This document shows positions 1 to 64,000 of a stretch of 64,000 bases of DNA, one piece after another. Within the stretch, counting starts at the first letter, position 1. Each line of letters opens with the position of its first letter. Source of the stretch: Salinisphaera sp. T31B1 (GTDB lineage: Bacteria > Pseudomonadota > Gammaproteobacteria > Nevskiales > Salinisphaeraceae); NCBI RefSeq assembly GCF_040361275.1, contig NZ_APNH01000001.1, forward strand, positions 496,001 to 560,000, read 5' to 3'. Both the position numbers and the translations under genes were made by a program. Below the pieces are notes generated by a model. That model was not told the origin of the DNA. It saw only the letters and a program-made list of their open reading frames with translations, and ran no database searches.

Positions 1-97
1 GATCCCAGAGCAGGAACAGCCGTTCGCCGAGGCTGCGCTTCGGATCGACCAGATCGAACGCGTCCAGCGCGTGTGGTGCTTTTTCGCGACGGCTCAC
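1..97 (-). CDS. Partial hypothetical protein (N-terminus only)
   Basis: Only the first 32 codons lie in the window; the gene runs off the left edge. The proposed GTG start at 97-95 overlaps the TGA of the upstream patatin gene in a GTGA junction, the usual sign of translational coupling in an operon. The visible N-terminus is polar (MSRREKAPHALDAFD, later SLGERLFLLWD) with no signal peptide. The frame is open to the edge, but the fragment is too short to assign a family. Existence is inferred from the coupling and the codon use. Confidence 0.5.
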   Translation of the reverse strand, partial: MSRREKAPHALDAFDLVDPKRSLGERLFLLWD

Positions 98-1581
98 GAG
101 GCCACCGCCCGCGCATCGGCCCCGGTCAGCGCCACTGGGCGCAGCATCTCGCGCACCTCGTCGATCTGGGCGTCCATCTGACGGTATCCCCAGCCGACGG
201 CCAGATCCAGCGCCTCGCCGCCGGGCACGATATTCAAAGGCGACAGGGTCTTGTCGAAACGAACCATCGTGTCGGCATACACTCGATTGATGCGCATCTG
301 CATCTGCACCGTCTGCGTGATCGGCCAGAGCCAGAGATTCTTGGCATCCACCCGGGGAAAGAAACAGTCGAAGGCCAGGTAGTAGGCATTGCGCGTCGCC
401 GTGGCGGCCCGCCCGGCGGCCACGCCCTGCCATGCAGCCCGGGCGGGCACGTTGTCGGCTACACCGCCGTCGACGATCGCCGCCAGCTCGCGTCGGGCCA
501 TCAGCTCGGAGAATATCTCGCGCGTGACGCCGGCTCTGGGGCCCGGCTCGTACTGCAGGATCGTCGGCACCGCCGCCGAGAAGCCGGCGGCGTCCACGGC
601 ATGCACTGCCCGGGTGTCGGTATCCCGGCCGAGTACGATCGGCTCGACCACATCCGCCGAAAAGAACTGCAGCAGGCGGGTAAAGCGTGCGGCCACACGC
701 ATCCACATCGGCAGCCAGCGGTCGGCGCCACGTTCGGGTGCGCGTACATCCGAGGCCAGCCGCTCGTAGGGCCGTCGGCGAATGCCCGCCACGATCAGAT
801 CCAGCGGGATCTCCATTTCGTCGAGCCGCAGGGGCCGGCGCAGATCACCGGTGGACATGCGCTGGTGCAAGGCCCGCAGATGCAGGTGCAGCAGCCCCGG
901 CAGACAGAACTCGCGACGCCGACGCGCGGTGGAGAAGATATCGCCGTTTTTCAGTGGCCGGGCAAAATCCAGGTATTCGTTGACATCGCCGTGGCGTCGC
1001 TGGGCACGAAACAGGCCCAGGATGGCGCCGATCGAATTGCCCACGATGTAGTCCGGAATGAGATTGTCTTCCATGAGCCGAGCGAAGGCGCCGGCATAGA
1101 CATAGCCGGCCCCGCCGCCCCCACCGGCAACCACGACCAGGGCCCGGCGGCCGGCCTCGCGGTCGAGCGCCGCGGCATCGAAGTCGTTGCCATGGGTGGC
1201 CAGCAACCGGCGCCGCAGCGCGATACAGCGCGCACGCAGGCCCGGCACGGCCTCGAGACAGTAGACCAGCTTTTCCTCGGCCGTCGCCGAACCGCGCAGC
1301 CGGTCGTATAGATGTTCGAGCAGCCAGGCGCGCAGCGGCGCGATCTGGGCGGAGTCGACGGTGACATCATCCTGGCCGCTGGCCGGGCGGAACACATGCA
1401 GTCTGGCCAGACCCAGGGCATAACGCAGACACTGGTAGTCGGCATCGGCGATCGCCGACGGCGCCCCCAGCCAGGCACGCACCAGGGCGCGCTCCATACG
1501 CTGGAGCTGCAGCCGCTCGCGTTCGTCGCGTTCGACGTCGGCACGCGACAACGCCGTTGCGGTAGGGCGCGCCGTGTTCAT
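94..1581 (-). CDS. Patatin-like phospholipase domain protein
   Basis: A 495-residue protein predicted to be a serine lipid acyl hydrolase. The patatin signature is complete: a glycine-rich oxyanion loop (GGGGGAGY, about residues 153-160), the nucleophile elbow GNSIG (Ser183) and the catalytic aspartate in DGGVADN (Asp371). About 145 residues precede the patatin core and have no recognised domain; this long N-terminal part resembles the class that has an extra N-terminal region. The start at 1581 has a purine-rich GGGGGT stretch just upstream; a longer frame extends to 1704 but lacks such support. No signal peptide or transmembrane segment is evident, so a cytoplasmic or membrane-peripheral role is likely. 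The next gene overlaps its stop. Substrate is unknown. Confidence 0.85.
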   Translation of the reverse strand: MNTARPTATALSRADVERDERERLQLQRMERALVRAWLGAPSAIADADYQCLRYALGLARLHVFRPASGQDDVTVDSAQIAPLRAWLLEHLYDRLRGSATAEEKLVYCLEAVPGLRARCIALRRRLLATHGNDFDAAALDREAGRRALVVVAGGGGGAGYVYAGAFARLMEDNLIPDYIVGNSIGAILGLFRAQRRHGDVNEYLDFARPLKNGDIFSTARRRREFCLPGLLHLHLRALHQRMSTGDLRRPLRLDEMEIPLDLIVAGIRRRPYERLASDVRAPERGADRWLPMWMRVAARFTRLLQFFSADVVEPIVLGRDTDTRAVHAVDAAGFSAAVPTILQYEPGPRAGVTREIFSELMARRELAAIVDGGVADNVPARAAWQGVAAGRAATATRNAYYLAFDCFFPRVDAKNLWLWPITQTVQMQMRINRVYADTMVRFDKTLSPLNIVPGGEALDLAVGWGYRQMDAQIDEVREMLRPVALTGADARAVAS

Positions 1582-1768
1582 GGATATACCCCCAAACCCT
1601 GTCGTCCGCCCGAATGGGCAAGCCTCGGCCTCAGCAGCCGGTATCGGCGGCAGCGGAGTCGAACATGACGCCTGCAGTGCCGGTTTCCGATCGCCGGCCA
1701 GCATACCGAGGCCTCGTGTATGCCGTCACCCTCGCCCCGGGCCGTGATTGTCGAGCCGCGTCTGGAGT

Positions 1769-2794
1769 TCAATCGGCCCGGGCCTCGGCCTCAGCGGTAT
1801 CGGCATACTCGGTCACCAGCGGGGCGGCATCGATACCGCGATCTCGCAGATAGGCCACGAGCACATCGGTCCGGCCGTGCGTGGCCAGTACCCGGTGCGC
1901 GCCGGTGGCCTCGATCGTGTCTATCAGCCCGGGCCAGTCGGCATGATCGGACAACACGAAGCCACGGTCGTAGCCGCGCCGGCGCCGGTTGCCGCGAATC
2001 CGCATCCAGCCGGAGGCAAAGCCGGTGGAATGTCGTGGAAAACGCCGCATCCAACGTGAGCCGGCGGCCGAGGGCGGGGCCATGACCAGCGCCCGAGCGA
2101 AATCGTGGCGCTTGTCGCAGGCGCTGACCGGCTCGGTGGCCAGCATGTCGATGCCGGCCTCGCGATACAGGCGAGTCAACGGGACCAGCGCGCCATGCAG
2201 ATAGGCCATGGCCCCGGCCGGCATGTCGGCCAACCCCGCCAGTTCAGCGAGCAGGCGCTGCGCCTTGCCCAGCGAATAGCAGAACAGCACGCTGGTGCGC
2301 CCGGCCTCGGCGTTGGTCTGCCACCAGTGTCGGATATCCGCGGCCACGGCCGGGGTGTCGTCCCAGCGATAGACCGGCAGCGCGAAGGTCGCTTCGGTAA
2401 TGAACGTATCGCAGGGCACCACTTCGAATGCCGCACAGGTCGGATCGGGCTGACGCTTGTAGTCGCCGGATGCCACCCAGACCTCACCGTCGTACTCGAC
2501 ACGGATCTGGGCCGAGCCCAGCACGTGCCCGGCCGGATGGAAAGACACGCGCACCCCGCCGAAATCCAGCGGCTGGCCGTAGTCCACACCGGTGAGCGCG
2601 ATGTCGCGGCCCAGCCGCTGATAGAGGATGCCGAGCCCCGGCCGGGCCGCCCAGTAGTGACCGTGACCAGCCCGTGCATGATCAGCATGACCGTGGGTGA
2701 TCAACGCCCGGTCGACCGATCGCCAGGGGTCGATATGAAAATCCCCGGGCGCACAGTACAGACCGTGCTCGGTCGGCGTGATGAGATCGCTCAT
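1769..2794 (-). CDS. Ligase-associated DNA exonuclease (metallo-beta-lactamase fold)
   Basis: A 341-residue protein of the metallo-beta-lactamase/beta-CASP superfamily, of the type annotated as DNA ligase-associated exonuclease. The metal-binding motif HGHADH is at residues 34-39, preceded by the typical N-terminus (TPTEHGLYC, then FHIDPWRSVDRALITH). Further conserved histidines are in HPAGHVLGS, and the C-terminal part carries LSDHADW and THGRTD, as in this family. The start at 2794 makes an ATGA overlap with the sulfotransferase stop, so the two are probably translated together. In many bacteria this gene neighbours an ATP-dependent DNA ligase and a helicase; neither is present here, the next gene being the patatin. 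A role in DNA repair is inferred from the family. Confidence 0.85.
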   Translation of the reverse strand: MSDLITPTEHGLYCAPGDFHIDPWRSVDRALITHGHADHARAGHGHYWAARPGLGILYQRLGRDIALTGVDYGQPLDFGGVRVSFHPAGHVLGSAQIRVEYDGEVWVASGDYKRQPDPTCAAFEVVPCDTFITEATFALPVYRWDDTPAVAADIRHWWQTNAEAGRTSVLFCYSLGKAQRLLAELAGLADMPAGAMAYLHGALVPLTRLYREAGIDMLATEPVSACDKRHDFARALVMAPPSAAGSRWMRRFPRHSTGFASGWMRIRGNRRRRGYDRGFVLSDHADWPGLIDTIEATGAHRVLATHGRTDVLVAYLRDRGIDAAPLVTEYADTAEAEARAD

Positions 2795-4575
2795 GCGCGC
2801 TCCAGCGCCCTGCGCAAGGGCTCCAGCTGGCCGGCATAGGCCTGCCAGCGCGCCACCGACGATGCGTAGACGGGCTGGCGCACCTGCCAGACGCTGGCGG
2901 TACGGACAGCGCGCTCGGTCTCGTGGAAAGCCAGACAGCGGTCGTCCCAGTCCAGACCGATGAAATCGATCAGACGCCGGCTCTGGGTCTCGGGCTCGGC
3001 GACCAGGGTCTCGTAGTCCACCGTCAGGATCGGCAGTGGCAGCACCGACTGCCAATGGGCCATCAGGCGTTCATGCTGACGATAGACATGGCCGAGATGG
3101 CCCAGATCGTAGGCAAAGCGCAGCCCCTTGCTGAAGATCTGGAAATAGCACGACAGGCAGTTGTCCATCGGCTCGCGACGACAGTAGATCACGCGCGCAT
3201 TGGGAAACAGCTGGGCGATCAGACCAAGCCAGAGCATATTGAACGGCATCTTGTCGGTCACGCGTTCGACGACCGGATCGAGCGCCTCGAGCGTGGCCAG
3301 ATACCGGCTCGCAAGCTGCTCGGCCAGCGGATCGGCCAGCGCATCGGCGCATTCGGGAAATCGTCGGCGATCGCCGAGCGCGACCGGCAGCTCACGTGCG
3401 ATCCGGCGAATATCGTCCAGTTCGCCGGCCCCATGCGCCTGCGGGTGGCTTGCGATGATCTGTTCGACCAGGCTGGTCCCTGAACGCGGCATTCCCACGA
3501 CGAATACCGGGCGCGCCGAGGCATGCCCGGCCGCCGGCCGTCGCTCGAAGAAACCGGCCGTATATTGCGCCATGATCCGCGCCATACGATCGTCGAAGAT
3601 CGCCTGATCGAACGGTTCGGCGCGGGCGTGCGCACGATTGGCGGTCGCGAAATGCGCAAAGGCCGCCTCGGTTTCGCCGCGCCGGTCGAGCAGCTGGCCG
3701 AGCGCAAAATGCAGGCTGATACGCGATCGCGGGCTGGTCTGCGGCGCATCGGCCAGCCGCTGCATGTCGGCCTCGCGCGCTGGCGAGATCGTATAGTCAC
3801 GATCGGCGACCAGTGCCGCGTAGACCCAGCCGATATCCGGCCGCAGATCGAGCGCGCGCTCGAGCCATTCGCGTGCGCCGGCGAAATCGCCCTGACTCTG
3901 CAACACGCTGCCCAGCCCGGCACAGGCCGTGGCGTCGTCGCCACCCTCGGCCAGCAGATCACGATAGCGCGCAGCGGCCGTATCGAAATCGCCGATTGCG
4001 GCATGGGCCGCCGCTACACGATGGGCCTGGGCACGATCGGCGCCGATATTCGCCGCCCAGTGGGCGAGCTGGTCGCGCGCCGCCCCGGGCTGGCCTCGCT
4101 CGGCCAGCAAGCCGGCGATGCGCTCATTGGCCTGGGCATGATCGGGTGCGGCGTCGGCCACCGCCCGATAGCTGGCCAGTGCGGCCTCACCGTCGCCGCG
4201 CTGTGCCTGGACATCGCCCAGATCGATTCCGGTGGCATGGCGGCCCGGTGCCAGCGCCCAGGCACGCCGATAACTGGCGATGGCCCCCGCCAGGTCGCCG
4301 TTGGCACGCAGGGCCTCGGCGAGGGTGTGGTGGTGGATCGGATTGGCCGGCTGCTGTTCGCAGGCGCGGCGCAGCAGACGCACCGCGGCCGCCGGTTGTC
4401 GACGTTGCTGGGCAAGCACCCCGCGCAGCCGCAACGACTCGGCATAATCGGCATCGCGGCGCTTGATCGCGGCATACGCCGCCTCGGCGGCATCGAGCCG
4501 CCCGGCGCGGTGAAGTTCGAGCGCCCGGTGCAGAGCGGGCGAGGGGTGCGAGCGGACAGAGGCCTTGCGAGTCAT
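2791..4575 (-). CDS. TPR-repeat sulfotransferase
   Basis: A 594-residue two-part protein. Residues 1 to about 345 are tetratricopeptide-like repeats (recurring patterns such as RAGRLDAAEAAYAAI, NGDLAGAIASYRRA, QGDFAGAREWLERAL). Residues about 355-590 form a PAPS-dependent sulfotransferase domain with the 5'-phosphosulfate loop GMPRSGTSLVEQ (361-372) and the later 3'-phosphate region VIYCRREPMDNCLSCYFQ. The family transfers sulfate from PAPS to a peptide or carbohydrate acceptor; the acceptor cannot be read from sequence. No secretion signal is seen. The exonuclease start overlaps its stop by four bases. The start codon at 4575 has only a weak GGTAGAG upstream. Confidence 0.85.
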   Translation of the reverse strand: MTRKASVRSHPSPALHRALELHRAGRLDAAEAAYAAIKRRDADYAESLRLRGVLAQQRRQPAAAVRLLRRACEQQPANPIHHHTLAEALRANGDLAGAIASYRRAWALAPGRHATGIDLGDVQAQRGDGEAALASYRAVADAAPDHAQANERIAGLLAERGQPGAARDQLAHWAANIGADRAQAHRVAAAHAAIGDFDTAAARYRDLLAEGGDDATACAGLGSVLQSQGDFAGAREWLERALDLRPDIGWVYAALVADRDYTISPAREADMQRLADAPQTSPRSRISLHFALGQLLDRRGETEAAFAHFATANRAHARAEPFDQAIFDDRMARIMAQYTAGFFERRPAAGHASARPVFVVGMPRSGTSLVEQIIASHPQAHGAGELDDIRRIARELPVALGDRRRFPECADALADPLAEQLASRYLATLEALDPVVERVTDKMPFNMLWLGLIAQLFPNARVIYCRREPMDNCLSCYFQIFSKGLRFAYDLGHLGHVYRQHERLMAHWQSVLPLPILTVDYETLVAEPETQSRRLIDFIGLDWDDRCLAFHETERAVRTASVWQVRQPVYASSVARWQAYAGQLEPLRRALERA

Positions 4576-4622
4576 GGCGTTACTCTACCTGCGATCGGTG
4601 CGCGATAGGGATCGACGGACAC

Positions 4623-4649
4623 AAAAAAGGCCCCGGCATTGCCGGGGCC
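4623..4649 (-). terminator. Intrinsic terminator of the porin gene
   Basis: On the minus strand a perfect 9-bp stem (GGCCCCGGC / GCCGGGGCC, 4629-4637 with 4641-4649) and a three-base loop are followed by six T residues (4628-4623). It lies 44 bases after the porin stop and isolates the porin from the sulfotransferase operon. Confidence 0.9.
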
Positions 4650-4692
4650 TCGATCGGTGGACGGCCGCGCGAACGCGGCCGCCGCATGACGC

Positions 4693-6126
4693 CTAGAAGT
4701 TGTAGATCGTGGAGAACTGCACGTTCTGGGCGGTGGCGTCGACGCCGTCCTGCTGCTCGTAGAACGCCCGGTTGTATTCGATACCCAGGGTCAACGGATC
4801 GACCGGCGTGTAAAGCAGGTTGACCGCGAGCGTGTCGGAGTTGTCGTGGAACGCGGCGGTCGAATACGAGACGTTGTTCGGGTTTTCCGAGAACGCCTGG
4901 CCCCAGATCACGTTGCCCGTGAGCTCGGAGGTCAGCTCCTGGGAGATCGTCGCGATATAACCCCAGCGCTGGAATGCTTCCAGCTCGCCGTTGTTATTGA
5001 TATAGGTATCCGCACCACCGGCCGGCGCATAGATGTACTTGCCGATGCCTTCACCACCGGCCACGGTGCCCATGAGGGTCGTGCCCGTGGGCAGCGACCA
5101 GGTCGCACCCACATCCAGACCCCAGCCGAACGTCGTGTCGTTGCCGTTGTCGTCGGCGCCGTTGAAACCCTGGATATCGGCCTTCAGGTAGCGCGCGATG
5201 CCGGCCACCTGGAAGCTGACCGGGCCCTGCGAGCCCTGATAGCGGATCGCGAAATCGGGTAGCGGCGAGTCCTCGTTGCCGGTTTGGTTCGACTGGAAGT
5301 ACGGGGAGCCGTCGTCGCTCGCCAGTCCGTTCTCCACGCCATCACCGGTTGGCGTCTCGAGCGCCACGTCGAGCGTGCCGGCGTCCTTCATGTCGAACGT
5401 GTAGCGCACCTGAGCCTGACGCTCGAACAGCTGAGCCTGCGGGCCGTAGAAGTTCAGCGTGGTGCCGTAGTTGAAGTCCGAGAACGTGGACCAGTCGCGG
5501 CCGATCAGGAAGTTGCCCACTGTCAGATACGCACGACGAACACGCGGGTCCGGGCCATCGCCGAACGCGTCGCTGTAGTTGTCGCCGTAGAAATCCATCT
5601 CGATATAGCCGCCGATCTCGCCGAACGTCTCGGTTTCGGTGGTCGTGGACAGTTTCAGACGGGTCTGCTTGACGGTCGCGCCGATATTGCCGTCACCGGG
5701 GTGGTCGGTGCCTTTGGCATTGAGCGTGGCGATCGCGTCCGACGGACCGAGCGAGGCGCCGTGATCGTCCTCGAAGTCGTAGACCGCGTCGAACTTGAGA
5801 TAACCGTTGAGCTTGACGGTGGTATTGCCGACCTTGAAGCCGTCCGCGGGCTCCTTGTCTGCCTGGCCGATCGCGGTCTGCGAGGCCGCGTCGGTTTCGG
5901 AGCGGGCCTGCTGACGGGCCTGGGCCGCATCCTGCTGAGCGGCCATGTCGTCGACTTTCTGTTGCAGCATGCGAATCTGATCGCGCAGCTGCTGCATCTG
6001 ATCCTGCTGGCTGCCCTGGGCAAGCGCCGGCATGGCGGAAAACAGCATCGGTACGGCGATGGTGGTGCCCAGCACACCTCGGACGGCAGCCCGCACTCTG
6101 GCGGACCGGAACGGTGTCGTGCTCAT
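4693..6126 (-). CDS. DcaP-like trimeric outer-membrane porin
   Basis: A 477-residue precursor. Residues 1-36 form a signal peptide ending in AMPALA, followed by a short coiled coil (about 39-75, heptads around QMQQLRDQIRMLQQKVDDM) and then a beta-barrel with alternating strands and C-terminal phenylalanine (STIYNF), the recognition signal for the BAM complex. The order (coiled coil, GYLKFDAVYDF strand, RRAYLTVGNFLIGRDWSTF) matches DcaP-type porins, which take up small anionic or dicarboxylate solutes. The start at 6126 has a strong AGGGAG eight bases upstream. It is monocistronic: terminator downstream, divergent nucleotidase gene upstream. Its ribosome-binding region is perfectly complementary over 12 nt to the loop of two sRNAs at 26571-26932, so post-transcriptional repression is likely. 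Confidence 0.9.
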   Translation of the reverse strand: MSTTPFRSARVRAAVRGVLGTTIAVPMLFSAMPALAQGSQQDQMQQLRDQIRMLQQKVDDMAAQQDAAQARQQARSETDAASQTAIGQADKEPADGFKVGNTTVKLNGYLKFDAVYDFEDDHGASLGPSDAIATLNAKGTDHPGDGNIGATVKQTRLKLSTTTETETFGEIGGYIEMDFYGDNYSDAFGDGPDPRVRRAYLTVGNFLIGRDWSTFSDFNYGTTLNFYGPQAQLFERQAQVRYTFDMKDAGTLDVALETPTGDGVENGLASDDGSPYFQSNQTGNEDSPLPDFAIRYQGSQGPVSFQVAGIARYLKADIQGFNGADDNGNDTTFGWGLDVGATWSLPTGTTLMGTVAGGEGIGKYIYAPAGGADTYINNNGELEAFQRWGYIATISQELTSELTGNVIWGQAFSENPNNVSYSTAAFHDNSDTLAVNLLYTPVDPLTLGIEYNRAFYEQQDGVDATAQNVQFSTIYNF

Positions 6127-6128
6127 GA

Positions 6129-6140
6129 TTTTCTCCCTGA
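6129..6140 (-). promoter_or_regulatory. Porin Shine-Dalgarno region, predicted sRNA target
   Basis: The mRNA sequence UCAGGGAGAAAA (6140-6129) contains the AGGGAG ribosome-binding site and ends two bases before the AUG. It is the exact complement of UUUUCUCCCUGA in hairpin 2 of the sRNA copies at 26571-26684 and 26822-26932, and matches copy 27070-27189 with one mismatch. Pairing here would block ribosome entry. Confidence 0.6.
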
Positions 6141-6352
6141 TATACCTGAAATCCCCCGAAACCGTGCCCCAACACGATTCCGTTCGGTGAACTGTAACTG
6201 AACACGGCACCCGGTGCCATGGACAGACATATGCAACAATCGTCGACCGCGGCCCGAGCCAGCGGCAACAGCAACGCAGCGTCGACATGGCAACTGCCTG
6301 CAAGACTCGAGCCAGGGCGCCGACCGCGGCGATTACGACACGGCAACCGACC

Positions 6353-7243
6353 ATGAGCCAAGAAAACAACAAACTGGTGGTAGGAATTTCCTCCCGGGCG
6401 CTGTTCGATCTCGAAGAAAGTCATCGCGTATTCGAGGAATCGGGGCGCGAGGCCTATTGCGCCTACCAGATCGAACACGAAGAGGACGTGCTCGAGCCGG
6501 GGGTGGCCTTCGGTCTCGTACGCAAACTGCTGGCGCTCAACGATGATCGGCACGAGCGGGTGGAGGTGATCCTGCTGTCGCGCAACAGTGCCGATACCGG
6601 TCTGCGGGTATTCAACTCCATTGCGCATCACCAGCTGCCGATCACCCGCGCGGCCTTCACCAGCGGCACATCACCCTACCGTTACGTGGGTGCGTTCGGG
6701 GGCGATTTGTTCCTCTCGGCCGACCCGGACGATGTGCGCGCAGCGCTGTCGGCCGGCTGTGCGGCCGCCACCATCGTGCCCGGCCACTCGCTGAGCGCGG
6801 CCGAGGGCGCACTCAAGATCGCCTTCGACGGCGACGCGGTGCTGTTCTCCGACGATGCCGAGCGCATCTTCAAGGAGCAGGGGCTGGCTGCATTCACCGC
6901 CAGCGAAGCCAGCTCGGCCGGCGAGCCGTTGCCGGGTGGCCCGTTCAAGGCGTTTCTGGAAGCGCTGACCCGTATCCAGGCCGAATTCGACCCGGCCGAC
7001 TGCCCTATTCGCACCGCGCTGGTGACCTCACGCAGTGCACCTGCCCATGAACGGGTCATCCGTACATTGCGGGCCTGGCATATCCGTATCGATGAAGCGC
7101 TGTTTCTCGGCGGCTTGACCAAGTCGGCGTTTCTGAGCGCTTTCGGCGCGGATATCTTCTTCGACGACCAGGCCAGTCATATCGGCAAGGCCTCGGCCAT
7201 GGTCGCCGCCGGACACGTACCGCACGGCGTGGCCAACGAGTAG
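6353..7243 (+). CDS. 5'-nucleotidase (NT5C1-like family)
   Basis: A 296-residue protein of the family that includes cytosolic 5'-nucleotidase 1, expected to dephosphorylate nucleoside monophosphates. Recognisable blocks are LVVGISSRALFDLEESH at the N-terminus (the family variant of the HAD aspartate motif), EVILLSRNSADTGLRVFNSI, ITRAAFTSGTSPYRYV, the AFDGDAVLFSD block, and near the end EALFLGGLTKSAFLSAFGADIFFDDQ. The start at 6353 matches the family N-terminus; an upstream in-frame ATG at 6287 would add an unconserved arginine-rich stretch. No clear Shine-Dalgarno precedes it. It is divergent from the porin and convergent with the next gene. Confidence 0.85.
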   Translation: MSQENNKLVVGISSRALFDLEESHRVFEESGREAYCAYQIEHEEDVLEPGVAFGLVRKLLALNDDRHERVEVILLSRNSADTGLRVFNSIAHHQLPITRAAFTSGTSPYRYVGAFGGDLFLSADPDDVRAALSAGCAAATIVPGHSLSAAEGALKIAFDGDAVLFSDDAERIFKEQGLAAFTASEASSAGEPLPGGPFKAFLEALTRIQAEFDPADCPIRTALVTSRSAPAHERVIRTLRAWHIRIDEALFLGGLTKSAFLSAFGADIFFDDQASHIGKASAMVAAGHVPHGVANE

Positions 7244-7250
7244 CCGCGCC

Positions 7251-7844
7251 TCAGCTACGGCTTCGGGCGGCCCGCGAGACGATGTACTGCCGGAAGTCGG
7301 CGTTGAGGTCCTCCAGGATGCGATCCTTGGCGGTAACCGTCATCAGCTTTCTTGAATTGAGCAGGGTCGGATAGTCGATGACCATCAGGCATTCGACGAA
7401 TCGCCATTCCGAATCGTCGACCTGATCGGCCGTCAGCGCCCACATGCCGGCGGTCTGGGCCGGCAGCTCCACGAAATTGCGCTCGACCTGGCCCGCCTTT
7501 TCGTGTCGGGTGAGCACCTTGTTGCGCCGCCGGGCGATGATGTCGTCGGGTTTGCGCGGCCGGATCACATCGCCGGTATCGCCCAGATAAGTCAGGCTGA
7601 CGTGGGTGTCGCCCGAGGTGATCAGCCGCACGTCGCGCACGGTTACGCGCACACCGGTGCCGTTGGCACACACGACATGTACACGATCTTCGTCGGGGTC
7701 GCTGCGCGCCGGCTCGATGAGCTGCTTGAGCTTGCGTTCCAGCGTCCAGTTGCGCGCCAGATAGAACAGATACACCAGCAGCGACCAGATGACGAACGAC
7801 ATCACCGTGCCGAAAATGCTCTGTAGAATCTGTAGCCAGGACAT
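7251..7844 (-). CDS. Hypothetical single-pass membrane protein
   Basis: A 197-residue protein with one N-terminal hydrophobic helix (about residues 8-29, FGTVMSFVIWSLLVYLFYLA), then a basic segment and a soluble domain of about 150 residues rich in beta-strand pattern. I do not recognise a domain. The start at 7844 has AGGGAG ten bases upstream; an upstream in-frame ATG at 7874 would add only ten mostly basic residues. It is divergent from the MtfA-like gene (48 bases between starts), so the two may share a control region. Its stop lies eight bases from the nucleotidase stop. Confidence 0.7.
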   Translation of the reverse strand: MSWLQILQSIFGTVMSFVIWSLLVYLFYLARNWTLERKLKQLIEPARSDPDEDRVHVVCANGTGVRVTVRDVRLITSGDTHVSLTYLGDTGDVIRPRKPDDIIARRRNKVLTRHEKAGQVERNFVELPAQTAGMWALTADQVDDSEWRFVECLMVIDYPTLLNSRKLMTVTAKDRILEDLNADFRQYIVSRAARSRS

Positions 7845-7892
7845 CAAAACGCGCTCCCTTCGCCGCATGCCCATCCCGATACGGCCCTTGTC

Positions 7893-8720
7893 ATGAACAG
7901 CCTCGGCGCGCTCGTGGTCATCGCCGGCGCTCTGGCGGTGGCGGCCCTGATTATGGCGTATCCGCAGCTACGGCGCCGCTGGCGCCCGCCGGCTCGCCTG
8001 GACGCCGACGACCGCCGCGAACTGCTCGCCCGCCTGCCCTGGCGAGAGCTGCTGGATGCGCGCCAACACGACAAATTGCTGCGTCTGAGCGCTCGGCTGC
8101 TTGCCGACGTCCGTTTCGTGGGCTGCGACGGGCTCGCGATCACCCGCACCATGCGGCTGACGGTGGCCGGCCAGGCGAGCATGCTGTGTCTGGGCGCGCA
8201 TCCGGATTCGTTCACCCCGCCCGGCGAAATTCTGATCTACCCGGACGCCTTCTATATTCCGCGCGAGACCCCCGACGAACACGGTCTGGTCGATGACCTG
8301 CCGATGCTGGCCTCGGGCGAGGCCTGGGTCGAAGGCCGCGTGATCCTGTCTTGGGCGGATATCGAACAGGCGCTGGCCGGCGCCCCCGACAATGTCGTGT
8401 TGCACGAATTCGCACACCTGCTGGATTTTGCCGCCCCCGGCGTCGAGGGCGCGCCGCCCATGGCACGGTTCGACAGCTGGTCCTCATCGTTCGCCGAGGC
8501 GTTCGAGACCCTGCGCCGCGACGGCTCGCCGGTGATCGACCTCTACGGCGCACAGAGCCCGACCGAATTCTTTGCCGTGGCCGTGGAGGCCTTCTTCCAG
8601 CGCGGTGCCGATCTGGCGCGCGCACACCCGGCACTCCATGCCGTGATGGCCGCGTACTTCGATCTGGATACCGCCGCCTGTTCGCCCCGCTTTCTTGCCG
8701 GCCCGGATGTCCATGGCTAG
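7893..8720 (+). CDS. MtfA-like zinc-dependent peptidase (M90 family)
   Basis: A 275-residue protein with an N-terminal transmembrane helix (about residues 4-22, LGALVVIAGALAVAALIMA) and a peptidase domain of the Mlc titration factor A family. The zinc site HEFAHLLD is at 171-178, and the third ligand is probably the glutamate in PTEFFAVAVEAFF (about 228-240). E. coli MtfA is a cytosolic peptidase of similar size that binds the glucose repressor Mlc; this protein has an added membrane anchor. No Mlc homologue is seen in the window, so the physiological partner is unknown. Confidence 0.85.
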   Translation: MNSLGALVVIAGALAVAALIMAYPQLRRRWRPPARLDADDRRELLARLPWRELLDARQHDKLLRLSARLLADVRFVGCDGLAITRTMRLTVAGQASMLCLGAHPDSFTPPGEILIYPDAFYIPRETPDEHGLVDDLPMLASGEAWVEGRVILSWADIEQALAGAPDNVVLHEFAHLLDFAAPGVEGAPPMARFDSWSSSFAEAFETLRRDGSPVIDLYGAQSPTEFFAVAVEAFFQRGADLARAHPALHAVMAAYFDLDTAACSPRFLAGPDVHG

Positions 8721-8810
8721 CCAATCGCGGTCGGCTGCGCTGCACCGGACCGCATACGATATGCCGGCTCAAGTGTCGCGACCGAGCCGATACCCGCCGA
8801 CTCAGCCTGT

Positions 8811-9872
8811 TCAGTGATCGTCGATCACGACCTGACCGCTGCCCGGCAGCCGCTCGGCCAGCGTCCGGCCGGCCAGCTGCGACGGTGTATAGGTACCCGG
8901 GCTGGGCGCGTGTTCGAACAGATGCCCGACCATGGCCAGACTCGCGTGGACGGTAACCGTATAACCATTGGCGACCGTCAGCCGGGCGACCCGACGCTCG
9001 CCCGCGGCATTGACGACCTCGCCCCAGACATGTGTCTCGGTGTGCTCGCGGCGGGTGGCATCCGGCCCGACGATGCGACCGGCGCGCCATTTGAGCCAGC
9101 GCTGGACCGGGCCCAGGGCGACCAGCGGGCCTATGCGGTCGAGCCGGCGCAGCTGACGGATACGTGCCGGCGACACCGGGATATAGACCGCGATATCACC
9201 GATACCGGTGGTACGCCAGGCGGTGGCTATATCGCCCCAGGGCACACAGGCGGCCTGCTTCGGGCCAGCGCCGAAATCTATGGTACGCACGCCTTCGGCC
9301 CATGCGATCTCTGTCAATTCGTCGTCACGGCGCACACGCCCGCCCTCGGCCAGCGCCTCGACCGTGGTACGCGCCGTACCGGGCGACAGGCCGGTGCGCG
9401 AATCGAAACCCAGCGCAAGACGACACGCATCGGGCAGCGCCGCATGCAGATAGGCCGCCACACAATCGGTGGGCACCACGTCGAAGCCCGCCCCGCAGCA
9501 CAGGGCGACGCCGGCTGAACGAGCATCCCCATCGCGCGAAAAGGCATGTTCGAACACGTCGATCTCGCCGGCGATATCCAGGTAGTGGGTTCCGGTATGG
9601 ATACAGGCCGCGATCATCTGCGGCGCCGTGGCCGAGAACGGGCCCGCGCAGTGCAGCAGCACATCGATATCGGACAGATGCGGCGTGATCTCGGCGGCCT
9701 CGCTCAGGCCGAAGGTCCGCGACGTCAGGCCCAGCGAACGGGCCAGCTCGTGCACCCGGTCATCGTCACGCCCGGCCAGCACCGGCGTCATACCCTGCGC
9801 CACCGCCTGCCGCGCGATCAGCTCGCCCGTATAGCCATAGGCACCGTAGATCATGAAGGTCTTATCGGCCAT
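8811..9872 (-). CDS. Saccharopine dehydrogenase-like / enoyl reductase family protein
   Basis: A 353-residue NAD(P)-binding protein. The N-terminal Rossmann motif is YGAYGYTGELIA (about residues 9-20), followed by VLAGRDDDRV and LLHCAGPFSATAPQMIAACI, typical of the saccharopine dehydrogenase-like and trans-acting enoyl reductase group, not of true lysine-pathway enzymes. CCGAGFDVVPTDC is also family-typical. It follows the SDR gene on the same strand with 28 bases between, so they are probably co-transcribed. A role in lipid or acyl metabolism is inferred from family and neighbours. Confidence 0.8.
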   Translation of the reverse strand: MADKTFMIYGAYGYTGELIARQAVAQGMTPVLAGRDDDRVHELARSLGLTSRTFGLSEAAEITPHLSDIDVLLHCAGPFSATAPQMIAACIHTGTHYLDIAGEIDVFEHAFSRDGDARSAGVALCCGAGFDVVPTDCVAAYLHAALPDACRLALGFDSRTGLSPGTARTTVEALAEGGRVRRDDELTEIAWAEGVRTIDFGAGPKQAACVPWGDIATAWRTTGIGDIAVYIPVSPARIRQLRRLDRIGPLVALGPVQRWLKWRAGRIVGPDATRREHTETHVWGEVVNAAGERRVARLTVANGYTVTVHASLAMVGHLFEHAPSPGTYTPSQLAGRTLAERLPGSGQVVIDDH

Positions 9873-9900
9873 GACAACGATCCCCGCGCGTGCGGAACAC

Positions 9901-10728
9901 TCAGGACCGGTTGAAAGAGCGCGTGGCCTTGAGCACGGCGTCGAAGAATGTCTCGGGCGATAGACGCTTCATCCGATACTGCCAGCGGGCTGTGCGCCCC
10001 GGGATGACCAGAAACCGATCGTCGATGACCGCCTGATGTATGGCCGCGGCGACATCGGAGGCGCTGATCTTGGCGCGCTCCATGAGCTTTCTGACCATGG
10101 CTTTCTGCCGATCGTTGGTACCCCGGAAAGACTCCAGCAGATTGGTCGCAAAAAACGCCGGGCAGGCCACCGTGACGCCCACGCCGTTGGCATGCTCTTC
10201 ACCGCGTATCGATTCCGACAGCGACAGCACACCCGCCTTGGCGACGTTGTAGGCGGCCATGCCCGGGGCATTGGCGATTGCGGCAAACGAAGCGGTGTTG
10301 ACCAGATGACCACGCGACCGGCGCAGCAGCGGCAACATGGCACGCGCGCCGCGGACCGTGCCCATCAGATTGATATCGAGCATCCAGTCCCAGTCCTCGA
10401 TCGCGGTCTCGACCACCGTGCCGGCACTGGAAACACCCGCATTGTTGACGAACACATCCACGCCGTCCCATTCCTCCACCAGCCGCTTCGACAACGCCGC
10501 GAAATCCTCGTCTCGGCGCGTGTCTAGCGTCTGTGCAATCGCCTGGCCGCCGGCCTCGTTGACCTCCCCGGCCACCCGTCGTGCACGGCCGGTCTGGATA
10601 TCGGTGACTGCCACCCGCCAGCCGTCGCGCGCGAACGACAGGGCGAGCTCGCGCCCGAGGCCGCTGCCCGCGCCCGTGATCGCAATACGTTTGTGCTCGA
10701 ACCGGTCCTGTCCGCCCTTGCCTGCCAT
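9901..10728 (-). CDS. Short-chain dehydrogenase/reductase
   Basis: A 275-residue classical SDR. It has the cofactor motif TGAGSGLG (18-25), NNAG (95-98), catalytic Ser147 and the YNVAK motif (Tyr160, Lys164). The start at 10728 has GGGGGAG eight bases upstream; an upstream in-frame ATG at 10770 lies in the intergenic control region. The C-terminal end (PGRTARWQYRMKRLSPE) is basic. It is divergent from the histidine phosphatase-TetR operon, with a probable TetR operator between. The substrate is unknown; SDRs in such clusters are usually assigned to acyl-chain or alcohol oxidation. Confidence 0.85.
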   Translation of the reverse strand: MAGKGGQDRFEHKRIAITGAGSGLGRELALSFARDGWRVAVTDIQTGRARRVAGEVNEAGGQAIAQTLDTRRDEDFAALSKRLVEEWDGVDVFVNNAGVSSAGTVVETAIEDWDWMLDINLMGTVRGARAMLPLLRRSRGHLVNTASFAAIANAPGMAAYNVAKAGVLSLSESIRGEEHANGVGVTVACPAFFATNLLESFRGTNDRQKAMVRKLMERAKISASDVAAAIHQAVIDDRFLVIPGRTARWQYRMKRLSPETFFDAVLKATRSFNRS

Positions 10729-10774
10729 TTGCCGCTCCCCCGAGCCTGAAAAAGTGTGATCGCCCAGCATACCG

Positions 10775-10788
10775 AACGAACGTCCGTT
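10775..10788. promoter_or_regulatory. Probable TetR-family operator
   Basis: AACGAACGTCCGTT is a 14-base near-perfect palindrome (one mismatched base pair) of the NCGNACG..CGTNCGN kind bound by many TetR-type acyl-CoA regulators. It lies between the divergent SDR and phosphatase-TetR genes, immediately before the -35 hexamer at 10794. Confidence 0.5.
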
Positions 10789-10793
10789 TGACG

Positions 10794-10823
10794 TTGACCG
10801 CCTTGACCGGGCCTGCCTATAGT
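10794..10823 (+). promoter_or_regulatory. Promoter of the phosphatase-TetR-phosphotransferase operon
   Basis: TTGACC (10794-10799), an 18-base spacer and TATAGT (10818-10823). The expected start, about seven bases downstream, coincides with the ATG at 10830, so the mRNA may be leaderless. Confidence 0.5.
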
Positions 10824-10829
10824 CGCGCC

Positions 10830-11528
10830 ATGTCGCAGCTTCTGCTCATCCGCCACGGTCAGGCCCGATTCGGCACCGACGATTATGACCGGCTGTCGGC
10901 GATCGGCCAGCGCCAGGCCCGCCTGGTGGGCGCACAGCTGGCCGACCACGGCCTGAGCTTCGATGCCTGGATCTCGGGCCGGCCGCGGCGACAACAGCAT
11001 ACCGCGCGCCTGGCCGCCGAGCGGCTCGGCGCGTCCGGCGAGCCGTATGTGGACCCCGGCTTCGACGAATACGATGCCGACGCCCTGTTCGGGGCTTATC
11101 TGCCTGGCGTACTCGACGAACACCCCGATCTCGCGGCCCGCCGCGACGAACTGCACACCGACCGTCGGTTGTTTCAGCGTGCTTTCGAACAGGTGATGCG
11201 CCGGTGGCTGGCCGGCCACACGGGTGAGGGCGACTTCGAGCCGTGGGCCGCATTCAAGGCACGCGTAAGCGCCGCCCTGGCCCGCCTGCACGACGACTAT
11301 CCGCGCGATACACGGTTTGCCGTGTTCTCCTCCGGCGGGCCGATCGCGGTCGCCGTAGGCACGGCGCTGGGCATCCCGGATACCACCACCCTCGAGCTGA
11401 ACTGGAGCCTCTACAACGCCGCCGTTACCGACCTGCGCTCGACCCGGGACGGTTGGCGGCTGCTCGGTTTCAACGATATTTCGGCCCAGCGCCGGGCCGG
11501 CGACGCCGCCCTGGTGACCTTCCGATGA
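10830..11528 (+). CDS. Histidine phosphatase family protein (phosphoglycerate mutase-like)
   Basis: A 232-residue protein of the branch-1 histidine phosphatase superfamily. The catalytic LIRHGQA motif is at about residues 6-12, the second-arginine region is in ISGRPRRQQHTA, and the late VFSSGGPIAVAVG corresponds to the second-histidine region of the fold. The usual histidine at that last position appears replaced (SSGGP instead of SHGGP-type), which could alter catalysis. The next gene overlaps its stop (ATGA). Families with this neighbourhood (TetR, APH-like kinase, SDR) are associated with fatty-acid-linked operons; the substrate is not known. Confidence 0.85.
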   Translation: MSQLLLIRHGQARFGTDDYDRLSAIGQRQARLVGAQLADHGLSFDAWISGRPRRQQHTARLAAERLGASGEPYVDPGFDEYDADALFGAYLPGVLDEHPDLAARRDELHTDRRLFQRAFEQVMRRWLAGHTGEGDFEPWAAFKARVSAALARLHDDYPRDTRFAVFSSGGPIAVAVGTALGIPDTTTLELNWSLYNAAVTDLRSTRDGWRLLGFNDISAQRRAGDAALVTFR

Positions 11529-12250
11529 CCGAAATGGCGCCGGATACGGCCCAGGCGGCATTCGTTCGTGCGCATGGCCTGGATACGCCGTCGCTGTGTC
11601 GTCGCATCGTGGCCGCCCGAGAGGGCCAGATTTCGGTGCGCAGCCCCGACGTGGCCGCCGACAACCTTGCCCGCATCATCGAATCGACCTTGCGGCTGGC
11701 CAATCGCAAGGGCTTTGCCGCCATGACCCTGCGCGAGCTGGCACGGGCCAGCGGACTGTCGCTCGGCGGCTTGTATGCCTATATCGGCAACAAGGATGAA
11801 CTGGCGCGCCTGATCCAGCGACGTATCGCGCTCACGCTGGGCGAGACCATGCAGACCGCGCTGGCCGATCTCGACGACCCACGCGAGCGCTTGGCGCGCG
11901 CGATCCAGGCGCATCTGATGATCACCGAGGCCCTGCGTGAGTGGTTCTTCTTTCTCTATATGGAAGCCCACCATCTGGCCGCCGACGAACGACGCGAGGC
12001 CGTGGCCATGGAGCGGGCCTCGGAAGATATCTTCAGCGACATCATCCGCGCCGGCCAGCAGGCCGGCGTTTATGGCGACTGCGATGCCGCGGTCGCGGCC
12101 GGTCTGATCAAGGCCATGTTGCAGGACTGGTATCTCAAGCATGGCAAGCACCGTGAGCGCGGGCTCACCCTGACCCGTTACGCTGCGTTGATCACCCATA
12201 CGATAGAGCCGGCGCTGGCCCGGCCCTTGGCCACGGAGAACGACTCATGA
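11525..12250 (+). CDS. TetR/AcrR family transcriptional regulator
   Basis: A 241-residue regulator. The helix-turn-helix lies at about residues 45-95: ARIIESTLRLANRKGFAAM, TLRELARASGLSLGGLYAYI, GNKDEL, the canonical TetR signature. About 40 residues precede it, more than usual. The rest is the variable helical ligand domain. It overlaps the phosphatase upstream and the phosphotransferase downstream by four bases each (ATGA), so the three genes form a tightly coupled operon. It probably binds the palindrome at 10775-10788 and represses its own operon and the divergent SDR; the ligand may be an acyl-CoA, by analogy only. Confidence 0.9.
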   Translation: MTEMAPDTAQAAFVRAHGLDTPSLCRRIVAAREGQISVRSPDVAADNLARIIESTLRLANRKGFAAMTLRELARASGLSLGGLYAYIGNKDELARLIQRRIALTLGETMQTALADLDDPRERLARAIQAHLMITEALREWFFFLYMEAHHLAADERREAVAMERASEDIFSDIIRAGQQAGVYGDCDAAVAAGLIKAMLQDWYLKHGKHRERGLTLTRYAALITHTIEPALARPLATENDS

Positions 12251-13311
12251 CCGCGATCGACCAGGCCCGCGATATCCGCGAGGGCGAGGCCATCGATGCC
12301 CAGGCACTGACGGCCTATTGCCGCGACCATGCGCCGTCGCTGGTGCCCGCCGAGGGTGTCATCGAGATCGCCCAGTTTCCCGGCGGCGCGTCGAACCTGA
12401 CCTACCTGCTGCAGGTCGACGGCGATGAATACGTACTGCGTCGGCCGCCGTTCGGCAGTCAGGTGGCCTCGGCCCACGACATGGGCCGTGAGTATGGCGT
12501 GCTCTCGCGCCTGCACGGGGTTTACGACTACGCGCCCCGGCCAGTCATCCACTGCACCGACGAATCGGTGATCGGCGCCGAGTTCTATGTCATGGAGCGA
12601 TTGCGGGGGACGATCGTACGTCGCGACCTGCCGGACGATGTGGTCCTGTCGCCGGCCGGCGCCACCCGGCTCTGCGAGCAGCTGCTCGATGTCCAGGCCG
12701 CGCTGCACACAACCGATATCGATGCCGCCGGCATGCGTGATTTCGGCAAGCCCGAAGGGTATATCCAGCGCCAGATCACCGGCTGGAACAAGCGCTATCG
12801 CAATGCGCGCACCGAGGACGTACCGGAATGCACGGCGATCATGGACTGGCTGGCCGCACGCATCCCCGACGTGACGCGCACCGCGATCATCCATAACGAC
12901 TACAAGCTCGACAACGTGGTCTTCGATACGGACTTGACGCGCATCATCGGCGTGCTCGACTGGGAAATGGCCACGCTCGGCGACCCGGTGATGGATTTCG
13001 GCTGCTCGATGGCCTACTGGGTGCAGGCCGACGACCCGGAGCCCCTGCGGGCCATTCGTATGGGTCCGACCCAGCTGCCCGGCATGCTCACCCGCGACGA
13101 GATGCTCGAACGCTACCGCGAGGCCACCGGCCAGACGATCGACGACTGGCCGTTCTACCAGGTGTTCGGGCTGTTTCGTCTGGCCGCGATCCTGCAGCAG
13201 ATCTACAAGCGTTATGTCGAGGGCAAGACGACCGACGAACGCTTCAAGTCGTTCGGCGATTCCGTACGCGTACTCGCCGACCAGTGCGAGCGCGTGATCC
13301 GCGACAGCTGA
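12247..13311 (+). CDS. Phosphotransferase family protein (APH/ACAD10-like kinase)
   Basis: A 354-residue protein of the aminoglycoside-phosphotransferase fold, in the group resembling the kinase part of ACAD10/11. Visible motifs are a glycine-rich loop region (FPGGASNLTYLLQV), the invariant lysine position occupied in YVLRRPP, the catalytic loop IIHNDYKLDNVVF (histidine, aspartate and asparagine all present) and the metal-binding VLDWEMATLGDP. Homologues phosphorylate 4-hydroxyacyl-CoAs in fatty-acid catabolism; antibiotic resistance is unlikely. It overlaps the TetR gene and is followed after 51 bases by the GST gene. Confidence 0.85.
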   Translation: MTAIDQARDIREGEAIDAQALTAYCRDHAPSLVPAEGVIEIAQFPGGASNLTYLLQVDGDEYVLRRPPFGSQVASAHDMGREYGVLSRLHGVYDYAPRPVIHCTDESVIGAEFYVMERLRGTIVRRDLPDDVVLSPAGATRLCEQLLDVQAALHTTDIDAAGMRDFGKPEGYIQRQITGWNKRYRNARTEDVPECTAIMDWLAARIPDVTRTAIIHNDYKLDNVVFDTDLTRIIGVLDWEMATLGDPVMDFGCSMAYWVQADDPEPLRAIRMGPTQLPGMLTRDEMLERYREATGQTIDDWPFYQVFGLFRLAAILQQIYKRYVEGKTTDERFKSFGDSVRVLADQCERVIRDS

Positions 13312-13362
13312 ACGATTCCTGCGTGCCGATACCACGGCCGCAATCGACCCCGAGGAGACTTC

Positions 13363-13980
13363 ATGAAACTCTATGAAACCGCCCGCGCGCCCAACCCGCG
13401 CCGTGCCCGCATGTTCATGGCCGAAAAAGGCATCGATCTGAACGACGTCGAACGGATCGAGCTGGATCTGGCCGCTGGCGATAATCTGTCGGCCGATTTC
13501 AAGCAGAAGAACCCGATGGGCGGGGTGCCCACACTCGAGCTCGACGATGGCACCTTCATCTCCGAATCGATGGCGATCAGCCGCTATTTCGAGGAGATTC
13601 ATCCCGAACCGCCGCTGATGGGCCGCGACGCGCTCGATAAGGCCCGGGTGGAGATGTGGAACCGACGTATGGAACTGGGGCTGCTGTTCCCGGTGGCGCT
13701 GGCCTTTCGCAACATCACCGCCACCTTCGCGGACCGCGAAAAATGCTCGCGCGAGTTCGGCGAGATCAGCCTCGAACGGGCAACGAAGATGTTCGGCTTC
13801 GTGGACCGGCATCTGGCCGACAGCCAATACATCGCCGGCGACGTGTTCACCGTGGCGGATATCACCGCCCTGTGCGCGGTTGATTTCGCGCGCGTGGTCA
13901 AGCTGCGCATCGGCGAGGACCAGTCACACCTGGCCCGCTGGCACGAGCAGGTCTCGGCGCGCGCGAGCGCGAGCGCCTGA
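13363..13980 (+). CDS. Glutathione S-transferase family protein
   Basis: A 205-residue soluble GST. The N-terminal thioredoxin-like domain begins MKLYETARAPNPRRARMFMAEKG; the cis-proline segment is NPMGGVPTLELDDG and the glutathione-contacting ISESMAISRYFEE follows (about residues 63-76). The C-terminal helical domain contains VFTVADITALCAVDF. A good GAGGAGA lies seven bases before the ATG. It is on the same strand as the phosphotransferase operon and may belong to it. The substrate is unknown. Confidence 0.9.
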   Translation: MKLYETARAPNPRRARMFMAEKGIDLNDVERIELDLAAGDNLSADFKQKNPMGGVPTLELDDGTFISESMAISRYFEEIHPEPPLMGRDALDKARVEMWNRRMELGLLFPVALAFRNITATFADREKCSREFGEISLERATKMFGFVDRHLADSQYIAGDVFTVADITALCAVDFARVVKLRIGEDQSHLARWHEQVSARASASA

Positions 13981-14001
13981 TCGGGCCCGAACCGGCCTCG
14001 A

Positions 14002-14021
14002 AGCCCGGCCGCGGCCGGGCT
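14002..14021. other. Perfect 20-bp inverted repeat after the GST gene
   Basis: AGCCCGGCCGCGGCCGGGCT is a full palindrome 21 bases after the GST stop. It can form a strong hairpin, but no T-run follows on either strand, so calling it a terminator is only a possibility. Confidence 0.4.
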
Positions 14022-14053
14022 GTGGCGCATGCATCGGTCGCCCATCAACCGCA

Positions 14054-14077
14054 CCGCTTGGTCGACGGGCCAAGCGG
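14054..14077 (+). other. Hairpin in the mtnB upstream region
   Basis: CCGCTTGG and CCAAGCGG form a perfect 8-bp stem with an eight-base loop, 38 bases before the mtnB start. Its role is unknown; it could be an operator or part of the leader RNA. No match to a known riboswitch class is apparent. Confidence 0.35.
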
Positions 14078-14115
14078 CGCTACGCTTGCGCCATGATTTT
14101 TCTCGAGTCCGGCCC

Positions 14116-14751
14116 ATGACTGCCGCTCCCAGCCTGCGCGATCGTCCGCTGGCCGAGGCCCTCTGCGCTTGTGCCCGATGGTTCGCCGAGCGCGGCCTGT
14201 GCCCGGCCACCGGCGGTAACTTCTCGGTTCGTCGAGACGACAGCGATTCGGTGCTGGTCACCGCTTCGGGCGTCGACAAGGGCACGCTCACGCCGGCGCA
14301 GCTGCTTCCGGTCGCGCTCGACGGCACCGTGCTCGGCCAGGGGCGAGCCTCGGCCGAAACAGGCCTGCACCTGGCTCTCTACCGCCGAGATGCTGCCATC
14401 GGTGCGGTCCTGCATGTCCATTCGATCGCCAACACGCTGCTCTCGCGCCTGTCAGAGCCGAGCGAGTTGGTCTTCGAAGGCTACGAAATGCAGAAGGCGA
14501 TCACCGGCCAGAGCGATCATCTGGGTCGGCTGGTGCTTCCGGTGGTCGACAACAACCAGGATATGGACGCGCTCGCGGCCACGGTCGCCGGCTGCATGGA
14601 CACCGCAGCCATCGCGCACGGCTTTCTCGTGCGTGGACATGGCATCTATGCCTGGGGCCGCGATATCGCCGCCGCCCGCCGACACCTGGAGGGCTGGGAA
14701 TTCCTGCTCGGCTGCGAGCTGACGCGCCGGCAACTGGAGACACACGCATGA
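14116..14751 (+). CDS. mtnB: Methylthioribulose-1-phosphate dehydratase
   Basis: A 211-residue class II aldolase-fold enzyme that dehydrates 5-methylthioribulose-1-phosphate to 2,3-diketo-5-methylthiopentyl-1-phosphate in methionine salvage. The N-terminal block is CPATGGNFSVR, the substrate region VTASGVDKG, and the zinc ligands are in VLHVHSIANT and the later FLVRGHGIYAWG. The start at 14116 gives the family length; an 8-codon open frame (MIFLESGP, ATG at 14092) ends across it with an ATGA overlap. mtnC overlaps its stop by four bases. Together with mtnC and mtnD it gives three consecutive steps. Confidence 0.93.
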   Translation: MTAAPSLRDRPLAEALCACARWFAERGLCPATGGNFSVRRDDSDSVLVTASGVDKGTLTPAQLLPVALDGTVLGQGRASAETGLHLALYRRDAAIGAVLHVHSIANTLLSRLSEPSELVFEGYEMQKAITGQSDHLGRLVLPVVDNNQDMDALAATVAGCMDTAAIAHGFLVRGHGIYAWGRDIAAARRHLEGWEFLLGCELTRRQLETHA

Positions 14752-15482
14752 GCGACCCGAGCCGACTGCGGCTGGAAGAACCCACGCCGGAAGTCGTGGC
14801 GATCATCACCGATATCGAAGGCACGACCTCGGATATCGCCTTCGTCCACGAAGTGCTGTTTCCCTACGCACGGGCGTATCTGCCGGATTTCGTCCGCGCC
14901 CACGCCGACGATCCACAGATCACAGCACTTCTCGACGAGGTGCGCGAGCAGGCACGCCGGCCAGACGCCGATCTGGACACGGTGATCGCCATCCTCGACG
15001 ACTGGATGGCCGCCGATCGCAAGGCGACGCCGCTCAAGGCACTGCAGGGCCGGGTCTGGCGCCAGGGTTATCTGGATGGCGATTTCACCGGCCATGTCTA
15101 TGACGATGCGGTGGCGGCGCTGCAGGCCTGGGCCGACGACCGACGCGCGCTGTATGTCTACTCCTCCGGCTCGGTGGCCGCTCAGAAGCTGCTGTTCACC
15201 TACAGCGACCACGGCGACCTGTCCGGGCTGTTCTCCGGATATTTCGATACCCATGTCGGACCGAAAAAGAAGACGGCCAGCTATACCGCGATCGCGGCCG
15301 AACTGGGCGAGCCCCCCGAGTCGCTGCTGTTTTTATCGGATGTCGGCGACGAGCTGGACGCCGCGCGCAAGGCCGGCCTGCAGACCTGCTGGGTCGCCCG
15401 GGATGACGAAACGCATGAAAAAGCTACAATCCACGAAGGCCACCCGATCGTGACCAGCTTTGCCGACATCGAGCTGATCTGA
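14748..15482 (+). CDS. mtnC: Enolase-phosphatase E1
   Basis: A 244-residue HAD-superfamily enzyme that enolises and then dephosphorylates diketo-methylthiopentyl phosphate to acireductone. HAD motif I appears as ITDIEGTTSDI, motif II as YVYSSGSVAAQKLLF, the lysine region as GPKKKTASY and motif III as LFLSDVGDELDAARKAG, all characteristic of MtnC. The ATG overlaps the mtnB stop (ATGA) and mtnD follows after 42 bases. Confidence 0.95.
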   Translation: MSDPSRLRLEEPTPEVVAIITDIEGTTSDIAFVHEVLFPYARAYLPDFVRAHADDPQITALLDEVREQARRPDADLDTVIAILDDWMAADRKATPLKALQGRVWRQGYLDGDFTGHVYDDAVAALQAWADDRRALYVYSSGSVAAQKLLFTYSDHGDLSGLFSGYFDTHVGPKKKTASYTAIAAELGEPPESLLFLSDVGDELDAARKAGLQTCWVARDDETHEKATIHEGHPIVTSFADIELI

Positions 15483-15524
15483 CGCCCACGACGGCCATAC
15501 CTATCTGCCAGGAGAGTGAGTCCG

Positions 15525-16088
15525 ATGAGCCGACTGACCGTTTATAACGACCGCGATACCGATACCCCGATCCTGGATACCCGCGACGCCGACGAGATCG
15601 CCGCCGAGCTCGACCGGGTCGGCGTGCTGTTCGAGCGCTGGCCGGCCGAGCATGCGCTGCCCGCCGAGGCCACGGCCGAACAGATCGGCGAGGCCTATGC
15701 GGCGGATATCGAACGTCTACAGGCGCAGTTCGGCTATGCCACGTGGGATGTGATCGGTATCCACCCTGCACATCCCGACAAGGACGCCATGCGGGCCAAG
15801 TTTCTGGATGAACACAGCCACAGCGAGGACGAAGTCCGCTTCTTCGTCGACGGCGCCGGCCTGTTCACGCTGCATATCGGCGGGCGTGTCTATGCCACGC
15901 TCTGTGAAGCCAACGACCTGATCAGCGTACCCGCCGGCACGCACCACTGGTTCGACATGGGCGACAAGCCACATTTCAAGGTGATTCGGCTGTTCAACAA
16001 TACCGAGGGCTGGGTGGCGAAATTCACCGGGACCGATATCGCCAAGGAGTTCCGCCCGGCCGGTGAACAGATGCTCGGCCAGAGCTGA
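15525..16088 (+). CDS. mtnD: Acireductone dioxygenase
   Basis: A 187-residue cupin that converts acireductone to the keto-acid precursor of methionine (iron form) or to an off-pathway product with CO release (nickel form). The metal ligands are in HSHSEDEVRFFVDG (two histidines and a glutamate) and in PAGTHHWFDMG (histidine). The start at 15525 is chosen because GGAGAG ends eight bases before it; the GTG at 15516 overlaps that ribosome-binding site. It is the last gene of the mtnBCD operon. Confidence 0.95.
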   Translation: MSRLTVYNDRDTDTPILDTRDADEIAAELDRVGVLFERWPAEHALPAEATAEQIGEAYAADIERLQAQFGYATWDVIGIHPAHPDKDAMRAKFLDEHSHSEDEVRFFVDGAGLFTLHIGGRVYATLCEANDLISVPAGTHHWFDMGDKPHFKVIRLFNNTEGWVAKFTGTDIAKEFRPAGEQMLGQS

Positions 16089-16130
16089 TCGCGCTCGGGG
16101 CGCCGCATTCGGCAGCGCTGTCTTCACGGT

Positions 16131-16487
16131 GTGAATATCGGCGAATTCGCGACGCGCAGCGGCGTTTCCGCCGATACCCTGCGCTACTACGAAAAAATCG
16201 GCGTATTGCGAACCATCGCACGCAATGCCAGCGGTCATCGCGTGTACGACGTACGCGATCTCGACTGGATTGCCTTTGTACTGCGACTCAAGGATACGGC
16301 GATGCCGCTGGCCGATATTCGTCGCTATGCCGAGCTTCGGGCCCAAGGTGACGCCACATGCGACGAGCGCCGGCAGATGCTGGAAGCCCATGCTGGGCAC
16401 TTGCAGAAAAAGATCCAGCGCGATCGCGATCATTTAGCGGCGATGCAAGCCAAGATCGCGTTCTACGACCGCAGCCACGCCAGCTGA
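16131..16487 (+). CDS. MerR-family regulator, NmlR/AdhR type
   Basis: A 118-residue regulator starting with GTG. The N-terminal winged helix reads [23 protein letters not shown] with wing residues GHRVYD, then a dimerisation helix (about residues 75-112). There is one cysteine in the effector region ([11 protein letters not shown]). Small MerR proteins of this type sense aldehydes or thiol stress. The promoter immediately downstream matches the NmlR/AdhR operator, so it probably controls the carboxymuconolactone decarboxylase-like gene that follows. No strong ribosome-binding site precedes the GTG. Confidence 0.88.
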
Positions 16488-16494
16488 CATAACG

Positions 16495-16526
16495 CTTGAC
16501 CTGGAGTTCACTCCAGGCCGTAGCTT
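16495..16526 (+). promoter_or_regulatory. MerR-type promoter with 19-bp spacer
   Basis: The -35 TTGACC (16496-16501) and -10 TAGCTT (16521-16526) are 19 bases apart, the distorted spacing used by MerR activators. The operator CTGGAGTTCACTCCAG (16501-16516) is a perfect palindrome with a two-base centre and matches the NmlR/AdhR operator pattern. It drives the gene at 16567. Confidence 0.8.
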
Positions 16527-16566
16527 GGCCACTCTCGTTCTGTTTTATCATTCAGGAGACAGTGGC

Positions 16567-16953
16567 ATGGCACTTACGCGTTACGAAGCCGGTCTGGCGA
16601 AACTCAAGGAAATCGACGGGGCGGCAGGCGAAGCCGTCATCGACAGCCTGCGCACGATCGCGCCCGATCTCGCCCGCTACACAATCGAGTTTCCCTTCGG
16701 CGATATCTATCAACGGCCGGGCCTGGATCTGGCCAGCCGCGAACTGGCGACGGTCGCCGCGCTGACCGCGCTCGGGCACTGTGCGCCCCAACTCAAGGTG
16801 CATATCCACGGCGCATTGAATGTGGGCGTCACGCCGGACCAGATTGTCGAGGTCATCATCCAGATGGCGGTCTATGCCGGGTTCCCGGCCGCGCTCAACG
16901 GCATGACGGCTGCAAAGGAGGTCTTCGGCGAGCGCGGGCTGATCGAAGCCTAG
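16567..16953 (+). CDS. Carboxymuconolactone decarboxylase-like (AhpD-fold) protein
   Basis: A 128-residue protein of the CMD family. Typical blocks are [20 protein letters not shown] and [34 protein letters not shown]. There is a single cysteine (GHCAPQ) and no CxxC, so an AhpD-type disulfide peroxidase reaction is unlikely; related proteins accompany NmlR/AdhR regulators in aldehyde or thiol stress. The start at 16567 has AGGAGA ten bases before it. Expression is predicted to depend on the MerR protein upstream. Its stop overlaps the mtnA stop in CTAG. Confidence 0.85.
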
Positions 16954-17993
16954 GCCGAGACCACGGCGGCACCACCAAACTGGAATACGCCCGCCTCGAC
17001 TTCGAGCCGATCGAATACGCCGGTATCCAGAATCCAGTGATCGATCAACGCCGCAGGCGTGACATCGAAGGCGGGGTTGGCGACGCGGGCATCGGCCGGC
17101 GCCCAGCACAGCTCGCCGGCCGCGCCGGTCACGCCGCGTACTTCCGCGGCGTTGCGCTGCTCGATAGGAATATGGGCGCCGGTGGCACAGCCGGCGTCTA
17201 CTGTCGTATGCGGCGCGACCACCCCGAATGGAATCCCGTGATGATGCGCCCATACGGCCAGCCCATAGGTGCCGATCTTGTTGGCAAAATCACCGTTGGC
17301 CGCAATACGATCCGCACCGACCAGCACGCGGTCGACTTCGCCGGCAGCCATGAAGCTGGCCGCCATGCTGTCCGTGATCAATCGGTAATCGATCCCCAGC
17401 TCGCCGAGCTCCCAGGCCGTGAGCCGGCCGCCCTGCAATAACGGCCGGGTTTCATCGACCCAGACCGAGATCTGTTTGTCCTGTTCGTGCGCGCGCCGGA
17501 TCACGCCCAGCGCCGTCCCGACCCCGGCCGTGGCCAGACCGCCCGTATTGCAGTGGGTGAGAATACGCTCGCCGGCGCCAATCAGCGCGGCGCCGTACTC
17601 GGCCATGGCATCGCACAGGGCGCGGTCGTCATCGAACAGCGCTTCGGCGCTATCGACCACCGCCACCTGCCAATCGTCGGCTTCGAGCGCACGCGCCAAT
17701 GCATCCATGGCATGCATGAGATTCACCGCCGTTGGCCGCGCCTCGCGCAGAAGCGCGATCGCACCGCCCACGGTTTCGCGATCGTCACCCGCTTCGACGC
17801 GCACCGCGACCAGCAGCGCAGCCGCAATGGCGATCATCGGCGCGCCGCGGGTCCGCAGCGCATGAATCGCCTCGACCAGGGTGGCCACGTCCTCGACCGC
17901 GAACCAGTCCTGCACATGCGGCAGGCGGGACTGATCCAGCAGCATCAATCGGCCGCTGCACACCCGCAGGGCCAGGCACTCACGATCTTTCAT
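16950..17993 (-). CDS. mtnA: S-methyl-5-thioribose-1-phosphate isomerase
   Basis: A 347-residue enzyme of the eIF2B-like isomerase family, converting methylthioribose-1-phosphate to methylthioribulose-1-phosphate, the substrate of MtnB. The family motifs are present: [13 protein letters not shown], the catalytic cysteine in [12 protein letters not shown], the [17 protein letters not shown] block, and the catalytic aspartate in [21 protein letters not shown]. It is convergent to mtnBCD and preceded on its own strand by the NIPSNAP gene with an ATGA overlap. MTA phosphorylase or a kinase, which would supply its substrate, is not seen here. Confidence 0.95.
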
Positions 17994-18325
17994 ACAACAA
18001 ACGATTCCTGTTCCTCGGGACCGTCGAACACCGGCCGCATGAAACTGCGCTCATAGCGGCGGATACAGCCGGTGCGGTGCGCATGAGCAAGGGCTGCCTG
18101 GCCGTCGGCGTCGTCGGCCGCCCGGCTTCGATAGGTTTCGTAGTCGGCCAGGCTATCGAAACTGAATAGCGCCAGCGCAATATCGTTGGCACCTTCATGC
18201 GGCAGGAAATAGCCGTGATGCCGGCCACCGAAACGCTCGACCAGGGGTATCCACAGGCGGGCATAGTGTTCGAATTCGCGCGTTTTGTGCGGATCGATCT
18301 CGTAGCGCAGATAGCAGGTGATCAT
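17990..18325 (-). CDS. NIPSNAP family protein
   Basis: A 111-residue protein with the ferredoxin-like NIPSNAP pattern: CYLRYEIDPHKTREFEHYARLWIPLVERFGGRHHGYF, then ALFSFDSLADYETYRSR. The start at 18325 matches the family N-terminus (MITCYLRYEI). Its stop overlaps the mtnA start in ATGA, so the pair is translationally coupled. The molecular role of the family is poorly defined. Confidence 0.8.
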   Translation of the reverse strand: MITCYLRYEIDPHKTREFEHYARLWIPLVERFGGRHHGYFLPHEGANDIALALFSFDSLADYETYRSRAADDADGQAALAHAHRTGCIRRYERSFMRPVFDGPEEQESFVV

Positions 18326-18439
18326 GACGGCTATTCTCGTCAGCTCAAACGACAAGACAGTCAAGACCGTTCACCACGGACACCGCCGCGACGACGACCA
18401 TCGGGTTCGATCTGCGGACATAGGCCTGCACAGCGCGCC

Positions 18440-19795
18440 TTAGTGCTGGCCCAGGCGCGCAAGCAGTTCGTCGGTCTTGTCGCGCATGAGGCCAGTATCG
18501 CCGCGCGCTTCCACGTTCAGGCGCACGACCGGCTCGGTGTTGGATTTACGCAGGTTGAAGCGCCAGGCGCCGAAGTCCATCGACAGGCCGTCGACGTGTT
18601 CGATGGACTCGGCGTGCGGGCTGTAGTGCGACTCCAGATCGGCCAGGGCGGCATCCGGATCGCCAATCTCGCGGTTGATCTCGCCGGACGCCGGAAAGGC
18701 CGCGATCCGTTCGGACACCAGCGTGGACAAAGGCTTGCCGGTCTCCGAGATCAGTTGGGCCATGACCAGCCAGGGTATATGGCCGTTGTCGGCATAGGAA
18801 AAGGCACGGAAATAATGGTGGGCGCTCATTTCGCCGCCATAAAGCGCGTCGGTGTCGCGCATGACCTGCTTCATGAACGAATGGCCCGACTTGGACTGTA
18901 CCGCACGGCCGCCGTTTTCCTCGACCTGGGCCAAGGTGTTCCACGTCAGCCGCGGGTCGTGGACGATCGCCTCCCCGGGGTTCATCTTGAGCAGCATTTC
19001 GGCGATCAGGCCGACGATGTAGTAGCCCTCGATGAACTCGCCGTTTTCGTCGAAGAAGAAGCAGCGGTCGAAATCGCCGTCCCAGGCCACGCCGAAATCG
19101 GCGCCGTGCTCGCGGACCGCCGCGGCAGTCGACTCCCGGTTTTCGACCAGCAGCGGGTTGGGAATGCCGTTGGGCAGCGTGCCGTCGGGCTCGAAATGCA
19201 TGCGCACGATATCCAGCGGCAGATGCGCTTCGAGTTTGTCGACCACCAGCCCCGCACAGCCGTTACCCGGATTGGCCACGACCTTGAGCGGCGCGAGCTG
19301 ATCCGGCTTGATCTGGCCGAGCAGGAACTCGATATAGTCATCACGCTGGTCGAGCGCGCGCCGGGTGCCGGGCGTGGCGGCATCGGTGAAGTCGGCATCG
19401 AAGGCGCGTTTTTCGATATCGAACAGGCCGTTGTCGGCCGAGATCGGGCGCGCCTGTTCGCGCACGAACTTCAGGCCGTTGTAATCCTTGGGATTATGAC
19501 TGGCCGTGATCATGATGCCGCCATCGGCATTCTGCGAGAAGGTGCCGTAATAGACCTCCTCGGTGCCACACAGACCGATATCCAGCACGTCGGCACCGGC
19601 AGCGTTCAGCCCGGCGATCAGCGCATCGGCCAGCTCGGCGCTGGACAGGCGCATGTCGCGGCCCACGACCACGGTTCGTGCACCGATCTCGGCCACATAG
19701 GCGCGACCGATGCGCTCGGCCAGGGCCGCATCGAGTTCGTCGGGCACGCGCGCGCGTACGTCATAGGCCTTGAAGAACGGATAATACTGACCCAT
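18440..19795 (-). CDS. Phosphomannomutase / phosphoglucomutase
   Basis: A 451-residue alpha-D-phosphohexomutase. It has the phosphoserine loop TASHNPKDYNG, the metal-binding loop DGDFDRCFF, the sugar loop GEMSAHHYF and the C-terminal phosphate-binding SNTEPVVRLN, with the four-domain family length. It interconverts mannose-6- and mannose-1-phosphate and probably the glucose equivalents, as AlgC/CpsG/ManB do. It follows the GDP-mannose pyrophosphorylase gene by six bases, and the ribosome-binding site AAGGAG lies inside the end of that gene. Together they supply GDP-mannose for surface polysaccharide. The symbol (manB, cpsG or algC) is left open. Confidence 0.93.
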   Translation of the reverse strand: MGQYYPFFKAYDVRARVPDELDAALAERIGRAYVAEIGARTVVVGRDMRLSSAELADALIAGLNAAGADVLDIGLCGTEEVYYGTFSQNADGGIMITASHNPKDYNGLKFVREQARPISADNGLFDIEKRAFDADFTDAATPGTRRALDQRDDYIEFLLGQIKPDQLAPLKVVANPGNGCAGLVVDKLEAHLPLDIVRMHFEPDGTLPNGIPNPLLVENRESTAAAVREHGADFGVAWDGDFDRCFFFDENGEFIEGYYIVGLIAEMLLKMNPGEAIVHDPRLTWNTLAQVEENGGRAVQSKSGHSFMKQVMRDTDALYGGEMSAHHYFRAFSYADNGHIPWLVMAQLISETGKPLSTLVSERIAAFPASGEINREIGDPDAALADLESHYSPHAESIEHVDGLSMDFGAWRFNLRKSNTEPVVRLNVEARGDTGLMRDKTDELLARLGQH

Positions 19796-19801
19796 CGGGA
19801 A

Positions 19802-21244
19802 CTACTCCTTGTCGGTAGGGGCGGCGGCCGGCGCATCGGCGCGCCCGTAGACATCGTCATAGCGCACGATATCGTCCTCGCCGAGATAACTGCCGGACTG
19901 GACCTCGATCAGATCGAGCTCGACCTTGCCCGGGTTTTCCAACCGGTGGACGGCCCCCAGCGGAATGAAGGTGGATTCGTTCTCGGTGAGCAGCATCTGA
20001 CGCTCGTCGCAGGTAACCAGCGCCGTGCCATGCACCACTACCCAGTGTTCGGCCCGGTGATGGTGGCTCTGCAGCGACAAACGTCCGCCGGGCTTGACGC
20101 GGATATGCTTGACCTGGAAACGCTCGCCGGCTGCAATCTGCTCGTAGCTGCCCCAGGGCCGATAGGCCTTGCGGTATTCGACCGCCTCAGAGCGCCCCGC
20201 CGCGGCCAGACGGCCTACCAGTGACTTGATGTCCTGCTCGCGCGAGCGATCGGCCACCAGCACGGCGTCGTCGGTCTCGACCACGATCTGATCGCGCAGC
20301 CCGAGCGTGGCGACCAGCCGCGACTGGCTGTAGACCACGCAATGGTCGCTGTCTTCGAGCCAGACATCGCCACGCGCGCTGTTGCCGCGATTGTCGTGAC
20401 CGGCCGCGGTGGCCACCGCCGACCAGCTGCCCAGGTCGTTCCATTGGGCGGCGAGTTCCACCATCACCGCCCGATCGGTGCCTTCCATGACCGCATAGTC
20501 GATGGAGTCGCCCGGGCTGGCCGCGAACGCATCGGCGTCCAGGCGCAGGAAATCGATATCGGTGACCGCGCCGGCATGCGCGGCGGCGACTGCCTGGTGG
20601 ATCGCCGGCGCCTGATCGGCCAGCGCGTCCAGATAATCGCGCGCACCGAACAGGAACATGCCGGCATTCCAGAAATAATCGCCCGCGGCGACATATTCGG
20701 CCGCCCGCTGCGCATCCGGCTTTTCGATGAAACGCTGCACCGTGCGTACGCCCGCAGCCAGCGTCGCACCGGCCTGGATATACCCGTAGCCTGTCTCGGG
20801 CCGGTCCGGGGCAACGCCGAACAGCGTGAGGCGTCCATTATCGGCGCTTGCGCGGGCGGTCTCCACGGCCTCGACGAAGGCGTTCACATCGCCGATCGCA
20901 TGGTCGGTCGGCAGCACCAGAAGCTGCACATCCTCGCCGTATTCGGCCAGCGCCTCGAAGGCCGCAGCCGCGACCGCCGGGGCAGTGTTGCGCCGCGCCG
21001 GCTCGATCATCACGCGCCCGGGCATCCCCGCCGCGCGCAGCTGCTCGGCCATGACGAAGCGATGTTCGTCGTTGCCGATCACGAGCGCCGGGCCCAGATC
21101 CTGCACATCGCCGATACGCGCCAGCGCCTGGCCCAGCAGGCTATCTTCGCCGGTCAGGGCGAGAAACTGTTTGGGACGACTCTCGCGCGATAACGGCCAC
21201 AGGCGTGTGCCGACTCCGCCTGCGAGCAATACCGGAATCAACAT
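19802..21244 (-). CDS. Mannose-1-phosphate guanylyltransferase / mannose-6-phosphate isomerase
   Basis: A 480-residue bifunctional type II enzyme. The N-terminal nucleotidyltransferase starts with VLLAGGVGTRLWPLSRESRPKQ-type pyrophosphorylase signature (residues 5 on) and includes FIEKPDA and YFWNAGMFLF. The C-terminal cupin isomerase domain (about 345-470) contains RPWGSYEQI, FQVKHIRVKPGGRLSLQ, the histidines in SHHHRAEHWVVV, and the terminal ENPGKVELDLIEVQSGSYLGEDDIVR. It makes GDP-mannose with the mutase gene downstream. A 200-base control region separates it from the divergent TPR gene. Confidence 0.95.
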   Translation of the reverse strand: MLIPVLLAGGVGTRLWPLSRESRPKQFLALTGEDSLLGQALARIGDVQDLGPALVIGNDEHRFVMAEQLRAAGMPGRVMIEPARRNTAPAVAAAAFEALAEYGEDVQLLVLPTDHAIGDVNAFVEAVETARASADNGRLTLFGVAPDRPETGYGYIQAGATLAAGVRTVQRFIEKPDAQRAAEYVAAGDYFWNAGMFLFGARDYLDALADQAPAIHQAVAAAHAGAVTDIDFLRLDADAFAASPGDSIDYAVMEGTDRAVMVELAAQWNDLGSWSAVATAAGHDNRGNSARGDVWLEDSDHCVVYSQSRLVATLGLRDQIVVETDDAVLVADRSREQDIKSLVGRLAAAGRSEAVEYRKAYRPWGSYEQIAAGERFQVKHIRVKPGGRLSLQSHHHRAEHWVVVHGTALVTCDERQMLLTENESTFIPLGAVHRLENPGKVELDLIEVQSGSYLGEDDIVRYDDVYGRADAPAAAPTDKE

Positions 21245-21333
21245 GCAGGGCTACTCCTTGGAACAATTCGACGCAGGGGCGAGCGGCGTTCAAGCCGCGA
21301 TCGCGCACTCACGAGGCGCGTATACGTCTCTAG

Positions 21334-21339
21334 TATAAT
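21334..21339 (+). promoter_or_regulatory. Consensus -10 element in a divergent region
   Basis: A perfect TATAAT about 118 bases before the TPR/NTF2 gene. No good -35 is seen at 16-18 bases, so activator dependence or coincidence is possible; on the opposite strand the same bases give TATACT toward the guanylyltransferase gene. Confidence 0.35.
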
Positions 21340-21451
21340 TTGTGAGCATACCGGCGACGACCCATCATCACGGCAACGTACTCGGCAGACAACCGAAAGC
21401 GTCCGGCCAGGGGACGCCGTGCTTTCATATGGGGGACAGGGCAATGAACTC

Positions 21452-22474
21452 GTGAGACCACCACACAACACCAAGTCGCTCGCCTGCGGGCTGGGCCTGT
21501 TGGCCTTGGTGTCCTCGGTGGGCTGGAGTGCGGATCTGGCGTCGATGCAGAAGGCGGTCGACAGTCAGCGCTTCGATGAGGCCGTACGCCAGAGCGATGC
21601 CTATCTCGAGACGCATCCTGGCAATCGCGATGCCCGCTTTGTCCACGCCAGAGCGCTGGCAGGGCTCGGCCGCAACGACGACGCCATCGCGGCCTTCGAA
21701 TCACTTGCCGCGGATTACCCGCTACGCCCGGAGCCGGCCAACAACCTGGCAGTGCTGTATGCGCGCCAGGGCGATTACGATACCGCCCGTCAATGGCTGG
21801 ACAAGGCGCTGGCCACACAGCCGGCGTATGCGGTGGCGCATCGCAATCTCGGCGATATCTATACCGCCCTCGCGGACCTGGCCTACCGGCGCGCGCTGGG
21901 CAGCGGCACGGAAACAGCGGATGTCGCACTGACGCTGCTCGATCGGCTCTACTATGCCCAGGAATCGGTGGCGCCGGGCGATGCGACGGCCCCGGCGCCT
22001 ACGCCCGCCAGGCCCCGGCCGGAAATGCTGTCGTCCCCGGCCGAGTCGATCGCGCACGAAAGCCCGTCGGATGCCGGGCAGCCGGCCGTAGCATCGCCGG
22101 CCGAGCCGCCACCGCTGCCGGCGGCCGACGCCAGCAACAGCCTCGTTCAGACCGTTCGCGCCTGGGCACTGGCCTGGTCGTCGCAGGACTTCGATGCTTA
22201 CACCGATTTCTACGGCGCCGAATTCGAACCCGGCGACGGGATGGATCGCAGCCAATGGCTTGCGCTGCGCCGCGCTCGTCTCGAGCGGCCGGACAAGATT
22301 CATATCCGGATCGAGGATCCGTCGATAACCCAGCTCACCGACGACCGGGCCCGCGTCGATTTCGTGCAGGACTACGACTCACCGCGCTACAGTGACCGGG
22401 TCCGAAAACGTCTGATCCTGGAGCGCACGCCCGCCGGCTGGCGGATTGTGCGCGAGTCGAGCTCCACCCCGTGA
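21452..22474 (+). CDS. Exported TPR protein with C-terminal NTF2-like domain
   Basis: About 340 residues. A signal sequence (hydrophobic LACGLGLLALVSSVGWSA) is followed by TPR-like repeats (about residues 30-160: RFDEAVRQSDAYLETHPGN, GRNDDAIAAFESL, QGDYDTARQWLDKAL). A proline/alanine-rich linker (about 170-235) and a C-terminal NTF2/SnoaL-like domain of about 110 residues follow. The C-terminal fold resembles that at the end of the adjacent L,D-transpeptidase, as in Cds6-type proteins. The start is uncertain: GTG at 21452 lies about ten bases after a GGGGGACAGGG stretch; GTG at 21419 is the in-frame alternative. The next gene overlaps its stop (GTGA), so the two probably act together in the periplasm. 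Confidence 0.8.
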   Translation: MRPPHNTKSLACGLGLLALVSSVGWSADLASMQKAVDSQRFDEAVRQSDAYLETHPGNRDARFVHARALAGLGRNDDAIAAFESLAADYPLRPEPANNLAVLYARQGDYDTARQWLDKALATQPAYAVAHRNLGDIYTALADLAYRRALGSGTETADVALTLLDRLYYAQESVAPGDATAPAPTPARPRPEMLSSPAESIAHESPSDAGQPAVASPAEPPPLPAADASNSLVQTVRAWALAWSSQDFDAYTDFYGAEFEPGDGMDRSQWLALRRARLERPDKIHIRIEDPSITQLTDDRARVDFVQDYDSPRYSDRVRKRLILERTPAGWRIVRESSSTP

Positions 22475-23685
22475 TCCGCTGTCGTTGTCTGTTGTTTGTC
22501 GTTGTCCTGGCCGTGATGCCGGCAATCCCGGCCGTGTTCGCGGCCGACACCCCGGCCGGCAATGCCCCTGCGATCCAGCATGCAGACGCCGAGTCCCAGC
22601 TGCTGGCGGTGCTCAACATGGCGCGTCAGGGCGACTACGACGGCGCGCTCGACGATCTATCGGCGCTGATCGAGGCACGACCGAACTTCCGGCTTGCCCA
22701 GCTCGTCTACGGCGAATTGATGGTCGCCCGCACCGGACGAAGTATCGATTCGGATATCAGCGCACAGATGCGCGACCAGCGTGACGCTCTGCTCGACGAG
22801 GCCAAGACTCGCTGGGCGCATCGCATGGCGGCCTCCAACGCGGGCAAGGTGCCGGATGTGATCCTGCAGATCGCGCCCGAATTCAAACATGTCGTTGTCG
22901 TGGATTTATCCAGCAACCGCTTGTATCTGTTTGAAAACGACAACGGCGTGCCGCGGCTGGTATCGGATTTCTATGCCACCATCGGCCAGGGCGGCGCCGG
23001 CAAGCAGGTCGAAGGCGACATGCGCACGCCGATCGGCGTCTATCACGTGACTCGTTATCTCAACGACAACATGCTGCCCGAGCTCTACGGAGTGGGCGCG
23101 CTGCCGGTCAACTATCCCAACGCGCTGGATCGGGCGGAAGGACGAACCGGCCATGGCATCTGGCTGCACGGCGTACCGCGCACCACCTACTCTCGTACGC
23201 CGCGCGCCAGCGAAGGCTGTGTGGTCATTGCCAACGACGACTTCGAAACGCTCCGGGACCACGTGATCGTGGGCCGCACGCCGGTGGTCTTGACCGCCGG
23301 ACTGAACTGGGTGCCGGTGGCGCGCATCGAACAGCAGCGCACGTCACTGCTGGCCGCGATCGAGGGCTGGCGCCACAGCTGGCAATCCATCGATACGCCC
23401 ACTTACCTTGCGTATTACGCGCCAGAGTTCGTCAGCGCCGCCGGTCGCGACAAGCCCACGTTCGCGGCCTACAAGAAGAAGCTCAACGCCGAAAAGACGG
23501 ATATAGCAGTCGATATCAGCCAGATCAGCCTGTTCCGTTATCCCGGCAAACCGAACATGGTGAAAGCGATGTTCACCCAGAACTATCGCAGCAACAATTA
23601 TCACGAAACCGATCAGAAGGCCCAGTACTGGCAGCTCGACGATCAGGGCGACTGGCAGATCGTGCTCGAAACCGAAAAAGACTGA
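22471..23685 (+). CDS. L,D-transpeptidase (YkuD domain) with NTF2-like domain
   Basis: A 404-residue exported enzyme starting with GTG. It has a signal peptide (residues 1-24, ending AVFA), a short helical TPR-like segment, a YkuD catalytic domain (about residues 140-275) with the active-site motif HGVPRTTYSRTPRASEGCVV (catalytic cysteine in SEGC), and a C-terminal NTF2-like domain (about 290-404). L,D-transpeptidases cross-link peptidoglycan through diaminopimelate or attach proteins to it; which one applies here cannot be told. The GTG overlaps the stop of the TPR/NTF2 gene. Confidence 0.9.
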   Translation: MIRCRCLLFVVVLAVMPAIPAVFAADTPAGNAPAIQHADAESQLLAVLNMARQGDYDGALDDLSALIEARPNFRLAQLVYGELMVARTGRSIDSDISAQMRDQRDALLDEAKTRWAHRMAASNAGKVPDVILQIAPEFKHVVVVDLSSNRLYLFENDNGVPRLVSDFYATIGQGGAGKQVEGDMRTPIGVYHVTRYLNDNMLPELYGVGALPVNYPNALDRAEGRTGHGIWLHGVPRTTYSRTPRASEGCVVIANDDFETLRDHVIVGRTPVVLTAGLNWVPVARIEQQRTSLLAAIEGWRHSWQSIDTPTYLAYYAPEFVSAAGRDKPTFAAYKKKLNAEKTDIAVDISQISLFRYPGKPNMVKAMFTQNYRSNNYHETDQKAQYWQLDDQGDWQIVLETEKD

Positions 23686-23735
23686 CGCTCGTCAGTTCGG
23701 CACGCGCCGAGCGCCGGCGGCAGACCGCCGCTCCG

Positions 23736-24380
23736 CTAGCGGGCCTGGCTGCGCTGCTGGGCGATCAGGTAATCAGCGACATCGAACATGCGCTGATTGC
23801 TGCCGGCCGTACGGCCGCTGATGTAGTAGCGTCCAGCGACACCCAGACTCGGTGTGGCCGTGACATGCATGGCGCGCATGATCTCGCCGGCCTGGCGCAC
23901 TTTTGCGCTCACCGCATCGCTTTTGAAGGCCCGCTCGAAGCGATCACCGTCGACACCGTGCGCCTCCATGAACGTGCGCATGTCGGTCTCGGACAACAGC
24001 CGGCGCCCCTGTTCGTGGATGGCATCGAATATGTCCTCATGCACGTCTTCGAGGACCCCCAGCTGCTGAGCGGCGTAGTACAGGCGTGCATACATCTGGC
24101 CGCCCGCGCCGAACAGGGCCGGTACACGTGAAAACACGACGTCGTCGCCCAGGCCTGCGCGCCACTCGTTGAGTTCGGGCTCGAGATGAAAGCAGTGCGG
24201 ACAGCTGTACAGGAAGAACTCGACGACGTGGATCTTGCCGTCGTCGGGCTCGGCGACCGGTTGATCGACGACCTGGTAGTGATCGCCGGCGACATAACGG
24301 GTGACCAGCGACTGCGCGCTGGCCCAGCCGGCAAACAGCATGAGTCCGAACGCGACTAAAACGGTAATACGCTGACCCAT
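23736..24380 (-). CDS. dsbA: Thiol:disulfide interchange protein DsbA
   Basis: A 214-residue periplasmic oxidoreductase. It has a signal peptide (residues 1-22, ending GWASA), the active site CPHC in FFLYSCPHCFHLEPE (about residues 57-71) and the cis-proline loop ATPSLGV. It introduces disulfides into exported proteins and is normally reoxidised by DsbB, which is not in the window. It follows cytochrome c4 by 23 bases, the arrangement seen in Pseudomonas next to engB and polA, so co-transcription is likely. Confidence 0.93.
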   Translation of the reverse strand: MGQRITVLVAFGLMLFAGWASAQSLVTRYVAGDHYQVVDQPVAEPDDGKIHVVEFFLYSCPHCFHLEPELNEWRAGLGDDVVFSRVPALFGAGGQMYARLYYAAQQLGVLEDVHEDIFDAIHEQGRRLLSETDMRTFMEAHGVDGDRFERAFKSDAVSAKVRQAGEIMRAMHVTATPSLGVAGRYYISGRTAGSNQRMFDVADYLIAQQRSQAR

Positions 24381-24403
24381 CGTCGAGATCCCGCCGGCCC
24401 GGT

Positions 24404-25420
24404 TCAGGGCTGGCTGTTGTCGCCGGCGTTGTCGGCCGATGCATTCGCACCGTCGCCGCTAGTGTCGGTCGAGCCGTCCGACGACGCGTTGTCGCTGCCG
24501 CCCTCGGCGTTTGCGCCGTTCTCGGTGCCGGCTGCGGCATCGGCCTTTTGCTTGGCCGCCGCGTCGGCCTGATCGGCCGGCTTCGGCGCGGCCTGCTCGC
24601 CGCCCCCGTTGCCGTTCTCGCTCTGGCCGGCCTCATCCTGACCGGCCGCGGCAGGCGGCTGTTCGCCGCTCTGGTCATCGCTGCTCGGCGACTGACCGCC
24701 AGCCGCTGCCCCGGCTCCAGCGGCGTTGCCCGCCGCAGCACCCGGGCCGCCGACGCCCTGCATCAACGCCCCATGACCGTTGCCACCGCCCTTCCCGTCG
24801 CTGGGGGCCAGGCCGGACACGTAGGACGCCAGCGCCTTGATGTCGGCGTCCGACAGACGTTCGGCCACGCCATTCATGATGGTGGCGTTTCGATAGCCGC
24901 TGCGCGTGCCATCGCGATAGGCGGTCAGCTGGGTGACGATGTACTGCGGGTTCTGGCCCGACAAGTGCGGGAATTTGGCCGCCGCATTGCCCAGCCCCGA
25001 CGGCCCGTGACAGCCTGCACAGGCAGGGGTGTTCTTATCAGGATTACCGCCGTGGTAAAGCACCGCGCCGGCCGGCGCGATGGTCTCGTCGGCCACGCCG
25101 GGCTTGGTCTGCTGGGCGGCGAAGTACACCGCCAGATTCTTCATGTCCGCGTCGCTCAGGCCGCTGGCCTGGCCCATCATGATGGCGTTGTTACGCTCGC
25201 CGGACTTGAACAGCTTGAGCTGCTCGTAGATATACGGCGCGCCCTGGCCGGCGAGCTTGGGAAACTGGGCCGACTCCATATTGCCCTTCGGCCCGTGGCA
25301 GGCAGCGCAGACCGCGGCTTTCTGCTGGCCGGCTTCGGCATCGCCGTCCAGTAATGGATCGGCGCTGACCGCCCCCGCACACATCATCAGCCCGAACAAC
25401 ACAAAAAAGCGCTTGGTCAT
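24404..25420 (-). CDS. Dihaem cytochrome c4 with long low-complexity C-terminal tail
   Basis: A 338-residue precursor. A signal peptide (1-20, ending GAVSA) precedes two cytochrome c domains with haem sites CAACH (38-42) and CAGCH (134-138) and methionine ligand regions around residues 81-82 and 182. Cytochrome c4 passes electrons from the bc1 complex to terminal oxidases in the periplasm. The normal protein ends near residue 208; here about 130 further residues, almost only Ala, Gly, Asn, Asp, Ser, Gln, Glu and Pro, follow without a frame break. The start at 25420 has GGAGA about ten bases upstream. dsbA is downstream. Confidence 0.9.
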   Translation of the reverse strand: MTKRFFVLFGLMMCAGAVSADPLLDGDAEAGQQKAAVCAACHGPKGNMESAQFPKLAGQGAPYIYEQLKLFKSGERNNAIMMGQASGLSDADMKNLAVYFAAQQTKPGVADETIAPAGAVLYHGGNPDKNTPACAGCHGPSGLGNAAAKFPHLSGQNPQYIVTQLTAYRDGTRSGYRNATIMNGVAERLSDADIKALASYVSGLAPSDGKGGGNGHGALMQGVGGPGAAAGNAAGAGAAAGGQSPSSDDQSGEQPPAAAGQDEAGQSENGNGGGEQAAPKPADQADAAAKQKADAAAGTENGANAEGGSDNASSDGSTDTSGDGANASADNAGDNSQP

Positions 25421-25596
25421 GTCGTACTCGTCTCCGACGCAAAACAGCAGCACAATGATGGCCATCCGACGCTAGACCGGAACATGGCTGCCCACTGGAA
25501 ATCGCATTTATTGTATACCACCCGGTGCGACTGCCACAGCCTGCCGGGAAAGCCGGCCTTTTAGGGCCATCCTCTTGCAACGACCGGTAGCTGTCC

Positions 25597-26202
25597 ATGA
25601 CCGTTTTGACGCCCACGGATTTCCGAAACATGCGATTCGTGTGTTCGTCGCCCAATGCCCGGGCCTTTCCTGCGCCGGAAGGCCCAGAGATCGCCTTCGC
25701 CGGCCGCTCCAATGCGGGCAAGTCCAGTGCATTGAATGCGATCTGCGATCGCGTCGGGCTGGCCCGGACGAGCAAGACACCGGGCCGCACGCAGGCGATC
25801 AATTTCTTCGAAAGCGGGCCGTGGCGCTTCGCCGATCTGCCCGGCTACGGCTTTGCCAAGGTGCCGCCCGCCACCAAGGCGGCCTGGCAGGCGCTGATCG
25901 AGGGTTATCTCAGCCGCCGCGAGACGCTGACCGGCGTCGTACTCGTCATGGATGCACGCCGGCCGCTGACGCCCTTCGACAGACAACTGCTCGATTGGGG
26001 CAGCGAATTCGGGTTGGCCTTCCACCTGATTCTCACCAAGGCCGACAAACTGTCGCGTAACCAGCAGGTCAACGCGCTGCGCGCGGTCGAGCAGGCAGTG
26101 AGCGGACCGACCGCCCAACTGTTCTCTGCCAGCAAGAAACAGGGGATCGATATCGCGCGCAAGGCGATCGCGCATCTGGCCACGCCCGATGCGGCGCCAT
26201 AA
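25597..26202 (+). CDS. engB: Ribosome biogenesis GTP-binding protein EngB (YihA/YsxC)
   Basis: A 201-residue TrmE-Era-EngA-EngB family GTPase. G1 is GRSNAGKSS (about residues 36-44), G2 lies in TSKTPGRTQ, G3 is DLPGYGFAKV, G4 is TKADK and G5 is SASKKQG. It is an essential factor in 50S subunit assembly. The position next to the polA region with an sRNA locus between is conserved with E. coli (yihA, spf, polA) and Pseudomonas (ErsA). Confidence 0.97.
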   Translation: MTVLTPTDFRNMRFVCSSPNARAFPAPEGPEIAFAGRSNAGKSSALNAICDRVGLARTSKTPGRTQAINFFESGPWRFADLPGYGFAKVPPATKAAWQALIEGYLSRRETLTGVVLVMDARRPLTPFDRQLLDWGSEFGLAFHLILTKADKLSRNQQVNALRAVEQAVSGPTAQLFSASKKQGIDIARKAIAHLATPDAAP

Positions 26203-26232
26203 TTGCAAATGAGAATCATTCCTATGTATTCT
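26203..26232 (+). promoter_or_regulatory. Candidate Fur-controlled promoter
   Basis: GCAAATGAGAATCATTCCT (26205-26223) matches 13 of 19 positions of the Fur box consensus, including the core AATGA.AATCATT. It sits inside a plausible promoter: TTGCAA (26203-26208), 18 bases, TATTCT (26227-26232). Fur bound there would block RNA polymerase when iron is sufficient. Confidence 0.5.
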
Positions 26233-26259
26233 GTGTCGAAATCCTCGCAGGAGATCGAC

Positions 26260-26460
26260 ATGGCCTACGATATTCGTGCATGGCTGGATCGGGAAGGACA
26301 CCCGCAACTGCAAATCATCGACCGCGACTCGGGCAGCATACGTCTTGCCTGGGCACCGAGCAGTGGCCGTTCGCGCGAGATTAAGGCGTTGTTCCACGAG
26401 CTCATGTTACTGAGCGTGCGAGAGAATCTGGCAAACGGGCCCACCCGAGGCGTGAACTGA
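26260..26460 (+). CDS. Small conserved-looking hypothetical protein (66 aa)
   Basis: A 66-residue soluble protein with no signal peptide, cysteine or transmembrane segment. The N-terminal half looks like a beta-hairpin (PQLQIIDRDSGSIRLAWA) and the C-terminal half an amphipathic helix (REIKALFHELMLLSVRENL). The start at 26260 is chosen because AGGAG ends eight bases before it; the ATG at 26209 would place the Fur-like site in the coding region. I do not recognise the family. The promoter suggests iron-regulated expression. Confidence 0.65.
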   Translation: MAYDIRAWLDREGHPQLQIIDRDSGSIRLAWAPSSGRSREIKALFHELMLLSVRENLANGPTRGVN

Positions 26461-26500
26461 ACGCGCGCTCATCGACCCAGACCGACCACTTGTCGGGAAA

Positions 26501-26530
26501 CCGGCGCGTTTGATCGACGCGGCGGTTTTT
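26501..26530 (+). terminator. Intrinsic terminator after the 66-aa gene
   Basis: CCGGCGCG and CGCGGCGG (26501-26508, 26518-26525) pair in seven of eight positions around a nine-base loop and are followed by five T. It ends rightward transcription before the leftward sRNA cluster. Confidence 0.65.
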
Positions 26531-26570
26531 CTGTGTCATAAAGAGCGCAGATTGCTGATTGCTCAGGGAT

Positions 26571-26684
26571 AAAAAAAGCCCCGGCGGCAGGGGGAATACC
26601 GCCGGGGCGACAGGTTCGGTCTTGGGGGGGAACCGAACCGGTTTTACCGCTCAGGGAGAAAAGCGGGCAAGCGCGTTGCTTGCG
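26571..26684 (-). ncRNA. Tandem sRNA copy A
   Basis: About 114 nt, read leftward. Hairpin 1 is GCAAGC/GCTTGC (26667-26683). Hairpin 2 is AGCGG/CCGCT with loop UUUCUCCCUG (26647-26666). Hairpin 3 is an 8-bp stem with a C7 loop (26613-26639). The terminator is a 10-bp stem (26578-26608) whose loop contains CCCCC, followed by seven U (26577-26571). The start is placed 5-7 bases after the -10 at 26690-26694. No open reading frame of note is present. Direction is set independently by the T-run and the promoter. The C-rich loops resemble anti-Shine-Dalgarno seed regions. Confidence 0.82.
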
Positions 26685-26689
26685 TAAGG

Positions 26690-26717
26690 TAAGACCGGGC
26701 TATTTCGGTCGAGTTCC
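26690..26717 (-). promoter_or_regulatory. Sigma-E/AlgU-type promoter of sRNA copy A
   Basis: On the minus strand GGAACTC (26717-26711) and TCTTA (26694-26690) leave exactly 16 bases between GAACTC and TCTTA, the RpoE/AlgU arrangement. An A/T-rich block (26727-26750) lies just upstream and could act as an UP element. Confidence 0.68.
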
Positions 26718-26821
26718 ACGGTTGCGAAAAATATTTCGAAATTTTTTTTCGTACCCGATCCGGCTGGGGAGCCGGACACCGTGGGCAGCCTGATTGCTCA
26801 GGGAATCGAGACAGATCGCAT

Positions 26822-26932
26822 AAAAAAACCCCGACGGTAGGGGGAGTACCGTCGGGGCAAGATTCCGGTCATTGGGGGGAACCGGATTCGATTACCGCTC
26901 AGGGAGAAAAGCGGGCAAGCGCGTTGCTTGCA
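26822..26932 (-). ncRNA. Tandem sRNA copy B
   Basis: About 111 nt, the same order as copy A. Hairpin 1 GCAAGC/GCTTGC (26915-26931) and hairpin 2 (26895-26914) are identical to copy A. Hairpin 3 has a 6-bp stem TCCGGT/ACCGGA (26864-26886) with loop UUCCCCCCAAUG. The terminator stem is 10 bp (26829-26857) with loop ACUCCCCCU and seven U (26828-26822). Stem bases differ from copy A in a compensating way (for example CCCCGACGGT with ACCGTCGGGG), which supports selection on RNA structure. Confidence 0.84.
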
Positions 26933-26937
26933 CAGAA

Positions 26938-26965
26938 TCAGACCGAGGACGATCGGCAGAGTTCC
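26938..26965 (-). promoter_or_regulatory. Sigma-E/AlgU-type promoter of sRNA copy B
   Basis: GGAACTC (26965-26959) and TCTGA (26942-26938) with 16 bases between GAACTC and TCTGA; the -10 is the exact AlgU/RpoE consensus. The A/T-rich stretch CGAAAATATTTTCG (26974-26987) lies upstream. Confidence 0.75.
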
Positions 26966-27069
26966 GATGAACTCGAAAATATTTTCGTCCTGTTTTACGG
27001 GATCGAGCGACGCGTTCGAATTCAGGGGGTTGCAAACGACCATTCGCGGGGGCGAAGCGGTTGGAGCGC

Positions 27070-27189
27070 AAAAAAAAACCCTGGCGATAGGGGGAGTATC
27101 GCCAGGGTCAATTTTTGCCGGTCTTGGGGGAGAACCGGATTCCATGACCGCTCAGGGAGTAAAGCGGCTAAGCGCTATGCATCGCTTAT
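27070..27189 (-). ncRNA. Tandem sRNA copy C (divergent)
   Basis: About 120 nt. The fold is kept but sequence differs most. Hairpin 1 is TAAGCG/CGCTTA with another loop (27169-27188). Hairpin 2 has the same stem but loop UUUACUCCCUG (27148-27167). Hairpin 3 is CCGGT/ACCGG with loop UCUCCCCCAAG (27118-27138). The terminator is a 12-bp stem (27078-27108) with a C5 loop, followed by U residues to 27070. It is nearest to polA and is the first unit downstream of that gene. Confidence 0.8.
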
Positions 27190-27194
27190 GGTGT

Positions 27195-27222
27195 TGAGAC
27201 CGCACGGCGCATCGCGAGTTCC
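27195..27222 (-). promoter_or_regulatory. Sigma-E/AlgU-type promoter of sRNA copy C
   Basis: GGAACTC (27222-27216) and TCTCA (27199-27195) with 16 bases between GAACTC and TCTCA. A run of seven A and seven T on the plus strand (about 27232-27243) lies directly upstream and could serve as an UP element. Confidence 0.68.
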
Positions 27223-27307
27223 GCAGTCGGCAAAAAAATTTTTGGGCGGTTCGAGGGCCCATCGCCATCGATCCCGACGCTCGCACTTCTGGGCCCGGCG
27301 ATCGGGC

Positions 27308-30010
27308 TCAGTGAGCCTGTTCCCAGTTGTCCGCCACGCCGGCTTCAGCGAGCAGGGGGACGTCGAGCGTGGCCACCCGGCTCATGCGGTCGCCGATGGC
27401 CTGACCAAGGCGCTGCGCATGATCGCGCGGTACCTCGAAGACCAGTTCGTCGTGGACCTGCATGACCATGCGCGCCGGCTCGCCGGTCTCGCTCAACCAG
27501 GCATCCACGTCGATCATCGCTTTCTTGATCAGATCGGCCGCGGTCCCCTGCAGGGGCGCGTTGATGGCGGTACGTTCGGCATACTGGCGCCGCTGGCCGT
27601 TCTTGGCGTTGATCTCCGGCAGATACAGGCGACGCCCGTATAGCGTTTCTACATAGCCTTGCGCACGGGCGGCGCTGCGCGTGTCGTCCATGAAACGGCG
27701 CACGCCGGCGAACCGCTCGAAGAATTTCTCGATATAAGCGCCGGCCTCCTCGCGGCCGATATCCAGCTGCTTGGACAGGCCGTACGCGGACATGCCGTAC
27801 ATCAGACCGAAGTTGATCGCCTTGGCCGCCCGACGCTGGTCGTTGCTGACCTGATCGAGCGGCGTGTCGAAGACCTCGGCAGCGGTGGCCGCATGCACGT
27901 CGCGCCCATCGTTGAAAGCGGCCAGCAGAACCTCGTCACCCGACAGATGGGCCATGATGCGCAGTTCGATCTGGGAATAGTCCACCGCCAGAATCTGCTG
28001 ACCCTCCGGAGCGATGAACGCTTCACGGATACGGCGACCGGTCTCGGTACGGATCGGGATGTTCTGCAGGTTCGGATCCGACGACGACAGACGCCCGGTC
28101 GCCGCCACCGCCTGGTGATACGACGTATGAATACGTCCGGTCACCGGATTGATCTGGGTGGGCAGCTTGTCGGCATAGGTCGAACGCAGCTTGGACAGCT
28201 CCCGCCAGTCGACGATCATGGCCGGCAGTTCATGCCGGTCGGCGAGCTCGCGCAGCACGTCCTCGGCGGTCGACGGCGCGCCCTTGGGCGTCTTGCGAAT
28301 GACGGGCAACTCCAGCCGGTCGAACAGGATCTCCTTGAGCTGCGCGGGCGAGCCGAGGTTGAACTCGCCGCCGGCCGCCTCGAAGGCGGCCTGCTTGATC
28401 TGCTCCATGCGCTCGGCCATCTCCTGGCTGACCCGGGCAAGCAGATCGCGATCGACCAGCACGCCATTGGCCTCGACCCGGGCTAATACCGGCATCAGCG
28501 GCATCTCGATATCCGCGAACAGCGCCTTCAGGCGCGCGTTTTCGCACAGCCGGCCGTAGAGCAGTTGGTGCAACTGCAGGGTAACGTCGGCGTCTTCGGC
28601 CGCGTAAGGCGTGGCAACATCCAGATCGACCTGGTTGAAGGTGATCTGCTTGGCCCCCTTGCCGGCGACCTCTTCGAACTTGGTGGTCTTGCGCTCGAGA
28701 TACTTCTGCGCCAGTGAGTCCATGTCGTGGCGCGTGGCCGTGCTGTCGAGCACATAGGATTCGAGCATGGTGTCGAAATCCGCGCCGCGGACATCCACGC
28801 CATGCCGGCGCAGCACGTTGATGTCGTACTTGATGTGCTGACCGAGCTTGGGAATATCCGGGTTTTCAAGCACCCCGCGCACGCGCTCAAGCACGGTCGC
28901 CATCGGCAGCTGTTCGGGCGCGCCCATATAGTCATGGGCGACCGGCACATACCACGCTTCACCGGGCGCGACCGCGAACGACAGCCCGACCAGATTGGAG
29001 GCCATGGCCGACAGCGCGTCGGTCTCGGTGTCCACACAGATCAGGTCCGCCGCCTCCAGCTTGGCCATCATCGCGTCGAGGCCGGCGGTATCCAGCACCG
29101 TGTGATAGCTCGCCTGCTCGAGCGCGGCTGCCGGCGTGGTCTGCGGCGCCGGGGCATCCAGGTCCTCGAGAAACTTGTTGAATTCGTAGCGTCGGTAGAG
29201 CTCGGCCAGCGCTGCGGTATCGGGCGCGCGGCGGCTCAGCTCGCGGGCCTCGTCGGCCAGGTCCAGTTCGCACCGGATCGTCGCAAGATCCTGGTAGAGC
29301 GGTAGCTCATCGAGCTTGGCACGCAGGTTGTCGGCAACCTTGCCGCCGATCTGGTCGGCATGCTCGATCACGCCGGCCAGCGAGCCGTACTCATTGAGCC
29401 ACTTCGCCGCGGTCTTGGGTCCGACCTTGGCAACACCCGGGATATTGTCGGACGAGTCTCCCACCAGGGCCAGAAAATCGGTGATCAGCTCCGGGCCGAC
29501 GCCGAATTTGTCGTGTACGCGCGCCACATCGGTGACGCGATCCTGCATCGTGTCGAGCAGGGCCACGCGCTCGTTGACCAGCTGCGCCATGTCCTTATCG
29601 CCCGTGACGATCAGCACCTCGCCGGGGTCCCGCGCGGTGAGCGTGCCGATGACGTCGTCAGCCTCGACGCCGGCGACCTGCAGCATGGGCAGGCCCAGCG
29701 CTTCGATGACCGCCTTGATGCCCTCGAACTGAGCCGACAGCTCTTCGGGCACCGGCGGCCGGTTGGCCTTGTAGTCGGCGAACAACTCGTTGCGAAATGT
29801 ACCCCCACGGGGATCGAACACCACGACGATGCGATCGGCCTCGTACTCGCGCAGGAACTTGCGCAGCATGTTGGTCATGCCATAGATCGCGCCGGTGGGT
29901 TCGCCGTTGCCGTTGGTCAGCGGCGGCAGCACGTGATAGGCGCGATACAGCCACGACGAGCCGTCGATGAGAATCAGAGGGCCCTTGGGCGATACATCGG
30001 TTTGGGACAT
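27308..30010 (-). CDS. polA: DNA polymerase I
   Basis: A 900-residue three-domain enzyme for Okazaki-fragment maturation and repair. The N-terminal 5'-3' exonuclease (about 1-290) begins ILIDGSSWLYRAYH and has VTGDKDMAQLV. The 3'-5' proofreading domain (about 300-490) keeps its acidic residues (VDTETDALS and the YAAEDADVT block). The polymerase domain has motif A VDYSQIELR, motif B RRAAKAINFGLMYG and motif C QVHDELVFEV. It converges on engB across the sRNA cluster. A clear intrinsic terminator of its own is not seen, so read-through into the sRNA region is possible. Confidence 0.98.
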   Translation of the reverse strand: MSQTDVSPKGPLILIDGSSWLYRAYHVLPPLTNGNGEPTGAIYGMTNMLRKFLREYEADRIVVVFDPRGGTFRNELFADYKANRPPVPEELSAQFEGIKAVIEALGLPMLQVAGVEADDVIGTLTARDPGEVLIVTGDKDMAQLVNERVALLDTMQDRVTDVARVHDKFGVGPELITDFLALVGDSSDNIPGVAKVGPKTAAKWLNEYGSLAGVIEHADQIGGKVADNLRAKLDELPLYQDLATIRCELDLADEARELSRRAPDTAALAELYRRYEFNKFLEDLDAPAPQTTPAAALEQASYHTVLDTAGLDAMMAKLEAADLICVDTETDALSAMASNLVGLSFAVAPGEAWYVPVAHDYMGAPEQLPMATVLERVRGVLENPDIPKLGQHIKYDINVLRRHGVDVRGADFDTMLESYVLDSTATRHDMDSLAQKYLERKTTKFEEVAGKGAKQITFNQVDLDVATPYAAEDADVTLQLHQLLYGRLCENARLKALFADIEMPLMPVLARVEANGVLVDRDLLARVSQEMAERMEQIKQAAFEAAGGEFNLGSPAQLKEILFDRLELPVIRKTPKGAPSTAEDVLRELADRHELPAMIVDWRELSKLRSTYADKLPTQINPVTGRIHTSYHQAVAATGRLSSSDPNLQNIPIRTETGRRIREAFIAPEGQQILAVDYSQIELRIMAHLSGDEVLLAAFNDGRDVHAATAAEVFDTPLDQVSNDQRRAAKAINFGLMYGMSAYGLSKQLDIGREEAGAYIEKFFERFAGVRRFMDDTRSAARAQGYVETLYGRRLYLPEINAKNGQRRQYAERTAINAPLQGTAADLIKKAMIDVDAWLSETGEPARMVMQVHDELVFEVPRDHAQRLGQAIGDRMSRVATLDVPLLAEAGVADNWEQAH

Positions 30011-30107
30011 GCAAATCGGTAGACGAGCCCGGGGACCTTGGCACCCCCAGGCGAAATCGAGACAGACAGCTTAACGCGCCCGGCTGGCACACCACAGCCG
30101 GCTGCGA

Positions 30108-31373
30108 CTAGGCGAACGGCAGCCGTTGCTCGCCGTGCATGAGCTCGGCGATGGTTTCCCGCCTGCGCACCTCGAAGACGGCCTCGCCGTCGACCATGAT
30201 CTCAGCGGCCCGCGGCCGTGCGTTATAGGTCGAGGCCATGGTGAAGCCGTAGGCTCCGGCGCTGCGCACCGCCAGCAGATCGCCTGCCGCCAGCGCCAGT
30301 TCGCGCTCGTGGCCGAGGAAGTCGCCGGTCTCGCAGATCGGCCCAACGACCTCCCAGCGGCGCACCTCATCTGCGGTCGACGCCTGGTCGACCGCGACAA
30401 TCTCGTGCCAGCCGCCATACAGGGCCGGCCGAAGCAGGTCGTTCATGGCCGCATCGACCACGGCAAAATGCTTGTCGTCGGGGGCGATGCCGGGCTTGAG
30501 CAATTCCACGCGGGTCAGCAGCACGCCGGCGTTGGCCACCAGCACGCGGCCGGGTTCGACCACGAGCTTGAGGTCGCGGCCGGCGACCAGCGCGCCGATC
30601 GTCTGGGCATACTCCGCGGGCGAAGGCGGTGTCTCGTCGCGATAGCGAATGCCCAGACCGCCACCGACGTCCAGGTGTTCGATGACGATACCGCGCTCGG
30701 CCAGCCGGTCGATCAGGGCGAGCACGCGCTCCACCGCGTCCCGGAACGGTGCAAGACGGGTCAGTTGCGAGCCGATATGACAGTCCACACCCCGGATGTC
30801 GATGCCGTCGAGCGTGGCAGCCCGTACATACAGGGCCTCGGCGCGTTCGAAATCCACACCGAACTTGTTCTCTTTGAGGCCCGTGGCGATATAGGGATGC
30901 GTCTGCGCATCGACATCGGGATTGACCCGCAGGGAGATCGGCGCGCGACAGCCTAGCCGGCGCGCCACCGTGTCGATACGGTCCAGCTCTGCCTCGGACT
31001 CCACGTTGAAGCAGGCGATACCGACTTCCAGCGCGCGCTGGATTTCGTCGACGCGCTTGCCGACACCGGAAAACACCACCTTGGCCGGGTCGCCGCCGGC
31101 GGTGATCACCCGCTCGAGCTCGCCCACCGAAACGATATCGAAGCCGCTGCCCAGATCGGCGAGCAGGCCCAGCACTCCGAGATTGCCGTTGGCCTTGACC
31201 GCAAAGCAGATTTCGTGATCGATATCCGCCAGCGCCTGGTCGAACACCCGATAATGGCGCCGAATGGTCGCCGCACTGTAGACATAGGTCGGCGTGCCGA
31301 AACGATGTGCAATATCGGCCAGGGCGACGTCTTCGACATGGAGAACGCCGTCGCGATAATCGAAATGGTCCAT
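30108..31373 (-). CDS. lysA: Diaminopimelate decarboxylase
   Basis: A 421-residue PLP enzyme of fold type III that makes L-lysine from meso-diaminopimelate. The PLP lysine is in ICFAVKANGNLGVL, the glycine-rich phosphate site is VGGGLGIRY, EPGRVLVANAG follows, and the partner-subunit residues are in GPICETGDFLGHE (active-site cysteine present). The start at 31373 matches the family N-terminus (MDHFDYRDGVLHVEDV); frames extending further upstream run into lptM. It starts five bases after the lptM stop with no good ribosome-binding site, so it is probably coupled to lptM. Confidence 0.96.
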   Translation of the reverse strand: MDHFDYRDGVLHVEDVALADIAHRFGTPTYVYSAATIRRHYRVFDQALADIDHEICFAVKANGNLGVLGLLADLGSGFDIVSVGELERVITAGGDPAKVVFSGVGKRVDEIQRALEVGIACFNVESEAELDRIDTVARRLGCRAPISLRVNPDVDAQTHPYIATGLKENKFGVDFERAEALYVRAATLDGIDIRGVDCHIGSQLTRLAPFRDAVERVLALIDRLAERGIVIEHLDVGGGLGIRYRDETPPSPAEYAQTIGALVAGRDLKLVVEPGRVLVANAGVLLTRVELLKPGIAPDDKHFAVVDAAMNDLLRPALYGGWHEIVAVDQASTADEVRRWEVVGPICETGDFLGHERELALAAGDLLAVRSAGAYGFTMASTYNARPRAAEIMVDGEAVFEVRRRETIAELMHGEQRLPFA

Positions 31374-31378
31374 GGCGA

Positions 31379-31579
31379 TCAGTCGTCGAGCGGGCTGCGC
31401 GTCCTGCGTGCATCGGCCTCGGTCGAGGACGAATCCTCGCCGCTGCCCGACCCGAACGGGCCGTCGGTCTGTGAAACCGGTTCGTCGCCCGGCAAGTACA
31501 GCGGTCCCTTCTGGCCACAACCGGCCAGGAGCAGGACGGTCGCAACAACCAGAACAATCGCCGGAATACGCGCTTTCAT
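31379..31579 (-). CDS. lptM: LPS translocon maturation lipoprotein LptM (YifL)
   Basis: A 66-residue small lipoprotein. It has a signal peptide with lipobox LLAG-C and the hallmark mature start CGQKGPLYLPGDEP, followed by an acidic, serine-rich tail. In E. coli LptM assists disulfide maturation of LptD; that role is taken from the family. The start at 31579 gives a normal lipoprotein signal (MKARIPAIVLVVATVLLLAG). It lies directly upstream of lysA, as in many gammaproteobacteria. Confidence 0.88.
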   Translation of the reverse strand: MKARIPAIVLVVATVLLLAGCGQKGPLYLPGDEPVSQTDGPFGSGSGEDSSSTEADARRTRSPLDD

Positions 31580-31635
31580 CGGTGGCAGGCCCTCTGAATG
31601 AACGCGGATTCTAACAGCGTCCGGCGCCAAGACGA

Positions 31636-32490
31636 TCAGCCGGTCGCCCCCAGATGCTTGGCCAGGAAGCGCAGATGATCTTCCATGAAGCTCGCGATGA
31701 AGAAATAGCTGTGGTCGTAGCCGTCACGCCGCCGTACGTCCACCTGGGCGCCGACCTTGTCGGCCGCCTCTTCCAGACGATGCGGATGCAACTGTTCTTC
31801 ATAGAACTGATCGTCCAGACCCTGCTCGATGAGGATCGGGGGCAGCGATTCGCCGTTGTCAGCCGCATTCATGATCGCGGTCGCGTCGTAGGCCAGCCAT
31901 TTCTCGCGATCGTCGCCGAGATACTTCGGGAACGCCTTCATGCCCCAGGGCACCTCGGTGGGCGCACAGATCGGCGAGAACGCCGAGATCGCCGCAAAAC
32001 GGTCGACATTGCGCAGGCCGATGACCAGCGCACCGTGGCCGCCCATCGAATGGCCGGAAATCGCCTCGCGAGCCAGGTCCAGCGTGGTGCCGAATTCGTC
32101 GGCCAGCAACGCCGGCAGCTCGTTCACGACGTAGTCGTACATCTGATAGTGCGCCGCCCACGGCGACTCGGTCGCGTTGACATAAAAGCCCGCGCCCTTG
32201 CCCATGTCATAGCTGTCCTCGTCGGCGACATCGTCACCTCGGGGGCTGGTATCGGGGGCGACGATCGCAACACCCAACTCGGCGGCCACGCGCTGGGCGC
32301 CGGCCTTGTTGACGAAATTCTCGTCGGTACAGGTCAGCCCAGACAGCCAGTACACGACCGGTACCCGCCGCGTATCGGCCAGCGGCGGCAGATAGAGCGC
32401 GAAGGTCATATCGCAATTACAGGTCTTCGAGGCGTGCGTATAGCGGCGCTGCCAGCCGCCGAAGGCCTTGTGTTCGTCGATCTTTTCCAT
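31636..32490 (-). CDS. fghA: S-formylglutathione hydrolase
   Basis: A 284-residue esterase-D family serine hydrolase that releases formate and glutathione from S-formylglutathione. The nucleophile elbow is SGHSMGGHGAL, the cysteine region is YWLSGLTCTDENF, and the acid and histidine lie in LDDQFYEEQL and DGYDHSYFFIASF. The start at 32490 has AGGAAA upstream. It follows the frmA-type dehydrogenase by 78 bases and completes the formaldehyde pathway. Confidence 0.96.
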   Translation of the reverse strand: MEKIDEHKAFGGWQRRYTHASKTCNCDMTFALYLPPLADTRRVPVVYWLSGLTCTDENFVNKAGAQRVAAELGVAIVAPDTSPRGDDVADEDSYDMGKGAGFYVNATESPWAAHYQMYDYVVNELPALLADEFGTTLDLAREAISGHSMGGHGALVIGLRNVDRFAAISAFSPICAPTEVPWGMKAFPKYLGDDREKWLAYDATAIMNAADNGESLPPILIEQGLDDQFYEEQLHPHRLEEAADKVGAQVDVRRRDGYDHSYFFIASFMEDHLRFLAKHLGATG

Positions 32491-32568
32491 CACCGATTTC
32501 CTGTGTCGTTTCGCAACGACGCCGCGGCACCGATAGCGATGCCGCGGCGCGAGGTGTTGCCGGCGGGC

Positions 32569-35104
<2,536 letters not shown>

Positions 35105-35139
35105 ACGGGTCACGGAACCCGTGGACCCGGCCTCATCGC

Positions 35140-38100
35140 TTAGCGATCGATCGAATAAATGATATCGCCGCCGGTGGCCACGCCGCTCGACGAGGTTTCC
35201 AGCCGCCAGCGTGAAGACAGCGTATAGCGCATCGACAGTGTCGAGACCGGTTCGAACAGGCCGATGCCATAGCTGACATACAGCTTCGGCGACAAGTACT
35301 TGCCGACCGTGAACGCGGCCTGATCGCTGCCTTCCCCGGCCCCTGCGCCGATTCCGATTTCGTCCACGCCGAGGCGGTCGCCGACATCGTTGAGAATACG
35401 ATTGCCGCGGCTGCTGCCCAGCGCCAGCGCCGCGCGTGCGACCAGGCTGGCCTGCTGACTGTTGGCACCATCCAGCGGCCGCCCCAGCAACAGCCAAGAC
35501 AACTGCTGCGACTGGCTCATTCCGGGATCCGAGAACAGCGTCAGCGTCGGCTGACTGATCGGGCCCCGTACCTGTACGCCGACGGTGACATCCTCGTTGG
35601 GATAGCGCGCGGCCTTGATATCCAGCCCCGGCGAGCTTACCGGGCCGCCGGCAAACAGGATACGGCCCTCCTGAATGTCCAGGCTCTGGCCATAGGCGCG
35701 GTAGGCGCCATCGACGATCTGTATTTCGCCGCTGCCCGTCGGCGCTTCGCCCGGCTGCTGCACCACACGCAGATCGCCGGTCAGATTGGCCGTCAGCCCG
35801 AAGCCATCGATACGGACCTTGTCGCCGAGAATGACCTTCACATCGGCATGAATGGCACGAGAGACGGCCTCGGACGCCGGCTCGCTGCCGTTCGGCTCGA
35901 CCACCACTTGGTCGCTGGACACCGTCGTCACGCCGGAGGCCGGTAGATCGCGCGGCGTGATCGCGGCCTCGGGAATCGTGACGCTGCCGCCCACGTCGAT
36001 ACGATCGGGCGTCACGGCCACTTTCAGATCGGGGCTGACATAGGCCACCGCATCGGGAATGTTGACCACCTGGAAGCGCTCACCCTGGATGGTGAGATCC
36101 ACATCCTGGCCGTTGTCGTTGAGCGCGATGGCCCCGTTGGCGGTCAGCTGACCACCACCGGAGGTCGCCGCTGCGTCGATATCGATGGTATCGCCGCGAC
36201 CGGTGGCCGCGACGCGCACTTTCGACAACACCAGGCCCGGGGTCACCAGCACGATGCGCGAGGCGTCGAGCGCCAGGTTACCCAGCACATTGGGCCGAGC
36301 CAGCGTACCGTCCAGACGCAGGTCGCCTTGTATCCCGCCGTTGATCTCATCGACCTCCGGCGAAAGCTTTTCCAGAACCGCCAGGCTGGTGACATCCAGC
36401 TTGACCTGGCCCGACAGCGCCCGTTCGGTCAACGGCTCGGCTCCGCCACCCACGCGCACGTCGGCCTGCAGGCCACCGGTTTCGGCCAACGGCAGATTCA
36501 CCGATCCGTCCAGGCCGGCATCGTTCATGCTCAGCGCGATGCGGCCGGGTTCCATTGAGACCACGCGCACCACGCTCTCGTCGGGCTGGGTCATGTCGAC
36601 ATACCCGGCGCTGGTGGTCAGCGCGGCATTCACGACCGGGTTGCCGGCTGCCGGCAGACGCGCGTCGATCGTGCCCGAGATCGCGCCGGCGATATCCAGA
36701 TTCTCTGGAAAGAACGGCTTGGCATAGTCGTAGGCGAACTCGTCGAGTTCGACATGAGCCACGCTGGCCCGGTCATCGTGCGAGCCGCGCAGACACACCC
36801 GCGAACCGCCCGAAGTCAGGCAGGCATTGTCGATCGATTGGGCGCTCGCCGAGACCCGCCCGGATGCAGGGGCGGCCAGTGTGAGCGGCGCCAGCTTTTC
36901 ATAGGCGGCCGTCAGCCGGTTGAGCGTGAAGCGCCAGTTCATGCTCTGCTTGTTCAGGCCACCGTCGAGGGCGAGATCGGCCTTGGCGATATCGCTGTCG
37001 AGGCTCGCCGTGATCGCGTGTGCAGACGGCGTGCCGTTCATGGTCAACGCCACGTCGTCGATCGCCTGCCCGGCCGCCTCCACGCCGGCGATCTTGAGAT
37101 CAACGTTCGAGCGCGTATTGCCCGACCAGTCGACCTTGGCATCCAGCGAGGCGCGGGAAACCTTGTTCTGCTCAAAGGCGATATCGTTCGCATCGAGCGT
37201 GGCATTGACGTTCGGCGCCGAGACGCGGCCCTTGACGGTGCCGCGGGTCGTCAGCCGGCCGGCCAGCGTCGGCCAGGCCGTGGACAGGTCGGTGGAGTCG
37301 ATATCCCAGCGTCCGTCCAGTGCGGCATCCGGTGTCCAGCCGAACCGCCCCCCGATCTTGGCCGTGGTCGCGCCCGAGACGAGGGTGAAATCGTCGACCT
37401 GTACATGGTCCCCGAGATACTGCGCTTTCGCGTTCAGGCGCAGAGGCTGGCCACGCAGGCGACCGTTGGCCGTGAGTTTGTCGACGTCCGCTGTGAGCGT
37501 GTCGCCGTCCTGGCGCGCGCGCACATCGGCAAGCAGGCTGAAATCGCCCGGCACATCGGCCACGATCGCGCCCGGATTGATATGACTGCCTTCCAGATGG
37601 GCAGTCACATCCAGCGCCGGCGCCCAGCGTACCTGCGCCTGGCCGCTGATATCGCCGGGTCCGCCGCTGATGGACAGATTGGCGAGATCGAAGGCCTCCA
37701 TCGTGCCGCTGCCGTCGAGACTCAGCTGGCCCTCGGTCTGACCGACGACCTGCCAGGCCAGCTCGGTCGCCAGCTTGTAGTCGGTCATCTCGCCGGTGAG
37801 CCGCACCTGCCCCTTGGCCGATCGGTAGGCCGGATCACCCTTGAGCGGCCATTGCAGCTTCGACCAGTCCACGGTCAGATCCATGGCGTTGCCCTGCGCG
37901 AGCGCCACCTGACCCTTGGCCGCTAGGCTGCCGGGCATGTCCGGGCTGGTCAGACTCAGCCGGTCCACGATGACCGCAGCCGGAGTGTAATGGATCAGCG
38001 CATCGACCGTGGCCTTGCCGTAGTCAGCACTGTCGGCATCCGCGGCCAGGGTGACCGCCAGATCGTCCACCGACCCTTTTGCGTCGACGGTCGTGGTGAT

Positions 38101-39033
38101 CGCGGCGACGGGCAGGTCCTGGCGGATATTCTGGATACGTGTGTCGTCGAGCTTCACGGTGGCGTCGATCGTGGGCTTGTCCAGCGCGTTTTTGAGCTGG
38201 GCCTTGAGCGCCAGGTTGTACGGCGCTTGCACATTGGCCTGAATGCCCAGATCGGACAGATCGCCCTTGATTTCGGCGTCTGCCTTGATCGGCGCCAGGT
38301 CCGGCAGGCGCAGCGCCGCGTTCAGGTTGAGATTGGTGGCATAGCGCCCGCGCGGATCCAGCCGGGCACCGGCATCGATATCGAACATGGGCCCATGACC
38401 GGTCAACGATTCGATCTTCCAGTCCTCGCCGTCCAGGCGAGCATTGACCAGGCGAGCCGTATCGACGACGAACGGCTCGGCCTCGGGCGCGGTGATGGCG
38501 GATATATCGTCGAGCGCGACCCGGTCGATCTGGACGACCACCGGCAGGTCGATTGCATCCGGCAGGGAAAACGGCTCGCTCGGCTCGGGTTTGGGCGCGG
38601 GCTCGACCACCTTGGTGACGGTGTAGTCCACACCGCGCACGTCCAGATTCTTCACGTGCACGGTGCGAGAGAGCAGTTCGCTGGCCGTCCAGTCCAGGTC
38701 CACGGCATTCACCGACAGATCCATCGTATCGGTTTCAACCTTGACGCCCCGCACTGCCAGCGGCCCGATCAGGCGGCCCTCGACACTGGCGACCTCGATA
38801 CCCGCCGGCAGCCGCGGCCCGATCTGGCTCCAGGCGAAATCCAGGCCGCTGCGCGTCGTGGCGACCCAGCCGATCAGGCCGAGCAGGACCAGGACAAGCA
38901 GGAGCAGGACCAGCAGGCTCCATTTGACGATACGCCAGATGCGCGAACGCTTGCGCCGAGTCGTGTGTTTACCGCCCTCGGGCTGTTGGGCCGGCGTGGC
39001 GCGTGGCTCGGAGTTGTCCGGCTGTTTACTCAA
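35140..39033 (-). CDS. tamB: Translocation and assembly module subunit TamB
   Basis: A 1297-residue AsmA-like inner-membrane-anchored protein. It has a basic cytoplasmic N-terminus (residues 1-31), one transmembrane helix (about 33-53, VKWSLLVLLLLVLVLLGLIGWVA), a long region of repetitive beta-strand that forms a lipid-conducting groove, and the C-terminal DUF490 domain with typical YPNEDVTVGVQVRGPISQPTLTL and SWLLLGRPL. It ends in TGGDIIYSIDR. It works with TamA in outer-membrane protein or phospholipid transport. Its ATG overlaps the tamA stop (ATGA). Confidence 0.95.
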   Translation of the reverse strand: MSKQPDNSEPRATPAQQPEGGKHTTRRKRSRIWRIVKWSLLVLLLLVLVLLGLIGWVATTRSGLDFAWSQIGPRLPAGIEVASVEGRLIGPLAVRGVKVETDTMDLSVNAVDLDWTASELLSRTVHVKNLDVRGVDYTVTKVVEPAPKPEPSEPFSLPDAIDLPVVVQIDRVALDDISAITAPEAEPFVVDTARLVNARLDGEDWKIESLTGHGPMFDIDAGARLDPRGRYATNLNLNAALRLPDLAPIKADAEIKGDLSDLGIQANVQAPYNLALKAQLKNALDKPTIDATVKLDDTRIQNIRQDLPVAAITTTVDAKGSVDDLAVTLAADADSADYGKATVDALIHYTPAAVIVDRLSLTSPDMPGSLAAKGQVALAQGNAMDLTVDWSKLQWPLKGDPAYRSAKGQVRLTGEMTDYKLATELAWQVVGQTEGQLSLDGSGTMEAFDLANLSISGGPGDISGQAQVRWAPALDVTAHLEGSHINPGAIVADVPGDFSLLADVRARQDGDTLTADVDKLTANGRLRGQPLRLNAKAQYLGDHVQVDDFTLVSGATTAKIGGRFGWTPDAALDGRWDIDSTDLSTAWPTLAGRLTTRGTVKGRVSAPNVNATLDANDIAFEQNKVSRASLDAKVDWSGNTRSNVDLKIAGVEAAGQAIDDVALTMNGTPSAHAITASLDSDIAKADLALDGGLNKQSMNWRFTLNRLTAAYEKLAPLTLAAPASGRVSASAQSIDNACLTSGGSRVCLRGSHDDRASVAHVELDEFAYDYAKPFFPENLDIAGAISGTIDARLPAAGNPVVNAALTTSAGYVDMTQPDESVVRVVSMEPGRIALSMNDAGLDGSVNLPLAETGGLQADVRVGGGAEPLTERALSGQVKLDVTSLAVLEKLSPEVDEINGGIQGDLRLDGTLARPNVLGNLALDASRIVLVTPGLVLSKVRVAATGRGDTIDIDAAATSGGGQLTANGAIALNDNGQDVDLTIQGERFQVVNIPDAVAYVSPDLKVAVTPDRIDVGGSVTIPEAAITPRDLPASGVTTVSSDQVVVEPNGSEPASEAVSRAIHADVKVILGDKVRIDGFGLTANLTGDLRVVQQPGEAPTGSGEIQIVDGAYRAYGQSLDIQEGRILFAGGPVSSPGLDIKAARYPNEDVTVGVQVRGPISQPTLTLFSDPGMSQSQQLSWLLLGRPLDGANSQQASLVARAALALGSSRGNRILNDVGDRLGVDEIGIGAGAGEGSDQAAFTVGKYLSPKLYVSYGIGLFEPVSTLSMRYTLSSRWRLETSSSGVATGGDIIYSIDR

Positions 39034-40844
39034 AGGTCGGGGCCAAGACTGAAATGGATACGGAAGTTGCTGTCCGGGTCATCCAGCGGGTGCGCCAGAT
39101 CCAGTCGGATCATGCCCACCGGCGAGGCATAACGAAAACCGATGCCCACGCCGCGCTTGAAATCGAAGCTGCCGATATCGTTGGCGACATCGCCGGCATC
39201 GAAAAAGGCCGCCACCCCGAACTGCTTGTAGACGCGATAGTCGGTCTCGACACTGCCGACCGCCAGATACTGGCCGCCGATATCTTCGAGATCGTCGTTG
39301 GTGGGGCTGATCGACTGATACGAATAACCGCGCACCGTGCGATCGCCGCCGGTGAAAAAGCGCTGCGACGGCGGTAGCTTGTCGAAATCACTGACCTCGG
39401 TGGCACCGAACTGGCTGCGCAGCAGCAGGCGCGACCGTGAGGTCAGCGGCAATACGGCGTTACCCGACAGCTTGGCCTGGATGAAATCGGTACTGGAACC
39501 GAGCGTCTTGCTGGCCCCGTGAACGTCCAGCGACGCACTCACGCCCTTGCGTGTATCCAGGAGGTTGTCGGCCTTCTGAAGCGTGATCGTGTAGCCCGGG
39601 TAGAGCAGGGTCGACGTACGATTGCCGGCGCCGTCGCCGAGATCGTAGGTTTCCCGTTCGGCGTTGAAATAGGCCCGTTTACGCCCCAGCGACCAGCCGG
39701 TGTCGCGCACGACACCCAGGCCGTAGTTGATCGAGGTGATATCCCCGAACTCCTCGTTGGCCAACTTGGCGGTGAAGCTGAGCTTGTCCTGGGCGACGTT
39801 CTGGATCGGAATGTCGTAGGACGACTGCAGGCTCTGCTTGACCGCCGACAGCCGCAGATCGGTCGAGAACTGGTGGCCGCGCTTGTTGAGATGACGGAAC
39901 TTCACGCCGGCACCCACGCGTGGCCCGGTATCGGTACCGTAGCCCCCAGACAGCTTGTAGCTCTGCGATTTGCTCGGCGCGGCCTTGACCGTCACCGGGA
40001 TCTGCAGCCGGCCGACACTGACCAGCGGATCCTCCGGCGGGTACAGAATATCGAACAGCCAGTCGTCGATCGGAGCCTCGCGGTCAGCCTTGCCCCGCGG
40101 CGCGGAGATCTCGATCTCGTTGAAATAGTCGGTATCGCCCAGCAACAGCTGGAGATCCACCAGGCGCTCGGCGTTGAACGGCTGACCGGCGGAAAACGGC
40201 ACGAAACGCTGGGCCAGATCGTCGTTGAGTACGTCCTGATCGAACGTGACATCGCCAAAGTAATAGCGTTCACCGGTGTCCATGACCAGATCTATCCGGG
40301 CGGTGTTGTCGCTCGGATTGACGCGGATCGCCGACTCGGTGAAATGCGCATCCAGATAACCGGCCTCGTAGGCGGCGTTGTAAAGCGCGGTCTTGGTAGC
40401 GGTGTAGTCAGCGTGAATGAGCCGCTTGCCCTTGGCCAGCCGGGTGGTTCGCAACGCTTCCTGGATATCGGACAGCTCGTCGCCGGGGCCGTTGACGCCC
40501 AGGGTGACTTCGGTGACCCGGGTGGCCGGGCCGTGCTTGATGGCGAACGTGGCGTGCCATGTCTTGCTGTCGCCTTCGGGCTCAACCAGATCGGTCTCGA
40601 TCGTGGGGTTGTAGTAGCCGTAGGGCTCCAGCGCGGTCTTGATCTCGTTGGGCGCCAGCCGGTAGAGGCGACGGATCTGGCCCGCGGCCCATGGCTTTTC
40701 GTGCTTGTCAGCCACCGACAGCGACTTGCGGACGTTTTCGAGCAGGGGATCGTCCACACCACGGATACGCACGTTCACGGTATCGGCGATTGCCGGATGA
40801 ATCAGCACGCAGACCAGAGCCAGCGGCAGGATGCGCCGGACCAT
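39030..40844 (-). CDS. tamA: Translocation and assembly module protein TamA (Omp85 family)
   Basis: A 604-residue outer-membrane protein. It has a signal peptide (residues 1-20, ending HPAIA), three POTRA domains (about 22-260) and a 16-stranded Omp85 barrel with the conserved RFFTGGDRTVRGYSYQSI loop (the VRGF/Y motif) and a closing strand ending in FSLGPDL. The start at 40844 gives a standard signal peptide; GTG at 40880 would add twelve residues. Neither has a strong ribosome-binding site. tamB overlaps its stop. Confidence 0.95.
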   Translation of the reverse strand: MVRRILPLALVCVLIHPAIADTVNVRIRGVDDPLLENVRKSLSVADKHEKPWAAGQIRRLYRLAPNEIKTALEPYGYYNPTIETDLVEPEGDSKTWHATFAIKHGPATRVTEVTLGVNGPGDELSDIQEALRTTRLAKGKRLIHADYTATKTALYNAAYEAGYLDAHFTESAIRVNPSDNTARIDLVMDTGERYYFGDVTFDQDVLNDDLAQRFVPFSAGQPFNAERLVDLQLLLGDTDYFNEIEISAPRGKADREAPIDDWLFDILYPPEDPLVSVGRLQIPVTVKAAPSKSQSYKLSGGYGTDTGPRVGAGVKFRHLNKRGHQFSTDLRLSAVKQSLQSSYDIPIQNVAQDKLSFTAKLANEEFGDITSINYGLGVVRDTGWSLGRKRAYFNAERETYDLGDGAGNRTSTLLYPGYTITLQKADNLLDTRKGVSASLDVHGASKTLGSSTDFIQAKLSGNAVLPLTSRSRLLLRSQFGATEVSDFDKLPPSQRFFTGGDRTVRGYSYQSISPTNDDLEDIGGQYLAVGSVETDYRVYKQFGVAAFFDAGDVANDIGSFDFKRGVGIGFRYASPVGMIRLDLAHPLDDPDSNFRIHFSLGPDL

Positions 40845-41038
40845 CCGGCCGCGCGAAAGATGGCAATGCTGCTGTGTCACGTGGCCCGAAATACCCGCAC
40901 GTTGTCTCTACCGTGCCGCGACAGACGCGGCAAACCCCTTCCGATCAATACCCTGGCCACGACCCGTGAGCCGCTCTGAACGCCAGATTATCGTAGTCGC
41001 CCCTGGGCCAGTGTACGCTGCGACCGGCCGTCCGGATG

Positions 41039-43012
41039 TCACGGGGCACCCTGTCGCGCCGAATCATCGAAATTGTCGATGGCGAGATCGATCTCATCCT
41101 CGGTGGCGACGATACCCAGCACCCGACGATAAAAGCTGCGCTCCGATTCGATCGCGGTCCGGATATTGGCCGCATCGCGAAAGCCGTGGCGTTCCTCGGC
41201 AAACGTAACATAGGCGACCGGCACACCTCGTTCGCGCAGGGCCGCGACCATGGTCTCGGCCTGGTCGGGTGGCACGACCCGGTCCTTGAGCCCCTGCAGG
41301 AACAACACCGGGCACGACAACCGATCGGCGTGAGCCAGCGGCGAGCGCTCGCTCAGCAAAGCCGGATCCGCGCCGATCAGACGGTCCAGATAGCGCGACT
41401 CGAACTTGTGGGTCGACGCCATCAGCCGGCGCAGATCGCCGATACCGTAGTAGCTGGCACCGGCGGCGGCCGCCTCGGTGAAGGTCAGCACGCACAGCAC
41501 CGTGTAGCCGCCGGCGCTGCTGCCCGAGATGAGTACCCGCCCACCATCGATCTCGCCCTGTTCGGCAAGATATGCCGCGCCGTGGACACAGTCGGCGACA
41601 TCGGCTACGCCCCATGCACCGTCCAGCCGGGCTCGATAGGCCCGTCCGTAACCGGTGCTACCGCGATAATTGACGTCCAGCAGCGCATAACCGCGCGATG
41701 TCCAGTACTGGATGCGCGCATCCAGGGCCGTGCTGGTGGCCCCGGTGGGCCCGCCATGACACTTGAGAATCAGCGGCGGTCGCTCGTCCGCCGGGCCGAC
41801 CCATTCATCGTGGCTGGGCGGGTAGAACAGCCCGTGGGCGATCTCGCCGTCGCTGGTCGGCCAGCTCAGCGAACGCGGCTCGGACAGGCGGGCAACGTCG
41901 CTCAGGCCGTCGCCGGCCCGCAGAACCGTTGGGCAGCCGTCGGCGGCCACACGAACGATCGATTTGGGCGTGGCCGCATCGGCGGCGACCACGACCACAT
42001 CCTCCTGCAGCACGTGCAGGTGCTCGAAGAAATCATGCGCGACCGGCCAGCGCGTGAACGTGCCGTCGTCGATGTCGACTTCGCCCAGTTCCCAACGCCC
42101 GTCACGGGTGAGCATGGCATAGAGCCGGCCCTGGGCAGTGAAGGCGTAGGTGCTCTGGCCGAACACCCACTGCGGTACACCGAACTCGCCGGCTTCATGG
42201 GTGAGTTGTTCGAACACCCGGTCATCGCTCACGGCGCTTGCCGGCGTCGGCACGGCCTCGCGATAGAGATTCCACCAGTCGTCCGCGTCGCAGACCACAT
42301 ACAGGCGTCCGTCCGGGTCGAATACAGGGGCGAACAGCGATACCGACGGTGCCCACAGCCGTACCGGCTCGCCGATCGTCCCGTCGGTATCGATCGACGC
42401 CTGCCAGAGCTCGGTAGCGTCCCAGGGCATGTCCGGATGCTGCCAGGCCAGCCATACCAGCCGATCGCCGGCCGGCGACAGCCGCGGACTGGCATAGAAA
42501 TCATGCCCGCAGGCAATCGATCGACGGCGTCCGTCGGCCAGGGCTACGGTCTCGATGCTCGCTTGCGGCTGCCGATCGGCCTGCGGCGTTTCGGCCACCA
42601 CAATCAAACGGTCATTGACCGGATCGACCTGCAGATCGGCAAACCGCGTGATGTCCCGGGTATCGGTGAGCGGGGTCGGCTCAGCGCCGGCCGCCCGCTG
42701 CCAGATCGCCTGATCGGCGGCATTGACGAACCACAGGGTGCCATCATGAACCGCGATCGCCGCGCCGCCGTATTCGTGTACGGCACTGCGTGCACTCAAG
42801 GGTGCGTCCAGCAGCGACTGCGCCTGGCCGTCATCACCCAGATACATCACGGTGTTGCGACCCGCCTCGTCGGGTCGGCTTTCGATCCAGTACAGGCGTG
42901 GCGGTGAACAGGCCGTATCGATACGCAGATCGGCCATGCGGCGCCCGGCCGCGGCCACGTGATCGGCCGTCACCGGCGACGGCCAGCTGCCGTGGGGAAG
43001 CGCTTGGGTCAT
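41039..43012 (-). CDS. S9 family prolyl oligopeptidase-like peptidase
   Basis: A 657-residue cytoplasmic serine peptidase. Residues about 1-390 form a beta-propeller; 400-640 form the catalytic alpha/beta-hydrolase domain with PPLILKCHGGPTG, the nucleophile motif SGSSAGGYTVL, the aspartate in QGLKDRVVPP and the histidine in EERHGFRD. It resembles acylaminoacyl- or dipeptidyl-peptidases that cleave small peptides. The start at 43012 makes an ATGA overlap with the NRDE gene. No signal peptide. Confidence 0.9.
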   Translation of the reverse strand: MTQALPHGSWPSPVTADHVAAAGRRMADLRIDTACSPPRLYWIESRPDEAGRNTVMYLGDDGQAQSLLDAPLSARSAVHEYGGAAIAVHDGTLWFVNAADQAIWQRAAGAEPTPLTDTRDITRFADLQVDPVNDRLIVVAETPQADRQPQASIETVALADGRRRSIACGHDFYASPRLSPAGDRLVWLAWQHPDMPWDATELWQASIDTDGTIGEPVRLWAPSVSLFAPVFDPDGRLYVVCDADDWWNLYREAVPTPASAVSDDRVFEQLTHEAGEFGVPQWVFGQSTYAFTAQGRLYAMLTRDGRWELGEVDIDDGTFTRWPVAHDFFEHLHVLQEDVVVVAADAATPKSIVRVAADGCPTVLRAGDGLSDVARLSEPRSLSWPTSDGEIAHGLFYPPSHDEWVGPADERPPLILKCHGGPTGATSTALDARIQYWTSRGYALLDVNYRGSTGYGRAYRARLDGAWGVADVADCVHGAAYLAEQGEIDGGRVLISGSSAGGYTVLCVLTFTEAAAAGASYYGIGDLRRLMASTHKFESRYLDRLIGADPALLSERSPLAHADRLSCPVLFLQGLKDRVVPPDQAETMVAALRERGVPVAYVTFAEERHGFRDAANIRTAIESERSFYRRVLGIVATEDEIDLAIDNFDDSARQGAP

Positions 43013-43791
43013 GCGTTGTCGTCCGGGTCGATACGCCACTGCGCGTGGCGCTGGTGGATGGGCATGCCGGCAACGCCGAAACCACGCTCGTGGACGTCGA
43101 CGGCGCCGTCATGATCCCGCGTGATGACAGTCGATGCACGCGTGCCGTAGGTTTCGCCCACGATGAACGGCGCCGACAAGAATCGTTCGCGCTCGGTGCC
43201 GATACCGGTGGTCGGGAGCTCGGCATCCGGAGCCGGTTCGGCATCGGCCAGCAGATCGAACAGGGCGCCGGCCTCGATCGGATCGTCGTCGAGCCGGGCC
43301 GACAGGCCGGCTTCGCTCCGATCGGTCTTGGGCCAGTGTTCGCCCCAATGACCGTTGGAAACGGCGTGCACACCGGGCCGCAGCCGGCGCTGTCTCACCG
43401 GCCCGCGGTTGGAGACGAACCATAGCGTATGCAGATCGCCGATCAACAGATTGAACGGCCCATAGGCGGGGCCTTCCGCGGACATACGGGCGGCCCAATC
43501 CGCCGCGCTATCGACACCGGCGAAATAGTCGCGCACCAGCCAGCCGCGCGACCGCAGCTCCGGGTTCGATGCGTCCGGCTCACGGACGTTGGTCACCGCC
43601 GCGAATCGGCCGCCGCGGCCCATGGCGCACCAGGCGCCGCCGGCACGGCGGTCGCGTCCGGCGAACAGGCCGTCCGGCTCCGACCACCAGTGTGCCGGCT
43701 CGGTGGGGCGGCCGTGGAACTCGTCGCGATTGGCCGCTACGACCAGCGCGTGACGCGGATGGCGATGCCAGGCGAATACGATCAGGCACAT
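43009..43791 (-). CDS. NRDE family protein (TANGO2-like)
   Basis: A 260-residue protein with the defining motif ANRDEFHGRPT near the N-terminus (MCLIVFAWHRHP start), followed by GGAWCAMGRGGRFAAVTNVRE. The family belongs to the Ntn-hydrolase fold and the residue after Met1 is a cysteine, the possible nucleophile. Function is poorly defined; the eukaryotic relative TANGO2 is linked to haem or lipid handling. It is translationally coupled to the S9 peptidase downstream. Confidence 0.88.
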   Translation of the reverse strand: MCLIVFAWHRHPRHALVVAANRDEFHGRPTEPAHWWSEPDGLFAGRDRRAGGAWCAMGRGGRFAAVTNVREPDASNPELRSRGWLVRDYFAGVDSAADWAARMSAEGPAYGPFNLLIGDLHTLWFVSNRGPVRQRRLRPGVHAVSNGHWGEHWPKTDRSEAGLSARLDDDPIEAGALFDLLADAEPAPDAELPTTGIGTERERFLSAPFIVGETYGTRASTVITRDHDGAVDVHERGFGVAGMPIHQRHAQWRIDPDDNA

Positions 43792-43870
43792 CGGCGACGC
43801 GGTTCGCTCGCTGCAGAATGCAATATCATGCGAGTCGTTTACTGCTCAAAGAAGACGGGGGACGCCCATC

Positions 43871-45220
43871 ATGGAAGAAACAGGCCCGGCACGGCAAAAA
43901 CACCGTATCGTAATCGTCGGGGGCGGGTTCGGCGGCCTGTTCGCCGCCCGCAAGCTCGGCGGCCGCGATTTCGATGTCACCCTGGTCGACAAGCGCAACT
44001 TCCATACCTTCCAGCCGCTGCTCTACCAGGTGGCGGTGGGCATGCTCACCACCGGGGATGTCTGTACCCCGCTGCGCGTGGCGCTTCGGCATCGGAAGAA
44101 CGTGCGCACGCTGATGAGCACCGTCTACGATATCGATCCGGACCGTCGCCTGCTCTATCACGAGTCCGGCGAGCTCGGCTACGACACGCTGATCGTGGCG
44201 ACCGGCGTCAAGCATGCCTATTTCGGCCACGACGAATGGGCCGGCGATGCGCCCGGGCTCAAGACCGTCGAGCACGCGTTGGCCATGCGTCGGCGGATAT
44301 TCCTGGCCTTCGAAACCGCGGAAATGACCATCGACCCGGCCGAACGGACGGCCCTGCTGACGTTCGTGATCGTCGGCGCCGGGCCGACCGGCGTGGAACT
44401 GGCCGGCGCGATCGCCGAACTGGCGCATCGCACCATGGTCGAGGACTTCCGCCGCATCGACCCGCGCGAGGCGCGAATCGTGCTGCTCGAAGGCGCAGAA
44501 CAGGTACTGCCGGTCTATCCGGCCAAGTTGGCGCGCAAGGCCGAGAACATGCTCTCGGAGCTGGGCGTGGAGATCGTCACCGATACCATGGCCTCGGCCA
44601 TCGACGCGCAGGGCGTAACGGCCAAGGGGCCCGACGGCGAGCGCCGGATCGAAGCACGGACCGTGCTGTGGGCCGCCGGCGTACGCGCCTCCCGGTTCGG
44701 CGAGATCCTCGCCGAGCGCACCGACGCTGCGCGCGAACGCGGTGGCCGGCTGAAGGTCGGCGGTGACCTGTCGCTGCCGTCGCATCCGGATATCTTCGTG
44801 ATCGGCGATCTGGCGGCGGTGACCGATCGCAAGGGCCAGACCGTACCCGGGCTGGCACCGGCCGCGATCCAGCAGGGCGAGTATCTGGCCAAGCAGCTCA
44901 AGCAGCGTGCCGCGGGCAAGACCGGGCGGGATTTCGCCTACAAGGACCAGGGCAGCATGGCCGTGATCGGGCGCAACCGTGCGGTCGGTCAACTACCCTG
45001 GATGTCGGTAGCCGGCTTCTCGGCCTGGCTGCTCTGGGTGGTCGTGCACATTTATGCCCTGATCGGCAGCGAACGCCGTCTTCGGGTAATGCTGCAGTGG
45101 GTATGGAAATATTTCACGCGTCGCACCGGCGACCGGTTGATCACCGGCCAGCCACCGAATACGCGCCGTATTCACGAACAGCATCAGCCGGCCGGACAGG
45201 CCAACTCGGGCGACGGTTGA
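43871..45220 (+). CDS. ndh: Type II NADH:quinone oxidoreductase (NDH-2)
   Basis: A 449-residue flavoprotein. FAD site: IVIVGGGFGGLFAARKL (about residues 13-29). NADH site: FVIVGAGPTGVELAGAIAEL (about 165-184). FAD contact: DIFVIGDLAAVTD. The quinone-side motif AAIQQGEYLAKQL and the C-terminal amphipathic membrane region (SVAGFSAWLLWVVVHIYALIG) are typical. It passes electrons from NADH to quinone without pumping protons. It is monocistronic and convergent with ntrC. Confidence 0.94.
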   Translation: MEETGPARQKHRIVIVGGGFGGLFAARKLGGRDFDVTLVDKRNFHTFQPLLYQVAVGMLTTGDVCTPLRVALRHRKNVRTLMSTVYDIDPDRRLLYHESGELGYDTLIVATGVKHAYFGHDEWAGDAPGLKTVEHALAMRRRIFLAFETAEMTIDPAERTALLTFVIVGAGPTGVELAGAIAELAHRTMVEDFRRIDPREARIVLLEGAEQVLPVYPAKLARKAENMLSELGVEIVTDTMASAIDAQGVTAKGPDGERRIEARTVLWAAGVRASRFGEILAERTDAARERGGRLKVGGDLSLPSHPDIFVIGDLAAVTDRKGQTVPGLAPAAIQQGEYLAKQLKQRAAGKTGRDFAYKDQGSMAVIGRNRAVGQLPWMSVAGFSAWLLWVVVHIYALIGSERRLRVMLQWVWKYFTRRTGDRLITGQPPNTRRIHEQHQPAGQANSGDG

Positions 45221-45361
45221 ACCCGGACGCGACACCCATCGCACGGCAACAATACGACAGCACGCACGTACGCCCCGGATATCGTCTTTACCGCGTGCCA
45301 CGGCGACACGCGGTGGCTCGGAATTCAACGTGTCCGGCGACCACAGGCCGGGCGTCGTTGA

Positions 45362-46855
45362 TCAGGCTTTTTCCGATGCCATGCCCAGTTCCTTGATCTT
45401 GCGGGTCAGCGTATTACGCCCCCAACCGAGCAGCCGGGCGGCCTCCTGGCGATGGCCGTCGGTCTGATCGAGCGCGGCCCGTATCATCACGCGTTCCAGG
45501 CTGGGAATGGCTTCGTCGAGCAGGTGATCGGCGCCTTCGGCCAGCCGCAGTTGCGCCCATCGGGCCAGCTCGGCGTCCCAGCTGTGGGCCGGCACACCCT
45601 CCGGCGGTGTCGATGTCGGCGACTCGGCGATGGCTGGAACCTGCTCGCCCACCGCGGCCACCGGGGCTTCGCCGGCTGCGGCCGGCAGGGCGCGATCGTC
45701 GCGCAGCTCGTGGGGCAGATCCTCGAGCACGACCTCGCGGCCCGGCGCCATCACCGTCAGCCACCGACACAGATTTTCCAGTTGCCGGACATTGCCGGCC
45801 CAGTCCAGTGCGGCCAGGAAACGGGCGGCCTGAGCGCTCAGAGTCTTGAGCTCCATCTGCAGCTCACGGGCCGCCCGGCCGAGAAAGAACTCCAGTAACA
45901 GCGGGATATCCTCGCGGCGCTCGCGTAGCGGCGGTACCCGTAGCCGAATGACGTTGAGCCGGTGGAACAGATCTTCCCGGAACCGGCCTTTCTTGACCTC
46001 GGCTTCCAGGTTCTGATTGGTCGCGGCGATGATGCGCACATCCACGGTCACCGGTGTGTGCCCGCCGACGCGATAGAACTGGCCGTCCTGGAGCACGCGC
46101 AGCAGACGCGTCTGCAGATCGGCCGGCATGTCGCCGATCTCGTCGAGAAACAGCGTGCCGCCGTGGGCTTGTTCGAAGCGTCCGCGGCGCTGGGCCGCTG
46201 CGCCGGTGAACGCGCCTTTCTCGTGGCCGAAGAACTCCGATTCCATCAGGTCCTTGGGAATCGCGGCCGTGTTGACAGCGATGAACGGGCGGGCGGCACG
46301 CGGACTGTGCTCGTGCAGCGCATGGGCAACCAGCTCCTTGCCGGTGCCGGATTCGCCGGTGATCAGGACCGTGATGTTCGATGCCGACAGCCGGCCGATC
46401 GCCCGGAAAACCTCCTGCATCGCGGGCGCTTCGCCGATGATGATCGACTCCTGGGTACGCGCCTGGCCGGTGCTGGGCTCTTCCTCGCGGGCCAGACGCG
46501 CCCCGCGCGTGATCAATTCGACGGCTTCGTCCAGATCGAAGGGTTTGGGCAGATACTCGAACGCACCACCGCGATACGACGATACCGCGCTGTCCAGATC
46601 CGAGTGCGCGGTCATGATGATGATCGGCAGGTCCGGACAGACCCCGCGTACGCGTTCGAGCAGATCCAGCCCGGAAATACCCGGCATGCGGATATCGGTG
46701 AGCAACACGTCGGGTACGTCGTCCTCGATCGCATCCAGCATTTCCGCGCCGCCAGGGAAGCTGCGCACGGCGATGGACGCATTCTTCAGGGCGCGTTCGA
46801 GTACCCAGCGGATGGATTCGTCGTCGTCGACGACCCAAGCGGTCAACTCAGCCAT
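45362..46855 (-). CDS. ntrC: Nitrogen regulation response regulator NtrC
   Basis: A 497-residue sigma-54 activator. The receiver domain has the phosphorylation site Asp54 (LLTDIRMPG) and the switch lysine in YLPKPFD. The AAA+ domain has Walker A GESGTGKE (167-174) and the sigma-54 contact loop GAFTGA (214-219). The C-terminal Fis-type helix-turn-helix is [20 protein letters not shown]. The ATG at 46855 lies inside the end of ntrB with an 8-base overlap. It activates nitrogen-starvation genes with NtrB, including probably glnA nearby. Confidence 0.97.
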
Positions 46856-47924
46856 CGGGCGTCTCCAGAGGCAGAAATACGCTGAAAATCGTCTGCCCGG
46901 GTCGGCTTTCGCATTCGATGAGCCCCTGGTGCAGATGTATAAGGTATTGAGCGATCGGCAGGCCCATGCCGGTGCCCTCGGCACGCGAGCTGACCATCGG
47001 GTGGAATATCCGTGGCAACAGCTCGCGGGCGATGCCCGGGCCGTTGTCGATCACGTCGATGCGTACCACCAGCCGGTGCTGACTGCCGCCGATGGTGAAC
47101 AGCCGCTGGGTGCGCGTACGCAACAGGATGTCGCCCGAATCGCCCAGCGCGGTCACCGCGTTGCCGACCAGATTGAACAGGGTCTGGATCATCTGTTCGC
47201 GATCGGCATGGATCTCGGGAATGCTGGGATCGTAGTCTCGCGCCAGCGATATGCCATCCGGCAGATCGGCACTGATCAGCGCGCGCACGTGCTCGAGCGG
47301 CTCGTGAATGTTCAACGGCTGCTTGTTCGGCGGCCGCCGTGGCCCGAGCATGCCGTCGACGAGATTCTGCAGCCGATCGGCCTCGCGGATGATGACCGTG
47401 GTGAACTCCTTGAGGCCGTCGTCGCCAATCTCCCGTTCGAGCAGCTGGGCGGCGCCGCGCAGCCCGCCCAGCGGGTTCTTGATCTCGTGCGCCAGCCCGC
47501 GAAGCATTTCGCGGTTGGCCAGATTCTGGACCCGCATCTGATCGTCGCGGGAAATACGCAGCTGGCGATCCAACGACAGGAACTCCAGTAGCAGGGCGGA
47601 GTCGCCGTTGCGATCAGTGAACGGCGTGACCGTGCAGTCCACGATCATTGGATCACCGCCACCGGCCCGCAGATGCAGCTCGCGCTCGGTGAAGGCCGCG
47701 CCGTCGGCCAGCGCACCGGTGAGCTTGTGCCGGTGATCGACGAGATAAGGCAATGCCTTGTCGAAGGGTTCGCGACCGCAGTGGCGCGCCGAGACGCCGA
47801 ACAGCATTTCACTGGCGGTATTCAGATAGGTCACCCGAAGTTCGGCATCCAGACAGACCACCGCCGTCTTCAGGTTGTCGAGAATGGTGTCCGGGCGGAC
47901 GCCGGTGCTGTCGCGGGGACTCAT
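46848..47924 (-). CDS. ntrB: Nitrogen regulation sensor histidine kinase NtrB
   Basis: A 358-residue soluble kinase. An N-terminal PAS domain (about 12-120, TILDNLKTAVVCLDAELRV) is followed by the phosphorylated His146 in GLAHEIKNPLGGLRGAAQL and an ATPase domain with N box FNLVGNAVTAL, G1 DVIDNGPGI and G2 GTGMGLPIAQ. It phosphorylates NtrC under control of a PII protein. ntrC overlaps its end. A sigma-54-like promoter and an NtrC-type site precede it, although the predicted start of transcription is only two bases before the ATG. Confidence 0.96.
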   Translation of the reverse strand: MSPRDSTGVRPDTILDNLKTAVVCLDAELRVTYLNTASEMLFGVSARHCGREPFDKALPYLVDHRHKLTGALADGAAFTERELHLRAGGGDPMIVDCTVTPFTDRNGDSALLLEFLSLDRQLRISRDDQMRVQNLANREMLRGLAHEIKNPLGGLRGAAQLLEREIGDDGLKEFTTVIIREADRLQNLVDGMLGPRRPPNKQPLNIHEPLEHVRALISADLPDGISLARDYDPSIPEIHADREQMIQTLFNLVGNAVTALGDSGDILLRTRTQRLFTIGGSQHRLVVRIDVIDNGPGIARELLPRIFHPMVSSRAEGTGMGLPIAQYLIHLHQGLIECESRPGQTIFSVFLPLETPDG

Positions 47925-47936
47925 GTAGGGTGCAAA

Positions 47937-47952
47937 AGCAAGAGTTGGGCCA
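47937..47952 (-). promoter_or_regulatory. Candidate sigma-54 promoter of ntrBC
   Basis: On the minus strand TGGCCCAACTCTTGCT (47952-47937) has GG and GC ten bases apart and matches 9 of the 11 defined bases of the sigma-54 consensus. The predicted +1 (about 47926) would leave almost no leader before the ATG at 47924, which is a caution. Confidence 0.42.
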
Positions 47953-47990
47953 GTGTCGAGTCATCTACACTAGCCGACACCGGCTCGCGG

Positions 47991-48007
47991 CGCACCATAT
48001 TGGTGCA
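47991..48007. promoter_or_regulatory. NtrC-binding site upstream of ntrB
   Basis: CGCACCATATTGGTGCA is a near-perfect dyad that matches the strong enterobacterial NtrC site TGCACCAAAATGGTGCA at all but the first base and one central base. It is centred about 73 bases before the predicted sigma-54 start. Confidence 0.7.
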
Positions 48008-48008
48008 T

Positions 48009-48698
48009 CTACATCGCGGTGGGCGCGCTCCCGGTGGCGCTGTTGTTGAGCCGCGGCGCGGCCGGTGCGCCGCCGGTATTGCCGGCAGCCGGCGCGGTGG
48101 CGGCGCCGGGCACGCTGTCGCCGTCCGCCGCGTCCGAGTTCAACGGCGAAATGGCGGCCGGTGGCTGCATGTAGAACGTGACCGGCGGAGTACGACGGAT
48201 CTCGCGGCCCTGGTAAAGCAGCGCGGCACTCAACGTGTGGCTGCCCCGGGCGACGTTGCCGAGCTGCAGCTGGGTCTGTTCGGTGGGCGACTGCGGAATG
48301 GGGCTGCCGTCCAGGTAATAGGTGATCTGCTCGCCGGCTCGCAGATCCGACGCGCCGCCGATGGTCAGCGTTACGGGCACCAGCCCCCGGGCATCGCGGA
48401 AGGTGGCTTCCGACTGGGGTTCGACCAACACGGGCGTGCGCGAATCCACGGCCCCCGAGGGGGTCGACTCGAGCCCGTTCGAGATCGCCTGCTCCTGTCG
48501 ACGCAAACGCTCGAGCGCGTCCGGGTCGCCGTCGACGTTCTGCAGACCGGGCAGATCCGCCGGTTTTGCCTGGCGTGTGGCGGCACTATCGCTGTAATGA
48601 CGAACGCCCTGAGCGTCCACCCAGGTATAGATCTCGGCGTGCGCGGCCATCGCCGTACACAGCAACACAAGGACGATCACGGCTTTCATGGACGTCAT
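48009..48698 (-). CDS. DUF4124 domain exported protein
   Basis: A 229-residue protein with a signal peptide (about residues 1-21, ending AMAAHA) and an N-terminal DUF4124 domain recognised by EIYTWVDAQGVRHYSDSA. A middle region resembles a beta-sandwich (VPVTLTIGGASDLRAGEQITYYLDGSP), and the end is a low-complexity Ala/Gly/Asn tail. DUF4124 genes are often found beside glnA and ntrB in gammaproteobacteria; their function is unknown. ATG at 48698 or 48689 are both possible; neither has a strong ribosome-binding site. It is cut off from glnA by a terminator. Confidence 0.8.
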   Translation of the reverse strand: MTSMKAVIVLVLLCTAMAAHAEIYTWVDAQGVRHYSDSAATRQAKPADLPGLQNVDGDPDALERLRRQEQAISNGLESTPSGAVDSRTPVLVEPQSEATFRDARGLVPVTLTIGGASDLRAGEQITYYLDGSPIPQSPTEQTQLQLGNVARGSHTLSAALLYQGREIRRTPPVTFYMQPPAAISPLNSDAADGDSVPGAATAPAAGNTGGAPAAPRLNNSATGSAPTAM

Positions 48699-48717
48699 GA
48701 TGCCCGAACCGGCGCGC

Positions 48718-48752
48718 AAAAAAAGGGCGCACCCGACGATCGGATACGCCCT
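48718..48752 (-). terminator. Intrinsic terminator of glnA
   Basis: On the minus strand AGGGCG and CGCCCT (48752-48747, 48729-48724) form the base of a 13-pair stem including two G-T pairs, with a three-base loop and a run of seven T (48724-48718). It lies 59 bases after the glnA stop. Confidence 0.85.
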
Positions 48753-48810
48753 GCCGACCGATGCCACCCGATCGGGCGGCATCGGTCTCCCCTGAGGCGG
48801 GTCCTGCGGC

Positions 48811-50220
48811 TTAGCAGGAGTAGTACATGTCGAACTCGGCGGGATGCGTGCTCATCTTCATGCGCAGCACTTCCTCCATCTTGAGTTCGATATAACCATC
48901 GATCAGATCGTCGGTGAACACATCGCCCTTCTTGAGGAACTCGCGGTCGGCCGACAGCGCCTGCAGTGCTTCTTCGAGCGACTGGGCGACGGTCGGGATC
49001 GCCTTTTCCTCTTCCGGCGGCAGATCGTAGAGATCCTTGTCCATGGCTTCGCCCGGATGGATCTTGTTCTGGATACCGTCCAGACCGGCCATCATCATGA
49101 CCGCAAACGCCAGGTACGGGTTGGCGGTGGCATCGGGGAAACGGACCTCGATACGACGCGCCTTCGGGCTGGACACCCACGGGATACGGATCGAGGCCGA
49201 GCGGTTACGTGCCGAGTAGGCCAGCAGCACCGGCGCTTCGAAACCCTTGACCAGACGCTTGTAGCTGTTGGTCGACGCGTTGGCGAAGGCGTTGATCGCC
49301 TTGGCATGCTTGATGATGCCGCCGATGTAGTACAGCGCTTCCTCGGACAGACCGCCGTACTCGTCGCCGGAAAAGATGTTCTTGCCATCCTTGGACAGCG
49401 ACTGATGCACGTGCATGCCGGAGCCGTTGTCGCCGACCAGCGGCTTGGGCATGAAGGTCGCAGTCCGGCCGAAGCTGTGGGCCACGTTATGTACGCAGTA
49501 CTTGTAGACCAGCGTCTCGTCGGCTTTCTTGACCAGCGTGTTGAACAGCATGCCGATCTCGCCCTGGCCCGCGGTGCCCACTTCATGGTGATGCACTTCG
49601 ACGGTCAGGCCCATTTCTTCCATGGCCAGACACATGGCCGAGCGCATGTCCTGATGGGAGTCGACCGGCGGTACCGGGAAATAACCGCCCTTGATACCCG
49701 GGCGATGGCCCATGTTGCCTTCCGGATACTGCTTGGCGCTGTTCCAGTAGCCTTCTTCGGAGTCGATCGCGAAACCGGCGCCCTTCATTTCGTTCTGCCA
49801 GGTCACCGAGTCGAACACGAAGAACTCGGCTTCCGGACCGAAATAGGCGGTATCGGCGATGCCGGTCGAGGCCAGATAGGCTTCGGCACGCTTGGCGACC
49901 GTCCGCGGATCGCGCTCGTAGCCCATCATGGTGTTGGGTTCGAGGACGTCGCAGCGGATGATGACCGTCGGCTCTTCGAAGAACGGATCCAGAAGCGCCG
50001 TGGAGTCATCCGGCATGAGCACCATGTCGGACTCGTTGATGCCTTTCCAGCCGTCGATCGACGAGCCGTCAAACATCTTGCCTTCCTCCATGAACTCTTC
50101 GTCCACGACATGGGCCGGCATGGTGACGTGCTGTTCCTTGCCTCGGGTATCGCAGAAACGGAAGTCCACGAACTTCGCTTCGCTTTCCTTGATCAGCTTG
50201 ACCGCTTCGCTACTCGACAT
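48811..50220 (-). CDS. glnA: Glutamine synthetase, type I
   Basis: A 469-residue enzyme that forms glutamine from glutamate and ammonia. It has the beta-grasp motif [12 protein letters not shown], the metal and substrate region [25 protein letters not shown], the ATP loop [17 protein letters not shown] and the arginines in [10 protein letters not shown]. The adenylylation tyrosine is conserved in [11 protein letters not shown], so GlnE-type control is expected. The start at 50220 has AGGAG eight bases upstream. A sigma-54 promoter and an NtrC site lie upstream, so it is nitrogen-regulated. Confidence 0.98.
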
Positions 50221-50289
50221 TGATGACTCCTTGTATAAGTAACCCGATCGGCCCATGTCTGGCAGACCGATGAGGACAGCCACTATAAA

Positions 50290-50305
50290 GGCAGTTTCCG
50301 TGCCA
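50290..50305 (-). promoter_or_regulatory. Sigma-54 promoter of glnA
   Basis: On the minus strand TGGCACGGAAACTGCC (50305-50290) has a perfect -24 TGGCACG and a -12 CTGC with the GG-N10-GC spacing. The predicted start is about 50279, giving a leader of about 58 bases. Confidence 0.75.
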
Positions 50306-50407
50306 CGTCACGTTATCCAGGGATCAGGCAGATACGCACGTCAACGCACCACAAAAGGGCGCCATAAAACCAAAACAGTGCATATGTCACGTACGCACGA
50401 AAACAGT

Positions 50408-50424
50408 GCACCAAAAGCGGGCAA
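50408..50424. promoter_or_regulatory. NtrC-binding site of glnA
   Basis: TGCACCAAAAGCGGGCA matches 14 of 17 bases of the strong NtrC site, with a perfect left half. It is centred about 137 bases before the sigma-54 start. A weaker GCACC half-site around 50346-50350 may be a second contact. Confidence 0.6.
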
Positions 50425-50477
50425 CGGGCGAGCCGGGCCATCCGTTATACTCCGCGCTCGAATAAAGGACAGTTTGC

Positions 50478-51371
50478 ATGGATTTCCAACAGCTCATCCT
50501 CCGGCTGCAGCAGTTCTGGGCCGATCGCGGCTGCGCGATCGTCCAACCGCTGGACATGCCGGTCGGCGCCGGAACGTTCCACCCGGCGACCTTCCTGCGC
50601 TCGATTGGCCCTGAGCCCTGGCGTGCGGCCTATGTACAGCCGTCGCGTCGGCCCACCGATGGCCGATATGGCGACAACCCGAACCGTTTGCAGCACTACT
50701 ACCAGTTCCAGGTCCTGCTCAAGCCCGCGCCCAAGGATATCCAGGCGCTTTATCTGGACTCGCTTGCGCATCTCGGTCTGGACATGTCGATCCACGACGT
50801 ACGCTTTGTCGAGGATAACTGGGAGTCGCCGACGCTCGGTGCCTGGGGTCTGGGTTGGGAGATCTGGCTCAACGGCATGGAAATCACCCAGTTCACGTAT
50901 TTCCAGCAGGTCGGCGGGCTGGATTGCCGCCCGGTTTCCGGCGAGATCACCTACGGGCTGGAACGGATCGCCATGTATATACAGAACGTCGAAAGCGTCT
51001 ACGACCTGGTCTGGTCGGACTCGCCGGCCGGCCGTATCTACTACGGCGATGTGTTTCACCAAAACGAGGTGGAACAGTCGACCTACAACTTCGAATATGC
51101 CGATGTCGACGCGCTGTTCGCCCGTTTCGACGGGCTCGAACGCGAATGCAGCGAACTGGTCGAGCGGAAGCTTGCGCTACCGGCCTACGAGCGCATGCTC
51201 GAATGCTCGCATACGTTCAATCTGCTGGACGCCCGCCACGCAATATCGGTGACCGAACGACAGGGCTATATCCTGCGGGTACGGACCCTGGCACGCGCCT
51301 GCGCACAGGCCTACTACGCCTCGCGTGAAGCGCTTGGTTTCCCCATGCTCGCCAAAAGCGAGGCCGCATGA
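50478..51371 (+). CDS. glyQ: Glycyl-tRNA synthetase alpha subunit
   Basis: A 297-residue class II synthetase subunit. It begins [17 protein letters not shown], then [38 protein letters not shown] and [11 protein letters not shown], all invariant in GlyQ. It carries the active site for glycine activation in the alpha2-beta2 enzyme. AAAGGA lies eight bases before the ATG. glyS overlaps its stop. Confidence 0.98.
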
Positions 51372-53440
51372 CCGCTACGCTACTCATAGAAATCGGCGTC
51401 GAGGAACTGCCGCCGCACGCCATGCGTCCGCTGGCCGACGCCTTCGCCGAACATATCGCGGACGGATGTCGCGAGGCCGGTCTGACGTTCTCCGGCCAGG
51501 CCCGGTACGCCACGCCTCGTCGTCTGGCTGTGGCGCTCACCGATGCCGCCGAACGTACCGAGCCCGTCGCCGTTGAAAAAAGCGGGCCGACCGTCGCGAT
51601 CGCGTTCGACGATGCCGGCCATCCCACGCCGGCGGCCGAAGGCTTCGCGCGCTCGCTGGGCACTACGGTCGACGCGCTCGATCGCGAAGACAGCGACAAG
51701 GGTGAACGGCTGGTATATCGAGGCGTCGAAGACGGCAAGCCACTGTCGTCGCTGATTCAGCCGATTGTCGACAAGGCTCTCAAGCGCCTACCGATTCCCA
51801 AGCTCATGCGCTGGGGCGAGGGCGACGCCGCCTTCGTTCGCCCGGTCCACTGGGTAGTCGCGCTTCACGGAGCGAGCGTAATCGAACTCGACGTGTTCGG
51901 CATTCAGGCTGGCCGCACCACCCGCGGGCACCGTTTCCACCACCCAGAGGCTATCGAGCTCCCCGATGCCGAACAGTATGCCGCGCAGCTGGAGCACCCC
52001 GGTCATGTCATCGCCGATCCAGATCGACGACGGGCGGCGGTCGCAGCCGAAGTCGAGCGTGCCGCGGCGGAATTCGGCGGCGCAGCGCTCATGGATGATT
52101 CGCTGCTCGAAGAGGTTACCGCGCTGGTCGAATGGCCGGTCGGCATCGCGGGTCGGTTCGATCCGCGTTTTCTGGAGCTGCCGCGCGAAGTGCTCATTTC
52201 CACACTGCAGAGCCATCAGCGCTATTTCCCGATCGAGGATACGGCCAACGATCTGCTGGCCGGCTTCGTCACGGTCGCCAATCTCGTCAGTCGTGACGTA
52301 GCCCAGGTCATCGCCGGTAACGAGCGCGTGGTACGCCCCCGGCTGGAAGATGCGCTGTTTTTCTGGCGCCAGGATCGCCAGCGCGGACTCGAAGCCCATG
52401 TGGACGGGCTGGCACGCGTCAGTTTTCAAAAGGAGCTGGGCTCGCTCGCAGACAAGAGCCGCCGCATGGCAGCGATCGCAGGTCAGCTGGCCGAGCCGGC
52501 TGGCGCCGATCCGGGTATTGTCGAACGCGCTACATTGCTGGCCAAGACCGACCTGCTGACCGAAATGGTCGGCGAGTTCCCTGACCTGCAGGGCGTCATG
52601 GGCCATTACTACGCGCAGGCCGACGGCGAGCCGGACGCCGTGGCACGGGCTCTGGCCGGCCAATACGCGCCAGCCCGAGCGGGCGCGCCGATCGCAGACG
52701 AGCCCGCCGGACGTTGTCTGGCGCTGGCCGACCGCCTCGATACCCTGGCCGGAATTTTCGCGATCAATCGTCGACCCAGCGGCGACAAGGACCCGTTCGG
52801 GCTCAGGCGTGCTGCGCTCGGCGCGCTGCGAACCCTGATCGAAGGGCCGATCGTCGCCGATCTTCACGCCCTGCTGAACGCTGCTGTCGAACAGCAGCCA
52901 GTGGCGGCCGCGCCGGATACCGTTGAAGCCCTCTGGATGTTCCACATGGAACGTCTGCGTGGCTACTATGTCGACAGCGGGATTGCAGTCGACCGGTTCG
53001 AGGCCGTTCAAGCGCTGGAAATCCACGACATGGTCGACTTCGACCGGCGGATTCACGCGGTGGACCGCTTTGCGGCGCTGCCCGAAGCCAACCTCGTGGC
53101 CGGCGCCCACAAGCGTATCCGCAATATCCTGCGTCGCAACGCGGACGCGCTGGCGGAGAGCGCGTTCGATACCGCGCGCCTCGTCGAGCCGGCAGAGACA
53201 ACCCTGTCCAGCGCGCTGATCGATCACCGTGAGGCAATCGATCAGGCCTCGGCAGCCGGTGACTACGGACAGGCGCTGAACAGCCTGGCCGCACTGGCCG
53301 ACCCGCTCGACCGTTTTTTCGCCGACGTCATGGTCATGGACGAGGACCCGGCGTTGCGGGCGAATCGTCTGGCCCTGCTGGCCGAGCTCGACGCACTGTG
53401 TCGACGCGTGGCCGACATCTCGCGTATCGCTCTGGATTAG
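51368..53440 (+). CDS. glyS: Glycyl-tRNA synthetase beta subunit
   Basis: A 690-residue tRNA-binding subunit. Family blocks are [15 protein letters not shown] at the start, [51 protein letters not shown] and [14 protein letters not shown]. The ATG overlaps the glyQ stop (ATGA). A near-parS sequence, TGTTCCACATGGAACG at 52938-52953, lies in the coding region and has a changed centre. Confidence 0.98.
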
Positions 53441-53473
53441 CCGCTAGACTGGGACGAAGCCCGAGGAGGCGTC

Positions 53474-54037
53474 ATGAAGCTGGTCATACTCGATCGTGAT
53501 GGTGTCATCAATGAAGACAGCGACGACTTTATCAAGTCGCCGGCCGAGTGGCGCCCGATTCCCGGTAGTCTGGAGGCGATCGTCAAACTCAAGCACGCCG
53601 GTTACCGCGTGGTGGTGGCAAGCAATCAATCGGGCCTCGCCCGGGGCCTGTTCGATTACGACACGCTGTTTGCGATCCACGACAAGATGACGCGGATGCT
53701 CGCCGACCTGGGTACGAGCGTGGATGGAATATTTTTCTGTCCGCATGGGCCGGATGACGATTGCGCCTGCCGCAAGCCCAAGACCGGCATGCTCGACGAC
53801 ATTGCGCGCCGGTTCGGGCGGTCCATCGCCGGCTGCCCGTTTATCGGTGATAGTGCCAGCGACATGGCGGCCGCTAAAACGGCCGGCGCGCGGCCGATTC
53901 GAGTCAAGAGCGGTAAATCCACACGCGATATGGCGGGTCAGCCGACGGCAGATGTCTTTACCGATCTTGCAACGGCTGCGCGGGCGTTGATCGCCGAAAC
54001 ATCGAACAAGAAGAGCGCTCGCCGCGCGACCCGCTAG
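53474..54037 (+). CDS. gmhB: D-glycero-beta-D-manno-heptose-1,7-bisphosphate 7-phosphatase
   Basis: A 187-residue HAD phosphatase for LPS inner-core heptose synthesis. Motif I is VILDRDGVINED, motif II VASNQSGLARG, the zinc-binding loop FFCPHGPDDDCACRKPKTG contains the expected three cysteines and histidine, and motif III is FIGDSASDMAAA. GAGGAGG precedes the ATG. It follows glyS by 33 bases in the common gammaproteobacterial order. Downstream to gyrB 190 bases hold no clear gene; a GAGCCG/CGGCTC hairpin near 54051-54067 lacks a T-run. Confidence 0.94.
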   Translation: MKLVILDRDGVINEDSDDFIKSPAEWRPIPGSLEAIVKLKHAGYRVVVASNQSGLARGLFDYDTLFAIHDKMTRMLADLGTSVDGIFFCPHGPDDDCACRKPKTGMLDDIARRFGRSIAGCPFIGDSASDMAAAKTAGARPIRVKSGKSTRDMAGQPTADVFTDLATAARALIAETSNKKSARRATR

Positions 54038-54224
54038 CAGGCCGGCCGCACGAGCCGATTGCCGGCTCTTACAGCCCTGTCACGCCACTAAAGCGGCCAA
54101 GGCGACCGTCGGCTCTCACCCGGCCACCGTGCGCTGTTGAACGCGCTCACAAGACCCAAAGCTGACGATACCGCGGCAAGGTGCGTATAGCCGAACGGCC
54201 AAACGAACCGACCGCCGCCCGGCG

Positions 54225-57783
<3,559 letters not shown>

Positions 57784-57803
57784 TTATGGCGTCGATGAAT
57801 GCG

Positions 57804-58904
57804 CTAGAGACGCATCGGCATCACGACATAGCGTGTCGCCGGATCATCCGTTGCTTGCAGCAGCCCCGAGCTGTCCGGCCCGGATAAAGACAACGTGAAC
57901 TCGGATGCGCTCATGGCGCCCAATGCTTCGAGCAGGTAATTCACGTTGAATCCGATTTCGATCGGATCGCTGTCGTAGCTGACCTGCAACTCGTCCTCGG
58001 CCTCTTCGCGTTCGACGTTCTGGGCCTGAAGCCTCAGCGTATGGTCACTGAGCGCCAGGCGAACCCCGCCGAACTTTTCATTCGACAGAATGGCAGTACG
58101 CGACAGCGCCTGACGAATCATGTCGCGATCGGCATGCATATGTTTGTCGGCCGCTTCCGGTATCACTCGTTCATAGTCCGGGAAACGACCGTCGATGAGT
58201 TTGGTGGTGAACACCAGGCCTGGCAGCTGAAGCCGCAAGTGTTTTCCGGACATCTGTAGGGTAATTTCCGCATCGCTCTGATCGAGCAGGCGGACCAATT
58301 CGGTAATAGCCTTTCGTGGCACGATCGCCTGTACCGGTTCAGCCAGATCGATATCGATCATGGCATCACTCAACGCCAGTCGATGGCCGTCGGTGGCCAC
58401 GCACCGGGCCCGATCGCTACGGAGGGCCAAGAGCAGACCGTTCAAGTAATAACGCACGTCTTGATGCGCCATAGCGAAATGGGTTCGATCAAGCAACTGT
58501 TTGAATGTTCCTTCCGGTAGGCTGAAACGCTGGCCTTCTTCGACTTCGTCCAGGTATGGCCAATCCTGAGCTGAGAGCGTGGCAAGAGTGAACCGCGAGC
58601 GTCCCGATTGTACTCGGGTCTGCTGCTGATCTTGTGACAGCTGGATTTCGGCGTCGTCCGGCAACCCACGGCAGATATCCAAGAGCTTGCGCGCGGGTAC
58701 GGCTGCCGAGCCGGGCGTGGTCGTCACCGCGGGACACTCGGTAACCAGTTCGAGCTCAAGGTCCGTCGCGGTCAAGATGATCCGCTCGTTTTCCGCTTTG
58801 ATCAGAATGTTCGACAGGATCGGCATGGTCTGACGTCGTTCGACGACACCGATAACGGTCTGTAGAGCGGTGAGCAGATCTTTGCGCTGCACTGAAAATT
58901 GCAT
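57804..58904 (-). CDS. dnaN: DNA polymerase III beta subunit (sliding clamp)
   Basis: A 366-residue clamp of three DnaN domains. The N-terminus MQFSVQRKDLLTALQTVIGVVERRQTMPIL and the C-terminus SSGLLQATDDPATRYVVMPMRL are typical, the latter forming the protein-binding pocket. It follows dnaA across the AT-rich candidate origin; recF starts 20 bases beyond its stop. Confidence 0.98.
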   Translation of the reverse strand: MQFSVQRKDLLTALQTVIGVVERRQTMPILSNILIKAENERIILTATDLELELVTECPAVTTTPGSAAVPARKLLDICRGLPDDAEIQLSQDQQQTRVQSGRSRFTLATLSAQDWPYLDEVEEGQRFSLPEGTFKQLLDRTHFAMAHQDVRYYLNGLLLALRSDRARCVATDGHRLALSDAMIDIDLAEPVQAIVPRKAITELVRLLDQSDAEITLQMSGKHLRLQLPGLVFTTKLIDGRFPDYERVIPEAADKHMHADRDMIRQALSRTAILSNEKFGGVRLALSDHTLRLQAQNVEREEAEDELQVSYDSDPIEIGFNVNYLLEALGAMSASEFTLSLSGPDSSGLLQATDDPATRYVVMPMRL

Positions 58905-59160
58905 GGACGGCTCCGAAGGCGGTCAGTCTTGTTGTATTAAAAGGTCTTTAAGAAAAGCTAGTAATAGTAGCAATAGGCTCGCGCGAACCTGTTGAAAAGG
59001 CAGTTTTAATCAATTAAATCAATTGCTTGTGATTCATTAAAGTCTGTTCAGAACGGCTGTGCAGGCTGTTGCCGGGTTGTGGACAAACTGTGTTCGAAAC
59101 CGGCGTCGGACAGGTGTCTGGCCTGTTCCAGTCAGTTGTCCCAGGCTTATCCACAACTAA
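58905..59160. other. Candidate oriC in the dnaA-dnaN interval
   Basis: A 250-base gap with AT-rich DNA (about 58930-58975 and 59004-59045) in an otherwise GC-rich region, a likely unwinding element. DnaA boxes are TTATCCACA at 59147-59155, overlapping the dnaA end, and TTGTCCACA on the minus strand (59086-59078, one mismatch). The location between dnaA and dnaN and the two parS sites nearby fit. Only two clear boxes were found, so the boundary is uncertain. Confidence 0.5.
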
Positions 59161-60470
59161 CTCGTCAGTGTACGGCTCAGGTTGACGTAATCCTCTTCGA
59201 TTCGGGCGTCGGTTTCGCGGAGCTCCTTGACCTTGCGACAGGCGTGCAGGACGGTCGTATGATCACGGCCGCCGAAACCCTGTCCGATCTCTGGAAGGCT
59301 GTGATTGGTCAATTCCTTGGCCAGCGCCATGGCGACCTGTCGTGGTCGGGCCACCGACCGGGTCCGTTTCTTGCCAAGCAGATCGGCCAGCCGCATCTTG
59401 TAGTACTCGGCGACGGTCTTCTGGATGTTTTCCAGCGTCACCAGTCGATCGTAGACGGCCAGCATGTCGTGCAAGGCCTGCTTGGCGAAGTCCACGGTGA
59501 TCGGCGTGCCCGTAATCTGAGCCGAGGCCTTGAGCCGATGCAACGCACCTTCCAGGTCGCGCACGTTGGAGCGCACCCGCTTGGCGATGAAGAACGCCAC
59601 CTCCTGGGGCAACGTCACGCCGTGGTAGTCGGCCTTGGAGAGCATGATCGCCACACGCGTCTCCAGTTCCGGCGGCTCGACGGCTACCGACAGCCCCCAT
59701 GAAAAACGGGACTTGAGCCGATCCTCGAGCCCTTCGACTTCCTTTGGGAATCGATCGCAGGTAATCACGATCCGCTGATTGGATTCCAGCAGCGAGTTGA
59801 AGGTGTGGAAGAACTCCTCCTGGGAGCGGTCCTTATTGGCGAAGAACTGGATGTCGTCGATGAGCAGCGCATCCAGCGAGCGGTAGTGCGCCTTGAACCG
59901 ATCCATGCGGTTATGCCGGATCGCGGTCACCATCTCGTTGACGAAATGCTCGGAGCGCACATAGGCCACCTTGGCCTGGGCATTGTTGGCCAACAGGCGG
60001 TTGCCCACGCTCTGCATGAGATGGGTCTTGCCCAGACCTACGCCGCCGTAGATCAGCAGCGGGTTGTAGGCGATGTTTTCGGGGTTGGCGGCCTGTTCGG
60101 CGGCGGCTCGGGCAATCTGGTTCGATTTGCCCTGAACAAAGGCCTCGAACGTATAGCGGCTGTCCAGATTGTGTCGCGCGGCCGGCGGTGGGGCTGGGGC
60201 CGGCTCGGCGCTGGCCGCGGGCTGCGATTGACCACCACCCACGAGCACGCGGATACGCTTGGGCACCTGTCCGAGATCGCTCAGCGCGTTGGCGATCGGC
60301 GTTCGAAGTTCCCGTTCGACCTGATCGCGGACGACTTCGTTGGGCGCCATCAGGTCCAGCCCGTCGTCGCCGAATCGAGCTTCCAGCGGCCTCAGCCAGA
60401 GATTGACATCCTTTTCAGGCAGGCGGGTTTCGATATGCGCCAGACAGCGTTGCCAGAGCGAATCAGCCAA
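59157..60470 (-). CDS. dnaA: Chromosomal replication initiator DnaA
   Basis: A 437-residue initiator. Domain I begins [15 protein letters not shown]; a short linker rich in Ala and Pro (about 78-100) is domain II. The AAA+ domain III has Walker [11 protein letters not shown], Walker [10 protein letters not shown] and sensor regions. The DNA-binding domain IV carries the signature [15 protein letters not shown]. The start is TTG at 60470 with GGAG eight bases before it; no ATG is in frame nearby. A rare start codon would limit DnaA synthesis. Confidence 0.97.
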
Positions 60471-60546
60471 GGGGTGAACTCCATAACCGCGAACAGACGC
60501 GCCATCCGGGCGCGTCGGCGCTCTACCCTAGCGCACCCATCACAAG

Positions 60547-60555
60547 TTATCCACA
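60547..60555 (+). promoter_or_regulatory. Consensus DnaA box upstream of dnaA
   Basis: A perfect TTATCCACA in the 180-base dnaA-rpmH interval, 77 bases before the dnaA start. Such boxes usually mediate dnaA autoregulation or are part of a split origin. Confidence 0.7.
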
Positions 60556-60650
60556 GCCTTGTTCAGTGCTTGCAACCAGGCCAGTCAGGCGACTAGAATC
60601 CGCGGTCTTTTACCAAGCAGCGCCGATTCCGGCGCCGGGTCGTGACCGCC

Positions 60651-60785
60651 ATGAAAAGAACCTACCAGCCCAGTAATCTGCACCGTAAGCGCACCCACGG
60701 CTTCCGTGCGCGCATGGCGACCAAGAACGGCCGTGCCGTGCTGTCCGCGCGCCGTGCCAAGGGTCGCAAGCGCCTGACGCCGTAG
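60651..60785 (+). CDS. rpmH: 50S ribosomal protein L34
   Basis: A 44-residue, very basic ribosomal protein: [17 protein letters not shown], then [19 protein letters not shown] and a short end KRLTP. The sequence and length are nearly invariant in bacteria. It starts the rpmH-rnpA-yidC-mnmE gene series, divergent from dnaA. Confidence 0.98.
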
Positions 60786-60795
60786 CGATTGTCCG

Positions 60796-61194
60796 GTGAC
60801 GCAGGCGGCGTTTCCAAAAACCGCTCGCCTGCGGAACGCCGGCGACTTTCGGGCCGTGTTCAAGCACGGGAGCAAGAAAGTCAGCGCCGGCTTCGTGGTG
60901 ATCTTCGCGCCGGGTAGCGCCATGCGCGCCCGGCTCGGGCTTGCGCTGGCCAAGCGCAGAATTGCGCGTTCGGTCGATCGCAACCGGGTCAAGCGGGTGC
61001 TGCGTGAGTCGTTTCGTTGCCATCAGCAGGGGCTGGGCAACGTCGATATCGTGGTACTGGCTCGCAGCCGTACCGCGTCGATGAGCAACGCCGAGCTGTT
61101 CGCTCAACTGGCCACCATCTGGCCATCTATCGCCCGGTCGGGCGGCCTGTCGCACGGCGACCGGAGCCCGCCGGCCGGCGCCGGACAACGTTAG
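60796..61194 (+). CDS. rnpA: Ribonuclease P protein component
   Basis: A 132-residue basic protein that binds RNase P RNA for tRNA 5' maturation. The signature is RLGLALAKRRIARSVDRNRVKRVLRESFR, seen in the middle (about residues 55-85). The start is GTG at 60796, ten bases after the rpmH stop, without a clear ribosome-binding site. The C-terminal 15 residues are unusually rich in Gly, Ser and Pro. yidC follows after 14 bases with no yidD between. Confidence 0.95.
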   Translation: MTQAAFPKTARLRNAGDFRAVFKHGSKKVSAGFVVIFAPGSAMRARLGLALAKRRIARSVDRNRVKRVLRESFRCHQQGLGNVDIVVLARSRTASMSNAELFAQLATIWPSIARSGGLSHGDRSPPAGAGQR

Positions 61195-61208
61195 GGATCG
61201 ACCCGCGC

Positions 61209-62963
61209 ATGGAAAATATTCGTTTCGGCCTGCTGTGCGCCATCGGCGTCATCTGCTTCTTTCTGTATCAGGCGTGGCAGACCGACTACGCGCCGACCGA
61301 GGCCGACGCCACGGCATCGAACCAGCCCAGCAGCGGCCAGAACTACGCCGAGGCGGACACCGATGATGTGCCTTCGCTGGATTCGGCGCCCAGTTCGACC
61401 GACCAGGGCGACAGCAGCGGGCGAGATACCGCCCCCGGCAACACCTCGGACATCGACCAGGACACTGGCGAAGCGGTGGTGGCCCAGGCCAAGCGCGTAC
61501 ATGTGGTCACCGACAAGCTGGATGTCATCATCGACACCAAGGGCGGCGACTTGCGCAAGGTCGAGTTGCGCGGTGTCCCGGTGTCCTCGGAAAAGCCCGA
61601 TACCAATCTGCGCCTGATCAACGACAGCGCACCGAACTTCTTCATCGCCCAGAGCGGGCTGGTTGCCAAGGGCGCCAAGGCGCCCGACCACAACGCCACC
61701 TACCAGACCGACCAGACCGAGTATCGGCTCGCCGACGGTCAGGACACGCTGGACGTGCCATTGACCTGGACCAACGACGCCGGGCACCAGGTCACCAAGA
61801 TCTATACCTTCAATCGCGACAGTTACAAGATCGGGCTGCGTCATGAGGTGGTCAACAACGCCGCCGACGACTGGAAGGTCTCTCAATACGTTCGTTTCTG
61901 GCGCGCGCCCTATGAGATCACCGGCGACGTGCCTTTCGCCCAGGCCTTTTTCGGCGTGGGCTGGTACCAGAAGAAGGACGGCGGCGACAGCTACAGCTAC
62001 CGTACCGAAAGCCACGAAGATCTGGCCGAAAACCCGCTGGAGCTGACCCAGCAGGGCGGCTGGGTCGCCATGATCCAGCATTACTTCATCGGTGCGGCCA
62101 TTCCGCCGCCCGACAGTCAGGCGCGTTTCTTTGCCACGCCCAAGAACGTGCCCAATGCCAGCGGCGGCTTCGCTTCGGGGTTCATCGGCGCACAGCGCGA
62201 TATCACCGCCGATTCGAAGGCCGACTTCGAGACCACGCTGTTCGTGGGCCCGAAGCTTCAGGACCAGCTGGACTCGGTCGCGCCCGGTCTCGGGCTGGCC
62301 GTGGACTACGGCTGGCTGACCGTGCTGGCCAAGCCCATCTTCTGGGTGCTGGAACACCTGCACGCGCTGGTGGGCAATTGGGGCGTGGCGATCATTCTGC
62401 TGACGTTCCTCATCAAGCTGTGCTTCTATAAGCTTTCCGAGACCCAGTACCGTGCCATGGCCCGGATGCGCAAGTTCGCGCCGCGCATGCAGCAGCTCAA
62501 GGAGCAGTACGGCGACGACCGTCAGAAGCTTCAATCGAAGATGATGGAGCTCTACAAGAAGGAAGGCTTCAATCCGCTGGCCGGCTGCTGGCCCATGCTG
62601 GTGCAGATGCCGGTGTTCATCTCCCTGTACTGGGTATTGCGCGAATCCGTCGAACTGCGCCATGCGCCGTTCATGCTCTGGATCCAGGATCTGTCGGCAC
62701 CGGACCCGTACTACATCCTGCCGGTGGTCTTCGGTCTGACCATGTTCCTGCAGCAGCGGCTGACCGCGAACGTCACCATGGACCCGATGCAGCAGCGCAT
62801 GATGCAGATCATGCCGGTGGGCCTGGCGGTCTTCTTTGCGTTCTTCCCGGCCGGTCTGGTGCTGTACTGGTGCACGAACAACATGCTCTCGATTGCCCAG
62901 CAGTGGTATATCTACCGCAAGCTGGATGCCGAGGGCCTGGGCCACAAGGCCGCCAGCAGCTGA
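61209..62963 (+). CDS. yidC: Membrane protein insertase YidC
   Basis: A 584-residue inner-membrane insertase. An N-terminal transmembrane helix (residues 3-20, ENIRFGLLCAIGVICFFLYQ) and a low-complexity acidic stretch (about 28-90) are followed by the large periplasmic beta-supersandwich domain. The conserved five-helix core (about 385-570) includes NWGVAIILLTFLIKL, the coiled cytoplasmic hairpin AMARMRKFAPRMQQLKEQYG, the NPLAGCWPMLVQMPVFISLYW region and LVLYWCTNNMLSIAQQWY. It inserts proteins with or without SecYEG. Confidence 0.98.
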   Translation: MENIRFGLLCAIGVICFFLYQAWQTDYAPTEADATASNQPSSGQNYAEADTDDVPSLDSAPSSTDQGDSSGRDTAPGNTSDIDQDTGEAVVAQAKRVHVVTDKLDVIIDTKGGDLRKVELRGVPVSSEKPDTNLRLINDSAPNFFIAQSGLVAKGAKAPDHNATYQTDQTEYRLADGQDTLDVPLTWTNDAGHQVTKIYTFNRDSYKIGLRHEVVNNAADDWKVSQYVRFWRAPYEITGDVPFAQAFFGVGWYQKKDGGDSYSYRTESHEDLAENPLELTQQGGWVAMIQHYFIGAAIPPPDSQARFFATPKNVPNASGGFASGFIGAQRDITADSKADFETTLFVGPKLQDQLDSVAPGLGLAVDYGWLTVLAKPIFWVLEHLHALVGNWGVAIILLTFLIKLCFYKLSETQYRAMARMRKFAPRMQQLKEQYGDDRQKLQSKMMELYKKEGFNPLAGCWPMLVQMPVFISLYWVLRESVELRHAPFMLWIQDLSAPDPYYILPVVFGLTMFLQQRLTANVTMDPMQQRMMQIMPVGLAVFFAFFPAGLVLYWCTNNMLSIAQQWYIYRKLDAEGLGHKAASS

Positions 62964-62973
62964 CCGCGTCCGG

Positions 62974-64000
62974 ATGAACGGCGGCGCCGACACGATTGCG
63001 GCACTCGCCAGTGCGGCCGGTCGTGCCGGGGTCGCCATGGTCCGTTTGTCCGGGCCTCAGGCCGGCGCCATCGCCCGCGGATTGACCGGCCGCCTGCCGC
63101 AGCCGCGCCAGGCCCGGCTGGCTGCCTTCGCCGACGCCGACGGCCAGGCGATCGACCATGGCCTGATGCTCTATTTCGCCGCGCCTGCCTCGTTCACCGG
63201 CGAGGATGTCGTCGAACTGCACGGCCACGGCAGCCCGGTGCTGGTGGAGCGGCTGCTCGCGCGTCTGGTCGCGCTGGGCGCGCGTCTGGCGCGTCCGGGC
63301 GAATTCTCCGAGCGGGCCTTTCTCAACGACAAGCTGAGCCTGGACCAGGCCGAGGCGATCGCCGACGCCATTGATGCCGGCAGCGCTGCAGCGGCGAGTG
63401 CGGCCATGCGTTCGCTCGAGGGCGCGTTCTCGCAGCGTATCGATGCCCTGGTCGAGGCATTGACCGCGCTGCGGGTCTATACCGAAGCGGCGATCGATTT
63501 CCCGGACGAGGACGACGTCGACTTTCTCGGCGACGGTGCGATCGCAGCACGCCTGGATGAGATTCGTGGCCAGTTGGCCGACCTGACCTCGGAGGCAGCC
63601 CAGGGCGCCCGTCTGCGCGATGGCCTGCGGGTGGTGATCCTCGGGCGTCCTAATGTCGGCAAGTCGAGTCTGCTCAACCGATTGGCTCGTCGCGATACGG
63701 CGATCGTGACTGAAATCGCCGGCACCACGCGCGACGTGCTGGCAGAGCAGTTGTCCATCGACGGCCTGCCGCTGACGCTGATCGATACCGCCGGCCTGCG
63801 CGAGACCGACGACCCGATCGAGGCCGAGGGCGTGCGCCGGGCGCGTGCCGAACTCACGCGTGCCGACCGGGTGCTGCTGGTATTCGATGCCCGCACCGGC
63901 CTGGGCGAGGCGGAACACGAATTGCTTGCCGAGATCGGCAGCCGGGTGCCGGTCTCGCTGATCGCCAACAAGATCGATCTCTGCAGCGAGGCGCCCGGGC
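62974..64000 (+). CDS. mnmE: tRNA modification GTPase MnmE (5' part; runs off the window)
   Basis: The first 342 codons of a protein normally about 450 residues long; the rest is beyond the right edge. The N-terminal folate-binding domain includes TIAALASAAGRAGVAMVRLSG and RPGEFSERAFLNDKLSL. The GTPase domain has G1 GRPNVGKSS, G2 GTTRD, G3 DTAGLRET and G4 NKID. With MnmG it makes the cmnm5 modification at U34. It starts 11 bases after yidC, without its own clear promoter. Confidence 0.96.
   Translation, partial: MNGGADTIAALASAAGRAGVAMVRLSGPQAGAIARGLTGRLPQPRQARLAAFADADGQAIDHGLMLYFAAPASFTGEDVVELHGHGSPVLVERLLARLVALGARLARPGEFSERAFLNDKLSLDQAEAIADAIDAGSAAAASAAMRSLEGAFSQRIDALVEALTALRVYTEAAIDFPDEDDVDFLGDGAIAARLDEIRGQLADLTSEAAQGARLRDGLRVVILGRPNVGKSSLLNRLARRDTAIVTEIAGTTRDVLAEQLSIDGLPLTLIDTAGLRETDDPIEAEGVRRARAELTRADRVLLVFDARTGLGEAEHELLAEIGSRVPVSLIANKIDLCSEAPG

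Follow-up and report, generated by a model that had tools for sequence, protein, structure and literature searches.

A tandem array of predicted small RNA genes with sigma-E-type promoter-like sites between polA and engB in Salinisphaera

Introduction

What are the three repeats that lie one behind the other between polA and engB in the salt-loving bacterium Salinisphaera sp. T31B1, and why are there several of them? A sequence-only reading of a 64,000-nucleotide stretch of this genome (hereafter the window, contig NZ_APNH01000001.1, positions 496,001 to 560,000) had proposed three tandem small RNA (sRNA) genes at the locus of Spot 42 and ErsA. In Pseudomonas, ErsA occupies the polA-engB intergenic region and depends on sigma-22, according to published work (PMC5819304, PMC7565897, PMC8575079). 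The work on sX13 of Xanthomonadaceae places this RNA always downstream of polA, describes its C-rich loops and its repression of mRNAs with 4G motifs, reports an activity that does not need Hfq, and notes both that the locus is common to Spot 42 and alpha-r7 and that the likeness is structural, without sequence similarity (PMC3771888).

Here, we argue that the window quite probably carries three paralogous, independently transcribed, sigma-E-driven genes for trans-acting sRNAs that repress mRNAs through C-rich loops. We then ask how far such RNAs extend among gammaproteobacteria and how the array relates to the RNAs already named.

Results

The array comprises three homologous direct repeats on the minus strand between polA and engB, at 26571-27243 of the window (Table 1), in the same order and orientation as polA-spf-yihA of E. 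coli. We take the convergent neighbour to be engB, following the sequence-only reading and gene order. The repeats are in register, with unit starts 248-253 nt apart and a mean column identity of 78% when the units are aligned with their flanks. Each unit is 116-125 nt long and holds four hairpins, of which the last is a strong terminator. Alignment, folding and a terminator scan thus bear out the earlier claim of three minus-strand units with one four-hairpin order and a terminator each, and the C-rich loops are as had been described. The boundaries given at the time, 26571-27222, stand at the lower end and fall short at the upper one: the -35 element of unit 1 begins at 27222, and the A/T tract above it runs to 27243.

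Table 1. Features of the array, its neighbours and the candidate target gene in the window.
Feature	Coordinates	Strand	Basis
sRNA unit 1, predicted transcript region	27070..27194	-	alignment, folding, promoter pattern, R1
sRNA unit 2, predicted transcript region	26822..26937	-	alignment, folding, promoter pattern, R1
sRNA unit 3, predicted transcript region	26571..26689	-	alignment, folding, promoter pattern, R1
A/T tract, UP-element-like, 5' of unit 1 promoter	27232..27243	-	sequence
sigma-E/AlgU-type promoter-like site, unit 1, GGAACT-N16-GTCTCA	27195..27222	-	genome pattern scan
A/T tract AAAATATTTT 5' of unit 2 promoter	26976..26985	-	sequence
sigma-E/AlgU-type promoter-like site, unit 2, GGAACT-N16-GTCTGA	26938..26965	-	genome pattern scan
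A/T-rich tract 5' of unit 3 promoter	26726..26750	-	sequence
sigma-E/AlgU-type promoter-like site, unit 3, GGAACT-N16-GTCTTA	26690..26717	-	genome pattern scan
Hairpin 2 of unit 1, CCGCUUUACUCCCUGAGCGGU (A; U in units 2 and 3)	27147..27167	-	hairpin 2 pattern search
Hairpin 2 of unit 2, CCGCUUUUCUCCCUGAGCGGU	26894..26914	-	hairpin 2 pattern search
Hairpin 2 of unit 3, CCGCUUUUCUCCCUGAGCGGU	26646..26666	-	hairpin 2 pattern search
Terminator hairpin 4 of unit 1, C5 loop	27077..27109	-	terminator scan
Terminator hairpin 4 of unit 2	26828..26858	-	terminator scan
Terminator hairpin 4 of unit 3	26578..26608	-	terminator scan
polA, upstream neighbour, array's strand	27308..30010	-	Pfam PF00476 and others
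engB/yihA, convergent neighbour	25597..26202	+	Pfam PF01926; tblastn synteny
dcaP-like porin gene, best candidate target (prediction)	4693..6126	-	Pfam PF19577, 68.9 bits; TCAGGGAGA in ribosome-binding region
Porin gene leader, GGGGGA and TCAGGGAGA sites (prediction)	6127..6157	-	sequence

The units are far more stable than shuffled sequences (fold z-scores -5.43, -6.35 and -6.89), and for none of them did any of 200 shuffles fold equally well. Variation among relatives gave a more direct view of the structure. We gathered units with a pattern of hairpin 2, allowing two mismatches, and aligned 52 of them: 98.0% of stem cells are paired and 16 of the 24 base pairs show two-sided changes, against a shuffle mean of 7.0 (0/500 shuffles reach 16); 91 cells carry such changes, compared with 22 in shuffles. 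The covariation lies in hairpins 1, 3 and 4. The six pairs of hairpin 2 are invariant, so that this set does not inform on pairing there, and the near invariance of CUCCCUGAGCGG across Salinisphaera is partly by construction because the units were gathered with the hairpin 2 pattern. In an 80-row alignment of wider relatives, which was fitted to the model and hence leans towards it, 23/24 pairs changed on both sides, including all six of hairpin 2, with 96.1% of cells paired. The CUCCCU-like loop of hairpin 2 is, by eye, mostly kept in these wider relatives, and hairpins 3 and 4 keep their C-rich loops among the 52 units. The sequence-only reading had seen selection on RNA in stems that vary while pairing is kept, and had named loss of pairing in relatives as an observation that would speak against it; the covariation of the 52 units supports the claim and pairing persists in both alignments. 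As for a conserved small ORF inside the RNA, an ATG is found in 40/52 units, but the longest closed frame has 16 codons and lengths vary between units; we rejected this candidate.

In the alignment, each window unit is preceded by an A/T tract, followed at constant spacing by GGAACTC and GGTCTnA. The last two resemble the consensus -35 and -10 elements of sigma-E/AlgU promoters. The pattern GGAACTN{16,17}GTCTNA has exactly three matches in the 4.36 Mb genome, one before each unit, and its reverse has four. Among the 52 related units, a permissive promoter pattern occurs in all and a stricter one in 45 (shuffle mean 0.3, maximum 3 in 200 shuffles), both patterns having been composed after the units had been seen; in 50/52, six or more A/T bases in a row lie within the 40 nt before the -35 element. 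The strict promoter also precedes 19 of 27 class loci outside Salinisphaera, against 0.17 expected, these loci (L136-L162) being the best hits of the covariance model R1 described below and including some near-duplicates; in the region 190-270 nt upstream it was found in 0/26. A scan of 26400-27400 for sigma-70-type promoters found none. The genome encodes rpoE (286.4 bits, cut-off 236.15). A pattern scan around this gene found no GGAAC- or GAACTT-type site, and hence autoregulation of sigma-E by the same consensus was not seen.

The array recurs across the genus. PolA of the window matches a S. shabanensis contig and a Salinisphaera sp. contig at 83-84%. In all 13 Salinisphaera genomes with a polA contig, the polA-engB interval holds 3-6 units, which makes 50 altogether; by pattern, six genomes have three copies, four have four, two have five and one has six. 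These numbers count once the three assemblies that are present twice in the sample, and in the six genomes compared the R1 counts equal the pattern counts. The hairpin 2 pattern occurs 3-6 times in each of 13/14 genus genomes; the remaining one (G010), in which the pattern was not found, is 81% complete and its PolA search gave a weak partial match only. In three sister-genus genomes the locus holds a single copy, detected by pattern in two of them (G014, G016) and by R1 in the third (G015, 100.3 bits). Both this range of 3-6 copies and the three sigma-E-type sites had been overlooked by the sequence-only reading. Its central claim, that tandem sRNA genes under selection at the RNA level lie at polA-engB, gains from the presence of the array in 13/13 genomes, from the covariation, and from the promoter-like site and terminator of each window unit.

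In a maximum likelihood tree of the 52 units, which must be interpreted with care since 23 of its 48 inner branches are open, last units form two groups that cut across species (five genomes, 94/88; four genomes, 92/84), and the first units of four genomes cluster with weak support (84/71). Middle units are often nearest within their own species (G001 U2-U5, 94/88; G007 U3-U4, 100/98). This fits, without proving it, birth and death of units inside the array with a steadier last copy. In the five-unit array of G005 (L115, 4380-5720), unit 2 is separated from unit 3 by a stretch that includes 238 open codons and by eye resembles an IS transposase there. In G014 (L121/L132), 1.8 kb separate polA from the single unit, and this interval contains an open stretch of 551 codons on the opposite strand.

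To see how far the RNA extends, we used two covariance models: R1, trained on the 52 units, and R2, trained on R1 hits, some of them from the named loci. The window units, which were in the training set, score 97.3-117.6 bits with R1. At E <= 0.01, R1 matched after polA in 50 of 77 named loci, including the sX13 place of Stenotrophomonas. R2 gave 54 hits in 53/77 loci, of which 53 lie within the 800 nt after polA, a span that makes up 6.6% of the sequence searched; 50 of these 53 are on the strand of polA. The hit is opposite to polA in the other three loci (L065, L008, L067). When the count is restricted to loci that extend 500 nt or more beyond polA, R2 hits 53/70 and leaves 17/70 without a hit, in a sample made of the PolA matches nearest to that of the window rather than drawn at random. 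The search of relatives that the sequence-only reading had suggested for the polA-engB gap was thus positive in most usable loci of other gammaproteobacteria. One Rhodanobacteraceae locus (L080, 11581-11707) has a second copy 3.8 kb downstream of polA.

In a sample of the whole class, R1 matched at least 138/369 genomes, a lower bound, with copy numbers that may be too low, because filters were strict and at most 10 candidates were scored per genome. polA and/or engB flank 25 of the 27 class loci L136-L162. Outside Salinisphaera, at most two R1 matches are listed per genome in this sample. Pairs on the same strand, with starts 172-228 nt apart, were seen in G131, G165, G207, G299, G300 and G379, and these positions suggest that two-copy tandems have formed in other parts of the class too. 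At its gathering thresholds, Rfam recognised no RNA in the window, and it named the locus RNA in one of 11 diverse relatives (L034, as anti-hemB); the sX13, ErsA and Spot 42 controls were all recognised in the same test. With one copy at the same spot in many relatives, the RNA appears to belong to an old family that has been little described and whose gene was multiplied in a single genus. In the open-access literature searched, we found no earlier description of a triplicated family, as had been claimed, nor a paper uniting ErsA, sX13 and the polA-downstream RNAs or dealing with a multiplied polA-engB array.

How do the units relate to the named RNAs? The best Rfam match is sX13 (RF02232), at 43.5, 37.0 and 25.4 bits (best E 1.1e-6), below the gathering cut-off of 50. 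The anti-hemB model (RF02837) gives 36.5, 35.9 and 34.1 bits (cut-off 49.5), the ErsA model (RF01719, Pseudomon-1) 23.9, 20.7 and 17 bits (cut-off 50), and that of Spot 42 (RF00021) lists one unit at 22 bits (cut-off 80). In the other direction, R2 found the ErsA locus without having been trained on it (31.2 bits, E 3.5e-6) and R1 gave 23.1 bits (E 1.1e-4), both E-values being rough, while Spot 42 was not significant with either R1 (10.1 bits, E 0.16) or R2 (11.4 bits, E 0.21). Of the proposed link to the Spot 42/ErsA locus, the location holds and the R2 match adds ErsA to it, but kinship with Spot 42 was not supported beyond location.

The polA-engB place is common to ErsA and the window array. 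With ErsA the units also share a promoter-like sequence of sigma-22/AlgU type and homology through a common model; with sX13, a position downstream of polA with C-rich loops; with Spot 42, the polA-yihA location. At the ErsA spot of a locus that RF01719 recognises at 121 bits (L169), AAAATATTTTC is followed by TGAACTT-N16-GTCATA, and an A/T tract is present. Differences are also clear. Hairpin 2 aligns poorly at ErsA, and ErsA is described as one gene where the window has three. The Stenotrophomonas copies of sX13 are recovered by R1 and R2 (L060 was in R2 training), yet 0/6 match the sigma-E-type pattern, unlike the window units. Spot 42 of E. coli shares gene neighbourhood and orientation with the array, without significant similarity in sequence and structure. 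Burkholderia anti-hemB/ncS04 has the CUCCCUGAGCGG hairpin and a terminator in common with the units, and its model is shorter; in the class sample, neither polA nor engB was matched within about 1.5 kb of the best anti-hemB hit (L178). We know of no sigma-E-type promoter on each copy in the sibling sRNAs of Neisseria and Burkholderia. As in the window, several homologous sRNAs per genome are described for NgncR_162/163 of Neisseria and for the double-hairpin RNAs of Burkholderia (RF02278), the latter with CU-rich regions; anti-hemB/ncS04 of B. cenocepacia is reported as a 105-nt transcript (PMC5688073).

The loop of hairpin 2, UCUCCCUGA, resembles the anti-Shine-Dalgarno end of 16S RNA. Its exact complement, TCAGGGAGA, lies before an ATG at 56 places in 14 genomes, compared with 2 for the reversed control. 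From this sequence match, the best candidate target is a predicted one, the dcaP-like porin gene of the window (Table 1). In the 8 closest of 20 dcaP-like matches in the genus (49-100% identity), AGGGAG stands just before the start codon in 8/8, a run of at least four G lies 20-38 nt before it in 8/8, and the full TCAGGGAGA occurs in 5/8. Ribosome-binding sites would be expected to contain AGGGAG in any case. We left the 12 more distant matches out of the orthologue scoring; some have AGGGAG at a possible start and others do not.

A wider claim, that TCAGGGAGA sites favour exported proteins, was dropped. By a crude heuristic and with orthologues not merged, 24 of 41 ORFs with such sites have export signals (the ORFs of at least 80 codons among 54 of the 56 places). 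The control TCAAGGAGA had them in 2/28 ORFs (from 30/102 places; p 1e-5 against TCAGGGAGA), and the strong Shine-Dalgarno control TCAGGAGGA in 8/17 ORFs (from 30/31 places; p 0.56), in a set where repeats were merged more strictly than in the other two. The bias towards envelope proteins held against the first control but not against the second; it is not specific, and we withdrew it.

Discussion

We propose that each unit is read from a sigma-E (RpoE/AlgU) type promoter, assisted by the A/T-rich upstream element, into an RNA of about 115-125 nt whose three hairpins include two with exposed C-rich loops and which ends in an intrinsic terminator of its own with a C5 loop. Envelope stress would free sigma-E and the three RNAs would be produced together. 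Their C-rich loops, above all that of hairpin 2, would pair with G-rich ribosome-binding sites and block translation of mRNAs that probably include those of outer-membrane proteins such as the DcaP porin. Added copies would raise the dose, leaving hairpins 1, 3 and 4 free to diverge with hairpin 2 fixed. We base this proposal on the units themselves, their predicted structures and covariation, the promoter-like sequences, synteny, the copy-number range and the breadth of the family; transcription and its dependence on sigma-E, the pairing of the loops, the targets and a possible part of Hfq are inferred from them. The mode of pairing is suggested by analogy with sX13, whose loops act on 4G mRNAs, and the regulation by analogy with the sigma-22 dependence of ErsA.

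One might imagine instead that hairpin 2 is mainly a protein-binding site, the RNA being a sponge or chaperone whose copy number serves titration and not mRNA pairing. Tandem copies suit titration, and the stem and loop of hairpin 2 barely change in 52 units in which the other stems covary, even if these units were gathered by hairpin 2. Yet in the 80-row set the stem covaries at all six pairs while the CUCCCU-like loop mostly stays, as one would expect if the loop paired with G-rich sites; C-rich loops are likewise retained in hairpins 3 and 4, and the hairpin 2 loop lacks the GGA motif of CsrA-type sites. We regard this explanation as unlikely. We give slightly less credit to the idea that recent unequal crossing-over produced redundant units that persist only by chance, with one of them active. 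The middle units that are nearest within their species (U2-U5 of G001, U3-U4 of G007) do indicate turnover. But a permissive promoter-like site precedes all 50 units of the 13 genomes, last units cluster across species with the support given above, and no genus genome with a polA contig has fewer than three units.

The shared place and orientation between polA and yihA raise the question of whether these are true Spot 42 orthologues, controlled by CRP and acting on carbon metabolism. This is very improbable given the scores, 22 bits against the Rfam cut-off of 80 and weak with R1 and R2, and given promoters that are sigma-E-like in a region where the sigma-70-type scan came back empty. Finally, tandem repeats downstream of a gene could be DNA-level repeats or a string of polA terminators rather than RNA genes. 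We can hardly credit this, in view of the promoter-like sites, the covariation in several helices, and the single relatives in other genera, which share both the place and the promoter type. Sigma-E-driven sRNA genes acting through C-rich loops thus remain our preferred reading.

The units probably work like ErsA and sX13 and probably form one family with both, even though Rfam's own cut-offs are not reached. We lean, with little more than even confidence, towards a broader view in which ErsA, sX13, the arrays and the unnamed polA-downstream RNAs would be one old gammaproteobacterial family of C-loop sRNAs, ancestrally driven by sigma-E, from which Salinisphaera would have made a birth-and-death array of 3-6 stress-induced siblings, with the anti-Shine-Dalgarno-like hairpin fixed and the other loops diversifying. 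Most of the usable gammaproteobacterial polA loci covered here, those with PolA nearest to that of the window, carry a match to such an RNA, often behind a promoter of the envelope-stress type, and RNAs named separately are connected by place, structure and promoter. The natural series of 1, 3, 4, 5 and 6 copies offers a way to test sRNA dose and divergence within one stress response.

The surroundings of the array hold two further elements. Between engB and the array lies a small open frame, MAYDIRAWLDREG..., at 26260-26460 (+), without a match in a Pfam search and with tblastn matches in 7 other array loci. A 13-mer, CCCTGAGCAATCA, echoes the 3' half of hairpin 2. Of 16 loci examined, 7 have it after the T-run of the last unit when one mismatch is allowed (the window, L002, L003, L004, L114, L118 and L119), and the window has a second copy 3' of unit 2 (26555-26569 and 26790-26804, both on the minus strand).
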